DNA from: Actinoallomurus bryophytorum
Lineage (GTDB): Bacteria; Actinomycetota; Actinomycetes; Streptosporangiales; Streptosporangiaceae
Direction: 5' to 3'
Assembly: GCF_006716425.1 (NCBI RefSeq)
Contig: NZ_VFOZ01000001.1
Span: 4,588,001-4,652,000, forward strand
Length of the DNA: 64,000 bases
A program made the translations under genes and the position numbers. Below are positions 1 through 64,000 of the stretch, in pieces. The notes beneath the pieces were generated by a model, which ran no database searches, had not been told where the DNA came from, and was given only the letters and a program-made list of their open reading frames with translations. Positions within the stretch are counted from its first letter, which is position 1, and the number at the start of each line of letters is the position of its first letter.

Positions 1-522
1 CACGAGGGGTACGTCGAGTCGCGGCGTGGCCGCTTCGGTGGGACGTTCGTCACGTACCGGCCTCCGCAGCCCCGCCACGGCGACTTCGAACGCGTCGCCG
101 CCGGCATGGGGGCCCAGCTCAGCGACGCCCTGGTGTTCCGGATGGCGGTCGAGACCGGCGCGGCACAGGCACTGGCCGTCCGCCGGCTCACCGAGGAGGA
201 GGTCGAGCGGCTGCGGCACTGCCTGCGGGCGGCCGACCAGGCCGAGCCCGGCGACTACCGGCGCCTCGACACCCGTTTCCACCTGACCATCGGCGAGCTC
301 ACCGGATCGCCGCTGCTGGCCGCGGCCGGCGCCGACGCGCGGATGCGCCTCAACGACCTGCTGGGCGCGATCCCCGTCCTGCAGCGCAACATCGAGCACG
401 CGGCGGTGCAGCACGCCGCGATCGTCGACGCCATCCTGGCGGGCGACCCGGACGCCGCGCGACGCGCCGTGGCCGAACATCTCGAGGGCACCGGAGCACT
501 GCTGCGGGGCTTCCTGACATGA
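1..522 (+). CDS. GntR-family (FadR/FCD-type) transcriptional regulator, C-terminal part
   Basis: The 5' end lies outside the window; the frame is open from base 1 and ends at the TGA at 520-522. The first residues (HEGYVESRRGRFGGTFV) are the wing of a GntR winged helix. From about residue 37 an all-helical FCD effector-binding domain follows, with the family-like segments FHLTIGELTGSPLL and AILAGDPDAARRAVAEHL. FadR-subfamily proteins are dimeric, effector-responsive DNA-binding regulators, often of organic-acid or sugar-acid catabolism. The ligand cannot be deduced from this part, and the regulated genes are probably upstream of the window. An internal ATG at 106 gives an apparent 138-aa ORF, but it lacks the DNA-binding part and is not the real start. 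Confidence 0.85.
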   Translation, partial: HEGYVESRRGRFGGTFVTYRPPQPRHGDFERVAAGMGAQLSDALVFRMAVETGAAQALAVRRLTEEEVERLRHCLRAADQAEPGDYRRLDTRFHLTIGELTGSPLLAAAGADARMRLNDLLGAIPVLQRNIEHAAVQHAAIVDAILAGDPDAARRAVAEHLEGTGALLRGFLT

Positions 523-618
523 GTTTGGTTTTACGGCATACGCTTATGCGACTGGGGATCCCGGGGCCGTCCGCTGCTCCGGCGCGCCTCCGGCACGACG
601 GATGTGGAGCGTGAACGC

Positions 619-1917
619 ATGAGCTGGCTGTTCGTGGTGGGCATCGTCGTCTTCTTCTTCGGGTTGCTCGCTTCGATCGCCCTGCATGAGCTGGGCCATC
701 TGTCGTTCGCGAAGCTGTTCGGGGTACGGGTGCCGCAGTACATGGTCGGCTTCGGCCCGACCATGTGGTCGCGGCACACGGGCGAGACCGAGTACGGCGT
801 CAAGTGGATCCCGCTGGGCGGCTACATCCGCATGATCGGCATGCTGCCGCCGCGCCGAGGTGACGCGGAGGGCACGCTGCGGGGCTCCTCGACCGGTCCC
901 TTCCAGTCCCTGATCGAGTCCGCGCGCGGCGCTTCCCTCGAGGAGGTCGGCCCTGGTGACGAGGACCGCGTCTTCTACCGCAAGAAGTGGTGGCAGAAGG
1001 TCATCATCATGTTCGCCGGGCCGCTCATGAACCTCGTGCTCGCGTTCGTGTTCATCAGCATCGTGGTGATGGGGATCGGCGTCTCGGCCTACCAGCCGGT
1101 CATCAGCGCGGTGTCCAAGTGCGCGATCCCGGCCGCGCAGGCCGGCCGCGACTGCACCGCGAGCGACCCGGTGACCCCGGCGGTCCAGGCGGGCCTGCGG
1201 CCCGGCGACCGGATCGAGTCCTACGACGGTCACAAGGTCAAGTCCTACACGAGCCTGCAGGAGCTGATCCGCGCCTCCGGTGGCCGTACGGTGCCGGTGG
1301 TCGTCCGCCGGAGTGGCCAGGACCTGGCCCTGAGTGTGCAGGTCACGACCAACGAGATGCAGTCGCTCACCGATCCGGACAAGACGGAGAAGGTCGGCTT
1401 CCTCGGCATCACGCCGACCAGCGCCCGCGAACGCCAGGGCCCGGGCACGGTCGTGAGTGCCATGACGGACCTGACGACGCGCACGGTCGGCTCGCTGATC
1501 AACATGCCGAAGAAGATGGTCGGCGTCTGGAACGCCGCCTTCAGCGACAAGAAGCGCGACCCGAACGGGCCGATCGGCGTGGTCGGCGCGAGCCGCATCG
1601 GCGGTGAGATCGCCGCCTCCGACGAGCCGGGCCTGGACAAGTTCGCCTTCTTCCTGATGATGCTCGGCACGGTCAACTTCGCCATCGGCATGTTCAACCT
1701 CGTGCCCTTGCTGCCGTTGGACGGCGGCCACATCCTGGGCGCGCTGTGGGAGGGCCTGAAGCGTGGCATCGCCCGGCTGGCCCACCGGCCCGACCCGGGA
1801 CACGTGGACGTCGCCAAGGCGCTCCCGTTGACCTATGCCATGGCCGCCGTGATCATCACGATGGGTGCCCTACTGATCTACGCGGACCTGGTCAACCCGG
1901 TGCGCCTCAACGGCTGA
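619..1917 (+). CDS. M50 site-2 protease (RseP/Rip1-type membrane zinc metalloprotease)
   Basis: Intramembrane zinc protease of about 432 aa. The HELGH zinc motif is at residues 23-27 in the first transmembrane helix. A PDZ domain follows at roughly residues 165-260 (GLRPGDRIESYDG), and the second metal-binding segment PLDGGH lies near residue 365 in the third membrane segment. This is the order of domains in bacterial RseP/Rip1 proteins, which cut anti-sigma factors or other single-pass membrane proteins. The ATG at 619 is chosen because GGAG at 605-608 sits about 10 nt upstream; the GTG at 604 would add five residues and has no such site. In many actinobacteria this gene sits next to dxr and ispG, but here it stands between a GntR regulator and a membrane protein. 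The substrate is unknown. Confidence 0.92.
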   Translation: MSWLFVVGIVVFFFGLLASIALHELGHLSFAKLFGVRVPQYMVGFGPTMWSRHTGETEYGVKWIPLGGYIRMIGMLPPRRGDAEGTLRGSSTGPFQSLIESARGASLEEVGPGDEDRVFYRKKWWQKVIIMFAGPLMNLVLAFVFISIVVMGIGVSAYQPVISAVSKCAIPAAQAGRDCTASDPVTPAVQAGLRPGDRIESYDGHKVKSYTSLQELIRASGGRTVPVVVRRSGQDLALSVQVTTNEMQSLTDPDKTEKVGFLGITPTSARERQGPGTVVSAMTDLTTRTVGSLINMPKKMVGVWNAAFSDKKRDPNGPIGVVGASRIGGEIAASDEPGLDKFAFFLMMLGTVNFAIGMFNLVPLLPLDGGHILGALWEGLKRGIARLAHRPDPGHVDVAKALPLTYAMAAVIITMGALLIYADLVNPVRLNG

Positions 1918-2017
1918 GTACCTTTAGACTTCGCTGACCTGGTATTTCCCCCAGTGTCAATCGTCACCGACGGCCGGAATGGGTCATGATGAGGGTGTAC
2001 GAACTCGGGGGCGAAAC

Positions 2018-2809
2018 GTGGGGGAGTTCTTCGCGCAACGGATAATTGATACCGGCCGACTGCCGCTGTTCTGCTTCTTTGTGGCGTTCATCGTCTCTTT
2101 TGTGGCGGTACGCATCAACGTGCGGCTGATCAGGGCAAAAGTCCGCTGGTGGTTCAAAAATGTGCAGGTCGGCGACCTGCACATTCACCATGTCGTCTTC
2201 GGCGTGGTGCTGATGCTCGTCGGCGGGGTGTCGGCTTTGTCGATCCCGGACGCTTACACGATCTGGTACGCCGCCGCGGCGAGCGTCTTCGGCGTGGGCG
2301 CGGCCCTGGTGCTGGACGAGTTCGCGCTGATCCTGCACCTGCGTGACGTCTACTGGATGGAGGAGGGCCGCGCGTCGATCGACGCGGTCTTCATCGCCCT
2401 GGCCGTGACGGGCCTGATCCTGGTCGGCGTACGCCCGATCGGCTTCAGCGACGTCCACGACCTGGGCCCGGACCATACGGTCCCGACCGGCGTGTTCCTG
2501 CTCGTCCTCGCCAACCTGCTCATCAACCTGGCGCTGGCCATCGTCACGCTGTTCAAGGGCAAGATCTGGACGGGCCTGCTCGGTCTGTTCCTGCCGGTGG
2601 TGCTGGTGGTGAGCGCCATCCGGCTGGCCCGGCCGGGCTCGCCCTGGGCCCGCTGGAGATACGGGACGGAGACCCGCAAACTGCGCCGGGCCCTACGCCG
2701 GGAAGAACGCCTCCGGCGGCCGCTGATCCGCGTCAAGATCTGGGTACAGGAGTTCATCGCCGGGCGCCACGACCTGATCTTCCAGGACCACCGCTGGCGG
2801 CGTCGCTGA
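2018..2809 (+). CDS. Multi-spanning integral membrane protein with DLHIHH motif, function unknown
   Basis: About 263 aa with roughly six or seven hydrophobic helices and a basic C-terminal tail of about 60 residues (repeated R/RR, ending HRWRRR). Near residue 48 is QVGDLHIHH, a histidine cluster at a membrane boundary that could bind metal or haem; this is inference. The GTG at 2018 is preferred because GGGGG (about 2006-2010) sits 7 nt upstream; the ATG at 1979 in the same frame would add 13 residues without a clear ribosome site. The DNA for NVQVGDLHI is a perfect 27-bp inverted repeat (see separate entry). The stop codon lies inside the first copy of a 169-bp tandem repeat. Similar unnamed membrane proteins occur in actinomycetes; I do not recognise a function. 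Confidence 0.7.
   Translation: MGEFFAQRIIDTGRLPLFCFFVAFIVSFVAVRINVRLIRAKVRWWFKNVQVGDLHIHHVVFGVVLMLVGGVSALSIPDAYTIWYAAAASVFGVGAALVLDEFALILHLRDVYWMEEGRASIDAVFIALAVTGLILVGVRPIGFSDVHDLGPDHTVPTGVFLLVLANLLINLALAIVTLFKGKIWTGLLGLFLPVVLVVSAIRLARPGSPWARWRYGTETRKLRRALRREERLRRPLIRVKIWVQEFIAGRHDLIFQDHRWRRR
2159..2185. repeat. Perfect 12-bp inverted repeat with 3-nt spacer inside a coding region
   Basis: Arms AATGTGCAGGTC and GACCTGCACATT, separated by GGC, lie inside the membrane-protein gene. The arms are exact complements and are flanked by unusually A-rich codons (TTCAAAAAT). It could form an RNA hairpin about 140 nt after the start or bind a dimeric protein; function is inference. Confidence 0.7.
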
Positions 2810-3138
2810 TCCTCCCGCCCATGTTCGGGCAGGGGCCGTTCTTCTTCGCCCACCGCAGCCCCTACCGCAGGCCCGCGCCCGTACAACGCGGGGAGTGGCC
2901 CTTGCGACCCGGGTGCGGAACGGGGCGTGCAGAGCCCGCCTCCGCAGATCGCGTCGGGTGTAGTGGCGGCGTCGCTGATCCTCCAGCCCACGTTCGGGCA
3001 GGGCCCGTTCTCTTCGCCCACCGCGACCCCTAACGCAGGCCCGCGCCCACACGACGCGGGGAGTGGCCCTTACGACCCGCGTGCGGAACGGGGCTCGCGG
3101 AGCCCGGCTCCGCAGATCGCGCCGGGTGTAGTGGCGGC
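2796..3138. repeat. Two tandem copies of a diverged ~169-bp repeat
   Basis: GGCGGCGTCGCTGATCCTCC begins at 2796 and recurs at 2965; the start of a third copy (GTGGCGGCGT) is at 3131. Each unit holds TTCGGGCAGGG, TTCGCCCACCGC, GGCCCGCGCCC, GCGGGGAGTGGCCCTT and CCGCAGATCGCG in the same order with scattered substitutions. The first copy contains the 3' end and stop codon of the preceding gene, so the repeat probably arose by duplicating the gene end with its downstream DNA. No convincing gene is seen between 2810 and 3375; the ORFs here are arrangements of the repeat. Confidence 0.8.
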
Positions 3139-3210
3139 GTTTCGACGGTCGATGCGGGTGACCGGGCGGCACCGGACTCCTGGCTTGCCGCCTGGCCGGC
3201 GGCATCGTGC

Positions 3211-3280
3211 CGAGTCCGTGTGGTGGCGAGTCCGTGTGGTGGCGAGTCCGTGCGGTGGCGGCCCGGAGGTGGCGGCCCGG
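3211..3280. repeat. 16-bp direct repeats (three copies plus shortened copies)
   Basis: CGAGTCCGTGTGGTGG occurs at 3211 and 3227, and with one change at 3243. It is followed by shorter related units CGGCCCGGAGGTGG and CGGCCCGG. This lies in the gap downstream of proline iminopeptidase and is probably non-coding. Confidence 0.75.
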
Positions 3281-3375
3281 CCGCCGGGGATGCCCTGGGG
3301 CCATGCGGCGACGGCGGGCCCGTGGCCACCACGGTCCGGGAACGTCCCTGCGGTGTTCAGGGATGGGACCGGTGT

Positions 3376-4332
3376 TCAGGGACGGAAGCGGTCGGTGGCA
3401 TCGATCAGGTGGTGACGGGTCCCGGGTTCGGAGCCGCCGTGGCCCGCGTCCTCGACGATGTGGAACTCGGCCTCGGGCCAGGCCTGATGCAGAGCCCATG
3501 CCTGGTCGGGCGGTGTCTTCATGTCGTAACGGCCGTTGACGACCACGGCGGGAATGTGTCGTATGCGGTCGATGCCCGCCAGAAGTCCCTCCTCGGGGAG
3601 GAACCCGCCGTTGCTGATGTAGTGGTGGGTGATGCGAGCGAACGTGAGGATGGTGGCGTCGTCGAGCTCCGGCGGGTCGACGGGGAGCAGGGTGTTGGCC
3701 GAGAACTCCCAGCCCATCCACGCGCGGGCCGCGGGAAGGTGGACGGCGGGATCCGGGTCGCCGATGCGACGGCCGTAGGCGGCGACCAGGTCGTGCCGCT
3801 CGCCGACGGGGATCGCGTCGCGGAACGCGGTCCACTCGGCCGGGAAGAGGCGGGCGGCGCCGGTCGGGGTGAACGACCAGCTCTCGTCGGACGGGCGGAC
3901 GAGGTAGATGCCGCGCAGCACCATTTCGGTGACACGGCCGGGGTGTGCCTGCGCGTACGCGAGGGCGAGGGTGCTGCCCCAGCTTCCGCCGAAGACCATC
4001 CAGCGGTCGATGGCCAACTGCTCGCGGAGCCGCTCCATGTCGGCGACCAGGTGCGGGGTGGTGTTGTGCTCGAGCACGACCCGCGGGTCCCCGGCACTCG
4101 GCCGGCTGCGCCCGCAGTTGCGCTGGTCGAACAGCACGACCCGGTACGCGGCCGGATCGAAGAACCGGCGGAAACCGGGCAGGAGACCACCCCCCGGCCC
4201 ACCATGCAGGAAGACCACGGGCTTGCCGACGGGATTCCCGCAGACCTCCCAGTAGACCTCATTGCCGTCACCGACATCGAGGAGCCCGGAGTCATGCGGC
4301 TCGATCGGCGGATACAACTCCTTAAGGCCCAT
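3376..4332 (-). CDS. pip: Proline iminopeptidase (alpha/beta hydrolase, peptidase S33)
   Basis: 318 aa with the whole family pattern: an N-terminal LYPPIEPHDSGLLDVGDGN, oxyanion motif HGGPGGG, nucleophile elbow GGSWGS, acidic residue in NGRYDMKTPP and catalytic His in EDAGHGGSEPG. The enzyme removes N-terminal proline from peptides in the cytoplasm. The ATG at 4332 (MGLKELYPPIEP) is chosen by family N-terminus; an upstream ATG in the same frame would begin MIVGRVLLGRMGLK. Neither has a strong ribosome site. In the same frame an open reading frame continues upstream through the 13-bp minisatellite and would give a 473-aa protein with a Gly/Trp-rich head. That extension is almost certainly not made, but the array sits only about 70 bp before the start, in the promoter region. 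Confidence 0.92.
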   Translation of the reverse strand: MGLKELYPPIEPHDSGLLDVGDGNEVYWEVCGNPVGKPVVFLHGGPGGGLLPGFRRFFDPAAYRVVLFDQRNCGRSRPSAGDPRVVLEHNTTPHLVADMERLREQLAIDRWMVFGGSWGSTLALAYAQAHPGRVTEMVLRGIYLVRPSDESWSFTPTGAARLFPAEWTAFRDAIPVGERHDLVAAYGRRIGDPDPAVHLPAARAWMGWEFSANTLLPVDPPELDDATILTFARITHHYISNGGFLPEEGLLAGIDRIRHIPAVVVNGRYDMKTPPDQAWALHQAWPEAEFHIVEDAGHGGSEPGTRHHLIDATDRFRP

Positions 4333-4400
4333 ACGACCAAGTAATACCCGACCAACGATCATGACCCGACGCGCCCCCGCGGCCTCGGGATAGCATCCCC

Positions 4401-4747
4401 AGCCCCGCCACCCAGCCCCGCCACCCAGCCCCGCCACCCAGCCCCGCCACCCAGCCCCGCCACCCAGCCCCGCCACCCAGCCCCGCCACCCAGCCCCGCC
4501 ACCCAGCCCCGCCACCCAGCCCCGCCACCCAGCCCCGCCACCCAGCCCCGCCACCCAGCCCCGCCACCCAGCCCCCACCCAGCCCCGCCACCCAGCCCCG
4601 CCACCCAGCCCCGCCACCCAGCCCCGCCACCCAGCCCCGCCACCCAGCCCCGCCACCCAGCCCCGCCCACCCAGCCCCGCCACCCAGCCCCGCCACCCAG
4701 CCCGCCACCCAGCCCCGCCACCCAGCCCCGCCACCCAGCCCGCCACC
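4401..4747. repeat. 13-bp minisatellite, about 27 units, upstream of pip
   Basis: Unit AGCCCCGCCACCC repeats from 4401. I count 27 unit starts; most are exactly 13 bp, with variants of 11 bp (at 4570), 14 bp (4659) and 12 bp (4699 and the last). Since 13 is not a multiple of three, all three minus-strand frames read the same 13-residue peptide repeat (GLGGGAGWRGWVA in rotation), which explains the overlapping long ORFs there. Near-perfect identity implies recent expansion by slippage. Confidence 0.95.
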
Positions 4748-5130
4748 TCGGTGGACCGGCGCCCCCAGCTCGGGTACCGCCAAGGCGAGCGCACCATCCC
4801 AGCCGCCGCACAGGACCGCGCTCACCCGACACCCCCGTCGAGAACGACCTAGCTGTGGGCCGTCCTCGACTGGACCACACCGGGGGCCTGCGCGGCTCCG
4901 GCGCGTAAGGCCCGGCGCGTCCCGGGCGTCCGGTCCGTACGTTGACCGCTACGGCCGCTGCCCACCGGGGCGCTCCCCACCCGAGCACCCCCACTCGAGC
5001 CACCCCCGCGCACAGCGCGGCCGCCGTACCCCGGAAGCAGACCACCGGCGCCGCGACCCCATCCCACCTGGCCGGATACCGCACGAAATCCCGGACCGCC
5101 CCCACCCCTGACGTCGGTAAAGTCATCCCC
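4748..5130. other. Intergenic stretch without a recognised gene
   Basis: Between the minisatellite and the MOSC gene only compositional ORFs run through, in several frames. None shows a conserved motif. Upstream extension of the MOSC frame to 4942 is Ala/Pro/Thr-rich and looks non-coding. Confidence 0.55.
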
Positions 5131-5715
5131 GTGCACAGCCGCCCTTTCGAGCCCGAACCGGTAGAGATCGTGGCCCTCTTCGTCTCCCCGGTACACGCGT
5201 TCGAGGGACGCCCCGGCGACGGACCACGGCCCGATCCCGTTCCGGTGGCCCGTGATCACGTAGAGGTGCGCGCCGGTCTGGGCCTGGTCGGCGACCGCTA
5301 CTTCAACCACGCCGCTCATCGCCAGGCGGCGGTGACCGTGTTCGACGCTGGAGCGCTGGACGACCTCGGCGAAGAACTCGGCCTCGCCTCGGCACCCGAC
5401 CCTCTGCTCGTGCGCCGCAACATCGTGCTGCGCGGCTTTCCGGTCGACGAACTGGCCTCCGGCCGCGACGAGCACGGCGCGCGTTTCGAGGGCGCGGTCT
5501 TCGCGCTCGACTCCGGCGACGGCCAGGTCCGCTTCCAGGCCCACCGCCCCGCGAAACCGTGCGCGTGGATGGACGTCGTGCTCGCGCCCGGGGCGTTCCG
5601 CGGGCTGCGCGGTCACGGCGGAGTGCGATGCGTGCCGCTCGACGACGGCGTGCTGCGGCGCGGTCCGGCGACGCTGACCGTCCTCGCCCTCCACCGTGCC
5701 GGTCGTGCCCGTTGA
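5131..5715 (+). CDS. MOSC-domain protein
   Basis: About 194 aa. The MOSC hallmarks are present: an N-terminal VEIVALFVSPVHAFEGRPG, GDRYF, RRNIVLRGFPVDELASG and the conserved cysteine in KPCAWMD. MOSC domains handle sulfur activated on a cysteine and resemble the molybdenum-cofactor sulfurase C-terminus; many free-standing members detoxify N-hydroxylated compounds. The GTG at 5131 gives the usual short N-terminus. The longer frame back to 4942 adds 63 low-complexity residues. No strong ribosome site is seen, so the start is uncertain. It converges with ligB 7 bp downstream. Confidence 0.85.
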   Translation: MHSRPFEPEPVEIVALFVSPVHAFEGRPGDGPRPDPVPVARDHVEVRAGLGLVGDRYFNHAAHRQAAVTVFDAGALDDLGEELGLASAPDPLLVRRNIVLRGFPVDELASGRDEHGARFEGAVFALDSGDGQVRFQAHRPAKPCAWMDVVLAPGAFRGLRGHGGVRCVPLDDGVLRRGPATLTVLALHRAGRAR

Positions 5716-5722
5716 GTCCGGC

Positions 5723-7237
5723 TCAGAACGCCGCGGTGGCGCGGACGCTCTCGATCGTGTCGGCCTCCGCCGCGGACTTGTCGGGGCGGTGGCGCAGCAC
5801 CCGGGCGAACCTCAGGGCCAGGCCGCCCGGATAGCGGCTGCTCCGCTGCACGCCGTCGAAGGCGATCTCCACGACGAGCTCCGGCCGTACGTGCACGGTC
5901 CAGTCGTCGCGCCTGTCCTCCAGGGCGAGCAGGCGCTCGGTCTGCCAGTCGAGCATCTCGTCGGTCAGGCCCTTGAACGTCTTGCCCAGCATCACGAACC
6001 CGCCGGACTCCGGGTCGCGGGCGCCCAGATGCAGGTTGGACAGCTTGCCCTGCCGCCGGCCGTGGCCCCATTCGACCGCGAGCACCACCAGGTCGAGCGT
6101 GTGCCTCGGTTTCACCTTGATCCAGCCGGCACCGCGGCGGCCCGCCGTGTACGGGGTGTCCAGCGACTTCACGAGCACGCCCTCGTGGCCGTGGGCCAGC
6201 GCGTCCTGGAAGAACGCCGTCGCGTCCTCGGCCGACTCGGTGACGAGGCGCGGCATCCGCAGCGGCTCGGGCACGGCCCCGGTCAGAGCCCCGTTGCGTT
6301 CCGAGCCGGGACGGTCGATCAGGTCGGTGCCGTCGAGGTGGAGCACGTCGAACAGGAACACCGACAGCGGCACGGCGGGCACCCCTGATCCCTGGCTCGC
6401 CACTCGTGCCGAGGTCACCTGGAACGGATGCGGCCGGCCGTCGTCGCGCAGCGCGATCAGCTCGCCGTCGAAGACCGCGCTGCGTACGGGCAGGGCGCCG
6501 AGCGCGGCGACCGCCTCGGGCGACCGTGCCGTGATGTCGTCCAGCGTGCGGGTGAACAGACGGACCTCCCCGTCGAGAACGTGCGCCTGCACCCGGATGC
6601 CGTCGAGCTTCCACTCGACGGCCGCCGGCGTGACCTTCTCCATCGCGGCCTCGACGGAGGGGGCGCTCGCGGCGAGCATGGGCTTCACCGGGCGGCCCAC
6701 CTCCAAGCCGAACCCCCGCAGGCCCTCGCTGCCCGACGTGAGCGCCGAGGCGGCGACCGCGCCGAGTGACCCGCGGAACATCACCGCCCGGCGTACCTCC
6801 GCCGCGGGGACCTTCGCCGCGGCGGCGATGGCCTCGGCCATGACCCCGTCGAGCGCGCCCTGCCTCAGCTCGCCGGAGAGCAGCCGGAGGAGGAAACCGT
6901 GCTCCTCGGCCGTCGTACGGGCGAACAGATCGCTCAAAAGGGCTTTCCGGGTAGCCACGGAACCCTTACCCGAGACCTGCCCGATCTGGGTGAGAGCGGC
7001 ATCGATCTCGGCCACCGAAAGGGCCGGCTCCGCCGCCGGAGAGGGGCGGTCTCGCAGGGCCGCCCAGCCGACACCGATCTGGCGTTGGGGCAGCTCACCG
7101 GACAGGTAGGCGACCGCGATCGCCACCTCGCCGGGTGAGGCGCGGCGCAGGCAGTCGGCGAGTAGTTCGCGCTTGGCAAGGCGGCCCGAGGTGGCCGCCA
7201 CAGCTCGGGAGGTTTCGGCGATCTCCGTAAGCAGCAC
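5723..7237 (-). CDS. ligB: ATP-dependent DNA ligase (LigB type)
   Basis: 504 aa, about the length of mycobacterial LigB. An N-terminal helical DNA-binding domain (residues 1-180) is followed by the adenylation domain with nucleotidyl lysine K210 in EWKLDGIR, then FDGELIA, the segments LFDVLHLDG and EGVLVKSLD, the motif GWIKVKP, and an OB-fold C-terminus. It seals nicks using ATP and serves in repair beside the NAD-dependent LigA, which is not in the window. No Ku, polymerase or nuclease domain is present, so it is not LigD. The GTG at 7237 ([10 protein letters not shown]) matches the family N-terminus; the longer frame to 7369 adds 44 Pro/Gly-rich residues. Confidence 0.93.
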
Positions 7238-7354
7238 ATTCGAATTGTGTCTCTTGGGACCGACAATCGACAGGACCCCCGCCCCCGGGGCGTCACCGGC
7301 ACCGGTACGTGAAGCCGGCGCCGCAGGCGCCCCCCGGAGGAACCAAGGAGCGGC

Positions 7355-8236
7355 ATGGCCACCCGTCACAGGCCGGCGGCAGCACCGCCATCGACCGAGA
7401 GGGAGTCTGGATTCGCGGCACGGCCTCCGGTTACCTTCTCTACGAGCGAGCGTCCCGAGCCTGCCGGGGAGGGAGAGGGATTGGGTCTGCCGCGGCTACC
7501 GGAGCCCTTCCACCGGGTGTACTCCCCGCCGGAGGCGCCCAAGGTCAAGACACGCCGGTCGGGTGTGGCCGGCGCGGTCGTCGCGGTGTTCACGGCGATC
7601 GCCCTGGCCGCGATCGGCATCTTCACGTTCGGCCGCGGCGACGTACGGCCCAAGGTCCAGTCCACGCTGACCCACCCGCCGACGCAGCCCAAGGCGTCTC
7701 CGAGCGCGCCCGCCCAGCAGGCACAGCCGCCGGTGTTCGCGACGATCCCCACGGCCTGTGACGTCCTGCCCGCCGCCACCGTACGAAGGTTCGTGCCGAC
7801 CGCCAGTCCGAAGGTGGACAGGATGGGAGCCGAGACCGCCAGCGTCTGCAAGTTCTCACTCTCGAAGGGACACCGCTTCCGCGCCGTCCAGGTCGACGCA
7901 CGTGCCTTCCTGCCCAAGTACATGCACGGCGAGGCGACCGGCATGACGATCTGGTCCTACGAGGCGCAGTGGAAGCAGGCCGTCAAGGACCTGACCCCCG
8001 ACACCCGGTCGCTGCGCCGTGTCACCGGCCTGGGCGACGCGGCGTTCGAGCGGTACTGGATCGACCGCGACGTGCACGTCGCCGTCGGCGAGGCCACCGT
8101 CCGCTACCGCAACGTCGTCCTGCGGATGCAGTACACCGAAGAACAGCCCTCGGCCGGGGACCGCGCGGCCAGCGAGAAGCGGTGCCTCTCCGCGGCGATC
8201 GACGCGGCACGCGCCGGCCTCCCGGCCTTCCACTAG
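7355..8236 (+). CDS. Single-pass membrane-anchored exported protein, function unknown
   Basis: 293 aa. About 65 cytoplasmic Pro-rich residues are followed by basic KTRRS and one hydrophobic helix (about residues 70-92). Then comes a Pro/Ala/Gln linker ([15 protein letters not shown]) and an extracellular domain with three cysteines (ACDVLP, SVCKFS, KRCLSA). The arrangement and the segments [15 protein letters not shown] and SVCKFSL resemble the DUF3558-like proteins of actinomycetes, usually lipoproteins, but here with an uncleaved anchor. GGAGG at about 7336 and AAGGAG before the ATG make the start clear. It is divergent from ligB. Confidence 0.75.
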
Positions 8237-8284
8237 CCGGAAGACGCTGGGGCGCGCCGATGAATGTCCCATAAGGTGCAAAAC

Positions 8285-9484
8285 ATGCGCGATGTTGTGG
8301 TCTGCTCTCCTGTCCGTACGCCCGTGGGCCGATTCGGCGGCGTCTTCCGCGACGTGAGCGCCGCGGAGCTGGCCGCCACCGTGATCCGCGGGTTGGTCGA
8401 CCGTACGGGCGTCGACCCCGCCGAGGTGAGCGACGTCATCCTCGGGCACTGCTACCCGAACGGCGAGGCGCCCGCCATCGGCCGGGTCGCCGCACTCGAC
8501 GCGGGGCTGCCGGTGGAGGTCGGCGGGATCCAGATCGACCGGCGCTGCGGTTCGGGCCTCCAGTCGGTGGTCAACGCGGTCATGCAGGTGGCCACGGGTG
8601 CGAGCGACGTCGTCATCGCGGGCGGCGCCGAGAGCATGAGCGGCGTGGAGTACTCCGCCGACGGCCTGCGCTGGGGGCGGCCGGGCCCGGAGATCAAGCT
8701 GGTCGACCGGCTGGCGCGCGCCCGGGTCACCGCCGGTGGCCGCGACCATCCGGTGCCCGGCGGCATGCTGGAGACCGCGGAGAACGTCCGCGCGCAGTAC
8801 GGCATCGGCCGGGAGGAGCAGGACGAACTGGCGCTTCGCTCGCACCGGCTGGCCGTCGCCGCCCAGGAGGAGGACCGGTTCGCCGACGAGATCGTGCCGG
8901 TCGAGGTGAGCGACCGCAAGGGCACGCAGGTCATCGACCGCGACGAACACCCACGAGCCGACACGACCCTCGAACGCCTCGCCGGCCTGCGGCCGGTAAT
9001 GCGCGTCGACGGCGCGACCGTCACGGCGGGCAACTCCAGCGGCCAGAACGACGGCGCCGCCGTCTGCCTCGTCACCACGCGCGAGCGGGCGGACGCACTC
9101 GGGCTCACCCCGCAGGCGAGGCTCGTCTCGTGGGCGGTGGCCGGCGTGCCGCCGCACCTCATGGGCCTGGGCCCCGTACCCGCCACGGCCGAGGCACTGC
9201 GCCGGGCGGGTCTCAGCCTGGACGACATGGACCTGATCGAACTCAACGAGGCGTTCGCCGCCCAGGTCCTCGGCGTACTCCGCGAGTGGAAGCTCCCCAG
9301 CCTCGACCAGCTCAACGTCAACGGCTCGGGCATCTCGCTCGGCCACCCGGTCGGCGCGACCGGCACGCGCATCCTCGCCACTCTGCTGTACGAACTGCGC
9401 CGCCGCGAGGCGCGCTACGGCCTGGAGACGATGTGCATCGGCGGTGGCCAGGGTCTGGCGGCGGTGTTCGAGCGCGTCGCCTGA
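8285..9484 (+). CDS. Acetyl-CoA acetyltransferase / 3-ketoacyl-CoA thiolase family
   Basis: 399 aa, usual thiolase length. The acyl-accepting cysteine is C88 (DRRCGSGLQSV), the GHP histidine H354 (SLGHPVGATGTR) and the second cysteine C384 (MCIGGGQG), with NEAFAAQV in between. It condenses or cleaves acyl-CoA in beta-oxidation, ketone or aromatic-ring catabolism. DRRCGSG instead of the textbook ICxSG is seen in many actinobacterial catabolic thiolases. The ATG at 8285 has AAGG at 8273-8276 with good spacing; the ATG at 8264 has none. It stands alone and is not next to the CoA cluster at 39-47 kb, although it could act with it. Confidence 0.93.
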   Translation: MRDVVVCSPVRTPVGRFGGVFRDVSAAELAATVIRGLVDRTGVDPAEVSDVILGHCYPNGEAPAIGRVAALDAGLPVEVGGIQIDRRCGSGLQSVVNAVMQVATGASDVVIAGGAESMSGVEYSADGLRWGRPGPEIKLVDRLARARVTAGGRDHPVPGGMLETAENVRAQYGIGREEQDELALRSHRLAVAAQEEDRFADEIVPVEVSDRKGTQVIDRDEHPRADTTLERLAGLRPVMRVDGATVTAGNSSGQNDGAAVCLVTTRERADALGLTPQARLVSWAVAGVPPHLMGLGPVPATAEALRRAGLSLDDMDLIELNEAFAAQVLGVLREWKLPSLDQLNVNGSGISLGHPVGATGTRILATLLYELRRREARYGLETMCIGGGQGLAAVFERVA

Positions 9485-9574
9485 GCGCCAGGGGAATACC
9501 GGCGGAGCTGAGGGCGATGGACTCTGGGTGGCCCGTTCGGGCCTCGTCCCCCGTAAGTCCAAGACCCCTTTGTG

Positions 9575-10984
9575 ATGCCTATGACGCCTCAGCCTGTCTC
9601 CAGAGTCACCGAACCCCTCAAACTCGTACGCCGGCGCGCCCAGCCGACGGCCGCGCTCGTCGGCCGGCTGACCGCGACCGCCACCGCGTCCTACCTCATC
9701 GCCCTGCTGGTGCCGGGCACCAGCGAACGGCCGACGCTCGCGCCGCTGACCGCACTCCTGGTGCTGCAGGTCAGCCTGTACCGCACGGTACGCAGCGCGG
9801 CACAGCGGATCGGCAGCGTGGTCGGCGGCGTCCTGCTGGCCGTGGTGCTCGCCTTCGGGCTCGGCTTCACCTGGTGGAGCCTCGGCCTGGCCATCGGCGC
9901 CGCGCTCGTCCTGGGCCACCTGCTTCGCCTCGGTGAGCATGTCCTGGAGGTGCCGATCAGCGCGATGTTGATCCTGTCCCTGCCAACGGGCGTGAACGCC
10001 ACCGACCGGGTGGTCGAGACTCTCATCGGGGCCGCCACCGGTCTGGTCGCCGGTCTGGTCCTGTCCCCGCTGCGTGTCCAGCCCGCCGAGGAGGCACTGG
10101 AGGAGCTCGGACGCGGCATGGGCGGCCTGCTCGACGAGATGGCCTCCGGCCTGCGCCGTACGCCGTCCCACGAGGAGACCGTCGGCTGGCTGAGCCGGGC
10201 GCGGACCCTAGGAAAGGAACTCGGCCGCGTCGACCGCGCGCTGGGCGACGCCGAGGACAGCCTCCGCCTGAACCCAAGGGCGACGGGCCTCCCGCACGCG
10301 TCTGTGGCGCTCCGTACGGGCCTCGAGGCGCTGGAGCACAACTGGGTCACCATCCGGGGCCTCGCGCGCTCCATCGCGGACAGCACGCGCGGGCCGGAGG
10401 ACCCGGCGTTCGGGCGGACGGCACAGGAACACCTCGCGGGCATGCTCGAGGACCTCGCCGCGGCGATGCGCGCGTACGGGCGCATGATCCGTTCGGAGGT
10501 CGCGCGGGACACGGGGGAGGCGGAGGACGAGCTGAGGAAGTACCTCGACTGCGCCCACCGCCACCGCGACCGCCTCGCCGAGACCCTGCTGCGGATGTCG
10601 GCGGAGGACCCGACCGAGTGGTCGCTCCGCGGCGAACTGCTCGTCCACCTGGACCGCCTGCTGGACCACCTGCGTGTCGAGCACCGCACGAACGTCCGCG
10701 AGGGCTGGCCGGAAAGCCGTCCGGCCCAGCGAGGCACCGGCCGTGGCCGGCCGGGGAGGCCCGGCCGAGACACGAGGCGCAGCCCCCGCCGCGCGCGAGC
10801 GGCCGTACGAGCCGGCAGACGGGGACGGGCGGCGGTGGGGGCCGGCAGACGCGGACGGGCGGCCGTACGGGCCGGGAGGCGCGAAGGCCGGCACGACGAC
10901 GGACGCGGAGCCGACCGCGACACCCCACGCGCCCTCCGCGGATCCGAACGGAGCCACCTGCGCCACCACCGCAGCGCGCCCTGA
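9575..10984 (+). CDS. FUSC-family (aromatic-acid-exporter-like) membrane protein with Arg-rich tail
   Basis: About 469 aa. The N-terminal half (residues 25-165) has about six membrane helices with the FUSC-like pattern (TALLVLQVSLYRTVRSAAQRIGS reads across two of them), and residues 170-370 form a long helical cytoplasmic part. Family members move aromatic carboxylic acids or similar compounds out of the cell. The last 95 residues are low-complexity Arg/Gly/Ala containing three in-frame copies of a 30-bp repeat (10799-10888, peptide RAAVRAGRRG). Without the tail the length would be typical, so the true stop may have been lost and the frame extended into repeat DNA. GTG 9572, ATG 9575 and ATG 9581 are all possible starts; no clear ribosome site is seen. 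Confidence 0.8.
   Translation: MPMTPQPVSRVTEPLKLVRRRAQPTAALVGRLTATATASYLIALLVPGTSERPTLAPLTALLVLQVSLYRTVRSAAQRIGSVVGGVLLAVVLAFGLGFTWWSLGLAIGAALVLGHLLRLGEHVLEVPISAMLILSLPTGVNATDRVVETLIGAATGLVAGLVLSPLRVQPAEEALEELGRGMGGLLDEMASGLRRTPSHEETVGWLSRARTLGKELGRVDRALGDAEDSLRLNPRATGLPHASVALRTGLEALEHNWVTIRGLARSIADSTRGPEDPAFGRTAQEHLAGMLEDLAAAMRAYGRMIRSEVARDTGEAEDELRKYLDCAHRHRDRLAETLLRMSAEDPTEWSLRGELLVHLDRLLDHLRVEHRTNVREGWPESRPAQRGTGRGRPGRPGRDTRRSPRRARAAVRAGRRGRAAVGAGRRGRAAVRAGRREGRHDDGRGADRDTPRALRGSERSHLRHHRSAP
10799..10888. repeat. 30-bp direct repeat, three copies, in frame in the FUSC gene
   Basis: Units begin at 10799, 10829 and 10859 (core GCGGCCGTAC...GCCGGCAGACG). Thirty bases keep the frame and encode RAAVRAGRRG-type decapeptides at the C-terminus. 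Confidence 0.8.
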
Positions 10985-11330
10985 CGGCGGCCGGCATGTG
11001 ACCTGGCCGCGCGTTCGCGTGCGGCCTCGGCCGGTCGGGGTGCGGCTTCCGTCGCGATCGCAGGGTGTGTTGGGGGTGGGTGGCAGGTGGCCAGGTCGCG
11101 TGTTCGCATGTGGCCCCGGCCGGTTCGGGGGCCGCGCGCGTCACCATCGCTGCGTGTCCTGGAGTAAGCGGCACCGGGCGTGGTCTCGGTGTGGCCTTCG
11201 GCGATCCGAGCGGAGCCACCTACGCCATCACGCGGCGCGCCTGACGGTGGACGCCACCTGACCGGGTCGCGCGCTCACCCGTGGTCGTGCGTGGCCTCGG
11301 CGGTCTGGGGCGCGCCTCTGCGTCGCCATC
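10937..11330. repeat. Diverged ~120-260 bp duplicated segments
   Basis: GATCCGAACGGAGCCACCTG (10942 on) recurs as GATCCGAGCGGAGCCACCTA (11201 on), and similarity continues through CGCGCCCTGACGG / CGCGCCTGACGG and a following 'cgcgcgttcgcgtgcggcctcgg'-like part. A third related stretch (GTCGCGTGTTCGCATGTGG) is near 11096. The first copy includes the end and stop codon of the FUSC gene. No gene is supported here. Confidence 0.65.
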
Positions 11331-11465
11331 GCCACGACCGGGCGACGACGCGGCCGCGCGGCCACGCGACCGGGCGACGACGTGACCACGCGACCACGCG
11401 GCCACGTGACCGGGCGACGACGCGGCCACGCGACGACCCGACCACGTGACCGGGCGACCAGGCGC
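11331..11465. repeat. Short CG-rich imperfect tandem repeats
   Basis: Interleaved units of GCGACCGGGCGACGACG and CGGCCACGCGACC / CCACGTGACCGG repeat with small changes. The resulting minus-strand ORFs (RGRVVARSRGR-type) are repeat artefacts. Confidence 0.7.
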
Positions 11466-12024
11466 GTCCGGCGCCCACCGCCATTCCACCGGGTGGTTAT
11501 CGGGGCCGATACGGCATTCGAGTAGTCCCGCACCGCTTTATGCGGTGATTGGCCTCTGAAAAACTCACTCCCCGCACGCCACGAGCCGAGCGATTTCAAG
11601 GCGAAAAGCGGCACCTGTCCACTATGGGGTACGGCGCCTCGCATCGACGGCCGAGGACCAAGAGCCGGCCCCCGTCACACCGCCAAGCCCCCGGCCGGCA
11701 ATTGCCGCCAAATGTCGCTCCCTGTCGCACTGGCGAAGCGCCGAAAGCGGCGGCCAGCATCTCGTCTCATCGTCTACCAGGCCACAACGGCCTTTTACGT
11801 GACGACCGGCTGACCCCCGAACAAGACGGACAAGAAACGCTAATCCACTTCTCGCGGTGGACGAAATCGGCCGTTTTCCTAAGGCGCATGATCTGCACCG
11901 TAATCATTAGCTCAAGAGGATAGTGATCTTGGTCGTACTGCCCGCATTGCGGGAATGAGGGGGGCGGTGGCGATGCCGGCAGCCGGGAGGAGTCCGGGCT
12001 GCCGCTGACATCAAGGGGGGACCC
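11466..12024. other. Intergenic region of lower GC, leader of the Asp-rich protein gene
   Basis: From about 11490 the composition is visibly more AT-rich than the flanks. A small hairpin CACCGC-TTTAT-GCGGTG lies at 11531-11547. A second dyad CGGCAGCC / GGCTGCCG (11977-11984 and 11997-12004) encloses GGAGG in its loop and lies 20 nt before the next start; the functional ribosome site is AGGGGGGAC just before 12025. A 124-aa ORF at 11549-11923 has no recognisable features and is not called. Confidence 0.5.
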
Positions 12025-12636
12025 ATGAGGGTCAAGACTATGACCCTGACAACCGCTTCAGCGGCCGCACTGACCATCGGCTTGGCCTCACCTGCGCTCG
12101 CCCTGGCGACCACGGCAGGCGGACTCGGGGCAGTGCACCAGACGGGGTTCGGAGCGCACCAGAGTGTGCTCCACACCGGGACGCACCACATCATGGCGCT
12201 TCCCAAGGGTGACGACGACGACGGCGATGACGACGGCGACGGCGACGAGGGCGGCGACGCCGAAATCGGCGGCATTCACCGCTCGCACCACGGCCGGGGT
12301 GGCCTGTGTGGCGTTGGTGGCCACATCGGCGGCCTGGCCAACGGCTGTGGAGAGGAGAACGGCGACGACGACGACGATGACGACGGCCACGGCGGCGGCG
12401 ACTACGCCTCCGAGCACAACAGCGCCTGCTGTGAGCACGGTGGCCACGTGAGGGTGGAGCACGCGCCTCCGCCTCCGCGTCGTCACTACGTCCCGATGGG
12501 CGCGGTGCGGAGCGGTTTCGGTGGCACTCAGGGGATGAACGCTCCTCTGGGTCTGGCCGGGCTGTCCCTGCTGGTCGGCGGTGCGGGCCTTCTTCCGCTC
12601 GCCCGCCGGCGTCTCCAGGCCAGTGCCCGTTCCTGA
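12025..12636 (+). CDS. Exported Asp/Gly/His-rich protein with C-terminal membrane anchor; possible sortase substrate
   Basis: 203 aa. Signal peptide: basic MRVKT, a hydrophobic stretch, cut near ALA-LATTA. Two acidic runs (GDDDDGDDDGDGDEGGD around residue 62 and GDDDDDDDGHGGGD around 113) sit among His and Cys residues (CGVGG, GCGEE, SACCEHGGH), suggesting divalent-metal binding. The C-terminus has MGAVRSGFGGTQG, then a hydrophobic helix and RRR, the layout of a cell-wall sorting signal but with no LPxTG or LAxTG. The GAVxxGxGG element resembles C-termini seen beside class F sortases in other actinomycetes (from memory, not searched). The sortase gene overlaps its 3' end, which supports a functional link. 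AGGGGGGAC precedes the ATG. Confidence 0.75.
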   Translation: MRVKTMTLTTASAAALTIGLASPALALATTAGGLGAVHQTGFGAHQSVLHTGTHHIMALPKGDDDDGDDDGDGDEGGDAEIGGIHRSHHGRGGLCGVGGHIGGLANGCGEENGDDDDDDDGHGGGDYASEHNSACCEHGGHVRVEHAPPPPRRHYVPMGAVRSGFGGTQGMNAPLGLAGLSLLVGGAGLLPLARRRLQASARS

Positions 12637-13261
12637 TTCACCGGCACGACCGCGTGGCGGCCGCCTCCTCACCGGGGCGGCCGCCGCCCTGATCGCGGCG
12701 GGCTCGGCGGTCCTGGGGTTCGACGCATGTCAGAACTCCGGGCCGCCGCAGCCTGCTCCGGGTGCGGCACGGCCGGGGGCCGCGAGCCCGCCGCCGGGGC
12801 CCGCGCTCGCGGCGTCGAAGCCGACGCGGGTCGACATCCCGCGGCTCGGGATCCACTCGCGGCTGCTGTCTCTCGGGCTCGCACACGACGGCACGCTCGA
12901 AGTGCCTTCGCTGAAGGAGGCGCAGCTGGCCGGCTGGTACGACAAGGGGCCGACGCCGGGCGAGCGCGGGCCGGCCGTGATCGTCGGGCACGTCGACACC
13001 AAGAAGGGCCCCGCCGTCTTCTACAAGCTGGGCCGGCTCAAGCCCGGGGACAAGGTCGACGTCACCCGCAAGGACGGCGCGGTGGCGGCGTTCACCGTGG
13101 ACTCTGTCGAGCGCGTGTCAAAGGCTCACTTCCCGACGAAGCGTGTGTACGGCGAGGTCGGCTTCGCCGGTCTACGCCTGATCACCTGCGGCGGAGACTT
13201 CGTCGGCCACCACTACACCGGCAACACCATCGTGTACGGGCACCTCACCACTCACCACTGA
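12623..13261 (+). CDS. Class F sortase
   Basis: About 212 aa: a short basic N-terminus, a single anchor helix (residues 15-35), a Pro/Ala-rich linker, then the sortase barrel with VDIPRLGIHSRL, catalytic His in IVGHVDTKKGP, catalytic Cys in LRLITCGGDF and a final NTIVYGHL. Class F sortases are extracytoplasmic transpeptidases of actinobacteria whose substrates are mostly undefined. The GTG at 12623 overlaps the stop of the Asp-rich gene by 14 bp, which implies translational coupling; a GTG at 12581 in the same frame would give a longer overlap and is less likely. In the usual TLxTC motif the first positions here read LITC. Confidence 0.9.
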   Translation: MPVPDSPARPRGGRLLTGAAAALIAAGSAVLGFDACQNSGPPQPAPGAARPGAASPPPGPALAASKPTRVDIPRLGIHSRLLSLGLAHDGTLEVPSLKEAQLAGWYDKGPTPGERGPAVIVGHVDTKKGPAVFYKLGRLKPGDKVDVTRKDGAVAAFTVDSVERVSKAHFPTKRVYGEVGFAGLRLITCGGDFVGHHYTGNTIVYGHLTTHH

Positions 13262-13360
13262 CCCCGACTTTGTGATCTTGTCTTGACTTGTGCCCTTTGC
13301 CGCGGGAGCGGGGATGGTTAACGTAGTGATGCCGGTCACTGCGAGTCGGGAGAGAGCACC

Positions 13361-13789
13361 ATGCGTATCTCAGAGATCCTCCGCAGCAAGGGCGGAGAAG
13401 TCGCGACCATCGAACCGGACGCGAAGGTCCGTCAGTTGCTCGCGCTGCTTGCCGAGCACAACATCGGCGCCGTCGTCGTCTCCTCGAACGGGACGACCAT
13501 CGAGGGCATCGCCTCCGAACGCGACGTCGTACGCCGCCTCAACGATCGAGGCGCCGGCCTGCTGGACGCGCCGGTCTCCTCGATCATGACGGCGACCGTA
13601 CGTACGTGCGCGCCGGGCGACAAGGTCGAGGACCTGCGTGCCATCATGACCGAGCACCGCATCCGTCACGTGCCGGTCGTACGCGACGACGAGCTCATCG
13701 GCATCGTCAGCATCGGCGACGTGGTCAAGTCCGCGATCTCCGAGCTGGAGACCGAGCGCGAGCAGCTGGTCGACTACATCAGCCGGTGA
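13361..13789 (+). CDS. Tandem CBS-domain protein
   Basis: 142 aa with two CBS motifs (about residues 8-62 and 74-130): IGAVVVSSNG...IEGIASERDVVRRL and RIRHVPVVRDDELIGIVSIGDVV. Stand-alone CBS pairs bind adenine nucleotides and act as energy sensors or regulators; the partner is unknown. GGGAGAG at about 13349 precedes the ATG by a proper distance. The next gene starts 43 bp downstream on the same strand. Confidence 0.9.
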   Translation: MRISEILRSKGGEVATIEPDAKVRQLLALLAEHNIGAVVVSSNGTTIEGIASERDVVRRLNDRGAGLLDAPVSSIMTATVRTCAPGDKVEDLRAIMTEHRIRHVPVVRDDELIGIVSIGDVVKSAISELETEREQLVDYISR

Positions 13790-13832
13790 GCGAGCACACG
13801 GCGCTCGTCGGCGCGGGGTCGGGGACGGCACC

Positions 13833-14645
13833 ATGGAGGATGTGAATGTCGAACCCCTGACCCTGTACTCCATGGACGGCGTACGCATCGACGCCGGTTA
13901 CCTGGCCGGCGACGACGGACTGTGCGTCGTTCTCGCCCATGGCTTCACCGGCACCTGGCGCCAGCCCGCGACCCGCCGGATCGCCGCCGAGCTGGCCCGC
14001 GTCGGCGGCGTGATCGCCATCGATCTTCGCGGGCATGGCCGTTCCGGCGGCCTGTCGACCGTCGGTGACCGTGAGGTGCTCGACGTGGACGCGGCCGTAC
14101 GCCACGCGCGCCATCTCGGGTACGAACGTGTGGCCCTGGTCGGTTTCTCGATGGGCGGCATGATCGTCATCCGCCACGCGGCCCTGCTCGGCGGCGTGGA
14201 CGTCGTGGTCTCGGTGAGTGCGCCCGCGCGCTGGTACTACCGCGACACCAAGCCGATGCGCCGCGCGCACTGGGCGATCGAGCGGCGGGCCGGCCGGCTC
14301 GCCGTACGCCTGGCGCGGCGTACGCGCATCACCTCGCGCAGATGGGTGCGTGAGCCCGAGGCGCCCTACCTCGTCGCCGGGCAGATCTCCCCGGTGCCGT
14401 TCCTGGTGGTGCACGGCGACGCCGACCCGTTCCTGCCGGTCGAGCACGCCGAGCAGCTGTACGCCGCGGCGGCCGAGCCGCGTGAGCTGTGGATCGAGCC
14501 CGGTTTCGGTCACGCCGAGGGTGCCGCCACCCGTCGGCTGATCACGCGGGTCGGCGACTGGATCGCCGCCCACGCCCCTGACGGCAGGGCTCGCGAGGAC
14601 GAGGCCGCCGAGGAGGCGGGCCGCCCCGGACCGCGGAGTCGCTGA
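13833..14645 (+). CDS. Alpha/beta hydrolase
   Basis: 270 aa. The catalytic triad is visible: Ser in GFSMGG, Asp in HGDADPFLP, His in FGHAEGA; LAHGFTG is the oxyanion loop and IDLRGHGRSGG the usual strand. The substrate is unknown; size and motifs fit a small esterase or thioesterase-like enzyme. The last 20 residues are charged and variable. Start at ATG 13833; GGGG at about 13819 is a weak ribosome site. Confidence 0.85.
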   Translation: MEDVNVEPLTLYSMDGVRIDAGYLAGDDGLCVVLAHGFTGTWRQPATRRIAAELARVGGVIAIDLRGHGRSGGLSTVGDREVLDVDAAVRHARHLGYERVALVGFSMGGMIVIRHAALLGGVDVVVSVSAPARWYYRDTKPMRRAHWAIERRAGRLAVRLARRTRITSRRWVREPEAPYLVAGQISPVPFLVVHGDADPFLPVEHAEQLYAAAAEPRELWIEPGFGHAEGAATRRLITRVGDWIAAHAPDGRAREDEAAEEAGRPGPRSR

Positions 14646-14821
14646 CCGGGCCGATTACAAAAAGTGCCCCACAGAGTCACGGAGAGCGCTGCCCTGGAAT
14701 GCTCCAATCCGCTACCGTACGCACCAAACGGGTGGTGGATAACGTGGGTTCCGGCGCGTGCGCGCAAGCATGGCTCCGGGGGCCGCCGATGACGACATCC
14801 GGCCATCGTTCGGGAGGCCCG

Positions 14822-15436
14822 GTGAAGAGGCTGCTGGTGGTAGCGCTGGTCGTGCTCGCCGGATGCGGCAATGGCGGCGCTGCGCGTACCTCCTCGGCAC
14901 CCTCGATCTCCATTCAGCCCTCCGCCACGGCGTTGCCGGCCTTCCTGCGGGTCACCGGCCGCCCCAACGGATCATTAGTGGCCGTCGTCTGGCGCAACGG
15001 CGTGACGACGATCACCAGCCGGCTCGGTGGCGCGAAGGTCACGATCGCGGGCAAGGCGGGCCGATACACCAAGCGCGGCCGGCTGGTGGCCATGGCGAAG
15101 ACCTATCACGACGGCGTCAAGCTGAAGAACGCGCGTGGTCATACGCTCTGGCGGGCCAAGGTCGCGAAAAAGGTGGTCCAGATCCGCCAGGGCGAGACGG
15201 CCGTCCGCTACGAGTTCCGGCACTACGCCGACGACCGGATCGTCGTCCGGCAGGGCCTGGTCCTGATCGGCACGGTCCGCCCCATCGAGCAGGGCGCCGA
15301 GTTGGTGGACGCACGCGGGGTGAAGGTCGGCCTGTCCTCCTCGCCGCCCGGCAACGACATGGCCGTGCTCCTGTGCGCCGAGATGCCCCCCGATCTACGC
15401 GCGGTCCTGACCACCGCCATGCTCCGCCACCGCTGA
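14822..15436 (+). CDS. Secreted lipoprotein, function unknown
   Basis: 204 aa. MKRLLVVALVVLAGCG is a classic lipoprotein signal with lipobox LAGC, followed by a Ser/Thr/Ala linker. The mature part is beta-rich with repeated basic/Val segments (VAVVWRNGVTTITSR, KKVVQIRQGE) and shows no catalytic motif; it resembles other uncharacterised actinobacterial lipoproteins. The GTG at 14822 is chosen because GGGAGG (14811-14816) lies 6 nt upstream and the signal peptide starts there; the ATG at 14699 adds 41 residues without one. Confidence 0.8.
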   Translation: MKRLLVVALVVLAGCGNGGAARTSSAPSISIQPSATALPAFLRVTGRPNGSLVAVVWRNGVTTITSRLGGAKVTIAGKAGRYTKRGRLVAMAKTYHDGVKLKNARGHTLWRAKVAKKVVQIRQGETAVRYEFRHYADDRIVVRQGLVLIGTVRPIEQGAELVDARGVKVGLSSSPPGNDMAVLLCAEMPPDLRAVLTTAMLRHR

Positions 15437-15437
15437 C

Positions 15438-15499
15438 CTGCCGGCGAGCACGTCGAAACGGCGCCCAAGCGCCGAAGACCAGGCACGGCACGCCGGCAG
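15438..15499 (+). terminator. Stem-loop cluster after the lipoprotein gene
   Basis: CTGCCGGCG (15438-15446) pairs with CGCCGGCAG (15491-15499), and inside lies CGGCGC-CCAA-GCGCCG (15459-15474). No T run follows, as is common for high-GC terminators. Confidence 0.55.
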
Positions 15500-15593
15500 A
15501 CGGCGCTTCCCCCGGCCGGCCTGGCCTGTGGAGGTGCCGGGCCCAGCGACAAGCCGATCACCCCCACCCTCGCGCCTCTGACCTCGCATCCTT

Positions 15594-15626
15594 CATAATG
15601 TAGAACGACGTCCCGTACAGCGGAAC
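15594..15626 (+). promoter_or_regulatory. Promoter with candidate IclR/KdgR operator upstream of eda
   Basis: CATAAT (15594-15599) resembles a -10 box. About 10 bp downstream, GTCCCGTACAGCGGAAC (15610-15626; minus strand GTTCCGCTGTACGGGAC) is a 17-bp near-palindrome with GTTCC/GGGAC arms and a 7-bp centre, just before the eda ribosome site. A related 17-mer lies at kduD (19000-19016). Confidence 0.5.
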
Positions 15627-15639
15627 GGAAGGGGCCAGG

Positions 15640-16242
15640 ATGGACCACGACGAGATCGAGCAGGCGATCGCGGCGGCGCGCCTGCTGCCCGTGCTGCGGA
15701 CCTCCGACGCCGCGAGCGCCGTACGGGCGGCCGAGACGCTTCTCGGCGCCGGACTCGGCGTCGTCGAGCTCACCGCCACCACCCCGGGCTGGGCGGAGGC
15801 ACTCGCCGGTCTGCGCCGTGCGCATCCCGACGCGGTGCTCGGTGCCGGCACCGTGACGACCGGCGAGGACGCGCGCCGCGCGGTCGAGGCGGGGGCCGAC
15901 TTCCTGGTCAGCCCGTACCCGGCCCAGGCGGTCCGCGCCTTCGCGGACGAGACGGGCACGGTGTTCCTCGAGGGCGGCTTCACCCCGGCAGAGGTCGCCG
16001 CGGCGTCCGGGCGCGGCATCGCGAAGCTGTTCCCCGCCCACGTCGGCGGCCCCGCCTACCTGCGCTCGGTCCTGGCCGTGCTGCCGGGGGCGCGGATCGT
16101 CCCGACCGGCGGGATCGGCCTGGGCGAGGTCCGCGACTACCTCGCGGCCGGCGCGTACGCGGTGGGCGTCGGCTCCGACCTGGTCAAGGCGCCGGATCCG
16201 GCGAAGGCCGTACGCGAGCTGCTCGAAGGGGAGCCCTCATGA
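15640..16242 (+). CDS. eda: 2-dehydro-3-deoxy-phosphogluconate aldolase / 4-hydroxy-2-oxoglutarate aldolase
   Basis: 200 aa, normal size for a KDPG aldolase. The Schiff-base lysine is K129 (GIAKLFPAH), the general-base region E43 (VVELTATTP), and GAGTVTT and FLVSPYP are the other family motifs. It splits 2-keto-3-deoxy-6-phosphogluconate to pyruvate and glyceraldehyde 3-phosphate. GGAAGGGG precedes the ATG. kdgK overlaps it by 4 nt, so the two are cotranslated, and kinase then aldolase complete the pathway from 2-keto-3-deoxygluconate. With the IclR regulator and kduD nearby, this points to pectin or hexuronate use. Confidence 0.93.
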   Translation: MDHDEIEQAIAAARLLPVLRTSDAASAVRAAETLLGAGLGVVELTATTPGWAEALAGLRRAHPDAVLGAGTVTTGEDARRAVEAGADFLVSPYPAQAVRAFADETGTVFLEGGFTPAEVAAASGRGIAKLFPAHVGGPAYLRSVLAVLPGARIVPTGGIGLGEVRDYLAAGAYAVGVGSDLVKAPDPAKAVRELLEGEPS

Positions 16243-17168
16243 GGGAGCGGCCCGAGGTCGTCGTCATCGGCGAACCCCTGGTCGAGTTCTCCGCCTCGGA
16301 GGCCCTGACCAGCGCGGACACGTTCCGGCTGTCCTTCTCCGGCGACGCGCTCAACGCCGCCGTGGCGGCCGCCGCCACCGGCGCGCACGTGGCCCTGGTC
16401 ACGCGCACCGGGGAGGACGAGTTCGGTGAGCGACTGATCGCCTTCGCGGCCTCCCACGGCATCGACACGCGCTGGATGTGGCGCGGACCAGGACATTCCG
16501 GCGCGTACGCCGTGGGCGCGGACCCGCACGGTGAGCGGGCCTTCGCCTACATGCGCTTCGGCAGCGCGGCCTCGCGCCTGTCGCCCGCCGACGTGACGGC
16601 CGCCCCGGTGGCGGGGGCCGGCGCGGTGCTGCTGAGCGGGATCACCGCCGCCCTGTCGGACTCCTGTGCCGCCGCCGTCGTGGCCGCCGCCGAGGAGGCC
16701 CGCGGCAAGGTCGTCTACGACCCGAACTTCCGCGGCCGCCTGACGACCGCCACCGCCGCGCGGGAGATCCTGGAGAAGGTCGCGCCGCATGCCGCCCTGG
16801 TCACGCCCTCCTGCCCGGCCGACAGCGTCGCACTGCTCGACACCGCGGACGCCGAGCGCGCGGCCGCCCTCTGCCTGGGGCTGGGCGCCGCTGCCGCCGC
16901 CGTGACGCGGGGTCCCGAAGGTGTCCACATCGCCACGGCGGAGGACAGGTACGACGTCCCGGCCGTCGCGGCGCCGGTCGTCGTCGACGCGACCGGTGCG
17001 GGTGACGCGTTCGCGGGGGTCCTCACCGCCCGCCTGGCACGCGGGGCGTCCCTCGTGGACGCCGTACGCGGGGGCGCCGCCGCGGCCTCAGTGTCCCTGG
17101 CGGGCCAGGGCGGTACGGGCCGGGTCGCCACCGCCGCGGAGATCGAGGCCCTGCTGTCCGGCGACTGA
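16239..17168 (+). CDS. kdgK: PfkB-family sugar kinase, probably 2-keto-3-deoxygluconate kinase
   Basis: 309 aa. The PfkB signatures are an N-terminal GEPLVEFSASE, SGDALNAAVAAAATGAHVA and the C-terminal VDATGAGDAFAGVL with the catalytic Asp. Its ATG overlaps the eda stop (ATGA, 16239-16242). The substrate is inferred from that coupling with KDPG aldolase: it would phosphorylate KDG to KDPG using ATP. Other PfkB substrates cannot be excluded by sequence alone. Confidence 0.88.
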   Translation: MRERPEVVVIGEPLVEFSASEALTSADTFRLSFSGDALNAAVAAAATGAHVALVTRTGEDEFGERLIAFAASHGIDTRWMWRGPGHSGAYAVGADPHGERAFAYMRFGSAASRLSPADVTAAPVAGAGAVLLSGITAALSDSCAAAVVAAAEEARGKVVYDPNFRGRLTTATAAREILEKVAPHAALVTPSCPADSVALLDTADAERAAALCLGLGAAAAAVTRGPEGVHIATAEDRYDVPAVAAPVVVDATGAGDAFAGVLTARLARGASLVDAVRGGAAAASVSLAGQGGTGRVATAAEIEALLSGD

Positions 17169-17222
17169 AGACGCCGGCCCGACGGTGAAACCGGCGAGGT
17201 GCCGACGGCCCTCTAATCCGGC

Positions 17223-17429
17223 ATGGCCCCGCAGAACAGGTTCCGCGTCCGCATGATCTGCGCACTGATCTCGGCCACGTGCGCCGTGACCGCCACGGCG
17301 ATCAGGGTTCACCATCACGAGCGTGACCCGGCACCGTCCTGGTACCGGTCCGAGGACCCGTGCGACTACCGGATCGGCGACCGGTACGGCCATCTCTCCG
17401 TCTGCGACCTCGGCTCGCCGGCTCCGTGA
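17223..17429 (+). CDS. Small putative exported protein
   Basis: 68 aa: MAPQNRFRVRMICALISATCAVTATAI is a basic head plus hydrophobic signal or anchor segment, followed by a short hydrophilic domain with two Cys (DPCDYRIGDRYGH, SVCDLGSP). No family is recognised. It lies between kdgK and the convergent IclR gene, which it nearly abuts. There is no strong ribosome site, so it may be spurious. Confidence 0.4.
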   Translation: MAPQNRFRVRMICALISATCAVTATAIRVHHHERDPAPSWYRSEDPCDYRIGDRYGHLSVCDLGSPAP

Positions 17430-17432
17430 GCC

Positions 17433-18185
17433 TTAGGACGGCGCGCCGAGGGCGAGGGAGACCTCACGGGCGGCCGTGACGACGTGTAGTCCCAGCGTCT
17501 CGTCGTCCGGGGCGACCTCGAAGGCCAGGCCCGAGACGGAGATTCCGCCCATGACGGTGCCGGTGTGGTCGAAGACCGGAGCGCCGACGCAGCGGATGCC
17601 GGCCTCGTTCTCCTCGTCGTCGACCGAGTAGCCGCGGCGCCGCACCTCGGCGAGATGGCCCAGCAGCGCGTCCAGGCCGGTGATCGTGTGCTGGGTGCGG
17701 CGTGCGAGACCGGTACGCGACGTGATCGCGGTGACCTCGTCGTCGCGCAGCTGGGCGAGGACCGCCTTCCCGATCGCGGTGGAGTGCAGGAGCATGCTCA
17801 TGCCGACCCGGGAGGCCATCTGGTACGGGCGAAGGCCCTCGAGTTTGCGCACGTAGACCGCCTCGTCGCCGCCGCGGACGGCGAAGTGCACGGTGAACCC
17901 GGTCCGGTCGCGCAGGCGCTGGAGCGCCGAGTCGGCGTGCTGGGCGGGATCGAAGCGGCTCATCACCTTGCCGGCGAGCGTGAGGATGCGGGGGCCGGGC
18001 AGGTATCCGCCGCTGCCGTCGGCGCGGGCGAACCCCCGGTCGACGAGCGACTGCAGAATGCGGTGCACGGTCGACTTCGGCAGTCCGGTGCCGGCCGCGA
18101 TGTCGGTCACCCGGTGATGCTCCGCGAGCGCTTCGAGCACCGTGAGCGCCTTGTCGATGGAGCCACCGCCGGTCCGTGTTACCAC
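17433..18185 (-). CDS. IclR-family transcriptional regulator (KdgR-like by context)
   Basis: 250 aa. N-terminal winged helix (SIDKALTVLEALAEHH; GLPKSTVHRILQSLVDRG) and a C-terminal IclR effector domain (GMSMLLHSTAIGKAVLA, VDDEENEAGIRCVGAPVFD, GGISVSG). Such proteins are tetrameric, effector-released regulators of catabolic genes. Lying between kdgK and kduD, it most likely controls the KDG pathway. Candidate 17-bp operators are at 15610-15626 and 19000-19016. Start at GTG 18185. Confidence 0.92.
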   Translation of the reverse strand: MVTRTGGGSIDKALTVLEALAEHHRVTDIAAGTGLPKSTVHRILQSLVDRGFARADGSGGYLPGPRILTLAGKVMSRFDPAQHADSALQRLRDRTGFTVHFAVRGGDEAVYVRKLEGLRPYQMASRVGMSMLLHSTAIGKAVLAQLRDDEVTAITSRTGLARRTQHTITGLDALLGHLAEVRRRGYSVDDEENEAGIRCVGAPVFDHTGTVMGGISVSGLAFEVAPDDETLGLHVVTAAREVSLALGAPS

Positions 18186-18235
18186 AGGCAGAGCCTATCC
18201 TCAGCGCTCCCGCCGGCCTCTGAACGGCCCGCTGC

Positions 18236-18973
18236 TCAGCGGGCCATCCAGCCGCCGTCGACCGCCAGGATGTGGCCGGTCACGTAGTCGGCGGCGGGGG
18301 AGGACAGGAAGACGGCCGCGCCCGCCAGATCCTCCGGGTGGCCCCAGCGGCCGGCGGGGATGCGAGCGCGGATCTCCGCCTCGCGTTCGTCGTCGGAGCG
18401 GAGCGCGTCCGTGTTGTTCGTGACGATGTAGCCGGGGGCGATGGCGTTGACCTGGACGCCGTGCGGGGCCCATTCGTTGGCCAGGGCGCGGGTCAGGCCC
18501 GCCACGGCGTGCTTGCTCGCGGTGTAGCCGGCGACGTTGAGACCGCCCTGGAAGGACAGCAGCGACGCGACCATGATGACCTTGCCCGAGCCGCGTTCCA
18601 CCATGCCGGCGCCCACGGCGCGGGTCAGGAAGTAGACCGAGTCGAGGTTGACCGCCAGCACGTCGGTCCAGTCGGCCGCCGACTGTGACAGCGCCGGGCC
18701 CCGCCGGATGATGCCGGCGTTGTTGACCAGGATGTCGATCGGCGGCAGGCCGGCCGCCGCCTCGGCGACCCGTGCCGGGTCGGAAAGGTCGAGCACCCAG
18801 CGGCGGGCGTGCCGGCCGGCACGTACGACCTCCTCCTCGACCTCGTCGAGGTCGTCGCGGTGACCGTGCAGCACGAGGTCGGCCCCGGCCCGCGCCAGCC
18901 CCGCCGCGATGCCACGTCCGATGCCCGTACGCGCCCCGGTGACCAGGGCGGTCCGCCCGCTGAGGTCGAACAT
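18236..18973 (-). CDS. kduD: SDR oxidoreductase, 2-dehydro-3-deoxy-D-gluconate 5-dehydrogenase (KduD-like)
   Basis: 245 aa classical short-chain dehydrogenase: cofactor motif TGARTGIGRGIA, NNAGI, catalytic Ser in VASLLSFQGG, YTASK, and the C-terminus VTGHILAVDGGWM. IIRRGP after NNAG and SFQGGL are typical of KduD, which reduces 5-keto to 2-keto-3-deoxygluconate, feeding KdgK and Eda. It starts 33 bp after the DUF1295 gene. The gap contains an inverted repeat and a candidate IclR operator, so it probably has its own promoter. Confidence 0.88.
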   Translation of the reverse strand: MFDLSGRTALVTGARTGIGRGIAAGLARAGADLVLHGHRDDLDEVEEEVVRAGRHARRWVLDLSDPARVAEAAAGLPPIDILVNNAGIIRRGPALSQSAADWTDVLAVNLDSVYFLTRAVGAGMVERGSGKVIMVASLLSFQGGLNVAGYTASKHAVAGLTRALANEWAPHGVQVNAIAPGYIVTNNTDALRSDDEREAEIRARIPAGRWGHPEDLAGAAVFLSSPAADYVTGHILAVDGGWMAR

Positions 18974-18976
18974 GCC

Positions 18977-19016
18977 GGAATTCTACATGACAGAAGAGAA
19001 TTCCATCAGACGGAAC
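18977..19016 (-). promoter_or_regulatory. Inverted repeat and candidate IclR operator upstream of kduD
   Basis: GGAATTC (18977-18983) and GAATTCC (18998-19004) form a perfect dyad with a 14-bp centre. Overlapping it, ATTCCATCAGACGGAAC (19000-19016; minus strand GTTCCGTCTGATGGAAT) is a 17-bp near-palindrome sharing GTTCCG-N4-A-N-GG with the element before eda. It overlaps the stop of the upstream gene. Confidence 0.5.
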
Positions 19017-19791
19017 GCCGTGGTGGCAGACGCCGTGGTGGCAAGGGGAGGAAGCCGCTCGTCCGCGCCGCGTACTCCGCGTACCCGGGGCGTGTCTTGC
19101 GCATCCCCTTCTCGAGCAGCGGCTTGCCGGTGCCCTTGACGAGGAAGAACGTCATCACCACCGGCGAGAGCACCGTCAGCAGCCCGGCCCAGTGGTCGCA
19201 GGCGATCAGGAACAGCCCCCACCACACGCACGCGTCGCCGAAGTAGTTCGGGTGCCGGGTGTACCGCCACAGTCCCCGGTCCATCACCTGACCCTGGCTC
19301 GACGGATCGGCGCGGAACCGGGCCAGTTGCCGGTCCCCGACCGTCTCGAAGAAGAAACCCACGAGCCAGAGCGCGGCACCGATCCACGCCGCGACGCCGA
19401 TCGGACCCTTCTCCAGCATCGCCACCTGCACCGGCAGCGAGACGAACCACATGATCGGCCCCTGCGTGAGGTAGATCTTGCGCAGCGCGTACGCGTCGCG
19501 GCTCCCCGGCGCGCGGTCGAGGAGCGCGGCATAGCGCGGATCCTCCTCGCCCCCGCGCGAACGCCAGGCGATGTGCGCGCCCAGCCGTACGCCCCAGATC
19601 GCGGTCAGCGCGACGGCCAGCAGCCGGCGGCCGTGGTCGCCGTCCGAGGTCGCGTACCCCACCACCGCCACGGCGGCGAAGCCCAGGCCCCAGGCGACGT
19701 CCATCACGTTGTGCCGGCCCAGTGAGCGGGCGACCACGAACGTCACGGCCAGCACGACCACGACGGTCGCGAGAGTCCAACCGAAGATCAT
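19006..19791 (-). CDS. DUF1295 membrane protein (steroid 5-alpha-reductase-like)
   Basis: 261 aa, about six to seven helices, with the C-terminal isoprenylcysteine-methyltransferase/steroid-reductase-like signature (DRGLWRYTRHPNYFGDACVWWG, then GTGKPLLEKGM) and an early DVAWGLGF. Enzymes of this fold reduce or methylate lipid-like substrates in the membrane. Start ATG 19791 overlaps the stop of the preceding Cfa gene by 4 nt; it is the last of five coupled genes, so it probably acts on the same lipid product. Confidence 0.85.
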   Translation of the reverse strand: MIFGWTLATVVVVLAVTFVVARSLGRHNVMDVAWGLGFAAVAVVGYATSDGDHGRRLLAVALTAIWGVRLGAHIAWRSRGGEEDPRYAALLDRAPGSRDAYALRKIYLTQGPIMWFVSLPVQVAMLEKGPIGVAAWIGAALWLVGFFFETVGDRQLARFRADPSSQGQVMDRGLWRYTRHPNYFGDACVWWGLFLIACDHWAGLLTVLSPVVMTFFLVKGTGKPLLEKGMRKTRPGYAEYAARTSGFLPLPPRRLPPRRSV

Positions 19792-20984
19792 GAAGTCTCC
19801 TCTGCCGGTTGCCGGATCGCGAGGATCTGGTCCACGCCCATCCGCTCCTGCTCGAACGCCAGCGCGCCGCCCGCGAGGTAGAGCCGCCACACGCGGGCGC
19901 CCTCCTCACCGACCAGGCGGACCGCGTCCTCCCAGCGGGCCTCCAGGTTCCGCGACCACGCCTCGGCGGTGCGCACGTAATCCTGGCGCAGCCCGTGCAG
20001 CCCCTCGATCTCCAGCCCGGCATCCTCCAGCAGCCCGACCGTGTCCTCGACCGGCCGCATGTGCATGTCGGGCGCGATGTAGGTCTCGATGAACGGGCCG
20101 CCGCCGGGCGCCGCGCCGGCGTGCCGCGACATCTGCTGGATCAGCACCCGCCCGCCCGGCCGCACCAGGTCGTGGAGCCGCGCGGCGAAGATCGGATAGT
20201 TCTCGGCGCCGACGTGCTCGCCCATCTCGATGGCGGCGACCGCGTCGTACGGGCCGTCGTCGGTCTCGCGGTAGTCCTGGACCCGGATCTCGACCGGGAG
20301 CCCGTCGGCGCGGGAACGCGCGTACGCCGCCTGCTCCTCGGACAGCGTGATACCCGTGACGTGCACGCCGTACTCGGCGGCCGCGTGGATCGACAGCGAA
20401 CCCCAGCCGCAGCCGACGTCGAGCAGCCGCATGCCCGGCCGCAGGCCGAGCTTGCGGCAGATCATGCCGAGCTTGGCGCGTTGTGCCTTCGCCAGGTCGT
20501 CATCGTCGAAGTACGCGCAGGAGTAGGCCATCGACTCGTCCAGCAGCAGCTCGTAGAACGCGGCCGGGACGTCGTAGTGGTGCGCGATCACGGCCCGGTC
20601 GCGCAGGAGAGTGTGCGGGCGGCCGGAGACCCGTGCCTCCGACTCGGGCGCCAGCGGCCGCGGACCGACCACGCCGAGCCGTACGGCCAGCGCGAGCGCA
20701 CGTACCCACGGCACCTTCGGCGCGGCCGGGCGTCCCGCCCAGACGGCCCGCAGGCCCTCGGCGAGGTCGCCCTCCACGTCGAGGTCGCCGGTGACGTACG
20801 CACGTGCCAGGCCGAGCTCGCCCGGACTCCACAGGATCCGGCGCAGGGCACGCCGCGACCGCAGCACGAGGACGGGGCCGGAGTCCGGACCGGTCTCGCT
20901 GCCGTCCCAGGCGCGTACGCGCACCGGTGGCTCGCCGCCGAACAGCGTCTCCAGAAGTGGTTCCAGCTTGGCCGCGACGGTCAT
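19788..20984 (-). CDS. Cyclopropane-fatty-acyl-phospholipid synthase family methyltransferase (second copy)
   Basis: 398 aa. An N-terminal Cfa-type domain (residues 1-110, LARAYVTGDLDVEGDLAEGL) is followed by the class I SAM fold: LLDVGCGWGSLSIHAA, HHYDVPAAFYELLLDESMAYSCAYF (two adjoining parts), IEMGEHVGAENY, RPGGRVLIQQM. It transfers a methyl or methylene group to unsaturated phospholipid acyl chains. ATG 20984 overlaps the previous Cfa gene's stop (ATGA). It differs clearly from the first copy, so the two probably do distinct steps. Confidence 0.9.
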   Translation of the reverse strand: MTVAAKLEPLLETLFGGEPPVRVRAWDGSETGPDSGPVLVLRSRRALRRILWSPGELGLARAYVTGDLDVEGDLAEGLRAVWAGRPAAPKVPWVRALALAVRLGVVGPRPLAPESEARVSGRPHTLLRDRAVIAHHYDVPAAFYELLLDESMAYSCAYFDDDDLAKAQRAKLGMICRKLGLRPGMRLLDVGCGWGSLSIHAAAEYGVHVTGITLSEEQAAYARSRADGLPVEIRVQDYRETDDGPYDAVAAIEMGEHVGAENYPIFAARLHDLVRPGGRVLIQQMSRHAGAAPGGGPFIETYIAPDMHMRPVEDTVGLLEDAGLEIEGLHGLRQDYVRTAEAWSRNLEARWEDAVRLVGEEGARVWRLYLAGGALAFEQERMGVDQILAIRQPAEETS

Positions 20985-22153
20985 GGGGATCTCTCCAGGA
21001 GCAGTTGCCGGACGTCGATGTATCCGGAGCGGAACCCGGCCTCGGAATAGGCCAGGTAGAACGTCCACATGCGGCGGAAGATCGCGTCGAACCCCAGGTC
21101 CTCGACGTCGGCCGCCTCGAACCGCTCGCGCCAGAGCCGCAGCGTACGCGCGTAGTCCTGGCCGAACCGGGTCTGCCCGGCCAGCCGGAGCGAGGTCGCG
21201 GACATCGCCCGTTCGAGCGCCTCGACCGAGGGCAGCAGGCCGCCGGGGAAGATGTACTTCTGCACCCAGGTGTAGGTGTCACGGGTGGCGAGCATCCGGT
21301 CGTGCGGCATCGTGATCGCCTGCAGCGCGACCCGTCCGCCGGGGGCCAGCAGGCGGTCGAGGGTCGCGAAGAAGACCGGCCAGTACCGCTCGCCGACCGC
21401 CTCGACCATCTCCACGCTGACGATCGCGTCGTAGGACCCCTCGGCCTCGCGGTAGTCGCGCAGCTCGACGGCGACACTGTCGGCGTACCCGGCGTCGGCG
21501 ACCCGCTCGATGGCCAGCTTGCGCTGCTGCTCGGAGATCGTGATCGACTCGACGCGCGCGCCGCGGGCGGCGGCACGGATGGCCAGTTCGCCCCAGCCGG
21601 TGCCGATCTCCAGCACGCGGCTCCCCGGGCCGACCTCCGCCAGGTCGAGCAGCCGGTCGATCTTGCGCCGCTGCGCGTCCTCCAGGGTGTCGCCGTCGGC
21701 GAACAGCGCGCTGGAGTACGTCATGGTCTTGTCCAGGAACGCGGCGAACAGGTCGTTGGACAGGTCGTAGTGGTGGTGGATGTTCTGCCTGGCCGCGGCG
21801 ATGGAGCCGTCATCGGGGATGCGCCTGGCATACCAGCGGCGTATCCACTGCAGGCGTGGCGGCACCAGTGTGCTCATGCGCGCGGCGAGCTCGGTGAGCA
21901 GCGCGGGCAGGTCCGGCGCGTCCCAGTCGCCCGCCATGTAGGACTCGCCGACGCCGATCAGCCCGTCCACGCCGAGCCGGTGGAAGAACGCGCCGGGCCG
22001 CCTCAAGACGATGCGCGGTCCGGTGCCGGGGCGGACGCCGTCCGGCAGCTCGACCTCCAGTGACAGGCGTGCGGCGACGCGGGCGAACAGCCGCCGTGCC
22101 ACGGCGGCGCGGACGGCCGAGTGCGGCACTCGCTCGATGTCCGGCCAGTTCAA
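20981..22153 (-). CDS. Cyclopropane-fatty-acyl-phospholipid synthase family methyltransferase (first copy)
   Basis: 390 aa: substrate domain (GESYMAGDWDAPDLPALLTE), HHHYDLSNDLFAAFLD, SAM motif VLEIGTGWGELAIRAA, VEMVEAVGERYW and a C-terminal FYLAYSEAGFRSGYIDV typical of Cfa. The start is a TTG at 22153: GGAGAG lies 6 nt upstream and TTGA overlaps the stop of DUF1365 by 4 nt, as at the other junctions of this operon. A long apparent N-terminal extension in this frame is only a shadow of the neighbouring genes. Confidence 0.9.
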   Translation of the reverse strand: MNWPDIERVPHSAVRAAVARRLFARVAARLSLEVELPDGVRPGTGPRIVLRRPGAFFHRLGVDGLIGVGESYMAGDWDAPDLPALLTELAARMSTLVPPRLQWIRRWYARRIPDDGSIAAARQNIHHHYDLSNDLFAAFLDKTMTYSSALFADGDTLEDAQRRKIDRLLDLAEVGPGSRVLEIGTGWGELAIRAAARGARVESITISEQQRKLAIERVADAGYADSVAVELRDYREAEGSYDAIVSVEMVEAVGERYWPVFFATLDRLLAPGGRVALQAITMPHDRMLATRDTYTWVQKYIFPGGLLPSVEALERAMSATSLRLAGQTRFGQDYARTLRLWRERFEAADVEDLGFDAIFRRMWTFYLAYSEAGFRSGYIDVRQLLLERSP

Positions 22154-22779
22154 CTGGGTCTCTCCTTCCGTGGGAGTCCACGCAGGTACAGGCCGATGCC
22201 CTGGCGCCGGATGCGCAGGGGTACGGCCAGCGTCGCGAGCGCCCGGCGTACGACACGTCCGCGGGTGCGCTCGCCGCGTACGGTCGCGACGAAGGGCCGG
22301 TCGCCGGCCCGGTGCAGGGTCACGGTGACGGCGAGGTTCTCGCCGGGTTCGGGGAGGCTCATCCGGTACCTCCCGTCGACCGGATAGAACGGTGAGACAT
22401 AGAACTCCTTGTCGAGCCGGGTCTGTCCGGGCCGCAGGAGGTAGCCGTGACGCTCGCCGTACGTGTTGTGGACCTCGGCGACCACGTGCGTCCCGCCAGG
22501 GGCCTCGCACCAGTACAGGCTGAGCGGGTTGAAGACGTGGCCGAGCACTCTGGGCTGGGCGAGCATCCGGATCCGTCCGACCGGCCCGACACCGCGCCCC
22601 GCGAGGAAGTCCGTCAGCCCCTGCCGGAGCGTGCGGCCGCCGAAGTGGTCGCCGGGCAGGAAGCCGCGCGGCGGATGGTCGACGTCGAAGAGCCACAGGT
22701 ACACCGGGTACGTGAACGCGTTGCGCAGCGGTGCCGCGCGTACGTGCGTGACCTGGCAGGCGTACAGCGAGGCCGTCAC
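22150..22779 (-). CDS. DUF1365 protein
   Basis: 209 aa with the family blocks ACQVTHVRAAPLRNAFTYPV (20), GHVFNPLSLYWC, VHNTYGERHGYLL and KEFYVSPFYPVDGRYRM. The biochemical role is not established; across bacteria it is a regular neighbour of Cfa-like methyltransferases and an FAD amine-oxidase-like protein, so a lipid-modifying role is likely. GTG 22779 overlaps the preceding stop by 4 nt (GTGA). Confidence 0.9.
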   Translation of the reverse strand: MTASLYACQVTHVRAAPLRNAFTYPVYLWLFDVDHPPRGFLPGDHFGGRTLRQGLTDFLAGRGVGPVGRIRMLAQPRVLGHVFNPLSLYWCEAPGGTHVVAEVHNTYGERHGYLLRPGQTRLDKEFYVSPFYPVDGRYRMSLPEPGENLAVTVTLHRAGDRPFVATVRGERTRGRVVRRALATLAVPLRIRRQGIGLYLRGLPRKERPS

Positions 22780-23984
22780 CAGACACCACCGAGCGCGCGG
22801 GCCGCCTCGACGCCCGAGCGGCAGCCGTCCTCGTGGAACCCCCAGCCGTGGTACGCGCCCGCGAACACGATCCTGCGGTCGTCCAACCCCGGCAGCCGTG
22901 CCTGCGCGGCGACGGACTCGGGGGTGTAGACGGGGTGCTCGTAGACCATGCGCGCGAGGACGTGCCGCTCCGCGATCTCCTCGCCGAGCGTGACGACATG
23001 CGGTTGCGAGGTCTCGAGCCGTTGCAGGCGGTTCAGGTCGTAGCTGACCTTCACCCGGTCGGCGCTCGCCACGCAGGAGGGCATCGTGTAGTTCCACGAG
23101 GCGCGGGCGCGCTCCGGCAGCACCGAACCGTCCGTGTGCAGCACGGCCTCGTTGCGGGAGTACCGGAAGGCACCCAGCGTGTCCCGTTCGGCCGGCGTGG
23201 GTTCGGCGAGAACGCGCAGGGCCTGGTCGGGGTGGGTCGCCACGACGGCGGCGTCGAAGTCCTCGGTGTCCCCCGCGGCCCGCAACGTGACGCCGCCGGG
23301 GGTACGCCGCAGTTCGCGGACCTGTTCGCCGGTGCGGACGGAGGTGAGCTCCTTGGCGATCCGGTCGACGTACGAGCGGCTGCCCTCGGTGACGGTCCGC
23401 CACTGCGGCGCACCGGTCACCGAGAGCATCCCGTGGTTGGCCAGGAACGAGAACAGGTACCGCGCCGGGTAGCGCATGGCGTCGGCGGGCGAGCACGACC
23501 ACACCGCGGCGACCAGAGGCGTGGCGAAGTGCGCGACGAAGTAGGGGGAGTAGCCGTCGAGGAACTCGCCGAGGGGCGGACTCTCGTGTGCGCCGTCATC
23601 GAGCACGGCACGGGCGGCGCGGTGGAAGCGCGGCACCTCGGCGAGCATCCGCAGGTAGCGAAGGCCCGGCCGGCGGACGAGGAGCCCCCCCGGCCCTCGT
23701 CCGCCGGCGTACTCCAGACCGCAGCCATGACAACGGATCGACATGCTCATCTCGGATGGCTGCGTCTGGACGCCGAGCTCGCGGAAGAGCCTTGTGAGCA
23801 GGGGATACGTCGTGTCGTTGTGCACGATGAACCCGGAGTCGACGGCAAGCCCACCGACGTCATGGGTGTGCGCGTGCCCGCCGAGACGCTCGTCGGCCTC
23901 GTAGAGGGTCACGTCAGAGTTCCGGGCCAGCACGTACGCCGCGGTGAGCCCCGCCACGCCACTACCGATGACCGCTATCCGCAT
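22776..23984 (-). CDS. FAD-dependent oxidoreductase (amine oxidase-like, COG2907 type)
   Basis: 402 aa. N-terminal Rossmann motif GSGVAGLTAAYVLA and the following YEADERLGGHAHTH bind FAD; VATHPDQALRVL and the C-terminal IVFAGAYHGWGFHEDGC are typical of the subgroup found with DUF1365 and Cfa. In other bacteria this set is linked to unusual membrane fatty acids and photo-oxidative or envelope stress, e.g. furan fatty acid formation in Rhodobacter; transfer of that role here is inference. First gene of a five-gene run. ATG 23984 has GGGGAG just upstream. Confidence 0.88.
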   Translation of the reverse strand: MRIAVIGSGVAGLTAAYVLARNSDVTLYEADERLGGHAHTHDVGGLAVDSGFIVHNDTTYPLLTRLFRELGVQTQPSEMSMSIRCHGCGLEYAGGRGPGGLLVRRPGLRYLRMLAEVPRFHRAARAVLDDGAHESPPLGEFLDGYSPYFVAHFATPLVAAVWSCSPADAMRYPARYLFSFLANHGMLSVTGAPQWRTVTEGSRSYVDRIAKELTSVRTGEQVRELRRTPGGVTLRAAGDTEDFDAAVVATHPDQALRVLAEPTPAERDTLGAFRYSRNEAVLHTDGSVLPERARASWNYTMPSCVASADRVKVSYDLNRLQRLETSQPHVVTLGEEIAERHVLARMVYEHPVYTPESVAAQARLPGLDDRRIVFAGAYHGWGFHEDGCRSGVEAARALGGVW

Positions 23985-24092
23985 CTGCTCCCCATCGCTT
24001 CGCTCGGCTCACAGGTATTTCGGAGTGAGGCGAACGGCGGATTGGTGCGAATGCTGCGGTATGTCCCCGATCAGGATGATCTCTGCGCCTAG

Positions 24093-24848
24093 AGCACCAG
24101 TGAACGCCTCCCGCGCCGGCCGCACGGTTGGCCGGGCAGGCGGTCAGGTGGGGGTTGGGCAGGTAGTCGTGGGGCAGGTGATCGGGTAGCTCGCCGGGTC
24201 TTGTCGTGCACCAGCGGCGTCGTCACCCCGCCATCCGTTCGGGTCGGGGTTCGGCCGCGTCATGTTCCGCTCCCAACCCGTTCTCACCCACTCCGCCGGC
24301 ACTTCATTCGAAGCCAGGTGGGCTCAGCTCCGGTCAGGCTCGGCTCAGATCCCGCTCGGCTCAGATCCCGCTCGGCTCGGGGCGCCGGTCGGCTTGGCTT
24401 TCGTCTGCTTTGGGTTCGGGTCGGGCCGGGCTTCGGTCAGGTCGCGTTCCGCTCCTGCTCCGCGCTCATTTACGACCTCCGTTTCCGGCTCTGCTTCGGA
24501 CCTGCTTGGGCGGGTCCGGGCTCGGGCTGGGATCGGGGCCGGTCGGGTTGGATGGGCTGGGTCCGGTCGGGCTTCGGTTGGTCGCGTTCCGCCCCCGCTC
24601 ATCTTCGGTCCGCTTCGCTCAGATCAGGTTGTGCTTGGCTCGGGTCGCGTTCCGCGCCGACCTACGCCCTCGCCCGCCGTTCATCGCCACTGTCACTTTC
24701 AACCCCAACCACCTCTGACTCCCAACCACCTCTACCTCTAACCCCAGCACCTCTGAGTTCCCACACCCACCTCCGACCCACCTTCGCCTTTAAAGCCCAC
24801 AGTCCCTGTTAGACCAGCCGACCCCGCCCCGGACCCGCGCCGTAGCCG
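24093..24848. other. Non-coding, compositionally odd, repeat-laden gap
   Basis: About 750 bp of T/G-biased then C/A-biased sequence. CGGCTCAGATCCCGCT is repeated at 24341 and 24357 with a third partial copy, and GTCGCGTTCCGC occurs three times (near 24433, 24579 and 24644). The end holds CCACCTCT-type repeats. Three overlapping plus-strand ORFs exist only because stops are rare; none has a domain. It looks like decayed or slippage-expanded DNA. Confidence 0.6.
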
Positions 24849-26066
24849 TCACTCCGGGACGTGGGTCGCCGAGGGGTCTTCGGGGGTGGGGAACAGGCTG
24901 AGGCTGAGAAGTGACTTCATCAGGCCGTCGAGGGTGCGTGGGGTCCAGCCGGTGAGCTGGTGCCAGCGGTCGAGGCGGTAGGTGACCGTGTTGGGGTGGA
25001 TGTGCAGTGCACGGGCGGCGGCCGTCACCGAGAATCCGTGATCGGCGTAGGCGCGGACCGCCGCGCCGAGATGCTCCGGCAGGCCGGTGACGCTCTGGTC
25101 GGTCTGGAACAGGGGTGCCAGTTCGCGGCGGTGGGTGAGCAGGGTGGCGAACAGCCATTCGTTCTGGAAGTCGACGACTCCGCCGGTCTGTGCGGCGAGG
25201 GCGGACGTACGCTCCGCGTCCACGATGCTCGCGGCGGCACCGGTCAGGCTCAGCCTGCGTAGGCCCACGCCGACGGGCAGGTCGGGGTGGCTCTCGTGGA
25301 TGGTGTCGGTGATGGCATCACTCGCCACGTTCTGGCACACGATGATCGTCGCGGTGCCCTGGTTCGCGGACTGGACCGTGCCCCTGTGGCGGGCGAGCCG
25401 CTGCTGGAGGTGGACGAGATCCTGCTCCGGCAGCGACGCGGAAGGAACACAGAACGCCTGGAAGGTCCCGTCCGGGTCGAAGGACAGGATGCGCGCGAGG
25501 TGCGTGGCCTCCTCGGAGTGGGTGTCGCCGCCGCGCAGGATTCGCAGGAAACGGTGGGTCAGGTTGATCTGCATGGCCTGCTGGGAGCTGAGCGTCTCCT
25601 GGTGGGCGTCGGCCGCCGCACCGCTGCTCAGCCGCAGCCAGCTCCACATCAGGGTGACGAGCCTGACGAGTCCCGGGGGCAGCTCCTCCTCGTCCGCGCC
25701 GGCCTTGACCAGCAGCGCGTTCCATACCTCCTGGTAACCGATGTGGTACGAGGAGAGCAGGACCTCGACGGGCAGACCCTGCCGGGCCCGGCGGCTGCCG
25801 AGCTCTCTGGCGGCGGCCTGTTCCCGTGTGGGCAGGCGGTGCTCGGCCAGGCCCGCGAGGAGTTCCTCCGCCTGTTCGTAGATGAACCTCACGTGCTCTT
25901 CCCAGGGGAGAGTCGCGTAGACGGGGTTCTCGGCCCGGATGCGGTCCGTGATGATCGCGGCGAGACCGGGCAGGTCCTCCACGACGGCAAGGCATATCTC
26001 GTGGAGCTGCCGCCAGTCGGCGTCGTCCAACGCCGAGGAGTCATCCGATGGCCGTCGTTCTCCCAA
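24849..26066 (-). CDS. PucR/CdaR-type helix-turn-helix transcriptional regulator
   Basis: 405 aa. An N-terminal all-helical RsbRD-like region (residues 15-170, GLPVEVLLSSYHIGYQEVW), a middle GGDEF-like-fold region, and the C-terminal PucR HTH (YADHGFSVTAAARALHIHPNTVTYRLDRW). These act as regulators of purine, sugar-acid or amino-acid metabolism; the target here is unknown. The TTG at 26066 is chosen because GGGAGG lies 5 nt upstream and the protein then begins MGERRPSDD. The frame continues to 26525 but that part is low-complexity. Confidence 0.85.
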   Translation of the reverse strand: MGERRPSDDSSALDDADWRQLHEICLAVVEDLPGLAAIITDRIRAENPVYATLPWEEHVRFIYEQAEELLAGLAEHRLPTREQAAARELGSRRARQGLPVEVLLSSYHIGYQEVWNALLVKAGADEEELPPGLVRLVTLMWSWLRLSSGAAADAHQETLSSQQAMQINLTHRFLRILRGGDTHSEEATHLARILSFDPDGTFQAFCVPSASLPEQDLVHLQQRLARHRGTVQSANQGTATIIVCQNVASDAITDTIHESHPDLPVGVGLRRLSLTGAAASIVDAERTSALAAQTGGVVDFQNEWLFATLLTHRRELAPLFQTDQSVTGLPEHLGAAVRAYADHGFSVTAAARALHIHPNTVTYRLDRWHQLTGWTPRTLDGLMKSLLSLSLFPTPEDPSATHVPE

Positions 26067-26617
26067 GGGGGCCTCCCGTGATTTCCACGACGCGGAGGAG
26101 AAGTAATTCGTGAATCCGTATCTAGCCGAGGCCGCGGCCGGCGGCGACACTTGAGGCAGATGAACGGGGGGCCGGATCATCTCCGGGGAACCGGAGGGCG
26201 GCATTCGCTGGATCGCTCTGACGATACTCGATGCCCGCGCGGAGTGAGCTGGGGGGTTCACGCCGCCGGTCCAACGCCGACGAGCCAGTGACGAGAGGGG
26301 GGTTTGGGGCCGGTGATGATGGCCGCTGTGTTTCACAGCGTAAAGCCGGCTGGTGACCCGTCGCCGAATCGCTGGGGAGGGCGTTAGTGCGGTGATCGCT
26401 CTCCCGCGCCCTGTCGGGGGACGGGCGCGAACGGGAGCGGTACGGACGCATCGCGGGTTACCCGCGGAGCGTGTTGCCCAGGCGTGGACCGCCGGGGCCG
26501 ATGAACAGGGAGTTCCTTCCCGCACCGTGGGGGCGGATCGGGAAGGAACTCCCTGTCAGCGCGTGAGAAAACGGCAGGACCCTCCGCGACAAAGGCGGGC
26601 TGCCGCGATCAGGGGCG
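26067..26617. other. Intergenic region with a strong stem-loop
   Basis: No gene is recognised. The pucR frame runs through most of it but lacks conserved features. The only clear structure is the 18-bp inverted repeat at 26505-26556. Confidence 0.5.
26505..26556 (-). terminator. 18-bp perfect inverted repeat, 16-nt loop
   Basis: ACAGGGAGTTCCTTCCCG (26505-26522) and CGGGAAGGAACTCCCTGT (26539-26556) are exact complements. It lies 62 bp after the DUF574 methyltransferase stop on the minus strand and is best read as its terminator, although no T run follows. Confidence 0.7.
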
Positions 26618-27406
26618 TCATGGCTTGCGTCCTACGCCTGCCAGCACCCAGCCGGTCGGTGCGCGGTAGGGGCGGTCGGGACGCCAGTCGGGGGCCGGCA
26701 CGATGCCCGGCGCGAGCAGGTCGAAGCCGTCGAACAGCGCCGTGAACGCGGCACGCCCGCGCAGCGTCACCGGCTCCCTCAGCTCCGCGCACACCGCGTA
26801 GAGCGCCTCCACCTCGGCCGCCGAGACCTCCTCGCCGGTGACATGGGTGAGAACCAGGTGACTGCCGGCGGCCAGCGGCGCGCTGAGCTCCCGCAGGATC
26901 CGGGCCGGGTCCTTGTCGTCGGCGATGAGGTGGAGCATGTACGTCATGAGTACGGCCACCGGTCTGCCGAAGTCGATCAGCTGCTGGACCACGGGGTTGG
27001 ACAGGATCTGGCCGGGCTTCGTGGCGTCGGCGTGGATCGCGCCCGCCGAGTCGTTTCCGCAGAGGACGGCCCGGTAGTGGCTGACGGCGACGGGGTCGTA
27101 GTCGACATAGACGACGGTCGAGTCCGGGCCGGCGACCTCGTGCACGTTGCCCCGGCGCGGCAGGCCGCAGCCGAGCTCCAGGTACTGGCGGACTCCGATG
27201 TCGCGCAGGTGCCGGATCACGCGCCGGGTGAACTTGGCGTTCTCGACGGGCGGCCGGCTGAGCTCGGGCGCCAATGCGAGCAGCTTGTGGGCGTAAGCAC
27301 GGTCAACGGCGTAGTTGTCCTTACCGCCCAGCGCGTAGTCGTGAACCCTCGCGTCCGTAGGACGGTGTGCGTCGACGCCCTGCGGTAACCATGCCTGCTC
27401 GGTCAC
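26618..27406 (-). CDS. DUF574-type SAM-dependent methyltransferase
   Basis: 262 aa. Typical actinobacterial family opening (GVDAHRPTDARVHDYALGG, KDNYAVDRAYA), SAM-binding YLELGCGLP, VYVDYDPVAVSHYRA, and TYMLHLIADD. These small methyltransferases are abundant in streptomycetes and relatives; substrates are mostly unknown. The GTG at 27406 (VTEQAWLPQG) has GGAGG 7 nt upstream. The frame extends to 27475 but without a ribosome site. Confidence 0.88.
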   Translation of the reverse strand: MTEQAWLPQGVDAHRPTDARVHDYALGGKDNYAVDRAYAHKLLALAPELSRPPVENAKFTRRVIRHLRDIGVRQYLELGCGLPRRGNVHEVAGPDSTVVYVDYDPVAVSHYRAVLCGNDSAGAIHADATKPGQILSNPVVQQLIDFGRPVAVLMTYMLHLIADDKDPARILRELSAPLAAGSHLVLTHVTGEEVSAAEVEALYAVCAELREPVTLRGRAAFTALFDGFDLLAPGIVPAPDWRPDRPYRAPTGWVLAGVGRKP

Positions 27407-27563
27407 CTGCTGCCTCCAGGTCCCCGGGGAGATATGCGCCAATCTACGCGGGAAACTCCCGATCGCTTCGTGCACTCTCGCCGGAAAACGTGGCGTTATT
27501 TCCGGATTGTCAAACTATCAGGCCGCCTCGTCCGATCGTCGTCATGCGCCCAAGCCTGTCCGG

Positions 27564-27812
27564 TCAGCTCCAGATGGCCGTCATGCGCCAGCGACCGTGG
27601 TCGCACTCGAGCTCGTACGTCCGTTCCGGGGTGCAGGACGACCGGGCACGTACCTGCCAGAGCTGGGTGTCCACGTCGTCCTGCGGGCGGCGCAGGGCGA
27701 GCATCTTGAGGAAGGTGATGACCTCGTAGTCGCAGTCGTCCTGACGGAAACACGCCGGAATGTCGCCGCGGATCTCGACCTGGACCGGGTGATCGCACGT
27801 TCGACGCCTCAT
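27564..27812 (-). CDS. Small uncharacterised protein behind a LexA box
   Basis: 82 aa from ATG 27812 (84 aa from ATG 27818). No domain is recognised; it contains four Cys (TCDHP, ACFRQDDCDYE, SSCTPER plus CDHGRW), KMLALRRPQDD and a final WRMTAIWS. The upstream sequence shows a perfect TCGAAC-N4-GTTCGA box directly next to a TAGAGT -10 box. A transcript from that promoter would start at about 27812-27813, so it would be leaderless and the second ATG would be the real start. This implies DNA-damage induction by loss of LexA binding. What the protein does is unknown. Confidence 0.6.
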   Translation of the reverse strand: MRRRTCDHPVQVEIRGDIPACFRQDDCDYEVITFLKMLALRRPQDDVDTQLWQVRARSSCTPERTYELECDHGRWRMTAIWS

Positions 27813-27818
27813 GTCCAT

Positions 27819-27847
27819 ACTCTATCGAACATGAGTTCGAATGTCTC
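27819..27847 (-). promoter_or_regulatory. LexA (SOS) box inside a -35/-10 promoter
   Basis: TCGAACATGAGTTCGA (27825-27840) matches the actinobacterial LexA consensus TCGAAC-N4-GTTCGA at all 12 fixed positions. On the minus strand GAGACA (27847-27842) and TAGAGT (27824-27819) are 17 bp apart, and the box fills that spacer. LexA binding would block RNA polymerase. Confidence 0.8.
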
Positions 27848-28136
27848 GTGGACTTCAACCTCACGCCGAACAAAGCGATCTTCCCGTCACGCAGAGTCTC
27901 AATCGGCCTTTACTTTGACTTTGCCAAGACTTGAATGAGTTGGGTCTCAGATTGACCAAATAGGCCTTGGCCAGGACTTTCATCCGTTGCGCGGGGGTCC
28001 GGATGGGCTTAGTCTCCCCCCAGTATTCGCGCTCTGCGGTCCGTAACCGGCCGCCGGTCACCCCCCTGCCCGGTAGCGCCGTAGGCGGTACGCGCGCGTG
28101 TCGCGCCCCGGATGAACCCCTGCTTATGGAGGCAGT
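27848..28136. other. Upstream region of the permease gene
   Basis: About 290 bp between the LexA box and the permease. Imperfect direct repeats (CTTTGCCAAGACTT, CCTTGGCCAGGACTTT) and several GC-rich dyads are present, but no riboswitch class could be recognised. GGAGGCAG precedes the permease ATG. Confidence 0.4.
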
Positions 28137-29783
28137 ATGGCGACCACCACGACAGGCGCAGTCGGCTCAGAGCGACATCTGCGCCGAGATGTCGGATTCT
28201 GGGGACTCATGTTCGTGTCCCTGGGTTCGATCATCGGGTCGGGCTGGCTGCTGGGGGCACTGACGGCGGCGAAGCTCGCCGGCCCCGCGTCGTTGCTATC
28301 CTGGGTCCTGGCCGCGATCATGCTGGCCCTGCTCGCCCTCGTACACGCCGAGCTCGGCGCCGCCTACCCGATCGCGGGCGGCACGGCGCGCTTCCCCGCC
28401 TTCGTCTTCGGGCCGATGGCCGGCTTCAGCGCGGGGTGGATGGCCTGGTTGCAGGCGGTGTCGATCGCCCCGATCGAGGTCGAGGCGACGCTGTCCTACT
28501 CCGACCACATCAGCTGGGTGCACAACAACGTCACCATGCTGCATGAGGACGGCACGCTGACCGGCACCGGGCTGCTCATCGCCTCCGTCTTCATGCTCCT
28601 GTTCATCGTGATCAACATCGTCGGGGTCAAGCTCCTGTCGGAGTCCAACTCGATCACCGTGGTGTGGAAGACGGCCATCCCGCTGATCACGATCGTCGTC
28701 CTGCTGCTGCTGACGTTCCACTCGGGCAACTTCACGGCCGGCGGCGGGTTCATGCCCTTCGGTGCCCACGGCATCTTCGCGGCGCTACCGGCGGGTGTGG
28801 TCTTCGCCCTCCAGGGCTTCGAACAGGCGATCCAGCTGGCCGGTGAGGCGAAGAAGCCACAGCAGGACGTCTCCCGCGCGGTCATCACCGCCACCGTGAT
28901 CGGCACCATCGTCTACATCCTGCTGGAGATCGCGTTCATCGGCGCGCTCGACCCGAGCCACCTCGCGCACGGCTGGGCCAATCCGATCGGCAAGGGTGAC
29001 TTCGGCCCGTACGCGACGCTCGCGACCGGCGCCGGCGCCGCCTGGCTGACGTGGCTGCTGTACGCCGACGCCGTGATCTCACCGGCGGGCACCGGCCTGG
29101 TGTACACCGCGACGTCCTCCCGCCTGTCCTACGCCCTCGGACGCCAGAGGGCGCTCCCCAAGCCGGTGGCGCAGGTCAGCAAGAAGGGCGTGCCGCTCGT
29201 TTCGATCATCATCGCGTTCATCGTCGGTGAGATCGCCTTCCTGCCCTTCCCGAGCTGGCAGTCGCTGGTCGGCCTGGTCACCTCGGCCACCGCGATCATG
29301 TACGCCTTCGCGCCGATCTCGCTGCGCGCTCTGCGGCTCCGCGACCCCGAAAGAGTGCGGCCGTACCGCCTGCCCGCTCATCAGTTGCTCGCACCGATCG
29401 CGTTCGTCTCGGCCAACCTCATCATCTACTGGTCGAGCTTCCAGGCTGAGTGGAAGCTCGGGCTGGCGTCCGTCCTGGGTTTGATCATCTTTGCGATCAC
29501 CAGGGCGACGACGCCCGCGGCAGAGCGGGACTCGCTGAACTGGAAGGCCTCCGCCTGGATCTGGCCGTGGTTCGTCGGCCTGCTCGTGATCGGCGCCCTG
29601 GGCCGGTACGGCGGCAACAGCAAGATCCCCGACTGGTGGGACATCATCCTGGTCGCGGTCTGGGCCCTGATCACCTACTTCGTCGCGGTGCGGCTCGCCG
29701 TTACCAGCGCCGAGGTCGACGCGGCCGTCGCCGCTGAGGAGGCAGAGCTCAACGCGGCTCCCGAGCTCAACCTCCCCGACTGA
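28137..29783 (+). CDS. APC-family amino acid permease
   Basis: 548 aa, about 12-13 helices. Helix 1 carries the unwound motif SLGSIIGSGWLLG, then YPIAGGTARFPAF, GFEQAIQLAGEAKKPQQDVSRA (the conserved loop between helices 6 and 7, split here: GFEQAIQLAGEAK plus KPQQDVSRA), and a charged cytoplasmic C-terminus. It imports an amino acid or related compound by proton symport or exchange; the substrate is not deducible. The gene stands alone and ends 15 bp before a strong stem-loop shared with serA. Confidence 0.9.
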   Translation: MATTTTGAVGSERHLRRDVGFWGLMFVSLGSIIGSGWLLGALTAAKLAGPASLLSWVLAAIMLALLALVHAELGAAYPIAGGTARFPAFVFGPMAGFSAGWMAWLQAVSIAPIEVEATLSYSDHISWVHNNVTMLHEDGTLTGTGLLIASVFMLLFIVINIVGVKLLSESNSITVVWKTAIPLITIVVLLLLTFHSGNFTAGGGFMPFGAHGIFAALPAGVVFALQGFEQAIQLAGEAKKPQQDVSRAVITATVIGTIVYILLEIAFIGALDPSHLAHGWANPIGKGDFGPYATLATGAGAAWLTWLLYADAVISPAGTGLVYTATSSRLSYALGRQRALPKPVAQVSKKGVPLVSIIIAFIVGEIAFLPFPSWQSLVGLVTSATAIMYAFAPISLRALRLRDPERVRPYRLPAHQLLAPIAFVSANLIIYWSSFQAEWKLGLASVLGLIIFAITRATTPAAERDSLNWKASAWIWPWFVGLLVIGALGRYGGNSKIPDWWDIILVAVWALITYFVAVRLAVTSAEVDAAVAAEEAELNAAPELNLPD

Positions 29784-29797
29784 CCCCACTCGAGCAA

Positions 29798-29840
29798 CGG
29801 CGCGCCCGCCGGTCCCGTACGGGGACCGGCGGGCGCGCCG
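29798..29840. terminator. Bidirectional terminator between permease and serA
   Basis: CGGCGCGCCCGCCGGTCCC (29798-29816) and its exact complement (29822-29840) form a 19-bp stem with a GTACG loop. It lies between convergent genes, 15 bp after one stop and 15 bp before the other. Confidence 0.9.
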
Positions 29841-29854
29841 TCTCGCGTACAGGC

Positions 29855-31072
29855 TCAGGACAGAAGGCGGAGCCGGACGGTCGTCGGCAGCTCACGGAGC
29901 TGGCCGATCACATCCGGGGTGTACTGGCTGCCGATGTCGGTGATCACATAGCCGAGGTCGCCGCGCGTGCCGAGCAGCTGGCCCTCGATGTTGACGTCGT
30001 GGTCGGCGAGGACGCTGTTGATCGTCGCGAGCACGCCGGGGGTGTTGCGGTGCAGGTGCGTCAGCCGGTGGACGCCGGACTGCGAGGCCAGGGACACGGC
30101 CGGCAGGTTCACGCTGAGCGCGGTGTTGCCGGTGGAGACGAAGTCGTGCAGCTTGCCGCCGACGAACCGGCCGATGTCCTGCTGCGCCTCCTCGGTCGAC
30201 CCGCCGATGTGCGGCGTGATGATGACGTTGGGCAGCCCGCGCAGCTCGGAGACGAACTCGTCGCCGCGCGCCTTGGGCTCGTCGGGGAACACGTCGATGG
30301 CCGCGCCCGACAGGTGCCCGGACTCGATGTGGCGGCGCAGCGCCTGGTGGTCGACCACGAAGCCGCGCGAGAGGTTCAGGAAGAGGCTGCCGGGCCGCAT
30401 CCGCGCGAACTCCGCCTCGCCGAACAGATCGCTGTTGCCCGGCCTGCCGTCCACGTGGAGCGTCACGACGTCGACGGTGGCCAGCAGCTCGTCCATGCTG
30501 GAGCAGCGGCGCGCGTTGCCCAGCGCGAGCTTGTCGGCGGTGTCGTAGAAGAACACCGACATGCCGAGGTTCTCGGCGAGGACCGACAGCTGGCTGCCGA
30601 TGTTGCCGTACCCGACGATGCCCAGCCGCCGTCCGCGTACCTCGTGGCTTCCCTCGGCGGACTTGTCCCAGATGCCGGCGTGCATGCCCGCGTTCTTGTC
30701 GAACAGCCGCCGGGTCAGGGCGATGATCTCGGAGACGACCAGCTCGACGACGCTGCGGGTGTTGGAGAACGGCGCGTTGAAGACCGCGACGCCCCGCTCG
30801 GACGCGGACGCCACATCGATCTGGTTCGTGCCGATGCAGAACGCCCCGACCGCGAGCAGGTCCGGCGCGGCGGACAGCACCGCCTCGGTGACGCTGGTCT
30901 TGGAGCGGATGCCGAGCAGCTCGACGCCGCCGATCCGGGCGATCAGCTCGTCCTCGTCGAGGGCTCGCGCGACGGTCTCGACGGCGTAGCCGTTCTTTTC
31001 CAGACCGGCGACCGCGTCGGGGTGAATGCCTTCCAACAGCAGTGCGCGGCTGGGTGCGCTAGCGGGGCTCAC
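29855..31072 (-). CDS. serA: D-3-phosphoglycerate dehydrogenase (short, ACT-domain type)
   Basis: 405 aa, like E. coli SerA (about 410). NAD-binding GIVGYGNIGSQLSVLAENLG, catalytic Arg in LNLSRGFVVD, Glu in DVFPDEPKA and His in ITPHIGGSTEEAQ; a C-terminal ACT domain (HLHRNTPGVLATINSVL...GYVITDI) for serine feedback. First step of serine synthesis. The GTG at 31072 has AGGAGG 9 nt upstream; ATG 31108 would add 12 residues without a site. Many actinobacteria carry the longer 530-aa SerA; this one is the Gram-negative-like form. Confidence 0.92.
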   Translation of the reverse strand: MSPASAPSRALLLEGIHPDAVAGLEKNGYAVETVARALDEDELIARIGGVELLGIRSKTSVTEAVLSAAPDLLAVGAFCIGTNQIDVASASERGVAVFNAPFSNTRSVVELVVSEIIALTRRLFDKNAGMHAGIWDKSAEGSHEVRGRRLGIVGYGNIGSQLSVLAENLGMSVFFYDTADKLALGNARRCSSMDELLATVDVVTLHVDGRPGNSDLFGEAEFARMRPGSLFLNLSRGFVVDHQALRRHIESGHLSGAAIDVFPDEPKARGDEFVSELRGLPNVIITPHIGGSTEEAQQDIGRFVGGKLHDFVSTGNTALSVNLPAVSLASQSGVHRLTHLHRNTPGVLATINSVLADHDVNIEGQLLGTRGDLGYVITDIGSQYTPDVIGQLRELPTTVRLRLLS

Positions 31073-31147
31073 CTGGAAAGTCCTCCTGCCGATTAGATCG
31101 ATTTTCATGCTATGTGAGGCCGCCGCGCACGATGGTCACCGCTGCGG

Positions 31148-31960
31148 TCAGCAGTCCCGAGCGTACTGGGCGGGGGAGGTTCCGATCGCACGGGAGAAGT
31201 CGCGCGTGAAGTGGGCCTGGTCGGCGTAGCCGAGCTCGATGGAAAGCGCCGCCCAGTCGACGCCGGCGCCCTTTCCGGCGCGCTCCGCCGCCTCCTGCAT
31301 CCGATAGCGGCGGATCACCCACTTCGGGCCCACGCCGACGTACTCGGCGAAGATCCGTTGCAGCCGCCGCGTCCCGATGCCCAGGCCCCCGGCCAGTTCG
31401 TCCACCCGCAGCAGGGCGGGCTCGGCGGCGATGCGCTCCACGATCGCGATCACCTCGGCGGCCATCGGGTCCGGCGTCTCCGGCAGGCGTGACCGCAGGA
31501 AGTCCTCCAGCAGCGCCACGGCCCGGTCCGTCACGGGCTCGGCGATGATCGCGTCCGCGACGGTGCGCGCCTCCGGGCCGAAGATCCGCTCGACCGGCGT
31601 GAACCGGTCGGTGATCGCGGACACGGGCCCGTCCAGGAACGGCCGGAACCCGCCCGGCCGGAAGCACACGCCGACGACGCGGCCCTGGCCCTCGATCGTC
31701 TCGGTGAACACGTCGCGGACGACTCCGACGACGCGCGCACGCCCGCCGGTCGTGAACGTCATGTTCACCACCGGGTGGGTCAGGACCCGCTGCCGGTGCG
31801 GCTCACGGCCGCGAAGATCCCAGGTAAGAATCCACAGGTAGTCGGCGACTCCGACGAGGTCATCGGCGGGCGTCCGGCGGTCCACCTGGAAGCGCTCCCA
31901 TGCCGTACGGCGGTTCAGGATGCCCCGCCCGCCGCGGTGAGCCTGGCCGCCTGCCGTCAT
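31148..31960 (-). CDS. AraC-family transcriptional regulator
   Basis: 270 aa. N-terminal DUF6597-like sensor part (LTHPVVNMTFTTGG, GVCFRPGGFRPFL) and C-terminal double HTH (DELAGGLGIGTRRLQRIFAEYVGV; IELGYADQAHFTRDFSRAIG, given here in parts of the two helices-turn-helices). It is divergent from the TIGR03086 gene 82 bp away and may regulate it. ATG 31960 is chosen; a TTG at 31984 is in frame. Confidence 0.87.
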   Translation of the reverse strand: MTAGGQAHRGGRGILNRRTAWERFQVDRRTPADDLVGVADYLWILTWDLRGREPHRQRVLTHPVVNMTFTTGGRARVVGVVRDVFTETIEGQGRVVGVCFRPGGFRPFLDGPVSAITDRFTPVERIFGPEARTVADAIIAEPVTDRAVALLEDFLRSRLPETPDPMAAEVIAIVERIAAEPALLRVDELAGGLGIGTRRLQRIFAEYVGVGPKWVIRRYRMQEAAERAGKGAGVDWAALSIELGYADQAHFTRDFSRAIGTSPAQYARDC

Positions 31961-32042
31961 GCCGTCAGTGTCGCATTTGTTCAAGACCGCCTGGCCGGTA
32001 CGTCACTACGTTGGGCCGTCTGTCACCTGGAGGGAGAGACTC

Positions 32043-32624
32043 ATGGAACTGCGGACGCTGATGGTTCGTGCGGCCGACGCTTCGAACGAGGTCGTCCGGG
32101 GCCTCGGGCCCGAAACGCTCGACCGGTCCACGCCGTGCCCCGAGTACGACGTACGCGCCCTGCTCGGCCACCTGTCGGGCTGGATGACGGGGCGTGCGCG
32201 GGCCGCCGCCCTCAAGCAGCCGGGTACGGGCGCACCCGACGAGACCCGCGACATCACCGCCGAGCCCGGCTGGGCGGACCGGTACGCGGAGGGCGCGGGC
32301 GCCGCGGCAGCGGCCTGGTCCGAGCCGGCCGCCTGGGAGGGCACCAGCAGCCTTTCCGGGCAGATGCAGATGCCCGCCGAGATGCTCGGCGGCCTCGTGT
32401 TCGGCGAGTTCCTGCTGCACGCCTGGGACCTGGCCGTGGCGAGCGGCCAGAAGCTCACCCTCGACGACGATCTGGCCCTGGCCCTGTTCGACCAGGTCTC
32501 GTCGATGGCCGGCATGGCACGTGAGTACGGGGCGTTCGGGCCGGAGGTGGCGGTCTCCCCGTCGGCCTCGGTCATCGACCGCGCTCTCGGCCTGGCGGGC
32601 CGCGACCCCGGCTGGACCTCCTGA
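32043..32624 (+). CDS. TIGR03086 family (mycothiol-dependent DinB-like) protein
   Basis: 193 aa. The signature STPCPEYDVRALLGHL near residue 29 and GEFLLHAWDLAVASG near residue 120 supply the histidines of the DinB/maleylpyruvate-isomerase-N metal site. Family members are thought to be mycothiol-linked transferases or isomerases; the substrate is unknown. GGAGGGAGAG precedes the ATG. Divergent from the AraC regulator. Confidence 0.9.
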   Translation: MELRTLMVRAADASNEVVRGLGPETLDRSTPCPEYDVRALLGHLSGWMTGRARAAALKQPGTGAPDETRDITAEPGWADRYAEGAGAAAAAWSEPAAWEGTSSLSGQMQMPAEMLGGLVFGEFLLHAWDLAVASGQKLTLDDDLALALFDQVSSMAGMAREYGAFGPEVAVSPSASVIDRALGLAGRDPGWTS

Positions 32625-32735
32625 GCCACCCCCGCGCCGCCTGCGGGCCGGCCCGTGAGGCCGCCGCGGGGCGGCTCCGAGCGGCCGGCCGGGGTCGGAT
32701 TCCGCGGGCGAGGGGCCCGAGGGGAGACTCGTCTC

Positions 32736-33635
32736 ATGGACCGGGTCCGGCTCGCCGGCTTCCTGCGGACGCGGCGAGAGGCACTGCAACCCGAGGACGT
32801 GGGGCTGCCACGCGGGCAGCGCCGCCGTACCGGCGGGCTGCGCCGTGAGGAGGTCGCGGCGCTGTGCGGCATGTCCGCCGACTACTACAGCCGGATCGAG
32901 CAGCAGCGCGGGCCCAACCCGTCCGAGCAGATGCTCGCCGCGATCGCCCGCGGTCTGCGCCTCTCCCCCGACGAGCGCGACCAGCTGTTCCGCCTCGCCG
33001 GCCATGCCGTCCCGCGGCGAGTCCTACGCGACGATCACATCAACCCCGGGGTGATGCGCATCCTCGACCGGCTGGAGGACACCCCCGCGCAGGTGATGAG
33101 CCATCTCGGCGAGACGCTCAGGCAGACCCGGCTCGCGGTCGCGCTGCTGGGCGACGAGAGCGGCTACACGGGGATGGCACGCAGCCTGCACTTCCGCTGG
33201 TTCACCGACCCGGTCTCGCGGTTCGTCTATCCCGAGGAGGACCACCCGATGCACGGCCGCCTCATCGCGGCCGGCCTGTACGCCGCGTACGCCCGCGACG
33301 GCAACGGTTCGCGCGCGGCCGCGATGGTCGAGGTCCTGCTGGCTGCCAGCCCGGAGTTCGCCGCGATCTGGCGTGAACATCCCGTCATGGGCCCGTACTG
33401 CGAGCCGACCCGTATCCAGCATCCACAGTTCGGCGTGCTCGAGCTCAACCGCCAGACCCTGGTCGACCCCGACCGGTCACAGGCACTGCTGGTGTTCACC
33501 GCCGTGCCGGGCAGCGAGAGCCATGAAAAGCTTCAGCTGCTCTCGGCGGCCGGCGATCGGCGGGGCCGACCTCCCGGCGGCCGTGATCCTTCGCCGGGAT
33601 CCGCCGATCCGGCCGGTCGAGGCCCACGGCGGTGA
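32736..33635 (+). CDS. XRE HTH regulator with MmyB-like ligand-binding domain
   Basis: 299 aa. HTH at residues 8-85 (RRTGGLRREEVAALCGMS, ADYYSRIEQQRGPNPS, LAAIARGLRLSPDERDQLF) followed by the MmyB-like PAS-type domain (NPGVMRILDRLEDTPAQV, RSLHFRWFTDP). Such regulators are very common in actinomycetes and often control adjacent oxidoreductases; none is adjacent here. GGGGAG at about 32720 serves the ATG at 32736. The last 35 residues are Pro/Gly/Arg-rich. Confidence 0.9.
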   Translation: MDRVRLAGFLRTRREALQPEDVGLPRGQRRRTGGLRREEVAALCGMSADYYSRIEQQRGPNPSEQMLAAIARGLRLSPDERDQLFRLAGHAVPRRVLRDDHINPGVMRILDRLEDTPAQVMSHLGETLRQTRLAVALLGDESGYTGMARSLHFRWFTDPVSRFVYPEEDHPMHGRLIAAGLYAAYARDGNGSRAAAMVEVLLAASPEFAAIWREHPVMGPYCEPTRIQHPQFGVLELNRQTLVDPDRSQALLVFTAVPGSESHEKLQLLSAAGDRRGRPPGGRDPSPGSADPAGRGPRR

Positions 33636-33732
33636 CCGCGGGGCGTCCGCCGGTGCGGCCGCGGGGCGCGTGCGGCGGACGGACCCTCGTTGACGATCGA
33701 TCGGTGCGGAAAGTGCGTGGGGCAGGTTCGGA

Positions 33733-33909
33733 TCAGGCCCGCGACCGGGCCGCGGCCTTACGGGCACGGCGCTTGAACGCCTTTGCCTTGGCGTGCTCGC
33801 CGGCCTTCCGGCCGATCGACTGACGCTTGCCCGCCGCGTACGCGAGGGCGGCGGTCATGGCCCAGATGGCGAGGGGCATTATCGGGCGGCGCGAGCGCAA
33901 GAATCCCAT
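33733..33909 (-). CDS. Small basic membrane-associated protein
   Basis: 58 aa: MGFLRSRRPIMPLAIWAMTA begins a single hydrophobic helix, followed by a strongly basic tail (GRKAGEHAKAKAFKRRARKA). The ribosome site CTAGGAGC lies 8 nt before the ATG. Codon use (GC third positions) fits a real gene. The positively charged tail may touch nucleic acid or phospholipid heads; function unknown. Confidence 0.65.
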   Translation of the reverse strand: MGFLRSRRPIMPLAIWAMTAALAYAAGKRQSIGRKAGEHAKAKAFKRRARKAAARSRA

Positions 33910-34080
33910 CGTGATGCTCCTAGGTACGGGACCGCTCCTCCGAGCGGGCGATCCTTGGTGTGATGAACCCGGTATGCCCGGACATCAGTCATGATCAGTT
34001 CTCGCTCGCGTCAATTTCTCGACCATCAGGCCCGCCGGACGTTGACGTGAGTGCCCGTGACCGCTGCAGGTACGGGCCGC

Positions 34081-34842
34081 TCAGGCCCGCGCGAGGGACG
34101 GCTCGGGAGTACGGCCGGCCCGCAGTCCGGCGGCGCGGGCGAACCCGGCGAATCGGATCGCATCGCGTACGGCGGCGCCGCCGGGGTCGTTGTTGAAGTA
34201 GGCGTACACGTCGTCGAGATCGCCGACGCGCCGTACCCAGCTGCGCAGCGCCTGGTCGCCGTACTCGGGCCAGGGGCTCGCGGCACCCTCGTGGAACCGC
34301 ACGTACCCCCACCCGGTGGTCCGCCACAGCGGTGTCACCGGCCGGCCGAGCCGGTCGGCCCAGCACAGCGCCGCGCCGCGCTCGGTCAGCAGGCCGCGTA
34401 CCTCGTCGGTCCACCAGGAGACATGACGGGGCTCGACGGCGACCCGTACGCCCGGAGGGAAGGCGCGCAGGCAGCGGTCGAGCCGCTCCGGCTCGGCCCG
34501 CAGCGTGGGCGGGAGCTGAACCAGGATCGGCCCGAGCCGGTCGCCGAGGCCGCGCACCGAGTTCATCAGCCGTTCGACCGGCTCCTCCGGCTCCACGAGG
34601 CGTTTGATGTGGGTCAGGTAGCGGCTCGCCTTGACGGCCATCACGAAGTCCGGAGGCGTCAGGTCGCGCCAGCGTTCGAACAGCTCGGGGGCCGGCAGCC
34701 GGTAGAAGGCGTTGTTGTTCTCCACGGTCCCGAAACCACTCGCGTACGTCGCCAGCCACCGGTTCTGCGCCAGCCCCGGCGGATACAGCAGTCCCCGCCA
34801 GTCTTTGTACTGCCATCCGGACGTGCCAACGAGAATCGGCAT
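34081..34842 (-). CDS. DUF72 protein (YecE-like TIM barrel)
   Basis: 253 aa starting MPILVGTSGWQYKDWRG, the family hallmark, with NNAFYRLPAPELFERW, VKASRYLTHIKRL, QLPPTLRAE and YAYFNNDPGGAAVRDA. The function of DUF72 is not settled; it is a TIM-barrel possibly acting on nucleic acid or Fe-S-linked chemistry. ATG 34842. Divergent from the PIP-like gene 136 bp away. Confidence 0.92.
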   Translation of the reverse strand: MPILVGTSGWQYKDWRGLLYPPGLAQNRWLATYASGFGTVENNNAFYRLPAPELFERWRDLTPPDFVMAVKASRYLTHIKRLVEPEEPVERLMNSVRGLGDRLGPILVQLPPTLRAEPERLDRCLRAFPPGVRVAVEPRHVSWWTDEVRGLLTERGAALCWADRLGRPVTPLWRTTGWGYVRFHEGAASPWPEYGDQALRSWVRRVGDLDDVYAYFNNDPGGAAVRDAIRFAGFARAAGLRAGRTPEPSLARA

Positions 34843-34977
34843 GCCGCCTACATACCCGGCCGATGCGGCGACGTGCGTACGCTCTCGTGGCTTACCGTCG
34901 GTTAAGGTCTGGAAACCGGACCTTTTCCCTCCTATGCTGCGGTGAGCATTATCCGCACCCCACAGGAGGGTCTGCCG

Positions 34978-35859
34978 GTGACCGAGGGACACGTTGATTT
35001 TCGCGGCTACCGGACGTGGTACCGCGTGACCGGATCGCTGGACGCGGACAAGGCCCCTCTCGTCGTGGTGCACGGTGGTCCCGGCTGCACGCACGACTAC
35101 CTCGACTCCCTCACCGGCCTGGCCGACACGGGCCGGGCGGTCATCCACTACGACCAGCTCGGCAACGGCGGGTCCACGCACCTGCCCGACAAGGGCGCGG
35201 ACTTCTGGACCGTCGACCTGTTCACGGCGGAGCTGGACAACCTCGTCGCCGAGCTGGGTATCGCCGGCCGGTACCACGTCATGGGCCAGTCCTGGGGCGG
35301 CATGCTCGCCGCCGAGCACGCCGTGACCCGGCCCGTGGGCCTGCGGTCCGTCGTGATCGCCGACTCGCCGGCCTCGATGGAGCTGTGGCTGGCCGCCGCC
35401 AACGGGCTGCGGGAACAGCTCCCCGCCGACGTACAGGCGACACTGCTGCGGCACGAGGAGGCCGGCACGACCGACTCGGAGGAGTACGCGGCGGCGACGC
35501 GTGTCTTCTACGACCGTCACGTCTGCCGGATCCCCTGGCCGGAGGAGGTGGCGCGGACGTTCGCGGCGATGGACGAGGACCCGACCGTCTACCACACGAT
35601 GAACGGACCCAGCGAGTTCCACGTGGTCGGGACGCTGAAGGACTGGACCATCATCGACCGGCTCGACCGCGTCACGGCGCCCGCGCTCCTGATCTCCGGA
35701 AGGTACGACGAGGCGACGCCCGAGGTGGTCCAGCCGTACGCCGACCGCATCCCCGACGTGCGGTGGCAGATCTTCGAGAACTCCAGCCACATGCCCCATG
35801 TGGAGGAGAAGGACGCCTGCCTGGAGGCCGTCGCCGCCTTCATCGCCGAGCACGACTGA
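34978..35859 (+). CDS. Proline iminopeptidase-family hydrolase (amino acid amidase-like)
   Basis: 293 aa. [20 protein letters not shown], nucleophile GQSWGG, Asp in [10 protein letters not shown], His in [10 protein letters not shown]. The YDQLGxGxS and SWGG pattern is that of tricorn-factor F1/proline iminopeptidase-like enzymes, some of which are amino-acid amidases. AGGAGGG lies 8 nt before GTG 34978. The acetamidase/formamidase gene starts 17 bp downstream, so the two likely work together on amides. It is not a close copy of the pip at 3.4 kb. Confidence 0.88.
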
Positions 35860-35876
35860 ACGAACAAGAGGACTGA

Positions 35877-36785
35877 ATGCACGTCAAGCGCACCGAGACG
35901 CACGCCACCTGGGACCGGGACATCGCCCCGATCGCCACGATCACCCCCGGCGACGAGATCACCGTCGAGACGGCCGACGCCGGCGACGGCCAGCTGCACG
36001 CCGGCTCGACCGCCGCCGACGTGCCCGGCCTCGACTTCGGCCGGGTCAACCCGGTCACCGGCCCGTTCGCGATCGAGGGCGCGCGGCCGGGCGACGCGCT
36101 GGTCATCGACATCCTGGAGATCTCGGTCGGGTCGTGGGGCTGGACCGCCAGCATCCCCGGCTTCGGCCTGCTCGCCGAGGACTTCCCCGACCCGTACCTG
36201 CGCATCTCCACGATCGCCGACGGTCGCGCCGAGCTGCTGCCGGGCGTGTCCGTACCGGTCGTGCCGATGATCGGCACCATCGGCGTCGCACCGCCCGAGC
36301 CCGGCCCGCACCCGATGGTCCCGCCGAGCCGCTGGGGCGGGAACCTCGACGTCCGCCACATCGGCCCCGGAGCGCGGCTCGTGCTCCCGGTCGGCGTCGA
36401 CGGCGCGCTGCTCTCCCTGGGAGACGCGCACGCCGCGATGGGCGACGGCGAGGTCGCCGGCACCGGCGTGGAGACCGAGGCGGTCGTGCGGCTGCGCGTC
36501 GAGGTGCTCCCCGGCGAGGCGCCGGGCACGCCGATCATCGAGACGCACCCGCGTACCCACCGCACCGGCGCCGCACTGGCGACGACCGGCGTCGGCCCGG
36601 ACCTGATGGAGGCGGCGAAGGAGGCCACCCGTGCCCTCGTACGTGAGGTCGTACGGCGCACGGGCCTGTCCGCCGCCGACGCGTACCTGCTGGCCAGCGT
36701 CGCCGCCGACCTGAAGATTTCCGAAGTGGTCGACATGCCCAACTGGGTGGTGTCCGCGCACCTGGAGCTCGACTACCTGGGCTAG
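35877..36785 (+). CDS. Acetamidase/formamidase family protein
   Basis: 302 aa. Family blocks HAGSTAADVPGLDFGRVNPV, TGPFAIEGARPGDALVIDIL, GTIGVAPPEP, GGNLDVRHIGPGARLVLPV and LGDAHAAMGDGEVAGTGVE are all seen (each quoted in part). It hydrolyses formamide, acetamide or related amides to ammonia and acid. AGAGGA precedes the ATG. It follows the PIP-like hydrolase by 17 bp in a likely two-gene operon. Confidence 0.9.
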   Translation: MHVKRTETHATWDRDIAPIATITPGDEITVETADAGDGQLHAGSTAADVPGLDFGRVNPVTGPFAIEGARPGDALVIDILEISVGSWGWTASIPGFGLLAEDFPDPYLRISTIADGRAELLPGVSVPVVPMIGTIGVAPPEPGPHPMVPPSRWGGNLDVRHIGPGARLVLPVGVDGALLSLGDAHAAMGDGEVAGTGVETEAVVRLRVEVLPGEAPGTPIIETHPRTHRTGAALATTGVGPDLMEAAKEATRALVREVVRRTGLSAADAYLLASVAADLKISEVVDMPNWVVSAHLELDYLG

Positions 36786-36899
36786 GCGGCTTTCCAGAAA
36801 TCCAGTCGGTTTCTTTCCACGGGTGTCGATACGGGCCTCGTCCCGCTCGTCGCACTAGTAGGAGAGCCCAACAGGGTTCCTCACGATGGGATGGTCGAC

Positions 36900-37256
36900 A
36901 TGGCGAAGTATCTGCTCCTCATCCACGGCGACGAGCGGGAGTGGGCCGCGATGTCCGCTCAGGAGCGGCAGGAGCTCGACGAGGGTCATCGCGCCTTCGT
37001 CGCGGCGGCCGGGGCGGCGGTCCTCGACGCCCGGGAGCTGGAGCCGGCGAGCGTGGCGACCACGCTGCGCGCGGACCCCGCGGGCCGGCCCACCGCGACG
37101 GACGGACCGTTCCTCGAGACCAAGGAGGCGGTGGGCGGCTATTACCTGGTCGAAGCCGGCGACCTCGACGAGGTGATGGGGCTGGCCGCACGGCTGTACG
37201 AGGCCTCTGCCGGCCACAGCGGAGTGGAGATCCGCCCGGTCGTGGATCACGGATGA
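36900..37256 (+). CDS. YciI/DGPF-family protein
   Basis: 118 aa from ATG 36900 (121 aa from 36891). KYLLLIHGDEREW, TDGPFLETKEAVGGYYLVEA (DGPF motif) and a final VEIRPVVDH. DGPF proteins are the constant genomic partners of ECF42 sigma factors; their chemistry is unresolved. GGGATGG just before 36900 may serve as ribosome site. The stop overlaps the sigma factor start (ATGA). Confidence 0.9.
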   Translation: MAKYLLLIHGDEREWAAMSAQERQELDEGHRAFVAAAGAAVLDARELEPASVATTLRADPAGRPTATDGPFLETKEAVGGYYLVEAGDLDEVMGLAARLYEASAGHSGVEIRPVVDHG

Positions 37257-38485
37257 GTGATGAGGTCGTCGCGGCGGTCGCGGATGCGCACCGCCGCGAA
37301 TGGGCCCGGGTGTTCGCCACCACCGCTCACCTGACCAGGGACCTCGACCTGGCCGAGGAGTGCGTACAGGAGGCGTACGCGCAGGCGTTGCGGAGCTGGG
37401 CGTCCTCGGGCGTGCCCGATCGCCCCGGTGCCTGGCTGACGACCGCCGCGCGCAACCAGGCCCGTGATGTGCTGCGCCGCCAGGCGGTGCTCCAGCGGGC
37501 ACTGCCGCGGCTCGTCGCGGACGAGTCGGTGCCCGGCCCCGAAGACGCCCTCGATGACGACCGCCTGCGGCTCGTCTTCACCTGCTGTCACCCCGCTCTG
37601 TCCCGCGACGCCCAGATCGCCGTGACGCTGCGACTGGTGTGCGGGCTGTCGACGGCCGAGGTGGCCCGCGCGTTCCTGGTGCCGGAGTCCACCATGGCCG
37701 CGCGGGTCACCCGGGCCAAGAAGAAGATCACCGTGGCCCGGATCCCGTACCGCGTGCCGTCGCCGGACCAGCTCGCCGAACGCGTCGGCGCCGTCCTCGA
37801 GGTCGTACACCTGATCTTCACCACCGGCCACACCGCGCCGGTCGGCGCGCGTCTTGTCCGCCGGGACCTGGTGGACTGCGCACTGGGCCTGGCGCGCATG
37901 CTGCACCTGCTCATGCCGAATGACGCCGAGATCAGCGCGCTACTCGCACTCATGCTGCTCATCGACGCTCGCACGGGTACTCGACTGTCCGCCACCGGAC
38001 GGCTCCTGCTGCTCTCGGAGCAGGACCGCACGCGCTGGGACTCCCGGCTGATCGACGAGGGGATCGGCCTGCTGACCGACGCGCTGCGCCGCCGACCGCC
38101 GACGAGGTACGCCGTCGAGGCCGCGATCGCCGCGGTGCATGCCGAGGCACCGACGTGGCGGCACACCGACTGGACAGAGATCGTCGGGCTCTACGACGTC
38201 CTGCTCCAGCTGTGGCCCTCACCGGTGGTCGAGCTCAACCGCGCCGTGGCCGTAGGCCTGCGGGACGGCCCGCAGGCCGGCCTCGACGCGCTGACGCCGC
38301 TGTCCGCCGATCCGGCGCTGGCCGGCTACGGCTACCTCAGCGCCGCCCGCGCCGACTTCCTGCGGCAGCTGCACCAGTGGACACAGGCGGCCGAGGCGTA
38401 CGAGGAAGCCTTGATCCTCAGCGACAACGACGTCGAACGCGACTTCCTCACCGGGCGGCTCGGCGAGGTCCGGCTCCACCTATGA
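37253..38485 (+). CDS. ECF42-type RNA polymerase sigma factor with C-terminal TPR-like extension
   Basis: 410 aa, twice the length of a plain ECF sigma. Sigma region 2 (LAEECVQEAYAQALRSW, PGAWLTTAARNQARDVLRR) and region 4 (LVCGLSTAEVARAFLVPEST, MAARVTRAKKKI) are followed by DUF6596 and a helical repeat domain with LNRAVAVGLRDGP. No anti-sigma gene is adjacent; in this class the C-terminal extension itself is needed for activity. It is translationally coupled to the DGPF gene. Confidence 0.92.
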   Translation: MSDEVVAAVADAHRREWARVFATTAHLTRDLDLAEECVQEAYAQALRSWASSGVPDRPGAWLTTAARNQARDVLRRQAVLQRALPRLVADESVPGPEDALDDDRLRLVFTCCHPALSRDAQIAVTLRLVCGLSTAEVARAFLVPESTMAARVTRAKKKITVARIPYRVPSPDQLAERVGAVLEVVHLIFTTGHTAPVGARLVRRDLVDCALGLARMLHLLMPNDAEISALLALMLLIDARTGTRLSATGRLLLLSEQDRTRWDSRLIDEGIGLLTDALRRRPPTRYAVEAAIAAVHAEAPTWRHTDWTEIVGLYDVLLQLWPSPVVELNRAVAVGLRDGPQAGLDALTPLSADPALAGYGYLSAARADFLRQLHQWTQAAEAYEEALILSDNDVERDFLTGRLGEVRLHL

Positions 38486-38539
38486 CGGTGAGCACGGCGC
38501 TGCCCTTGGTTCCTCGCCGCTTACCGACCGGACTTCTGG

Positions 38540-39526
38540 TCAGCGGGCCGTGTCCAGAGTGGCACGCTGTTCCGGCGTCAGCTCCAGGTCCACCGCCGCC
38601 AGGCTCTCCTCCAGTTGCGCCACGGAGGAGGCGCCGACCAGCGGGAGTACCGGCACCTCGCCGCCCATCAGCCAGGCCAGCACGACCTGGTTGGCGGTGG
38701 CGCCGGTCTGTTCGGCCACCGTCTTCAGCGCGGCGCGACGCGAGGGCGTACCGGGATGGTCGAACTCCGGGCCCAGCGGCCGGTCCTCGCGTACGTAGGA
38801 CCCGGTGAGCAGCGGGGAGTAGGCGACCATGGTGAGCCCGGGGTCGTCGCGCAGGTAGGCGAGCAGGTCCCCGGAGGTCACACCGAGGTCGCCGTCCGGT
38901 GACCGCAGGGTCGGCAGGTCGGTCCGCTGGCGCAGGTACGTGTGGTGGTACTGCAAAACCTCATAGCCCGCCAGGCCGGCAGCCTCGGCGAGGTGCCGGG
39001 CCCGCTCGACCCGCCAGGACCAGTGGTTGCTCGCGCCGAGCAGGCCGACCGCGCCCTCGGCCACCAGCTCGCCGAACGCCTCGACGGTCTCCTGCAGCGG
39101 CACCGAGGGGTCCTCGACGTGCGCGTACAGCAGGTCGAGCCGGTCCATCCCCAGACGTTCGCGACTGCGCTCGGAGGACTCCCTGATGACCTTCGCCGAG
39201 AGTCCCTCGATGTCGCGGCTGAGGGAACCGGCTGGGGCGGCCGGCCGCCCGCCGAGCTTGGTGGCGATGACGACCTCGTCGCCGATCCCGCGGTCGCGGC
39301 GCCAGCGGCCGAGCAGCGCCTCGCTCTCTCCGCCCTGCGTGCCGTTCACCCAGTACGCGTAGTTGTTGGCGGTGTCGACGAACGTGCCGCCGGCCTCGAC
39401 GTACCGGTCCAGGATCGCGAACGAGGTCGCCTCGTCGGTGGTCGTGCCGAAGCGCATGGCGCCCAGGCTCAGCACGCTGACCTCGCGACGCGTCGCCGGG
39501 CTCAGGCCGATCGTGCGGTAGCGCAT
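38540..39526 (-). CDS. Aldo/keto reductase
   Basis: 328 aa. Catalytic Tyr in ANNYAYW, Asp in DTANN, Lys in IATKLGG, His in YAHVEDP; NADPH-site PLVGASSVAQLEESLAAVDL (20). It reduces aldehydes or ketones, substrate unknown. GGGAGGAAA precedes ATG 39526. It lies just downstream of the aryl-CoA ligase on the same strand (67 bp gap) and could be cotranscribed. Confidence 0.9.
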   Translation of the reverse strand: MRYRTIGLSPATRREVSVLSLGAMRFGTTTDEATSFAILDRYVEAGGTFVDTANNYAYWVNGTQGGESEALLGRWRRDRGIGDEVVIATKLGGRPAAPAGSLSRDIEGLSAKVIRESSERSRERLGMDRLDLLYAHVEDPSVPLQETVEAFGELVAEGAVGLLGASNHWSWRVERARHLAEAAGLAGYEVLQYHHTYLRQRTDLPTLRSPDGDLGVTSGDLLAYLRDDPGLTMVAYSPLLTGSYVREDRPLGPEFDHPGTPSRRAALKTVAEQTGATANQVVLAWLMGGEVPVLPLVGASSVAQLEESLAAVDLELTPEQRATLDTAR

Positions 39527-39592
39527 GTGTTTCCTCCCGTACGGCCCGTGACTCACGGGCGATGGGAGGGAGTCTGGATCCTAGAGTCGTCT

Positions 39593-41200
39593 CTAGGTCA
39601 AGCCGGCGGCGAGATCGCGGAGGCGGTAGCGCTGGAGCTTGCCGCTGGCCGTCTTCGGCAGCGACGCGGCGAACTCGATCCGGCGCGGGTACTTGTACGG
39701 CGCGATGACCGCCTTCACGTGGGACTGCAGCTCGGCGACCTTGGCCGCGTCGCCGGTCACTCCGTCGCGCAGGACGACGAACGCCTGGACGACCGAGCCG
39801 CGATCGAGGTCCGGCGCCGCGACCACGGCCGTCTCCATGACATCGGGGTGGCCGAGCAGCGCCTGCTCCACCTCCGGGCCGGCGATGTTGTACCCGGCCG
39901 AGATGATCATGTCGTCGCTGCGGGCCTGGAACCAGTAGTAGCCGTCGGCGTCGCGGATGTAGGTGTCACCGGTGATGTTCCAGCCGCCCTGGGAGTACGC
40001 CTGCTGGCGGTCGCCGGACAGGTAGCGGCAGCCGGTCGGCCCGGTGACGGCCAGCCGGCCGGGCACGCCGTCGGGCACCGGCGAGCCCTCCTCGTCGAGC
40101 ACGGCGGCCCGGTAGCCCGGCACCACCCGGCCGGTCGAGCCCGGCCGGATGTCGTCGTCGGCGGCGGAGATGAACACGTGCAGCATCTCGGTGCCGCCGA
40201 TCCCGTCGATGATCCGGATCCCGGTGGCGCGGTGGAACTCGTCCCATACGGCAGGCGGAAGGTGCTCGCCGGCCGACACACAGCGCCGCAGCCCGGTGAG
40301 TGCGGGTGCCTTCCCCGCCGCCAGCATCGCCCGGTACGCGGTCGGCGCGGTGAACAGCGCGGTCACCCCGTGTGCGGCGATCGCGTCGGCGAGCTCGGAG
40401 GCGCTCGCCCGCTCCAGGAGCAGCGAGGACGCGCCGGCCCGCAGCGGGAAGACCACGAGCCCGCCGAGGCCGAAGGTGAAGCCGATGGGCGGCGTGCCGG
40501 TGAAGACGTCGTCCGGTCGCGGCGCGACCACCCGGGCGGAGAACGTGTCGGCGATGGCGATCACGTCGCGGTGGAAGTGCATGGTGGCCTTGGGCCGCCC
40601 GGTGGTGCCGGAGGTGGGGGCCAGGAGGGCGACGTCGTCGGCGGCGGTCGGGACCGCGGGGAACGGCGCGGGTTTCGCGGCGCACCGCGCCTCCAGCTCC
40701 CCGCCGTACACCAGGAGGGGAAGCGCGGGCGCCGCGGTCGCCAGGTCCTCGGTGAACCGGTGGTCGCAGATGGCGAGGTCCGGCTCGGTGATCTCGACCA
40801 GCGCGGCGATCTCCACCGGCCGCAGCAGCGGCATCGTGGTCACCACGACCCCGCCGGCCTTGAGCACGGCCAGCCACGCCGCGACCAGCCACGGGTTGTT
40901 CGGGCCGCGGAGCAGCACGCGGTTCCCCGGCACCAGGCCGTGGTCCTCGACCAGCACCCACGCGAGCTGGTCCACCCGCCGCAGCAGGTCACCGTACGTC
41001 CAGGTCTCCGACGGCGTACGCAGGCACGGGCGGTCGGCGCCGAAGCGGCGCACCGACGCGTCCAGCAGCTCCTCGGCGCAGTTCAGCCGCTCGGGATAGG
41101 TCAGCTCGGGCAGGTCGAAGTGCAGCTCCGGCCACTGATCGACGGGGGGAAGGCGATCACGGCAGAAGGTGTCGACGTGTGCCGAGGGGGAGAGCGGCAT
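39593..41200 (-). CDS. Aryl-CoA ligase, probably 2-aminobenzoate-CoA ligase
   Basis: 535 aa adenylate-forming enzyme: ATP loop PTSGTTGRPKATMHFHRD, FGLGGLVVFPLRAG, GIGGTEMLHVFISA, ITGDTYIRDADGYYWFQARS in parts, DDMIISAGYNI and the C-terminal Lys in PKTASGKLQR. The benzoate/2-aminobenzoate-CoA ligase group has this HFHRD and TEMLHVF pattern. It would activate anthranilate or salicylate for the fused monooxygenase encoded at 42.7-45.0 kb. ATG 41200 has GAGGTG upstream. Divergent from the enoyl-CoA hydratase across a 186-bp shared promoter region. Confidence 0.85.
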   Translation of the reverse strand: MPLSPSAHVDTFCRDRLPPVDQWPELHFDLPELTYPERLNCAEELLDASVRRFGADRPCLRTPSETWTYGDLLRRVDQLAWVLVEDHGLVPGNRVLLRGPNNPWLVAAWLAVLKAGGVVVTTMPLLRPVEIAALVEITEPDLAICDHRFTEDLATAAPALPLLVYGGELEARCAAKPAPFPAVPTAADDVALLAPTSGTTGRPKATMHFHRDVIAIADTFSARVVAPRPDDVFTGTPPIGFTFGLGGLVVFPLRAGASSLLLERASASELADAIAAHGVTALFTAPTAYRAMLAAGKAPALTGLRRCVSAGEHLPPAVWDEFHRATGIRIIDGIGGTEMLHVFISAADDDIRPGSTGRVVPGYRAAVLDEEGSPVPDGVPGRLAVTGPTGCRYLSGDRQQAYSQGGWNITGDTYIRDADGYYWFQARSDDMIISAGYNIAGPEVEQALLGHPDVMETAVVAAPDLDRGSVVQAFVVLRDGVTGDAAKVAELQSHVKAVIAPYKYPRRIEFAASLPKTASGKLQRYRLRDLAAGLT

Positions 41201-41254
41201 CGCGAGCACCTCTTCCCGGAATGTCCGACTATGCGTACCAGTATTCACTTTCTC

Positions 41255-41268
41255 TGACGACAGTCAAT
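41255..41268. promoter_or_regulatory. Candidate cluster operator, copy 1
   Basis: TGACGACAGTCAAT in the ligase/hydratase divergent promoter; TGAC-N4-GTCA is an inverted repeat. The following 16 bp end in ATAT, as in the related element at 45102. Confidence 0.4.
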
Positions 41269-41386
41269 AGTCCGCGATATGCCGTGATAATCTGCGTCGA
41301 TATACGTGGCCCGGCGGCTTGGAGGCGGTAGCCATCGCGAGCGAGGCGAACGATCCAGTAGACGCGGCTCCGACGATGGAGGCCTC

Positions 41387-42208
41387 ATGAGTCCGTACCG
41401 CGGATCCGTTCCGCTGACCGAGGACTGGCGGCACTTCCGGCTCGAGCGGGCGGACGGCGTCGCGACCGTGACCCTCGACCGCCCGGACAAGCTCAACGCG
41501 CTGACCTTCGAGGCGTACGCCGACCTGCGCGACCTGCTCGCCGAGCTGCCGCAGCGCGGTGACACGCGCGTCCTGGTGCTGCGCGGCGAGGGGCGGGCGT
41601 TCTGTTCGGGCGGCGACGTCAACGAGATCATCGGCGAGACGCTGAAGATGGGCTCGCGTGAACTGCTGGAGTTCACCCGGATGACCGGCGAGGTCATCCG
41701 CGCGATGCGGGAGTGCCCGATCCCCATCATCGTCGCCCTGCACGGCATGGCCGCGGGCGCCGGTTCGGTCATCGCGCTGGCCGCCGACTTCCGCGTCGCG
41801 ACCCCTGCCGCGCGCTTCGCGTTCCTGTTCACCAAGGTCGGGCTCTCCGGCGCGGACATGGGCGCCGCCTACCTCCTGCCCCGGCTGGTCGGACTAGGCC
41901 ACGCGACCCGGCTGCTGATGCTCGGTGACACCATCGGCGCCGAGGAGGCCGAGCGCATCGGCCTGATCAGCAGCCTGGTCGAGGACCTGGACGGCGCCGT
42001 CGGCGAGCTGGCGGCACGCCTGGCGAGCGGCCCCGCCCAGGCGTACGCGCAGACCAAGTCACTGCTCACCCGCGAACAGGACATGAGCCTGTCCGGCGCA
42101 CTGGAGCTCGACGCGATGACCCAGGCACTGCTGATGAACGGCCAGGACTACGCGGAGTTCCACGCTGCGTTCAACGCAGGACGCCAGCCCCGCTGGCAGG
42201 GCCGCTAG
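41387..42208 (+). CDS. Enoyl-CoA hydratase/isomerase family protein
   Basis: 273 aa crotonase fold: DRPDKLNALTFEAY, oxyanion-hole GRAFCSGGDVNE, HGMAAGAGSVIALAADFRVA and FTKVGLSGADMGAAYLLPRL (20). The second acidic residue position reads GLSGADMG, so hydration may differ from standard beta-oxidation hydratases. It probably acts in ring cleavage or beta-oxidation of the CoA-bound product. TGGAGG lies 4 nt before ATG 41387; the longer frame from 41306 is not needed. Confidence 0.9.
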   Translation: MSPYRGSVPLTEDWRHFRLERADGVATVTLDRPDKLNALTFEAYADLRDLLAELPQRGDTRVLVLRGEGRAFCSGGDVNEIIGETLKMGSRELLEFTRMTGEVIRAMRECPIPIIVALHGMAAGAGSVIALAADFRVATPAARFAFLFTKVGLSGADMGAAYLLPRLVGLGHATRLLMLGDTIGAEEAERIGLISSLVEDLDGAVGELAARLASGPAQAYAQTKSLLTREQDMSLSGALELDAMTQALLMNGQDYAEFHAAFNAGRQPRWQGR

Positions 42209-42341
42209 ACCCCGCCCGTTCACGCCCCGCCGGTCCGCGCCGCGCCGGTCCGCGCGTCGCTCGTCCGCGCGGTCATCACGCCGCCCCCCGCCCGTCCGCG
42301 CCCGCCCCGTCCGTTCAGGCCCTGCCCGCCCGTCCGCGCCC

Positions 42342-42611
42342 GGTCCGTTCAGGCCCTGCTCGTCCACGCCCCGCCCGTCCGCGCCCGGTCCGTTCAGGCC
42401 CTGCTCGTCCGCGCCCCGCCCGTCCGCGCCCGGTCCGTTCAGGCCCTGCTCGTCCGCGCCCCGCCCGTCCGCGCCCGGTCCGTTCAGGCCCTGCTCGTCC
42501 GCGCCCCGCCCGTCCGCGCCCGGTCCGTTCAGGCCCTCCTCGTCCGCGCCCCGCCCGTCCGCGCCCGGTCCGTTCAGGCCCTGCTCGTCCGCGCCCCGCC
42601 GGTCCGCGCCC
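42342..42611. repeat. 45-bp minisatellite, six near-identical units
   Basis: GGTCCGTTCAGGCCCTGCTC begins units at 42342, 42387, 42432, 42477, 42522 and 42567, with single-base variants, flanked by shorter related CCGCCCGTCCGCG pieces (42209-42341 and 42612-42650). It fills the gap between two convergent genes. Because 45 is divisible by three, ORFs of a 15-residue repeat (GPGADGRGADEQGLN) arise on the minus strand; they are not considered genes. Confidence 0.9.
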
Positions 42612-42692
42612 CGCCCGTTCACGCCCCGCCCGCCCTGGGGGCGCCGACCCCACTTCTATTGTCCAGGGCTCGGCAAAGGTGCTGGTAGACCC

Positions 42693-45047
42693 TCAGGACG
42701 GGTGTGGATAACTCGGTCGCCAGCGCGCGTGTGCCGTCTTCCGGGTGCCTTCGCGGATCAGCTGGAGTCGCGGTCGCGGGCCCTCGGCGCGGCCGCCCTG
42801 CGGTGGGCGGCTGCCCGCGGCGTACGGGTCCGGCCACCGGGCGCCGGGTCCCGCGTAACCCTGCTCGGCCGCCGCGTGCAGGGTCCACTGCGGGTCGTGC
42901 AGGTGCGTACGGCCGAGTGCGCACAGGTCGGCGCGGCCGGCCATGATGATGGAGTTCACGTCGTCGTAGGAGGAGATCGCGCCGACCGCGATCACCGCGG
43001 TGCCGTACTTGCGGCCGATCTCGTTCCGGATCCGGTCGGCGTACGGGGTCTGGTAGCTGCGCCCGAACGCCGGCGTCTCCTCGCTGACGACCTGCCCGGT
43101 CGAGACGTCGATGCCCGCGGCGCCGTGCTCGGCGAACGCCCGCGCGATCTCCACGGAGTCCTCCGCGTCGATCCCGCCGTCGTACCAGTCGGTCGCCGAG
43201 ATCCGTACGGTGATCGGTCCAGGGAAGACCTCGCGTACGGCGTCGAAGACCTCCAGCGGGTAGCGGAGCCGGGCGGCGAAAGAGCCGCCATAGGCGTCCG
43301 TACGCCGGTTCGTCAGCGGCGACAGGAACGACGACAGCAGGTAGCCGTGCGCGCAGTGCAGCTCCAGCAGGTCGAAGCCCGCACGCGCCCCGGCCCGCGC
43401 CGAGGCGACGAACTGCTCGCGGATGACGGCGAGCTCGTCCACGCTCAGCGAACGCGGCGTCTGGTTCACCGCCGAGTAGGGGATCGCCGAGGGGCCGCAG
43501 ACCTCCCAGTTGCCCTCCGGCAGCGGCTGGTCGATGCCCTCCCACATCAGCCGCGTCGAGCCCTTACGCCCGGAGTGCCCTAGTTGCAGGCCGATCTTCG
43601 CCGACGTCGAGGCGTGCACGAAGTCCACCACGCGACGCCAGCCGTCCTCGTGCGACGGCGCGTACATGCCCGTACAGCCCGGCGTGATCCGGCCTTCCGG
43701 CGACACGCACACCATCTCGGTCATCACCAGCCCGGCCCCGCCGAGCGCCTTGCCGCCCAGGTGCACGAGGTGGAAGTCGCCCGGCACGCCGTCACGGGCG
43801 GAGTACATGTCCATCGGGGAGACGATCACGCGGTTGGCCAGCTCCAGCCCGCCCAGCCGGAACGGCTGGAACATCGGCGGCCGTACGTCCGGCAGGCCCG
43901 TCGCGAACCAGCGGTCCAGGTCCGCGACGAACTCCGGGTCGCGCATCCGCAGATTGTCATAGGTCACGCGGCGGCTGCGCGTGACGATGTTGAACGCGAA
44001 CTGCCGCGGATCCTGCTCGGTGTACTGGCCGATGTTCTCGAACCACTCCAGGCTCGCCTGGGCGGCACGCTGGGTCGAGGCGACCACGGGCCGGCGCTCG
44101 CTCTCGTACGCGGTCAGGGCCTCCCGTACGCCGGGCTGCTCGTGCAGGCAGGCGGCCAGGGCCAGGGCGTCCTCCATGGCGAGCTTCGTGCCGGACCCGA
44201 TGGAGAAGTGCGCGGTGTGCGCGGCGTCACCGAGCAGTACGACGTTGCCGTGGTGCCAGGTCTCGCAGCGTACGGCCGTGAAGCTCGTCCACCGGGAGTT
44301 GTTGGCGAAGACCTGGTGACCCTCCAGCACCTCGGCGCACAGCGAGCGGATCAACTCGATGGACCGCTCGTCGCTCTGGCCCGGGGCCAGTCCCGAGGCG
44401 GTGCTGAAGCCCGCACGCCGCCAGACGTCGTCGTGGACCTCCAGGATGAAGGTGCTCGCGTCGCGGCCGTACGGGTAGCCGTGGATCTGCATGACCCCGG
44501 CCGGGGTGTCGAGGATGTGGAACTTGAAGGCGTCGAAGACCAGGTCGGTGCCCAGCCAGATGTACTTGCAGCGCCGCGTCTCCAAGCGAGGCTCGAACGT
44601 CGAGGCGTACCGGGCGCGCGCCGTGGAGTTCACCCCGTCGGCCGCGACCACCAGGTCGTGCTCCTCCGACAGCAGCGCCACGTCGGGGGCCTCGGTGCGG
44701 TAGTGGACGGTGATCCCGAGACTCGCGCACCGGGCCTGGAGGATGCCGAGCAGCCGCTTGCGGCTCATCGCCGCGAACCCGTGGCCGCCGGAGGTGAACA
44801 CCGTGTCCCGGTAGTGCACGTCGATGTCGTCCCACCGGGCGAACTCCTGCCGCATGGCCTCGAAGATCTCGGTGTCGGCGTGCTCGATGCCGCCGAGCGT
44901 CTCGTCGGAGAAGACCACGCCGAAGCCGAACGTGTCGTCCGGGGCGTTGCGCTCCCAGACGGTGATCTCGTGCCGGGAGTCGAGCTGCTTGGCCAGGGCC
45001 GCGAAGTACAGGCCGCCGGGGCCGCCGCCGAGCACCGCGATGCGCAC
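42693..45047 (-). CDS. Fused flavin monooxygenase / old-yellow-enzyme: 2-aminobenzoyl-CoA monooxygenase/reductase or salicylyl-CoA 5-hydroxylase
   Basis: 784 aa. N-terminal half (1-380): FAD motif VLGGGPGGLYFAALAKQ, GDAAHTAHFSIGSGTKLAME (20). C-terminal half (about 400-750): OYE barrel with RVIVSPMDMYSARDG, LQLGHSGRKGS, HCAHGYLLSSFLSP and SATDWYDGG. This fusion hydroxylates and reduces an aryl-CoA, turning 2-aminobenzoyl-CoA into a non-aromatic cyclohexene product, or hydroxylates salicylyl-CoA. GTG 45047 (MRIAVLGGGPGG) has GGAGGAG 9-10 nt upstream. The C-terminal 35 residues are low-complexity. Confidence 0.9.
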   Translation of the reverse strand: MRIAVLGGGPGGLYFAALAKQLDSRHEITVWERNAPDDTFGFGVVFSDETLGGIEHADTEIFEAMRQEFARWDDIDVHYRDTVFTSGGHGFAAMSRKRLLGILQARCASLGITVHYRTEAPDVALLSEEHDLVVAADGVNSTARARYASTFEPRLETRRCKYIWLGTDLVFDAFKFHILDTPAGVMQIHGYPYGRDASTFILEVHDDVWRRAGFSTASGLAPGQSDERSIELIRSLCAEVLEGHQVFANNSRWTSFTAVRCETWHHGNVVLLGDAAHTAHFSIGSGTKLAMEDALALAACLHEQPGVREALTAYESERRPVVASTQRAAQASLEWFENIGQYTEQDPRQFAFNIVTRSRRVTYDNLRMRDPEFVADLDRWFATGLPDVRPPMFQPFRLGGLELANRVIVSPMDMYSARDGVPGDFHLVHLGGKALGGAGLVMTEMVCVSPEGRITPGCTGMYAPSHEDGWRRVVDFVHASTSAKIGLQLGHSGRKGSTRLMWEGIDQPLPEGNWEVCGPSAIPYSAVNQTPRSLSVDELAVIREQFVASARAGARAGFDLLELHCAHGYLLSSFLSPLTNRRTDAYGGSFAARLRYPLEVFDAVREVFPGPITVRISATDWYDGGIDAEDSVEIARAFAEHGAAGIDVSTGQVVSEETPAFGRSYQTPYADRIRNEIGRKYGTAVIAVGAISSYDDVNSIIMAGRADLCALGRTHLHDPQWTLHAAAEQGYAGPGARWPDPYAAGSRPPQGGRAEGPRPRLQLIREGTRKTAHARWRPSYPHPS

Positions 45048-45101
45048 GCCGCCCATCTCCTCCCACATCAAGGTACGCATCGAGGGTATGTCGGAATTCG
45101 T

Positions 45102-45147
45102 ACGACCGTCAATCAGACAATATATTGCGTTCTGTTGACGACCGTAA
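45102..45147. promoter_or_regulatory. Candidate cluster operator, copies 2 and 3
   Basis: ACGACCGTCAAT (45102-45113) followed by an ATAT, and TGACGACCGTAA (45136-45147), lie in the 122-bp divergent promoter between monooxygenase and SDR. Copy 2 lines up over 28 bp with the element at 41257 (shared ACGAC-N-GTCAAT-N4-C-N3-ATAT). Confidence 0.4.
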
Positions 45148-45169
45148 CGATGGTTGCCACGCTGTGATC

Positions 45170-45925
45170 ATGACAGCCAGAACGTGCTTGGTCACCGGAG
45201 CCGGTCGCGGCATCGGCGGCGTCATCGCGGCCCGGCTCTCCGCCGACGGGCACCGGGTCGCGCTCAACGCCCGTGGCCGCGAGGGGCTCGAGGCCGTCGC
45301 CGGGACGCTGCCGGGCCCGTCGCTGGCCGTGCCCGGCGACGTCACCGACCCGGCCGCCGTGGACGAGGTGTTCGGGGCCGTCGAACGCGAGTGGGGGCCG
45401 GTCGAGGTGCTCGTGCTGAACGCGGGCACCGGTGTCTCGGCGCCGCTCGCCCGTACGACCGACGAGGACTGGCAGCACATGCTCGACCTCAACCTCACCG
45501 CGCCGTTCCGGTTCCTGCGCCGCGCGGTGCCCGCGATGACCGAGCGAGGCTGGGGCCGCGTCGTGGTGATCGCGTCGGTCGCCGCCAAGCGTGGCGCGCC
45601 GTACATCAGCGCGTACGCCGCCGCCAAGCACGGCGTGCTGGGCCTCGTGCGTTCCGCCGCAGCGGAGCTGGCCGGCACCGGCGTCACCGTGAACGCGATC
45701 TGCCCCGGTTACGTGGACACGCCGATGACCGGGCACACGGTGGCCGGCATCGCCGCCAAGACGGGCCGTACGGAGGAGCAGGCGCGTGCGGCGCTGGTGA
45801 GGCAGCAGCCGATCGGCCGGCTGATCACGACCGGCGAGGTCGCGGACGCGGTCGACCTGTGCGTACGCAGCGCCGCCATCACGGGTCAGGGCATCAACGT
45901 CGACGGAGGTGCGGTGCAGTCATGA
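45170..45925 (+). CDS. SDR oxidoreductase (3-hydroxyacyl-CoA dehydrogenase-like)
   Basis: 251 aa. TGAGRGIGGVIAARL, NAGTGVSAPL, catalytic Ser in IASVAAKRG, YAAAK, PGYVDTPMT and GQGINVDGG. In this cluster it probably oxidises a hydroxy-acyl-CoA or ring alcohol formed after hydration. ATG 45170; an in-frame GTG lies 6 bp before. No ribosome site is evident, so the message may be nearly leaderless. RidA overlaps its stop by 4 nt. Confidence 0.88.
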   Translation: MTARTCLVTGAGRGIGGVIAARLSADGHRVALNARGREGLEAVAGTLPGPSLAVPGDVTDPAAVDEVFGAVEREWGPVEVLVLNAGTGVSAPLARTTDEDWQHMLDLNLTAPFRFLRRAVPAMTERGWGRVVVIASVAAKRGAPYISAYAAAKHGVLGLVRSAAAELAGTGVTVNAICPGYVDTPMTGHTVAGIAAKTGRTEEQARAALVRQQPIGRLITTGEVADAVDLCVRSAAITGQGINVDGGAVQS

Positions 45926-46320
45926 TCGAGAGGATCAATCCGCCGGAGCTGGGACGTCCCTCCGGCTTCTCGCACGCGGTCGTCACAGACGCGCACCGGA
46001 TGGTGTTCCTGGCCGGGCAGACCGCGCTGGACGCGGACGGCCGGATCGTCGGCGACGGCGTCGTCGGGCAGTTCGAGCAGGCCCTGAGCAACGTGCTCAC
46101 CGCGCTCGCCGCGGCGGGAGGGAGCCCACCCGACCTGGTCGGCATGACCGTCTACATCGTCGACATGGACGACTACCGCGCGCACGCCAGGGAGATCGGC
46201 GCCGTGTGGCGCAGGCTCGCCGGCACGGACTACCCGGCGATGGCCGGTATCGGCGTGAGCCGTCTGTGGGATGCCGAGGCGCTGGTCGAGGTGCAGGGCG
46301 TCGCCGCGCTCACCCGGTGA
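45922..46320 (+). CDS. RidA family protein (enamine/imine deaminase)
   Basis: 132 aa. MVFLAGQTALDADG, QFEQALSNVLTALAAAGGSP (20) and a C-terminal DAEALVEVQGVAAL. RidA proteins hydrolyse reactive enamines or imines. The product of 2-aminobenzoyl-CoA monooxygenase is an enamine, so a deaminase role fits and supports anthranilate rather than salicylate as substrate. In this divergent RidA the last Glu (EVQGVA) is present; the Arg normally before the end is not clear. Confidence 0.88.
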   Translation: MIERINPPELGRPSGFSHAVVTDAHRMVFLAGQTALDADGRIVGDGVVGQFEQALSNVLTALAAAGGSPPDLVGMTVYIVDMDDYRAHAREIGAVWRRLAGTDYPAMAGIGVSRLWDAEALVEVQGVAALTR

Positions 46321-47152
46321 TCATGCCGGCGACGTACCCGCGCGCGGACTCCTCTAGCCGCGACCTGAGGCTGAAGAACAGATCCGCCGCGCGAATCCCG
46401 ATCCAGTCCTCGGGGAGGAGCTCGGCGGGCAGGCCGGGGTCGAGATAGGGCAGGCGCCGCCAGTCGGTGAGCACCCGCACGTAGTCGGCGAACGCCTCGC
46501 GCGCCTGCGGCGTGCCGCGCCGCCGCCGGGCGGGCGTGTGCGCGTCGAGGAACTCCCGGTAGTGGAGTTCGAGCTCGTCCAGGTCCCACCAGGCGCGTAC
46601 CTTGGCGGCGAGGTCGCCGAACGCGAGGTGGTCGCCGCGGAACAGGTCGGCGTAGGAGTCGAGCTCGAACCGCCGCAGCATGTCGGTGGTCGCGTCGTGC
46701 AGATGCGCCGGCGCGATCCACACGCCCGGCGCGGCGGTGCCGAACCCCAGCCTGGTCAGCTGCGAGCGCAGGATGTGCCGCTTGTGGCGTTCGGTCTCGG
46801 GCACCGAGAACACGGCCAGCATCCAGCCGTCGGCCAGCGTCGCCCGCTCGCGCCGGAAGATGCGGTCGTCACCCTCACGCAGGATGGCCAGGGCGTCGTC
46901 GGACAGCTCGTAGCCGGCCGCGCCGCCGTGCCGCCGCGCGACGAGGATGCCACGCCGCTTGAGGCGTGAGATCGATGAGCGCACCGCCGGCTCGTCGACG
47001 CGGAGGGCGGCGAGCAGCTCGATCAGCGACGCGACCGAGAGCCAGCCACCATCGGCGCGGGCGTACAGGCCATAGACCGTCACGATGAGATGCCGGGGCT
47101 GGGCCGTACGCGGAGCCGCGCCGGCCTCATCCGTCCGCGAGACCGTCGTCAC
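46310..47152 (-). CDS. PaaX-family transcriptional regulator
   Basis: 280 aa. N-terminal winged helix (LIELLAALRVDEPAVRSSIS, RLKRRGILV) and PaaX core (LADGWMLAVFSVPETERHKR, LGFGTAAPGVWIAP) with a C-terminal domain containing LPYLDPGLPAELLPEDW. PaaX represses phenylacetate genes and responds to an aryl-CoA; here it likely senses the CoA intermediate of this cluster. GTG start 47152. Its 3' end overlaps the RidA gene by 11 bp (convergent). Confidence 0.92.
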   Translation of the reverse strand: MTTVSRTDEAGAAPRTAQPRHLIVTVYGLYARADGGWLSVASLIELLAALRVDEPAVRSSISRLKRRGILVARRHGGAAGYELSDDALAILREGDDRIFRRERATLADGWMLAVFSVPETERHKRHILRSQLTRLGFGTAAPGVWIAPAHLHDATTDMLRRFELDSYADLFRGDHLAFGDLAAKVRAWWDLDELELHYREFLDAHTPARRRRGTPQAREAFADYVRVLTDWRRLPYLDPGLPAELLPEDWIGIRAADLFFSLRSRLEESARGYVAGMITG

Positions 47153-47185
47153 GAGATCACAATATCCACTGGACGGGCGCCGCCG

Positions 47186-47563
47186 TCAGCCGAGCAGCAG
47201 GGTCACCGGGGCGCCGGCTTCCTCCCGGTACGCCTGGACGCTGTAGCCGGTGTCGCGCAGCAGCGTGGTGTACCGGGCGCGGCCGTCCCCGCCCGGCAGC
47301 TCGACCATCGCACGGGCCGCCGGCGTGTGGCGCCGGCGGATCGTCGCCCCGTCGTAGTGGTAGAGCCCCCACCGGGCCCACGGGACGTCGGGGGCCGGAT
47401 CCTCGTGCTGCATCCAGGCCATCCACACGTCGCCGTGGACGTACCAGCAGTGGATCGCGCCCTTGCGCCACGCGCCCTTGTGGCGGATCCAGACCCAGGG
47501 GTTCTGAGCCTCGACCCGATGGGAGCCGGACGGGTAGTGATCAAGCTGACGGGCATCGCGCAT
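47186..47563 (-). CDS. Small uncharacterised protein behind a LexA box
   Basis: 125 aa, no family recognised. Trp-rich: NPWVWIRHKGAWRKG, HCWYVHGDVWMAWMQHED, WARWGLYHYDGATIRRRH, then RARYTTLLRDTGYSVQAY. The Trp/His pattern suggests a compact beta-rich fold. A perfect LexA box ends 13 bp upstream of ATG 47563, with a -10-like GAGAAT overlapping it, so the transcript would be nearly leaderless and SOS-induced. It stands alone between paaX and the sulfatase. ATG 47563 is chosen; the frame to 47599 passes through the box. Confidence 0.7.
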   Translation of the reverse strand: MRDARQLDHYPSGSHRVEAQNPWVWIRHKGAWRKGAIHCWYVHGDVWMAWMQHEDPAPDVPWARWGLYHYDGATIRRRHTPAARAMVELPGGDGRARYTTLLRDTGYSVQAYREEAGAPVTLLLG

Positions 47564-47571
47564 GGTCAGGC

Positions 47572-47601
47572 ATTCTCGAACACAGGTTCGAATGATCACA
47601 A
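47572..47601 (-). promoter_or_regulatory. LexA (SOS) box overlapping a promoter
   Basis: TCGAACACAGGTTCGA (47576-47591) fits TCGAAC-N4-GTTCGA at all fixed positions. On the minus strand TTGTGA (47601-47596) and GAGAAT (47577-47572) are 18 bp apart and overlap the box. Predicted transcription start is about 47565, two bases before the ATG. Confidence 0.8.
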
Positions 47602-47669
47602 GTTTACACTGGTCAAGACATGATCTGTGCCGCCTGACGGAACACGATCAACTCAGCGGATGCCGTTGG

Positions 47670-49232
47670 TCACGGGGCGTCCTCGGCGGCGACGCAGGTC
47701 TTCCCCGCGCACTTGCGCAACGCGCGTACGCGGGCCGAGAACTTCGCGATCAGTGCCTGGATCGGTGGTGAACGGTCCGCCGCGAGATTGTGCATCTCGT
47801 TCGGATCGGTCGCCAGGTCGTACAGCTCGCGTTCCTTGGTGGAGTACTCGACGTAGAAGTACCGGCCGGTGTCCAGCCCCTCGTACGGCGCGAGGTAGAA
47901 ACTCTCGCGCGTCGACGGGGACAGGAGTTCGGGTGGCTCGAGCACCCCGTTCTTGGGCGGCTTGAGCGGTGGCTGCGTGCCCGGCCCGTGCCCGTGCTCC
48001 AGCAGGAACACCTGCCGCCACGTCTTCGGCGTGCCCGGCCGCATCAAGGGCGCCAGCGACCGGCCGTCGACGAATCCCGGGCTCTTCACCCCGGCCAGGT
48101 CGGCGATCGTCGGGGCCACGTCGACGTTGCCGGCGAGCTTGTCGACGGTGCGCCCGGCGGGCACCCCCGGGCCGCGCACGACGAACGGGACGCGGGTGTC
48201 CTCCACGTACGCGGTGTTCTTCCCCGGCGGCATCCGATGCTGGCCGATGTGGAAGCCGTTGTCGGAGGTGAAGACGAAGTAGGTGTTGTCCAGCCGCCCC
48301 GACTGCTTCAGCGTGTTGACCAGGTCGCCGATCATGTCGTCGACGGACTGCAGCGACCGCAGCCGGTTGCGGTAGAGCGAGTCCCAGGTCTTCGCCTCGG
48401 CCTTGGACACCGGCGGCAGGCGGCGTACCTCGGTGGGCTTGCCGGTGAGGTCCTTCTCGTTGTACGAGGGCGTGCGCGGCGCCTTGACGCCCTTGAACAG
48501 CTTGGCATGCCGCGGCGCCGGGGTGGCCGGGGCGTGCGGGTTGTAGACGCCCAGGTAGGCGAAGAACGGCTTCGGTGAGGGCGCGCTGATGAACTTGCGC
48601 GCCTTCAGGTTGAGCACGTCGGTCAGGTAGTCGCTCGCCTTGTGCCCGTGCGACTCCAGCTTGCCGTTGTCGTTGAGCGTGTAGTTGAACTGGCGGTACG
48701 GCGAGCCCGAGGCCGGGACGTCCCAGGTGGTCCAGCCGGGCGGGATGTACTTCTTGCCGACCGGGGCCTGCTCCGGATAGCCGTTGAGGTACTTGCCGAA
48801 GAGCCCGGTGCGGTACCCCGCGCCCTTCAGCCACGTGGCGATGGTGGAGTCCTCGAGACCCTTGCCGTAGAAACGGCCGAAGCCGCCGTTGGGCGCGGTG
48901 TTGCTCCACACCGTCGTGTTGTGCGCGTACTGCCCGCGCAGCGTGGTCGACCGCGACGGGCAGCACCACGACACGCTCACGTTGTAGTCGGACAGCGTGG
49001 TGCCCTGGTCGGTGATCAGCGACTTGAGGTTCGGCATCACCGAGGTCTCGGCGGAGTCCAGGTCGTCGGTGAGCAGGAACACGAAGTTGGGCCGTGCGGT
49101 GGGTCCCGCGGGCGTGGAGGCCGTCGCGTGTGCGGTACGGGCGGACGGGGGCCGGGTGTGGGCGTTGGAAGTGGCGGCGCAGCCGGTGATGGCGAGCAGG
49201 GCCAGGGCGGCCGCGAGCAGACGACGACTCAC
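47670..49232 (-). CDS. Sulfatase lipoprotein (type I, formylglycine-dependent)
   Basis: 520 aa. Lipobox LAITGC (Cys18). Metal-binding NFVFLLTDDLD, active-site CCPSR (residues 90-94; C90 is the formylglycine precursor), FTSDNGFHIGQHRMPPGK (metal and substrate residues) and ELYDLATDPNEMHNLA. It hydrolyses sulfate esters on the outside face of the membrane; Cys-type maturation needs a formylglycine-generating enzyme, not in the window. GTG 49232 starts directly at the sulfotransferase stop, so the two are one operon. Confidence 0.92.
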   Translation of the reverse strand: MSRRLLAAALALLAITGCAATSNAHTRPPSARTAHATASTPAGPTARPNFVFLLTDDLDSAETSVMPNLKSLITDQGTTLSDYNVSVSWCCPSRSTTLRGQYAHNTTVWSNTAPNGGFGRFYGKGLEDSTIATWLKGAGYRTGLFGKYLNGYPEQAPVGKKYIPPGWTTWDVPASGSPYRQFNYTLNDNGKLESHGHKASDYLTDVLNLKARKFISAPSPKPFFAYLGVYNPHAPATPAPRHAKLFKGVKAPRTPSYNEKDLTGKPTEVRRLPPVSKAEAKTWDSLYRNRLRSLQSVDDMIGDLVNTLKQSGRLDNTYFVFTSDNGFHIGQHRMPPGKNTAYVEDTRVPFVVRGPGVPAGRTVDKLAGNVDVAPTIADLAGVKSPGFVDGRSLAPLMRPGTPKTWRQVFLLEHGHGPGTQPPLKPPKNGVLEPPELLSPSTRESFYLAPYEGLDTGRYFYVEYSTKERELYDLATDPNEMHNLAADRSPPIQALIAKFSARVRALRKCAGKTCVAAEDAP

Positions 49233-50312
49233 CTACGAGCCCATCGCCTTCCCGTTGCCCACCGCGAGGAGGGCCGCCGCGCCTGCGGCACCGACCTCCT
49301 CGACCGTCGGCGGGTCGACGTCCTCCCGCTCCGGCTCGGAGCGCAGGTCCGCGACGTCCCCGACGACGGTCACGCCGCTGTCCAGCAGGTCGGCGACGTC
49401 CTCGGAGCTCCATTCCGCGACGCACGAGCGCCAGCGCACCGGGATGGTGATCCGGGGCCCGCGCTCGGCGCGCGGCTGGAAACCGTCGGTCAGGATCGCG
49501 TCGCGCAGCCGCCGCGCCTGGTCCGAGGGCCAGCCGGCCGTGGCCAGGGCCGAGTTGAGGGAGGTGAGGACGACGGCCTCGGGGGCGGTCAGCCCGGTGT
49601 GCACCGGACGGGCCGCGTCGTTGGTGTCGGAGGAACGGAAGGTGAGGCCGGGCACGCCGATGGCCGCAGCGAAGCGCGTCCACAACAGCTCCGGCGGCCG
49701 TCCCGGGCTCGTCACCACGCGTACGCGGGAGCCACCGACCTCACGCGCCCACCGGCGTGAGAGACGGCCTATCGCGAACGCCCGCCACAGGTGCAGGTCG
49801 ACGTCCTCCTCGATCCGCGCCTTCGGCAGGCGCCTCTGCTGTCCCAGCATGTCGATGTAGCGCTCGAATCCCAAGCGCCGGCCGTTACGAACATGCTGCT
49901 GCCACAGGGACGGCAGCGATCTGCTCAGGCTTCGCGCGGTCACCACCACCTCGACGTCACCCACACCGAGCCGGTCGAGCAGGGTGCGGATGCCGGGCGC
50001 GCGGATCACCGAAAGCGCTTCGGCTGAGAGCAACACCGTTCCCTTCGTGCGTGCGACCTGGCGTTCGAGGGCCTTCCAGGCCCCTTTCTCCGCCGTCGCG
50101 CGCTGTTCGGACACCCAGGGGTACTCCGGTCCGAGCAGCCCGTAGGAGGCCCATTCGTGGTTCTCGGTACGACGGCGCCGCTTGCCGGCCGGTGACACCG
50201 GATAGACGATGCCCGCCTCGGCCAGTTCCTCGGCGCCGCTCGCGATGAGCTCCTGGAGGTACGTCGTGCCGGATTTCTGCAGGCCTATATGCAAGATCAG
50301 CCGGGATGCCAT
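49233..50312 (-). CDS. Sulfotransferase family protein
   Basis: 359 aa. N-terminal PAPS 5'-phosphosulfate loop LHIGLQKSGTTYLQELI and a 3'-phosphate-binding segment VVVTARSLSRSLPSLWQQHV. It would transfer sulfate from PAPS to a hydroxyl of an unknown acceptor. The sulfatase follows with no gap. Residues 300-359 are variable. ATG 50312. Confidence 0.85.
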   Translation of the reverse strand: MASRLILHIGLQKSGTTYLQELIASGAEELAEAGIVYPVSPAGKRRRRTENHEWASYGLLGPEYPWVSEQRATAEKGAWKALERQVARTKGTVLLSAEALSVIRAPGIRTLLDRLGVGDVEVVVTARSLSRSLPSLWQQHVRNGRRLGFERYIDMLGQQRRLPKARIEEDVDLHLWRAFAIGRLSRRWAREVGGSRVRVVTSPGRPPELLWTRFAAAIGVPGLTFRSSDTNDAARPVHTGLTAPEAVVLTSLNSALATAGWPSDQARRLRDAILTDGFQPRAERGPRITIPVRWRSCVAEWSSEDVADLLDSGVTVVGDVADLRSEPEREDVDPPTVEEVGAAGAAALLAVGNGKAMGS

Positions 50313-50456
50313 CCGCCACCGTTCTCCGCAAAAGTGTGGTCAAGGGATGGCAAATGACCCTAGACGGCCCGCATGTCACAGGTCGTAGCTGCGCCGGAAG
50401 CACGGAATGAACAGATCGTGACGAACAACGGGCCTGGGGATGGCCGATGGCTTGAC

Positions 50457-50504
50457 ATCGTCTGATGGCCTTCCCCGCATTGCTGGGAAAGGCCATCAGA
50501 CGAT
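50457..50504 (-). terminator. 16-bp perfect inverted repeat after the ThuA-ricin gene
   Basis: ATCGTCTGATGGCCTT (50457-50472) and AAGGCCATCAGACGAT (50489-50504) enclose a 16-nt loop, 13 bp after the ThuA-ricin stop on the minus strand. Confidence 0.8.
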
Positions 50505-50516
50505 CGCGTCAATCGG

Positions 50517-51839
50517 TCAGGACTGCGCCACGAGCTTGAAGGACTGGGACGCGGCCCCGGAGCACTTCGCCTGCTGTAGCTGAACACTGTCGGCCGTCGA
50601 TGATCCCGGCACGGTCAGGCACTCCATATGTCCTTGTCCGGCAGCGCTGTTGCGGTTGACGATGTGGTAGGCGCCGCTGCTTTCCGGCACCAGTTGCCAC
50701 TGCTGGTTCTTGCCACCGCTGTAGGTCCACAACTGGATCGGCGCGTTGTCGGCCGTGGACTTGTTGGTCACGTCGAGGGATTCGACGGGGTTGTTGCGGT
50801 TGTTGATCCGCAGATATGGACCGTCGACGTACTGGAACTGGAAGTTCTGCGCCGTACTGCTGTTGCACGTGTACTGCTGGATCACAGTGCCGCTCGTGGT
50901 CCCCGCTCCACGGGCGTCCACGCATTTACCGTTCGTGGCGTTGACCACGGTGAACCAGCTGCTCTGGGAGACCTGGTCGGTCGACTGGTCGCTCTGCGCG
51001 CCGCCGCCGAGCCACAGCAGCCCGTCGATGATGAACGCGTCCTGGCTCGGGCTCGCGAAAGTCGACGACGTCGGGATGTTGGCCGTGTAGTTCATGTCGT
51101 TGTGGCCGAAGTTCGCGTACAGCATCTTGTAGTTCTTGTTGGTCCACAGGATCGGGTAGTAGCCGCCCGTCCAGGACTGGCTGGAGTCGGTGCCCAGGGG
51201 GAAGCTCGCCGGATCGACCGAGGCGAGAATGTCGATGTTGGAATTCTGCCGCAGGTCGTGCTGCCAGCTGTACCACTCGCTGGACCCGGAGGTGAATTTC
51301 GCCGGCACCCGGCGCATCGCGGGCTGGCTAGGGTCGTCGTTGTCGAGGATGGCCGTCGCCGGGCCCCAGGTGTTCGTCTCGAAGTTGCCGGTGCCGAGGA
51401 ACTGGTTGTAGAACCAGTCCCATTCCGATCCGTTGGTCGTGAACGCGGAGACGTGGAATCCGAAGAACGCACCGCCGTTCTGCATGTACTTCTGGAAGCC
51501 GGTCCGCTGCGCGGCGCTGTGCGGCGCGTCGTCGAGGAACATCACCACTTGGTACTGCGATGCGGTGAGGGTGTTCAGCATGTCCCAGTTGGTCGTCGCC
51601 GTGAATGTGAAGTTGTTCTGGCTGCCGGCCTTCGGGAACCACGTTCTGGCTTCGGTCTCGAAACTCACGTGCGCCGCGTCGCCTTCGGCGGGGCCGGTGT
51701 AGAAGGCGAGAACCTTGAATGGAGCGGCCGCGGCGGCCTTGGACTGCCGCACGGCCTGGGCGGATGCCGGTGCGGCGATCAGAAGAAGCAGTGAGACGAC
51801 GAGCGCGAATATCTTTGCCGGTCTGTACCCAGCATTCAT
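50517..51839 (-). CDS. Secreted ThuA-domain protein with C-terminal ricin-type lectin domain
   Basis: 440 aa. Signal peptide (hydrophobic FALVVSLLLLIAAPASAQA). ThuA-like domain (about 39-290): FKVLAFYTG, VVMFLDDAP, GGAFFGFHVSAF, SEWYSWQHDLR, MLYANFGHND. Ricin beta-trefoil (about 305-440) with three QxW-type repeats (AQNFQFQY, NQQWQLVP, SQSFKLVA), binding polysaccharide. ThuA proteins are glutamine-amidotransferase-like, often in glycan use. It probably acts on extracellular polysaccharide; the reaction is unknown. AAGGACAGG precedes ATG 51839. Confidence 0.9.
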   Translation of the reverse strand: MNAGYRPAKIFALVVSLLLLIAAPASAQAVRQSKAAAAAPFKVLAFYTGPAEGDAAHVSFETEARTWFPKAGSQNNFTFTATTNWDMLNTLTASQYQVVMFLDDAPHSAAQRTGFQKYMQNGGAFFGFHVSAFTTNGSEWDWFYNQFLGTGNFETNTWGPATAILDNDDPSQPAMRRVPAKFTSGSSEWYSWQHDLRQNSNIDILASVDPASFPLGTDSSQSWTGGYYPILWTNKNYKMLYANFGHNDMNYTANIPTSSTFASPSQDAFIIDGLLWLGGGAQSDQSTDQVSQSSWFTVVNATNGKCVDARGAGTTSGTVIQQYTCNSSTAQNFQFQYVDGPYLRINNRNNPVESLDVTNKSTADNAPIQLWTYSGGKNQQWQLVPESSGAYHIVNRNSAAGQGHMECLTVPGSSTADSVQLQQAKCSGAASQSFKLVAQS

Positions 51840-52165
51840 CCGTACCTGTCCTTTCCTCGGTGTTCTTTCCACTGGCGGGTGGAGGAATGTGATGGCCGAC
51901 GAGATTGCCTCAGATCGGCTGACAGGGCTTTGGTAAGGTTTCTTTACTATGCGGCACGGCTCCAACCAAGCACAGCGGAGGAGCCGATTCAAGACCCGGG
52001 ATCGGAGGACTTTACAAGAGACCTTTCAACCCCAGGTGGCGACGTGTTGATCGCGGTGGCCTCGTCGCCCGGCCCGCCGTACGGGGTGATCGGCCTGATC
52101 GTGAACGCGTGCGTGTCGTACGCTCGGCCCGACGTTCGGGTCGTTGCCACCGCGGGGGAGACGTC
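51840..52165. other. Divergent promoter region between ThuA-ricin and amidohydrolase genes
   Basis: No gene supported. TGGTAAGGTTTCTTTACTA (51931-51949) is a near-palindrome (arms TAGTAAAG / CCTTACCA on the minus strand), about 95 bp before the ThuA-ricin start, and may be an operator of its carbohydrate regulator. An overlapping 96-aa ORF (51879-52169) has no features. Confidence 0.45.
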
Positions 52166-53773
52166 GTGATCTTCGAGTCCATGCCGGTGCTGTTCCACGC
52201 CGCCCACATCGTGTCGCAGCAGGGCGGCCCGGAGCCCGAGGCGTTCGCCGTCGACGCGGGCCGGATCCGCGCGGTCGGGGACCTGGCCTCACTCCGCGAC
52301 CGTTTTCCGCGCGCCGAGGAGGTGGACCTCGGTGCGTCGACGGTCATCCCGGGCCTGCACGACGCGCACATCCACCTCGCCAACGCGGCCGAGGACCTGC
52401 TCCATCTCGACCTGTCGGCCGCGACGGTGAACGACGTGGGAGACCTGCTGGCCCGCGTCGGCGCGGAGGCGGCCGCCGCCGGGCCTGGCGCCTGGATCCG
52501 CGGTAGCCGCTACGACGACGCCAAGACCGGCCGGCTCACCCGAGCGGACCTGGACCGGGTCGCCCCGGACAACCCCGCGATCGTCGTGCAGGTCGCGGGG
52601 CACTGGGGCGTCGTGAACTCCCGCGCCCTGCGCGAGCTGGGCATCGACGAGTCCTCGTCGCCCCCGCCCGGCGGCGAGTACGGCCGGGACGAGGACGGCC
52701 GCCTGAACGGCCGGCTGGTCGAACGCGCCCTGATGAACGTCCTGTACCCGGCGACGGCGCGCGGCGAGTCGCCGCTGCCGGTGAGCGCGCCGGATGACCT
52801 GCTCCGCGGCCTGACCCGCGCCGTCGGCCGGTGGCACGCGGCAGGTCTGACGTCGATCTGCGACGCGCTGATCGCCCCGAGCGACGTGGCGCTGCTGCGG
52901 CGCGCCCGCGACGAGGGCCTGCTGACGATGCGGGTGGGCATGCTGCTGTCGATCGACCACTACGCGAAGGCGCGCGCCCTGGGAGTCGGCAGCGGCTTCG
53001 GCGACGACCTGCTGCGGTTCGTCGGCGTCAAGGCGTTCGTCGACGGCGCCATCGGCGGCCGTACGTGCCTGCTGTCCGAGCCGTACGCCGACACGGGTGG
53101 CCACGGGCTGCAGACGACGCCCACGGACGAGCTGTTCGAGGCCGTACGCACCGTGCACGGAGACGGCAACCGCATCGGCGTGCACGCGAACGGCGACGCG
53201 GCCATCCGCCTGGTCCTGGACGCGTTCGAGACCGCGCAGCGTGAGCAGCCGAGGCCGGGGTTGCGGCATCGCATCGAGCACTGCTCGGTGATCGACCCGG
53301 ACATCCTGTCCCGGATGAAGGCACTGGGCGCGATCGCCGTACCGTTCGCCGGATATGTGGCCTACCACGGGGGCGCGCTGAACACCTGGTACGGCGCCTC
53401 GCGTACGGAGTGGATGTTCGCCCACCGGTCCTTCCTGGACGCGGGCATCACCGTCGCCGGATCCTCGGACTACCCCTGCGGCCCGTACGAGCCGCTGCTG
53501 GGCATCCAGTCGATGGTCACCCGCACGGGGTCGGACGACGGCGAGCAGGTCGGCCCGTCGCAGCGGGTCAGCGCGGAGGAGGCCCTGCGAATCTTCACGC
53601 TGGGCTCGGCCGCGGCGGAGGGAGCCGAGGAGTCCAGGGGACGCCTGGCCCCGGGCTACCTTGCCGACTTCACCATCCTGGGCGAGAACCCCCTGACCAT
53701 CGACCCGCACGGCATCGCATCAATCCCGGTGAAGGCGACCTACGTCGCCGGCGAACCCGTGTACGCCGCCTGA
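52166..53773 (+). CDS. Amidohydrolase family protein (YtcJ-like)
   Basis: 535 aa. Metal site IPGLHDAHIHLANAAED, VGVKAFVDGAIGGRT, GVHANGDAAIRLVLDAFE, RHRIEHCSVIDPD and GSSDYPCGPYEP, then the C-terminal beta-sandwich ending LADFTILGENPLTIDP. YtcJ-like enzymes hydrolyse N-substituted amides or similar bonds with a metal; substrate unknown. GTG 52166 has GGGGGAG upstream; ATG 52181 is a possible alternative. Confidence 0.92.
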   Translation: MIFESMPVLFHAAHIVSQQGGPEPEAFAVDAGRIRAVGDLASLRDRFPRAEEVDLGASTVIPGLHDAHIHLANAAEDLLHLDLSAATVNDVGDLLARVGAEAAAAGPGAWIRGSRYDDAKTGRLTRADLDRVAPDNPAIVVQVAGHWGVVNSRALRELGIDESSSPPPGGEYGRDEDGRLNGRLVERALMNVLYPATARGESPLPVSAPDDLLRGLTRAVGRWHAAGLTSICDALIAPSDVALLRRARDEGLLTMRVGMLLSIDHYAKARALGVGSGFGDDLLRFVGVKAFVDGAIGGRTCLLSEPYADTGGHGLQTTPTDELFEAVRTVHGDGNRIGVHANGDAAIRLVLDAFETAQREQPRPGLRHRIEHCSVIDPDILSRMKALGAIAVPFAGYVAYHGGALNTWYGASRTEWMFAHRSFLDAGITVAGSSDYPCGPYEPLLGIQSMVTRTGSDDGEQVGPSQRVSAEEALRIFTLGSAAAEGAEESRGRLAPGYLADFTILGENPLTIDPHGIASIPVKATYVAGEPVYAA

Positions 53774-53877
53774 CCCGAGGTCGCGTGCCAGACGGTGATG
53801 CTCTCCTCGTAGGACGGCTCGATCATTTGCGGCCAGCGGATGATGCAACGAACTCCGTACCAGCCTTGCCTATCCAT
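53740..53877 (-). pseudogene. Truncated DUF4288-like fragment
   Basis: 45 codons: MDRQGWYGVRCIIRWPQ then YEESITVWHATS. WYGVRC and YEExITVW are the N-terminal hallmarks of DUF4288, normally about 100 aa. After ITVW the frame passes into the amidohydrolase 3' end, overlapping it by 34 bp, and the rest of the domain is missing. GGGGGAGACC precedes the ATG. Probably a remnant truncated by rearrangement. Confidence 0.55.
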
Positions 53878-54025
53878 GGTCTCCCCCGCCCGCCCCGTTC
53901 CGCTGGCATGACCGTAGCCGTGGGTTTCGTCGGCGGGGGCCGTGGTGTTCCACGGGGATGTGACGGTGGCGGCCGGCGGAGGTGATGAGGCGCTGATTTC
54001 CGGCGCGGTGCCGCAGCAAGATGTG

Positions 54026-54283
54026 TCATCCCACCCAGAGGATGTCGACGATCCGCAGCGTCTCGGTCTGGTCGTGGACGACAAAGGTCAGCATCCCCTG
54101 GTCGTCCTCACCGAAGAAGGCATGCCGCACCATCGACTGGCCCGGACGTTCCGGCACCGCGTCCCAGGGACTTTCAAGAAGCTGGAGGAGACGCTCGACC
54201 AGAGGGCCGTTCCTCACGTGTTCGGGCAACCCGTTCAGCTCGTAGAGAGCACGCCCGTGGAAGCCGTCGAACTTGTAGGTCAC
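54026..54283 (-). CDS. RelE/ParE-like small protein, candidate toxin
   Basis: 85 aa. FHGRALYELNGLPEHVRNGP (20), LVERLLQLLESPWDAVP and the C-terminal strands MLTFVVHDQTETLRIVDILW match the RelE/ParE-like fold (helix hairpin then beta-sheet), although this subgroup has no clear catalytic set. GTG 54283 overlaps the upstream gene's stop (GTGA). Upstream DUF6247 partner and overlap are the layout of a type II toxin-antitoxin pair. Confidence 0.65.
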   Translation of the reverse strand: MTYKFDGFHGRALYELNGLPEHVRNGPLVERLLQLLESPWDAVPERPGQSMVRHAFFGEDDQGMLTFVVHDQTETLRIVDILWVG

Positions 54284-54579
54284 ACCCGGCCGTCCCAGTC
54301 CGGTGGGCTGTACCGGACGAAGGCATCCATGCGCCCCTGAAGAGCGTCCTGGGCGGCTTCCTCGTATCCCGGCCGGTTATAGGCCATCGCGCGCAACCGC
54401 CACTGCCTGAGCAGGCTCCGTACCTGTGTGAACCGGGCGAGATCATGCGCGGCGTCGAGCGCCTGGTCGTACTCGGCGCGAAACTGCGGACGATGTGACT
54501 CCGGAAGCAGCTCGAAGATCGCGGCCGGGTCGTCCCCCGGGTCTCGCGGTCCGACAGGCTCCAAGAACTCGGCGGTCAT
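54280..54579 (-). CDS. DUF6247-like protein, candidate antitoxin
   Basis: 99 aa acidic helical protein: DDPAAIFELLPESHRPQFRA, EYDQALDAAHDLARFTQVRS (20) and LLRQWRLRAMAYNRPGYEEA. Such proteins in actinomycetes precede RelE-like genes. It likely binds and neutralises the 85-aa partner; DNA binding not evident. ATG 54579. First in the two-gene operon. Confidence 0.65.
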   Translation of the reverse strand: MTAEFLEPVGPRDPGDDPAAIFELLPESHRPQFRAEYDQALDAAHDLARFTQVRSLLRQWRLRAMAYNRPGYEEAAQDALQGRMDAFVRYSPPDWDGRV

Positions 54580-54802
54580 ACGCTCAATCTACAGCGATCC
54601 CTGTCGGAGACAGTGCCCTTCGGTATCAAGCCTGACCAGCCGAAAGAGCTCACCCGCCGGCCCGAGTGACGCCCGCCGGGCAGTCCCCGGGCACTGTCGG
54701 CACCCGCAGGAGCAGTCCGGGGCGCGGAGGATCCCTCTATCTTGACCGCGCTCAGACCGTCATGATTCCGAACAAATCATGGCGAGGTGAGAGGGGAACA
54801 CG

Positions 54803-57643
54803 GTGGCGAACGACGGCAGGGCGTTAGCACGAGGGATCGCGAACGGGGTCACGGAAGCACTACCCACCTACCTGCGAAAAAGGCTCGAGCGCGGGCTTGG
54901 CGCGGATCTGTCGCTGATGCGCGTGCACACCGGGCCGGTCGCGGATCGGCTGGCGCGGACGCTGGGGGCCGAGGCGTTCACGTACGGCTCCGACGTCTTC
55001 TTCCGCGACGGTGCCTACGCGCCCGACACCCCGCAGGGGTTATGGCTGCTCGCACACGAGGCCGCGCACGTCGCCCAGCAGGCCGGCGCCAGGAGCCTCG
55101 ACGACAACACGCACGATGATCCCTGGGAACGCGACGCCGACCGATGCGCCGACCGGATCCTCGCCGGTCGCCGCGCGCCGAGCACCGCGTACGGCCCGCC
55201 ACGTGTTCCCGTGATCCAGCGCCACGTCTCCTTCGAGCACCGCCTCCTCGGCGACGCGCCGACCGCCGACCTGGTCGCCGTCTCCACGAACGGACCCACG
55301 CGAGGGCAGTTCCTCGGCAACCAGATCGAGCTGCTCACCCTGTGGCAGGACGACCCGGAACAGGTCACCGAGAGCGACATCAACGCCAAGTGCCCCTGGA
55401 TCAGGACGCTGCGCCTCGGACCGGGCAACCTGCTGGTGACGTACGGAGAGCTGAACGCCCTGCCCGACTACCTCGCCGACGCGGGTGCGCTGGACACCGT
55501 CGACCCCACGATCGTGCTGCCGATCCTCCAGGTCATCCGGCAGGAGGGCTTCAACCAGCTCACCTCGCTGCTCACCGGCGGCAACCCGAACGTCACCTTC
55601 GCGCAGGCCGCCTGCGAGCCGTGGAGCCTGAGCCTGGTCAACAACATCGTCGAGACCACCGCGCTCGACACGCTGACCATCGGTCTCGGCTCCGTGGGAC
55701 AGAACCACTACCAGGGACTCCTCGCACGCAACGCGTGCCACTTCGCCCCGTTCTCCTGGTACCGCTGGCAGGCGTCCCACCTGATCGCCCGCGACCTGGC
55801 CGCGCAGGCGCACGCCACCGGCGACCCCGAGATGGCGCGCCGTGCCTGGGTCCACCACGGGTACGCCGACCATTTCCTGGAGGACTCGTTCGCCGCCGGT
55901 CACCTGGTCAACAAGACGCTCATCATGCAGTGGTTCATCGAGTGGGCCGCCCAGCAGACGCTGCTGCCGGTGGCCGACTGGGACGCGATCAAGAACATCA
56001 CCGAGGCCCGGCAGCCGTCCCTGGCCGGCCGGTGGCTGTACGACCCGTCCTTCGCCGGACCCTCCAACGACCCGCAGACCGACCAGGAGGCCGCGAGCCT
56101 CGTCGACCGCGTCGTCGGCAGCGGCATCCTTGCGGACGGTCCCGTCGACCAGCTCGCCGCGTACAAGAACTACCTGACGTTCCTGGCCAGCGCCGTCGCC
56201 CAGCTCGGCTCGGCCACGCTGCACGACTACTACAACGACAACTCCGTGTGGGCGAGCTCGGCGGCGAGCACGACGCCGTACGAGCTGTGGGGTGACAGCA
56301 CCCTGCTGAGCGGCGCCAACGGCGGTGCCGGGGTCCAGGCCACGAGCGAGACGGCGCAGCTGTCGCAGGAAGCGCTGCTGGAGATCCTCGGGACGGGCAC
56401 CACGTCGATCACGACCGCGCAGATCCGCGCCCACTTCCCCACTAAGGCCGGCCCGGACCGGGACCACCTGCACAGCCTGGAGACCTGGGCCACGACGCAG
56501 AAATCCTTCTGCATGGACCGGTTCGGCGAGTTCGGGCCCACGATCAAGACGGCGCTGCTCGGGCTCGCCTCCCCGCGCCTGGGGCTCGTGTCGCAGGACC
56601 AGGACTTCACCAGCGTGTGGTCCGCGAGCCTGCCCGGCTCGGGGTTCTACCCGGTGAACTCCCTGTTCCACGGCGACCGGCTCTTCTCCGCCTCCGACGG
56701 CTACGTCTACGAGCTCGACCCCCACAGCGGCGCGGTCCTGCACACGCTACGGCTGACGACGGACGGCGACACCACGTCACTGGCCACGAACGGCACGACC
56801 CTGTACGCGGGGGTCAGCGGCCACGCGTACGCCATCGCCCTGGACGACTGGAGCGGGTACGCCTGGAAGACGACGCGGAATCTCGGCGGCACCCTGGACG
56901 AGCAGGTCAACCTCCTCGTCTCGGGTACGCGGCTGTTCGCCGGCTCGGACGGTTCCGTGTACGAACTGGCCCCCACGACGGGAGCGGTCCTGCACTCGAC
57001 CGAACTGACCTCCAGCCTGGGCGGCGGCGTCACCCGCGTGTCCACGGACGGGACGTACCTGTTCGCAGGCGTGCACGGCTACGCGTACGGCGTGCGGCTG
57101 AGCGACTGGACCACCACCTGGGAGACACCGGACAACCTCGGCGGCACGTTCGCGTACGAGGAGGTCAACGTCTTCGTTTCGGGTACGCGGCTGTTCGCCG
57201 GTTCGGACGGCTACGTGTACGAGCTGGCCCCCGCGACCGGCCAGATCCTGCGATCCCTCCAGCTGACCACGGACGTCGGCGGCGACGTGACCCGCATGGC
57301 GACGGACGGGACGTACCTGTTCGCGGGCGTGCACGGCTACGCGTACGGCGTGCGGCTGAACGACTGGGGCGATTATGCCTGGAGCCGCTCGGTCGGCGGC
57401 ACCCTGGCCTACGAGGAGGTGAGCGTCCTCAGCCTCGACGGACGGCTGTTCGCCGGCTCGAACGGTCATGTATACCGGCTGACTCCGGAGACGGGCACGG
57501 TCCAGTACGGCCAGCTACTGACGTCCACGGTCGGCGCGGGCGACTACGACACCTCGATCCTCACCGACGGAACCTTCCTGTACGCGGGCGTGCATGGCTA
57601 CGCGTACAAGGTCCTGGTCACCACCCCGTCGAACGCGACCTGA
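54803..57643 (+). CDS. eCIS-core (DUF4157) protein with zinc-phospholipase/Het-C-like centre and beta-propeller C-terminus
   Basis: 946 aa in three parts. Residues 20-120: DUF4157, the eCIS core domain carried by many cargo proteins of extracellular contractile injection systems (GADLSLMRVHTGPVADRLA, AFTYGSDVFFRDGAYAPDTP, zinc motif LLAHEAAHV with HEAAH at 85-89). Residues 300-480: NHYQGLLARNACHFAPFSW and HHGYADHFLEDSFAAGHL (351-368), the His/Asp pattern of zinc phospholipase C, S1/P1 nuclease or Het-C-like enzymes. Residues 605-940: about four propeller-like repeats (LFAGSDGYVYELAP, TYLFAGVHGYAYGVRL). No signal peptide, in line with loading into a phage-tail-like tube. No sheath, tube, baseplate or AAA ATPase gene is in the window. 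GTG 54803 with GAGAGGGGA upstream. Substrate and target cell unknown. Confidence 0.85.
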   Translation: MANDGRALARGIANGVTEALPTYLRKRLERGLGADLSLMRVHTGPVADRLARTLGAEAFTYGSDVFFRDGAYAPDTPQGLWLLAHEAAHVAQQAGARSLDDNTHDDPWERDADRCADRILAGRRAPSTAYGPPRVPVIQRHVSFEHRLLGDAPTADLVAVSTNGPTRGQFLGNQIELLTLWQDDPEQVTESDINAKCPWIRTLRLGPGNLLVTYGELNALPDYLADAGALDTVDPTIVLPILQVIRQEGFNQLTSLLTGGNPNVTFAQAACEPWSLSLVNNIVETTALDTLTIGLGSVGQNHYQGLLARNACHFAPFSWYRWQASHLIARDLAAQAHATGDPEMARRAWVHHGYADHFLEDSFAAGHLVNKTLIMQWFIEWAAQQTLLPVADWDAIKNITEARQPSLAGRWLYDPSFAGPSNDPQTDQEAASLVDRVVGSGILADGPVDQLAAYKNYLTFLASAVAQLGSATLHDYYNDNSVWASSAASTTPYELWGDSTLLSGANGGAGVQATSETAQLSQEALLEILGTGTTSITTAQIRAHFPTKAGPDRDHLHSLETWATTQKSFCMDRFGEFGPTIKTALLGLASPRLGLVSQDQDFTSVWSASLPGSGFYPVNSLFHGDRLFSASDGYVYELDPHSGAVLHTLRLTTDGDTTSLATNGTTLYAGVSGHAYAIALDDWSGYAWKTTRNLGGTLDEQVNLLVSGTRLFAGSDGSVYELAPTTGAVLHSTELTSSLGGGVTRVSTDGTYLFAGVHGYAYGVRLSDWTTTWETPDNLGGTFAYEEVNVFVSGTRLFAGSDGYVYELAPATGQILRSLQLTTDVGGDVTRMATDGTYLFAGVHGYAYGVRLNDWGDYAWSRSVGGTLAYEEVSVLSLDGRLFAGSNGHVYRLTPETGTVQYGQLLTSTVGAGDYDTSILTDGTFLYAGVHGYAYKVLVTTPSNAT
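57036..57375. repeat. Near-identical ~264-bp period repeat inside the propeller region
   Basis: GACGGGACGTACCTGTTCGC and the following bases to CGACTGG occur near 57048 and again near 57302 with few changes; the ASDG/GSDG units recur between them. Intragenic duplication has recently copied a propeller blade. Confidence 0.65.
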
Positions 57644-57656
57644 CGAGCATCGCCCG

Positions 57657-57686
57657 CCGTGCCCGAGCCGCCGTCCTCGGGCACGG
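57657..57686. terminator. Stem-loop between convergent genes
   Basis: CCGTGCCCGAG (57657-57667) pairs exactly with CTCGGGCACGG (57676-57686), 8-nt loop, 13 bp after the eCIS-core gene and before the DUF2637 stop. Confidence 0.8.
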
Positions 57687-57770
57687 TGCCCTTCCGCGGC
57701 TTCCCGAAGTCACCCGCGCGTTCATTGAAAGTTCTAGACCACTCGGTCGGGCCGAGCGCGGTCTTCGTGC

Positions 57771-58784
57771 TCAGCGATAACCGGTCGTGGTGTTCAGTAG
57801 TTCTGAGCGGAGGCGCCGGCCGTAGCCGGTGGTGACGTTGAGGCGGCGGGCGAGTTCGGTGCCTGGGATGTCCGGCTCGTTGGCGAGCAGTGCCGCGGCG
57901 CGCTGCCGGGCGCTTCCTCCGGAGGCGGTCTTGGGCTCCGGAGCCGTCTCGGCGAACCCTGTCATCTCCGGGTCCACGCGCGGCAGGTCCGGCCTGGTGA
58001 TGTCCGACGGCTCGGCCACCGGCGGCGGGACGGCCCGCACAGGCGCAGGCACCGCAGGCACCGCAGGCACCGTGGCGAGGCTCGCCGTCAGCGACGGCAG
58101 CAGCTCGGCCGGGGCCACCGCCGAGAGCTTCAGGGCCAAGCGGTCCGGGGCCGGGGCGTGGCGGCGCCACCTCCGGCCGTGGGCCATCTCCAGGCGGGCG
58201 ATCTCGGTGCGGCGTTCGGCCTCCAGTTCCAGGGCCCGCCGGTACGAGGTGATCTCCCACAGGATCATCCGGCGGCGGAGCCGGGCCGTGGACACCGGGG
58301 CCAGCAGCCAGCGTGAGCGGCGGACCTTTTCCATCCGGGCGCCGTTGACCAGGCCCACGCGCGCCGCCAGGACATGTCTCGCGTACTCACAGAACAGCAC
58401 CCACAGTGCCGGCATCGCGGCGTGCGCGATGCGGATCGGTACCGGGCCGCCGGCCTGCCAGTTGAGCCAGATGGTCGCCGCCGTGAAGCCCCAGGGGATC
58501 AGCCGCATCGACGGCTTGGCCATGCGCCAGTACGACAGGAGCAGGTCGGCCGCCGAGAAGACCAGGATCGCGACGTCGATGGAGATCGGCACCGCCCACG
58601 CCGTGTCGCGGAACCACGGATGCACGTACGCGTACACCGTCTGGAACGACACGTACATGCCGATCAGTGCCAGGGCGAGCATCGCGAGGCCGATCAGGGA
58701 CACCGCGGCGCGCTCGCCGGTGCTGTCGCCGAGCGCGCGGACCGGCTGTCCGCGGCGTTCCGCGTCCTGGTCGCGGTAGGTCAC
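57771..58784 (-). CDS. DUF2637 membrane protein with C-terminal HTH-like region
   Basis: 337 aa. About four helices (residues 25-150: LIGLAMLALALIGMYVSFQT, IDVAILVFSAADLLLSYWRM, IPWGFTAATIWLNW), a charged middle, an Ala/Pro/Val linker with short repeats (VPAVPAVPAP), and a C-terminal segment LLANEPDIPGTELARRLNVT and TGYGRRLRSELL that looks like a winged-helix. DUF2637/SpdA-like proteins are typical of actinobacterial plasmids and integrative elements. GTG 58784 has GAGGTGG 8 nt upstream. Confidence 0.85.
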   Translation of the reverse strand: MTYRDQDAERRGQPVRALGDSTGERAAVSLIGLAMLALALIGMYVSFQTVYAYVHPWFRDTAWAVPISIDVAILVFSAADLLLSYWRMAKPSMRLIPWGFTAATIWLNWQAGGPVPIRIAHAAMPALWVLFCEYARHVLAARVGLVNGARMEKVRRSRWLLAPVSTARLRRRMILWEITSYRRALELEAERRTEIARLEMAHGRRWRRHAPAPDRLALKLSAVAPAELLPSLTASLATVPAVPAVPAPVRAVPPPVAEPSDITRPDLPRVDPEMTGFAETAPEPKTASGGSARQRAAALLANEPDIPGTELARRLNVTTGYGRRLRSELLNTTTGYR

Positions 58785-58951
58785 GACGGGATCCACCTCT
58801 CGTTCACGAAGCCTGCGTCGATTCGGACCGAAGGAACGATACGCACATATCCCCCTCTTGATCGCCTGGTTTCCCTGCCGCCCCGACAACGACCTGGTGA
58901 ACGGACGAGTGACTATTGCGGCGGACCGGGCTTTTCGGATAGTCAGGCCAC

Positions 58952-61243
58952 GTGGCCACTACGTTCGTCGTCAACGGGCTCGCGTCGCCCGTCGAGATCC
59001 TCATCGACCGCTGGGGCGTGCCGCACGTGTACGCCGGTTCCCAGGACGATCTCTTCGTCGCGCAGGGCTTCAACGCCGCACGTGACCGGCTGTTCCAGAT
59101 CGACCTGTGGCGCCGTCGCGGGCTGGGGCTGCTGTCGGAGGTCTTCGGCGCGGCGTACCTCGAACGCGACCGCGCCGCACGCCTCTTCCTCTACCGGGGC
59201 GACATGCACGCCGAGTGGCTGGCGTACGGCTCGGACACCAAGCGTGTGACCAGCGCGTTCGTCAAGGGCATCAACGCGTTCGTGGAGCTCTGCCGCAAGG
59301 ACCAGACCCATCTGCCGGCCGAGTTCAAGGCCCTGGACTACCTGCCCTCCCACTGGGAGCCGTCCGACGTCGCGCGGATCCGCGGTCACGGGCTCTTCTA
59401 CAACCTGGAGGAGGAGGTCGCGCGGGCGCTGACCCTGCGGGACTACGGCCCCGAGGTGGAGGACCTGCGGCGGGTACGCGAACCGGAGCACGCCCTGCGC
59501 GTACCGCCAGGACTCGACCTCTCCGCCATCCCGGACGACGTGCTGCGGGTGTACCGGCTGGCGACCGCGCCGTTCCCGGGCCCCGGCGAGGCGCCGCGCC
59601 CCGGCCTCGACGGCAGCAACAACTGGGTGATCGGCTCCTCACGTACGGCCTCCGGGCGCCCGCTGCTCGCCAACGACCCGCACCGCGCCGTCTCGCTGCC
59701 GGGGCTGCGCTACATCGCGCACCTGTCCGCCCCCGGCATCGACGTCATCGGCGCCGGCGAACCCACGCTTCCCGGCATCTCCATCGGGCACAACGGGCGG
59801 ATCGCCTTCGGACTCACGATCTTCCCCATCGACCAGGAGGACCTGTACGTCTACCGGACCAACCCCGCCGACCGCCGCGAGTACGCCTACCGGGGACGCT
59901 GGGAGGCGATGGAGCTCGTACGCGAGACGGTGCCGGTACGCGGCGGCGAACCCGTCGAGGTCGACCTGTGGTTCACCCGGCACGGCCCGGTGATCCACTC
60001 ACGCGCCGACCGGAACGCCGCCTTCGCCGTACGGGCGGCCTGGCTGCAGCCCGGCATGGCGCCCTACCTCGGCAGCATGGACTACATGCGTGCGAGCGGC
60101 CCGGATGACTTCGTCGCCGCGATGAACCGCTGGGGCGCGCCCGGAGAGAACCAGGTGTACGCCGCGCCGGACGGCACCATCGGCTGGCGACCGGCCGGTC
60201 TCGTACCCAAACGCCCGAACTGGGACGGCACCCTGCCCGTGCCCGGCGACGGCCGGTACGAGTGGGACGGCTTCTACGACGTGGACGAGCTGCCCTCCGT
60301 ACGGGACCCGGAGCAGGGCTGGTTCGCGACCGCCAACCAGCTGAACCTCCCCGAGGGCTACCCCCACACGGTGTCCTACGACTGGTACGCCCCGTTCCGG
60401 CACGAGCGCATCGCCGAGGAGCTGGGCTCGCGTACCGGCTGGACGGTCGAGGACTGCCTCCGGCTGCAGACCGACTACGTCAGCATCCCCGCGCGCCGGA
60501 TCCAGTCGCTGCTCACGCACCTGACCAGCGATGACGAACGCGTCGTGACCGCCCTCGCCCTGCTGCGCGACTGGGACGCGACGCTGTCCGCCGACTCGGC
60601 CGCGGCGGCGCTGTTCGAGGTCTGGTACCGCCGCCACCTGCGCCCCGCCGTACTCGGCGCGGAACTCCGCCGGCTCCTCCCACCGGAGAAGCGCACCGGA
60701 GCCCTGACCCGCGTCCTGCCGGCCGAGGACCTGGCCGGCGACGCGCGCGTGGACCTGGGCCTGCTGTTCTCCGGTGACGTGAGCGGGATCGTGGTCTCCA
60801 CGCTCGCGGACGCGATGGCCGAGGTCGAGGGGCTGCTCGGCCCGGACCCGTCGTCGTGGGCGTGGGGCAGGCTGCACCGGGCGGAGCCCCGGCATCCGCT
60901 CACCCAGCGGCTGGGCGAACGGGACTGGACCTCGGCCGGCCCGGCGCCACGGGGCGGCAGCGGCGACACCGTCGGCGCCACCTCGTACGCCCCGGACTTC
61001 GTCCAGACGGCCGGCGCGACGTTCCGCCTGGTCATCGACGTCGGATCCTGGGACGACTCGGTGGCGATGAACTCCCCGGGCCAGTCCGGTGTCCCGGGCA
61101 CCCCCCACTACGACGACCTGTTCGAGAGCTGGGCCGCCGACGAGGCGTTCCCGCTCCTCTACAGCCGGGAGTCGGTCGAGGCCGACCTCGGCGAGCGCCT
61201 CGTCCTGCGACCGGCCCAGGAAGACGTGACAACGGGGGGTTGA
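58952..61243 (+). CDS. Penicillin acylase family Ntn-hydrolase
   Basis: 763 aa. The segments WGVPHVYAGSQDDLFVAQGF and RDRLFQIDLWRR form the alpha chain; the catalytic N-terminal nucleophile of the beta chain is Ser222 in GLDGSNNWVIG, followed by ANDPHRAVSLPGLRYIAHL, TLPGISIGHNGRIAFGLT (in parts) and the C-terminal PGQSGVPGTPHYDDLFESW. Autocatalytic cleavage before Ser222 is expected. Family members hydrolyse N-acyl amides such as acyl-homoserine lactones, beta-lactam or lipopeptide side chains. No signal peptide, unlike most members. GTG 58952 with weak ribosome site. Confidence 0.92.
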   Translation: MATTFVVNGLASPVEILIDRWGVPHVYAGSQDDLFVAQGFNAARDRLFQIDLWRRRGLGLLSEVFGAAYLERDRAARLFLYRGDMHAEWLAYGSDTKRVTSAFVKGINAFVELCRKDQTHLPAEFKALDYLPSHWEPSDVARIRGHGLFYNLEEEVARALTLRDYGPEVEDLRRVREPEHALRVPPGLDLSAIPDDVLRVYRLATAPFPGPGEAPRPGLDGSNNWVIGSSRTASGRPLLANDPHRAVSLPGLRYIAHLSAPGIDVIGAGEPTLPGISIGHNGRIAFGLTIFPIDQEDLYVYRTNPADRREYAYRGRWEAMELVRETVPVRGGEPVEVDLWFTRHGPVIHSRADRNAAFAVRAAWLQPGMAPYLGSMDYMRASGPDDFVAAMNRWGAPGENQVYAAPDGTIGWRPAGLVPKRPNWDGTLPVPGDGRYEWDGFYDVDELPSVRDPEQGWFATANQLNLPEGYPHTVSYDWYAPFRHERIAEELGSRTGWTVEDCLRLQTDYVSIPARRIQSLLTHLTSDDERVVTALALLRDWDATLSADSAAAALFEVWYRRHLRPAVLGAELRRLLPPEKRTGALTRVLPAEDLAGDARVDLGLLFSGDVSGIVVSTLADAMAEVEGLLGPDPSSWAWGRLHRAEPRHPLTQRLGERDWTSAGPAPRGGSGDTVGATSYAPDFVQTAGATFRLVIDVGSWDDSVAMNSPGQSGVPGTPHYDDLFESWAADEAFPLLYSRESVEADLGERLVLRPAQEDVTTGG

Positions 61244-61269
61244 CAATGACAACCGGGGGTTGTCATTCT
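61228..61269 (+). promoter_or_regulatory. Promoter with two tandem dyads, exactly 20 bp apart
   Basis: GACAAC-GGGGG-GTTGAC (61228-61244) and GACAAC-CGGGG-GTTGTC (61248-61264; extended perfect arms AATGACAAC/GTTGTCATT, 61245-61267). A consensus -35 TTGACA (61240-61245) and a -10-like CATTCT (61264-61269) are 18 bp apart with the second dyad in the spacer. Transcription would begin about at the ATG (61276). Confidence 0.7.
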
Positions 61270-61275
61270 GGCTCC

Positions 61276-61515
61276 ATGAGTAAACACATCGAGTCGCCGC
61301 AGCACGCAGAACTCATCGCCAAGGTGAAGGAGGTACGGGCCGCGGCCATCGAACATACGCGTCTCGCGCAGGAGCTGGCGCGCGAGCGACGGCGGCTCAT
61401 CGACACTCTGCTGGCCGAGGGTTTCTCCCAGGCCGACCTCGCCCGTGAGCTGGGAGTGACCCGTCAGGCGATACAGAAGATGATCGCGGCCGGCGAGGAC
61501 CGGCAGCGGCGATGA
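61276..61515 (+). CDS. Small HTH DNA-binding protein
   Basis: 79 aa. An N-terminal helix with charged coil (LAQELARERRRLIDTLLAE) and a C-terminal HTH FSQADLARELGVTRQAIQKM, of sigma-region-4/XRE type. A single short HTH with its own tandem dyad promoter suggests autoregulation. ATG 61276 probably gives a leaderless message. The frame to 60856 is a shadow of the acylase gene. Immediately downstream of penicillin acylase (33 bp). Confidence 0.82.
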   Translation: MSKHIESPQHAELIAKVKEVRAAAIEHTRLAQELARERRRLIDTLLAEGFSQADLARELGVTRQAIQKMIAAGEDRQRR

Positions 61516-61552
61516 GGCACAAGCTCTACGACGTGGGCCGGGTGCTGGGGGC

Positions 61553-61585
61553 CGGCCCCGCGCAAGGTCGCCGAGCGCGGGGCCG
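61553..61585. terminator. Stem-loop between convergent genes
   Basis: CGGCCCCGCGC (61553-61563) and GCGCGGGGCCG (61575-61585) are exact complements with an 11-nt loop, between the HTH gene and the convergent C39/FG-GAP gene. Confidence 0.8.
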
Positions 61586-61600
61586 TCGTCGCAGCGGGGC

Positions 61601-63057
61601 TCAGCCGTTCCAGCCGGGCGTGAGCTCCACGCGTGCGGCGAACCCGGTCGGGCGGCCCGCGTAGACGTACATCACGCCGGTGTTGCTCTGCACGCCGATC
61701 AGGTCGGACACGCCGTCGCCGGTGACGTCGCCGGTGTAGGTGAGCGAGCGGATGCCGTTCCAGGAGGGGCCGAGCTGCGTGCGGGCGCCGACGGCCTTGT
61801 CGGCGCCGGGGTAGACCCACATCGTGCCGTCCGACTTGCCGACCGCGATCAGGTCGGGCCTGCCGTCCCCGGTGATGTCACCGACACCGGTCAGCTTGTT
61901 CATGCCGTTCCAGCCGCTGGTGCCGATCTTGATGCGGGTGCCGAGCGCCTTCGTGCCGCCGGGGTAGAGCCACAGCGTCCCGTCCGACTTCTGTGCGGCG
62001 ATGAGGTCGGGCTTGCCGTCCCCGGTGAGATCGCCGATGCCGGTGAGCTCGGCCATGCCGTTCCAGCCACTCGTGCCGATCTCGATGCGGGTGCCCAGGG
62101 TGTTCGTGTCGCCGGGGTAGAGCCACAGCGTCCCGTCGGCCGTCTTGGTGGCGACCAGGTCGGGCTTGCCGTCCCCGGTCAGGTCACCGATGCCGGTGAG
62201 GTCGGCCATGCCGTTCCAGCCGCCCGTGCCGATGAGGCGCCGGTCCGCGGCGGCGAACGTCGGGCCGGGGTAGAGCCACAGCTGCCCGCTCGCCCGGTCG
62301 GCCGCGACCAGGTCGGCGGTGCCGTCACCGGTCTGGTCGCCGAGACTCGCCAGATCGGCGTCGGTGTGGCCGGTGACCGTGTACATGCCGCTCGCCTGCA
62401 TGTCCGCGGCGAGGCTGGTGGCCGCGATGGTGTGCGCGCCGCCCGTGGCCTTCCACGGATCCCAGACGGTGATCGTCCCGGCGGCGCTGTCGTAGCCGTA
62501 CGCGATGATCGCGTGGCCGACCTTGCTGCCGCTCATGCCCGCGTTCCAGGGCAGCTTCTCCATCCACACGCCGAGGATGGGAGCCCGCTTCAGCACGCCG
62601 ACGTCATAGGAGACCTGCGACATCATGCTCGACGCCGTCGAGGCGTCGGAGAAGCCGTAGCTGTAACCGAGCGGGTCCACGTAGCCGTTGACGACGGGGA
62701 GCGCCTGGTTGCCGTACGTCCCGTTCGCCGCGGTGGTGCCCATCGCCGTCGCGAGCGTGTCCTGGCTGACGGAGACCCCGAAGGTGGACAGACTCATCGC
62801 CGCCGACGTGGGGACGCAGTTGTAGTTGGTGTCCTGGTACTGGCCGGTCAGCGACAGCTTCCCCGAGGCCGGAGCCGCGGCCGTCGCCGACCTCGCGAGC
62901 TTGGGCGCCATGGTGGAAGGGGTCGGGTGGACGACGGCGTCGCCGGGGGTGGTATCGACGCGTCGGCCGCCCGTGCCGTTCCCGTCACTCCAACGGCCGC
63001 CAGGGCGAGTGCGACCGCCGGGGCCACCAACGGCAGGCGCCGGCCGAACGACTTCAT
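61601..63057 (-). pseudogene. C39-family peptidase with FG-GAP/VCBS repeats, frameshifted after the signal peptide
   Basis: The mature part (frame ending at 61601): catalytic YNCVPTSAAMSL, His region GHAIIAYGYD, VWDPW, then about six FG-GAP repeats (DLTGDGKPDLVA, LWLYPG). The start is ATG 63057 with GAGGAGAT upstream and a signal peptide (MKSFGRRLPLVAPAVALALA, ending TARAAD), but that frame is one base off from the mature frame and stops at 62848. A one-base deletion around 62925-62990 (in C/G runs) would join them. It is either a true mutation, a sequencing error or programmed -1 shift. If intact it is a secreted papain-like protease with calcium-binding propeller repeats. ATG 62911 in the mature frame has no ribosome site and no signal peptide. 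Confidence 0.75.
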
Positions 63058-63303
63058 GGATATCTCCTCGCACGGGGGGACGCGGCCACTGATCCGGCTT
63101 TCCAGGAATGGCGGCCACGCGATCGGATATCAGCGGTCCCGGGTCATCCCCGAGCCGCCGGACGGGTTTTCGACGATGCCGTCGGGAAAGCGGTTCCAGG
63201 GAATTCTTTCGCGGCGAGACGTGTCGAGGTACGGCCGAAGAACAGATGCCGGTCGGTTTGATGAGAAAGGCATCGCTCATTCGCTCCCGAACCGGCGAAA
63301 GGG
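63058..63303. other. Promoter region between C39/FG-GAP and VOC genes
   Basis: About 245 bp, slightly less GC-rich. GAATTC and GAATTCTTTC are present but no clear promoter or operator could be assigned. Confidence 0.4.
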
Positions 63304-64000
63304 ATGCTACTGGAAGATGATCATGAGCTGTCCGGCGGGGGTATTGCACCGGAGGCCGCCAGGGTCTTCTACGGGCGGCTGTTCGGCTGGACGTTCGGCG
63401 AACGGACGACGCCGGGAGAGGCATGGGCGGTCAGGAACGACGGGTTCGTCGCCGCGATCGCCGGCGGCCCGGCCCCGGCGACCTGGACCACCTTCCTTAA
63501 CGTCCCGGACATCGACGCGGCGGCCGCCAGGATCGAGCCGAACGGCGGCAGGCTGCGGACACCGTTGAAGGAGGTCACCGGCGAATGCCGGATGACGTAC
63601 GCCGTGGACCCGACGGGCGCGACCTTCGGACTCTGGCAGGCGGGCGGCCACATCGGCGCCACGGTGGTCCAGGAGGAGGGCGCGTTCATCTGGAGTGAGC
63701 TGATGACCGACGACCATGACGCCGCGCTGCCCTTCTACGAACGCGCCGCCGGCCTCACCACGACGATCGTGGACCTGGACGGGTCCCCGTTCACCGGCCT
63801 GGTCGCGGGAGAGCAGATGATCGGCGGGATCATCCCGCGGCAGCGAGAGGGCGCCGCGAACCGCTGGATCGCCTACTTCTCGGTGGCGAGTGCCGTCGAG
63901 AGCGCGGAGTACGCCAAGACGCTCGGCGCCACCATCGTGCACGGCCCCATCGCCACGCCGGTCGGGCCGATCGCGGCGCTCCTCGATCCGCAGGGCGGGG
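63304..64000 (+). CDS. VOC-family (glyoxalase-like) protein, 3' part cut by window end
   Basis: Frame from ATG 63304 to the end (no stop seen, 232 codons). Two VOC modules: APEAARVFYGRLFGWTF with VPDIDAAAARIE and YAVDPTGATFGLWQ (1-120), then WSELMTDDHDAALPFYERAA, GEQMIGGIIP and AALLDPQGG. Such proteins use a metal for glyoxalase-, extradiol- or resistance-type chemistry; the substrate is not deducible. The first 15 residues (MLLEDDHELSGGG) are unlike the usual start, so the true start is unsure. Confidence 0.75.
   Translation, partial: MLLEDDHELSGGGIAPEAARVFYGRLFGWTFGERTTPGEAWAVRNDGFVAAIAGGPAPATWTTFLNVPDIDAAAARIEPNGGRLRTPLKEVTGECRMTYAVDPTGATFGLWQAGGHIGATVVQEEGAFIWSELMTDDHDAALPFYERAAGLTTTIVDLDGSPFTGLVAGEQMIGGIIPRQREGAANRWIAYFSVASAVESAEYAKTLGATIVHGPIATPVGPIAALLDPQGG

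Follow-up and report, generated by a model that had tools for sequence, protein, structure and literature searches.

A gene for a small tryptophan-rich protein behind a perfect LexA box in Actinoallomurus, a probable lineage-specific member of the SOS response

In Streptomyces venezuelae, according to the accessible part of the published regulon study (PMC9380542), the LexA operator reads tCGAAC-N4-GNNCGa, LexA shows distinct affinities for its targets, and most of the genes that are LexA-bound and damage-induced are of unknown function. For Escherichia coli and Salmonella, the available portion of PMC9578287 describes a simple rule, namely that operators nearer to the consensus have a higher affinity for LexA and that lower affinity goes with earlier transcription.

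An earlier note on the window, by which we mean the whole stretch of 64,000 nucleotides analysed here, had placed a perfect LexA box within positions 47572-47601. The sequence at 47576-47591, TCGAACACAGGTTCGA, indeed matches the motif at all specified positions (Table 1). The gap between this box and the ATG at 47563 is 12 nt, one less than the 13 bp given before, and the near-leaderless layout described for the gene holds. As also claimed, the window contains two perfect boxes, each in front of a small minus-strand gene (the other box lies at 27825-27840), and the stated chance expectation of about 0.004 per 64 kb agrees with the 0.0037 perfect boxes given by a first-order Markov model of the window. 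Searched as an exact 16-mer with up to three mismatches, the sequence has three matches in the window against a shuffle mean of 0.42, two of the three being both strands of the other box. The identical 16-mer, spacer included, is also present at G000:C1:145388 and G000:C1:3457074, the latter copy preceding an AAA_16 ATPase gene, and it recurs in five other genomes of the genus.

Table 1. Features of the locus, with positions in the window.
Feature	Position	Strand	Remarks
125-aa Trp-rich protein (P0001)	47186..47563	-	Predicted (near-)leaderless ATG; no family in the libraries searched
LexA (SOS) box	47576..47591	-	Perfect, 12/12; minus-strand reading TCGAACCTGTGTTCGA
-10-like hexamer GAGAAT	47572..47577	-	GAnnAT in 9/9 genome copies; by eye
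-35-like hexamer TTGTGA	47596..47601	-	TTG invariant in 7/7 genus copies; by eye
Upstream string CTTGACC...ACTTG	47599..47617	-	Kept in 7/7 genus copies
PaaX-family regulator	46310..47152	-	Downstream on the same strand; possible read-through partner

The genome (9,466,640 bases in three contigs) has a single copy of lexA (PF01726, E 1.5e-27). Perfect boxes number five genome-wide, against none in the reversed control and 0.55 expected by a Markov model, and for the 10-position core the corresponding figures are 48 sites, three and 15.8. Promoter-placed core sites include those of recA (L009, by eye), dinB (L036, PF00817) and ruvC (L042, PF02075); a recN-like gene (L043, by eye; AAA_23 above the cut-off, SMC_N below it) has a promoter-placed site as well, and the promoter-placed box of an imuA-like gene (L005, by eye; without Pfam match) is one of the five perfect ones. 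Between lexA and the probable start of a divergent LysM gene there are three boxes with one mismatch each (by eye), and a DUF6504 gene (L029, G000:C1 near 5390841; PF20114, E 9.1e-18) has a promoter-placed LexA-type box, GCGAACGTATGTTCGA. From the single lexA and the motif before SOS genes it follows that an SOS system is present, which appears to use this motif. Across eight genomes of the genus we counted 44 perfect boxes (four to seven in each; none in the reversed control), six of them preceding the 125-aa gene and seven preceding the small gene of 84 aa behind the window's other box. An observation apart concerns a gene of about 122 aa without Pfam family (L031, G000:C1 near 5763586), which has GCGAACATATGTTCGA about 20 bp upstream.

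These counts also supply the argument for a chance palindrome, with the gene outside LexA control, as about 16 core-type sites are expected in the genome and 37 of the 48 observed fall inside some mechanically called frame, many of which may be due to chance. The boxes of the 125-aa gene, dinB and the DUF6504 gene are themselves flagged as lying inside a frame because the mechanical caller extends starts. Conservation of the box argues against chance. We searched 341 genomes of the family, 297 of the order (overlapping the family set) and 394 of the class; L053-L058 and L059-L064 represent one set of six genomes from two collections, L065 and L072 are the same stretch, and L073 and L074 repeat L071 and L072, so that each was counted once. 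The gene is found in nine of the 341 family genomes, namely in seven of the eight of the window's genus (own genome included) and in two of one other genus. The order sample returned the same nine copies, and a scan of named genomes gave six homologs, five labelled Actinoallomurus and one Actinomadura. In the class sample, the window's own genome was accompanied by four weak matches (E 0.002-0.009) alone, which we rejected as partial, in unrelated or doubtful frames, and with no box within one mismatch.

Six of the seven genus copies have a perfect box and the seventh a single mismatch (L053/L061), and the two distant genome copies (39% identity) carry GCGAACGCATGTTCGA and GCGAACAAATGTTCGA, each agreeing at 11 of 12 positions; the box is thus kept at zero or one mismatch in all nine genome copies. 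The alignment of the seven genus sequences shows a deviation at one of the 12 specified positions, in one sequence, the other 11 being invariant, whereas all four spacer bases vary. Nearly invariant half-sites around a variable spacer are the footprint of a dimeric repressor site. Four genus loci have a sulfatase or sulfotransferase-like gene upstream (the latter by eye, without Pfam match); the other three have a different neighbourhood, and the box is still with the gene. Since the match is complete, sits at promoter position, is retained in every genome copy, and varies in the spacer but hardly in the half-sites, we consider a chance palindrome very improbable. Values of dN/dS of 0.10-0.30 in all 21 pairs over the first 86 codons indicate that the gene is under purifying selection.

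The LexA-box reading has thus withstood three tests that were able to break it: the single lexA with the same motif before standard SOS genes; the retention of the box across copies of the gene, with near-invariant half-sites and a free 4-bp spacer; and the persistence of the box with the gene where neighbours differ. Judged from these sequence comparisons, control of the 125-aa gene by LexA is highly likely, and the gene very probably belongs to the SOS response as a lineage-specific member.

The promoter layout is consistent with such control. In the seven genus copies TTGnnA sits 18 bp from GAnnAT (by eye) and the box fills the spacer between the two hexamers and shares its final two bases with the -10-like one, from which the ATG is separated by 6-8 nt (by eye). 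The TTG is missing from the two distant copies. Consensus scans commonly miss actinobacterial promoters, and ours returned no sigma-70 promoter match at the locus. The longest listed frame is one of 137 aa that starts at a GTG upstream of the box. We prefer the ATG, because box and ATG are separated by 12 nt in one clade but by 10 nt in the other, so that any extension would change frame, and because the protein is conserved from the ATG onward. A search for the string CTTGACC...ACTTG with one mismatch allowed gave 5 forward and 21 reverse matches, compared with 9 and 7 in the control; several of the matches look like coding sequence (by eye). The gene had been described as lone, which is mostly right, with the qualification that the same-strand PaaX-family gene begins 33 bp downstream. 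This neighbour is found in two of the seven genus loci (the window and L054) and is not conserved.

The product is Trp-rich, with eight Trp, and of unknown family, as the earlier note had it: no family was found in Pfam (E up to 0.1), NCBIfam or PADLOC. When nine members of the homolog set (A3) were compared with Pfam at E up to 5, one HTH_Tnp_ISL3 match appeared in one member (E 0.15). PDB sequences and PHROGs each gave one chance-level match (E 1.7 and 0.14, respectively); searches of plasmid and phage records were empty at cut-offs of E 0.01 or 0.1 and yielded only chance-level matches when E was raised to 10, and a first scan of viral contigs returned no homolog. In the LexA and SOS literature on Actinoallomurus, Actinobacteria and Streptomyces, of which the coverage is partial, the gene is unnamed among the matches listed. 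Within the protein no DNA-binding domain was recognised, and with a GRAVY of -0.68 and a best 19-residue hydropathy mean of 0.19 it has no hydrophobic segment.

The earlier note had proposed structure prediction as a check. A first model, from seven close sequences, reached a mean pLDDT of 46.3 and was too poor for use; a second, with two phage sequences added, reached 80.5 and renders residues 14-82 as a Tudor/SH3-like barrel, the best structural matches among PDB chains being mostly Tudor and chromo barrels over these residues. We take the protein to be soluble, with a predicted Tudor/SH3-like barrel. The absence of a hydrophobic segment speaks against a growth or cell-division inhibitor made under damage, as does the LysM gene divergent from lexA, which already fits the known actinobacterial division inhibitor (by eye, the family being assigned from general knowledge). 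Tight boxes often guard harmful products and small lineage-specific proteins often fill this role, yet we regard an inhibitor as distinctly unlikely here.

The 84-aa gene (27564-27818, minus strand; box at 27825-27840) has the same near-leaderless layout. It is present with its box in all eight genus genomes (seven perfect, one with one mismatch) and resembles a divergent DUF6504, with one ortholog (L080) matching at E 0.034, below the cut-off, and another (L079) giving no match. The two small genes lie at most 20 kb apart in three of the seven genomes that have both, which looks like local synteny; in the other four they are on separate contigs, and since those genomes are drafts, linkage is possible there too. 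That the five perfect boxes of the genome include those of this gene and of the imuA-like gene favours another reading of the 125-aa protein, as an accessory in mutagenic repair by translesion synthesis, like these boxed companions. The accessible part of PMC9380542 offers a parallel in a hypothetical gene of the S. venezuelae plasmid pSVJI1, with a box at -14 and in an operon with a DNA polymerase IV gene. Beside the 125-aa gene, however, no polymerase gene was recognised in the loci examined, and a profile comparison of its product with the DUF6504-like set showed no similarity (hhalign probability 0.2%), which leaves a mutagenesis accessory rather unlikely.

Two IMG/VR contigs (L071 and L072) encode homologs of the 125-aa protein. 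In L071 the gene starts at 4995, and the gene at 4478-4948, which matches a small terminase, is divergently oriented; beyond it a large terminase gene and then a portal gene follow. The box-like sequence differs from the motif at two positions, and 176 of the 20,420 60-bp windows there contain a match of this quality. The L072 stretch is that of L065, one of the two distant genome copies, in genome G288. In a 19.5-kb stretch of the G288-type copy (L094), the two called frames nearest to the gene both run opposite to it, although the caller places three further frames on the plus strand, of which one is probably genuine (by eye). The stretch also has genes for terminase, portal and methyltransferase, and its small-terminase candidate matches a minor tail protein with a better score. 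A single core site is present in the viral record G699 (104,772 bp), and it stands before the homolog of the gene. The other distant copy (L066/L093) is near a contig end, where none of three scanned proteins matches a phage structural family, and the copy in the window lies outside recognised phage DNA. PHROG 6326 proteins are encoded near the homolog in both phage contigs (L071 5508-5903, L072 5252-5644).

A phage moron is a gene transcribed independently within a phage, from its own promoter and opposite to its neighbours; of the phage copies, that of L094 runs against its two closest called neighbours and has its own box but shares its stretch with the three further plus-strand frames, and that of L071 is divergent from the terminase gene. 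Given the homologs in actinobacterial phage contigs, the genus may have domesticated a phage gene, and we put a phage-related ancestry at even chances. A stronger version would make the protein an SOS-induced switch factor of phage origin, either an antirepressor that helps a prophage leave lysogeny or a tuner of LexA or RecA, with the genus copies as remnants or domesticated forms. It fits the phage neighbours in both viral contigs and the single core LexA site of the viral record, and GIL01 gp7 is a known case of a phage protein that acts on the LexA of its host, as given in the available part of PMC4551915. Set against this, the gene is near packaging genes and does not adjoin a recognised repressor, the genus copies are under purifying selection without recognised phage neighbours, and the protein lacks a recognised DNA-binding domain. 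We consider a switch factor unlikely.

Altogether, a late SOS effector is the best reading, its main rivals being the mutagenesis accessory and the phage switch factor. In undamaged cells, as the geometry suggests, a LexA dimer between the -35 and -10 hexamers would block RNA polymerase; upon DNA damage, active RecA would lead to self-cleavage of LexA and to a (nearly) leaderless mRNA for the 125-aa protein. As the box is optimal, the affinity rule of E. coli and Salmonella would place the gene with the most firmly repressed SOS genes of the cell, and both it and the 84-aa gene should be tightly held. A LexA-repressed transcription unit for one small protein seems quite likely to us. The usual ligands of Tudor/SH3-like barrels are peptides, proteins or nucleic acids, and for this reason we take the protein as an effector that would act late in the SOS response, docked on a repair, replication or transcription protein. 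RNA polymerase is one candidate partner, since the Tudor-like domains of bacterial CarD and Mfd bind it. A late effector of this binding type is a tentative proposal, in which our confidence rose slightly with the second model.

The locus is a clean case for study: the protein belongs to no known family and has a predicted binding fold and phage relatives, the operator is optimal, and the promoter geometry is conserved. Should the predicted induction occur, the gene would supply a new SOS effector open to direct testing and would illustrate how an operator and its gene stay together in phage and host. More speculatively, and with considerable doubt, an orphan Tudor-like family may move together with its own high-affinity LexA operator between phages and chromosomes of Actinobacteria, and in one genus a phage accessory gene may thereby have been fixed in the host SOS response under tight repression, with a docking mechanism unlike that of known SOS effectors.

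Compared with described SOS products, Gram-positive division inhibitors of the YneA/DivS/ChiZ type combine a membrane segment with LysM, and SOS toxins of the TisB type are short hydrophobic peptides. The former type was rejected for the 125-aa protein on its best 19-residue hydropathy (0.19) and the lack of a Pfam match, the latter on its length, its GRAVY and its lack of a hydrophobic segment. The candidate fold from the model is the Tudor/SH3-like barrel, as in eukaryotic Tudor domains (SETDB1, UHRF1, PHF1), and bacterial examples of such barrels are the CarD and Mfd domains. DUF6504 (PF20114) is alike in that small single-domain genes have LexA-type boxes in the same genome; kinship was rejected, with no PF20114 match and the hhalign result given above. 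Phage factors of the GIL01 gp7 type (PMC4551915, in its accessible part) share a small gene with its own LexA-type site in a phage, opposite to its nearest neighbours, a likeness of setting, and the window copy is outside recognised phage DNA. With the S. venezuelae LexA regulon the locus shares the operator consensus, and boxes close to start codons occur there too (pvnz_37140 at -14, ruvC at -23, in the available part of PMC9380542). The 125-aa family differs in being confined to one genome family among the genomes searched (341, 297 and 394). The protein family is thus new to the libraries searched, whereas its probable kind, a member of an actinobacterial LexA regulon, is already known: LexA is encoded in the genome, the operator matches at 12 of 12 positions, and its promoter position is conserved among orthologs.
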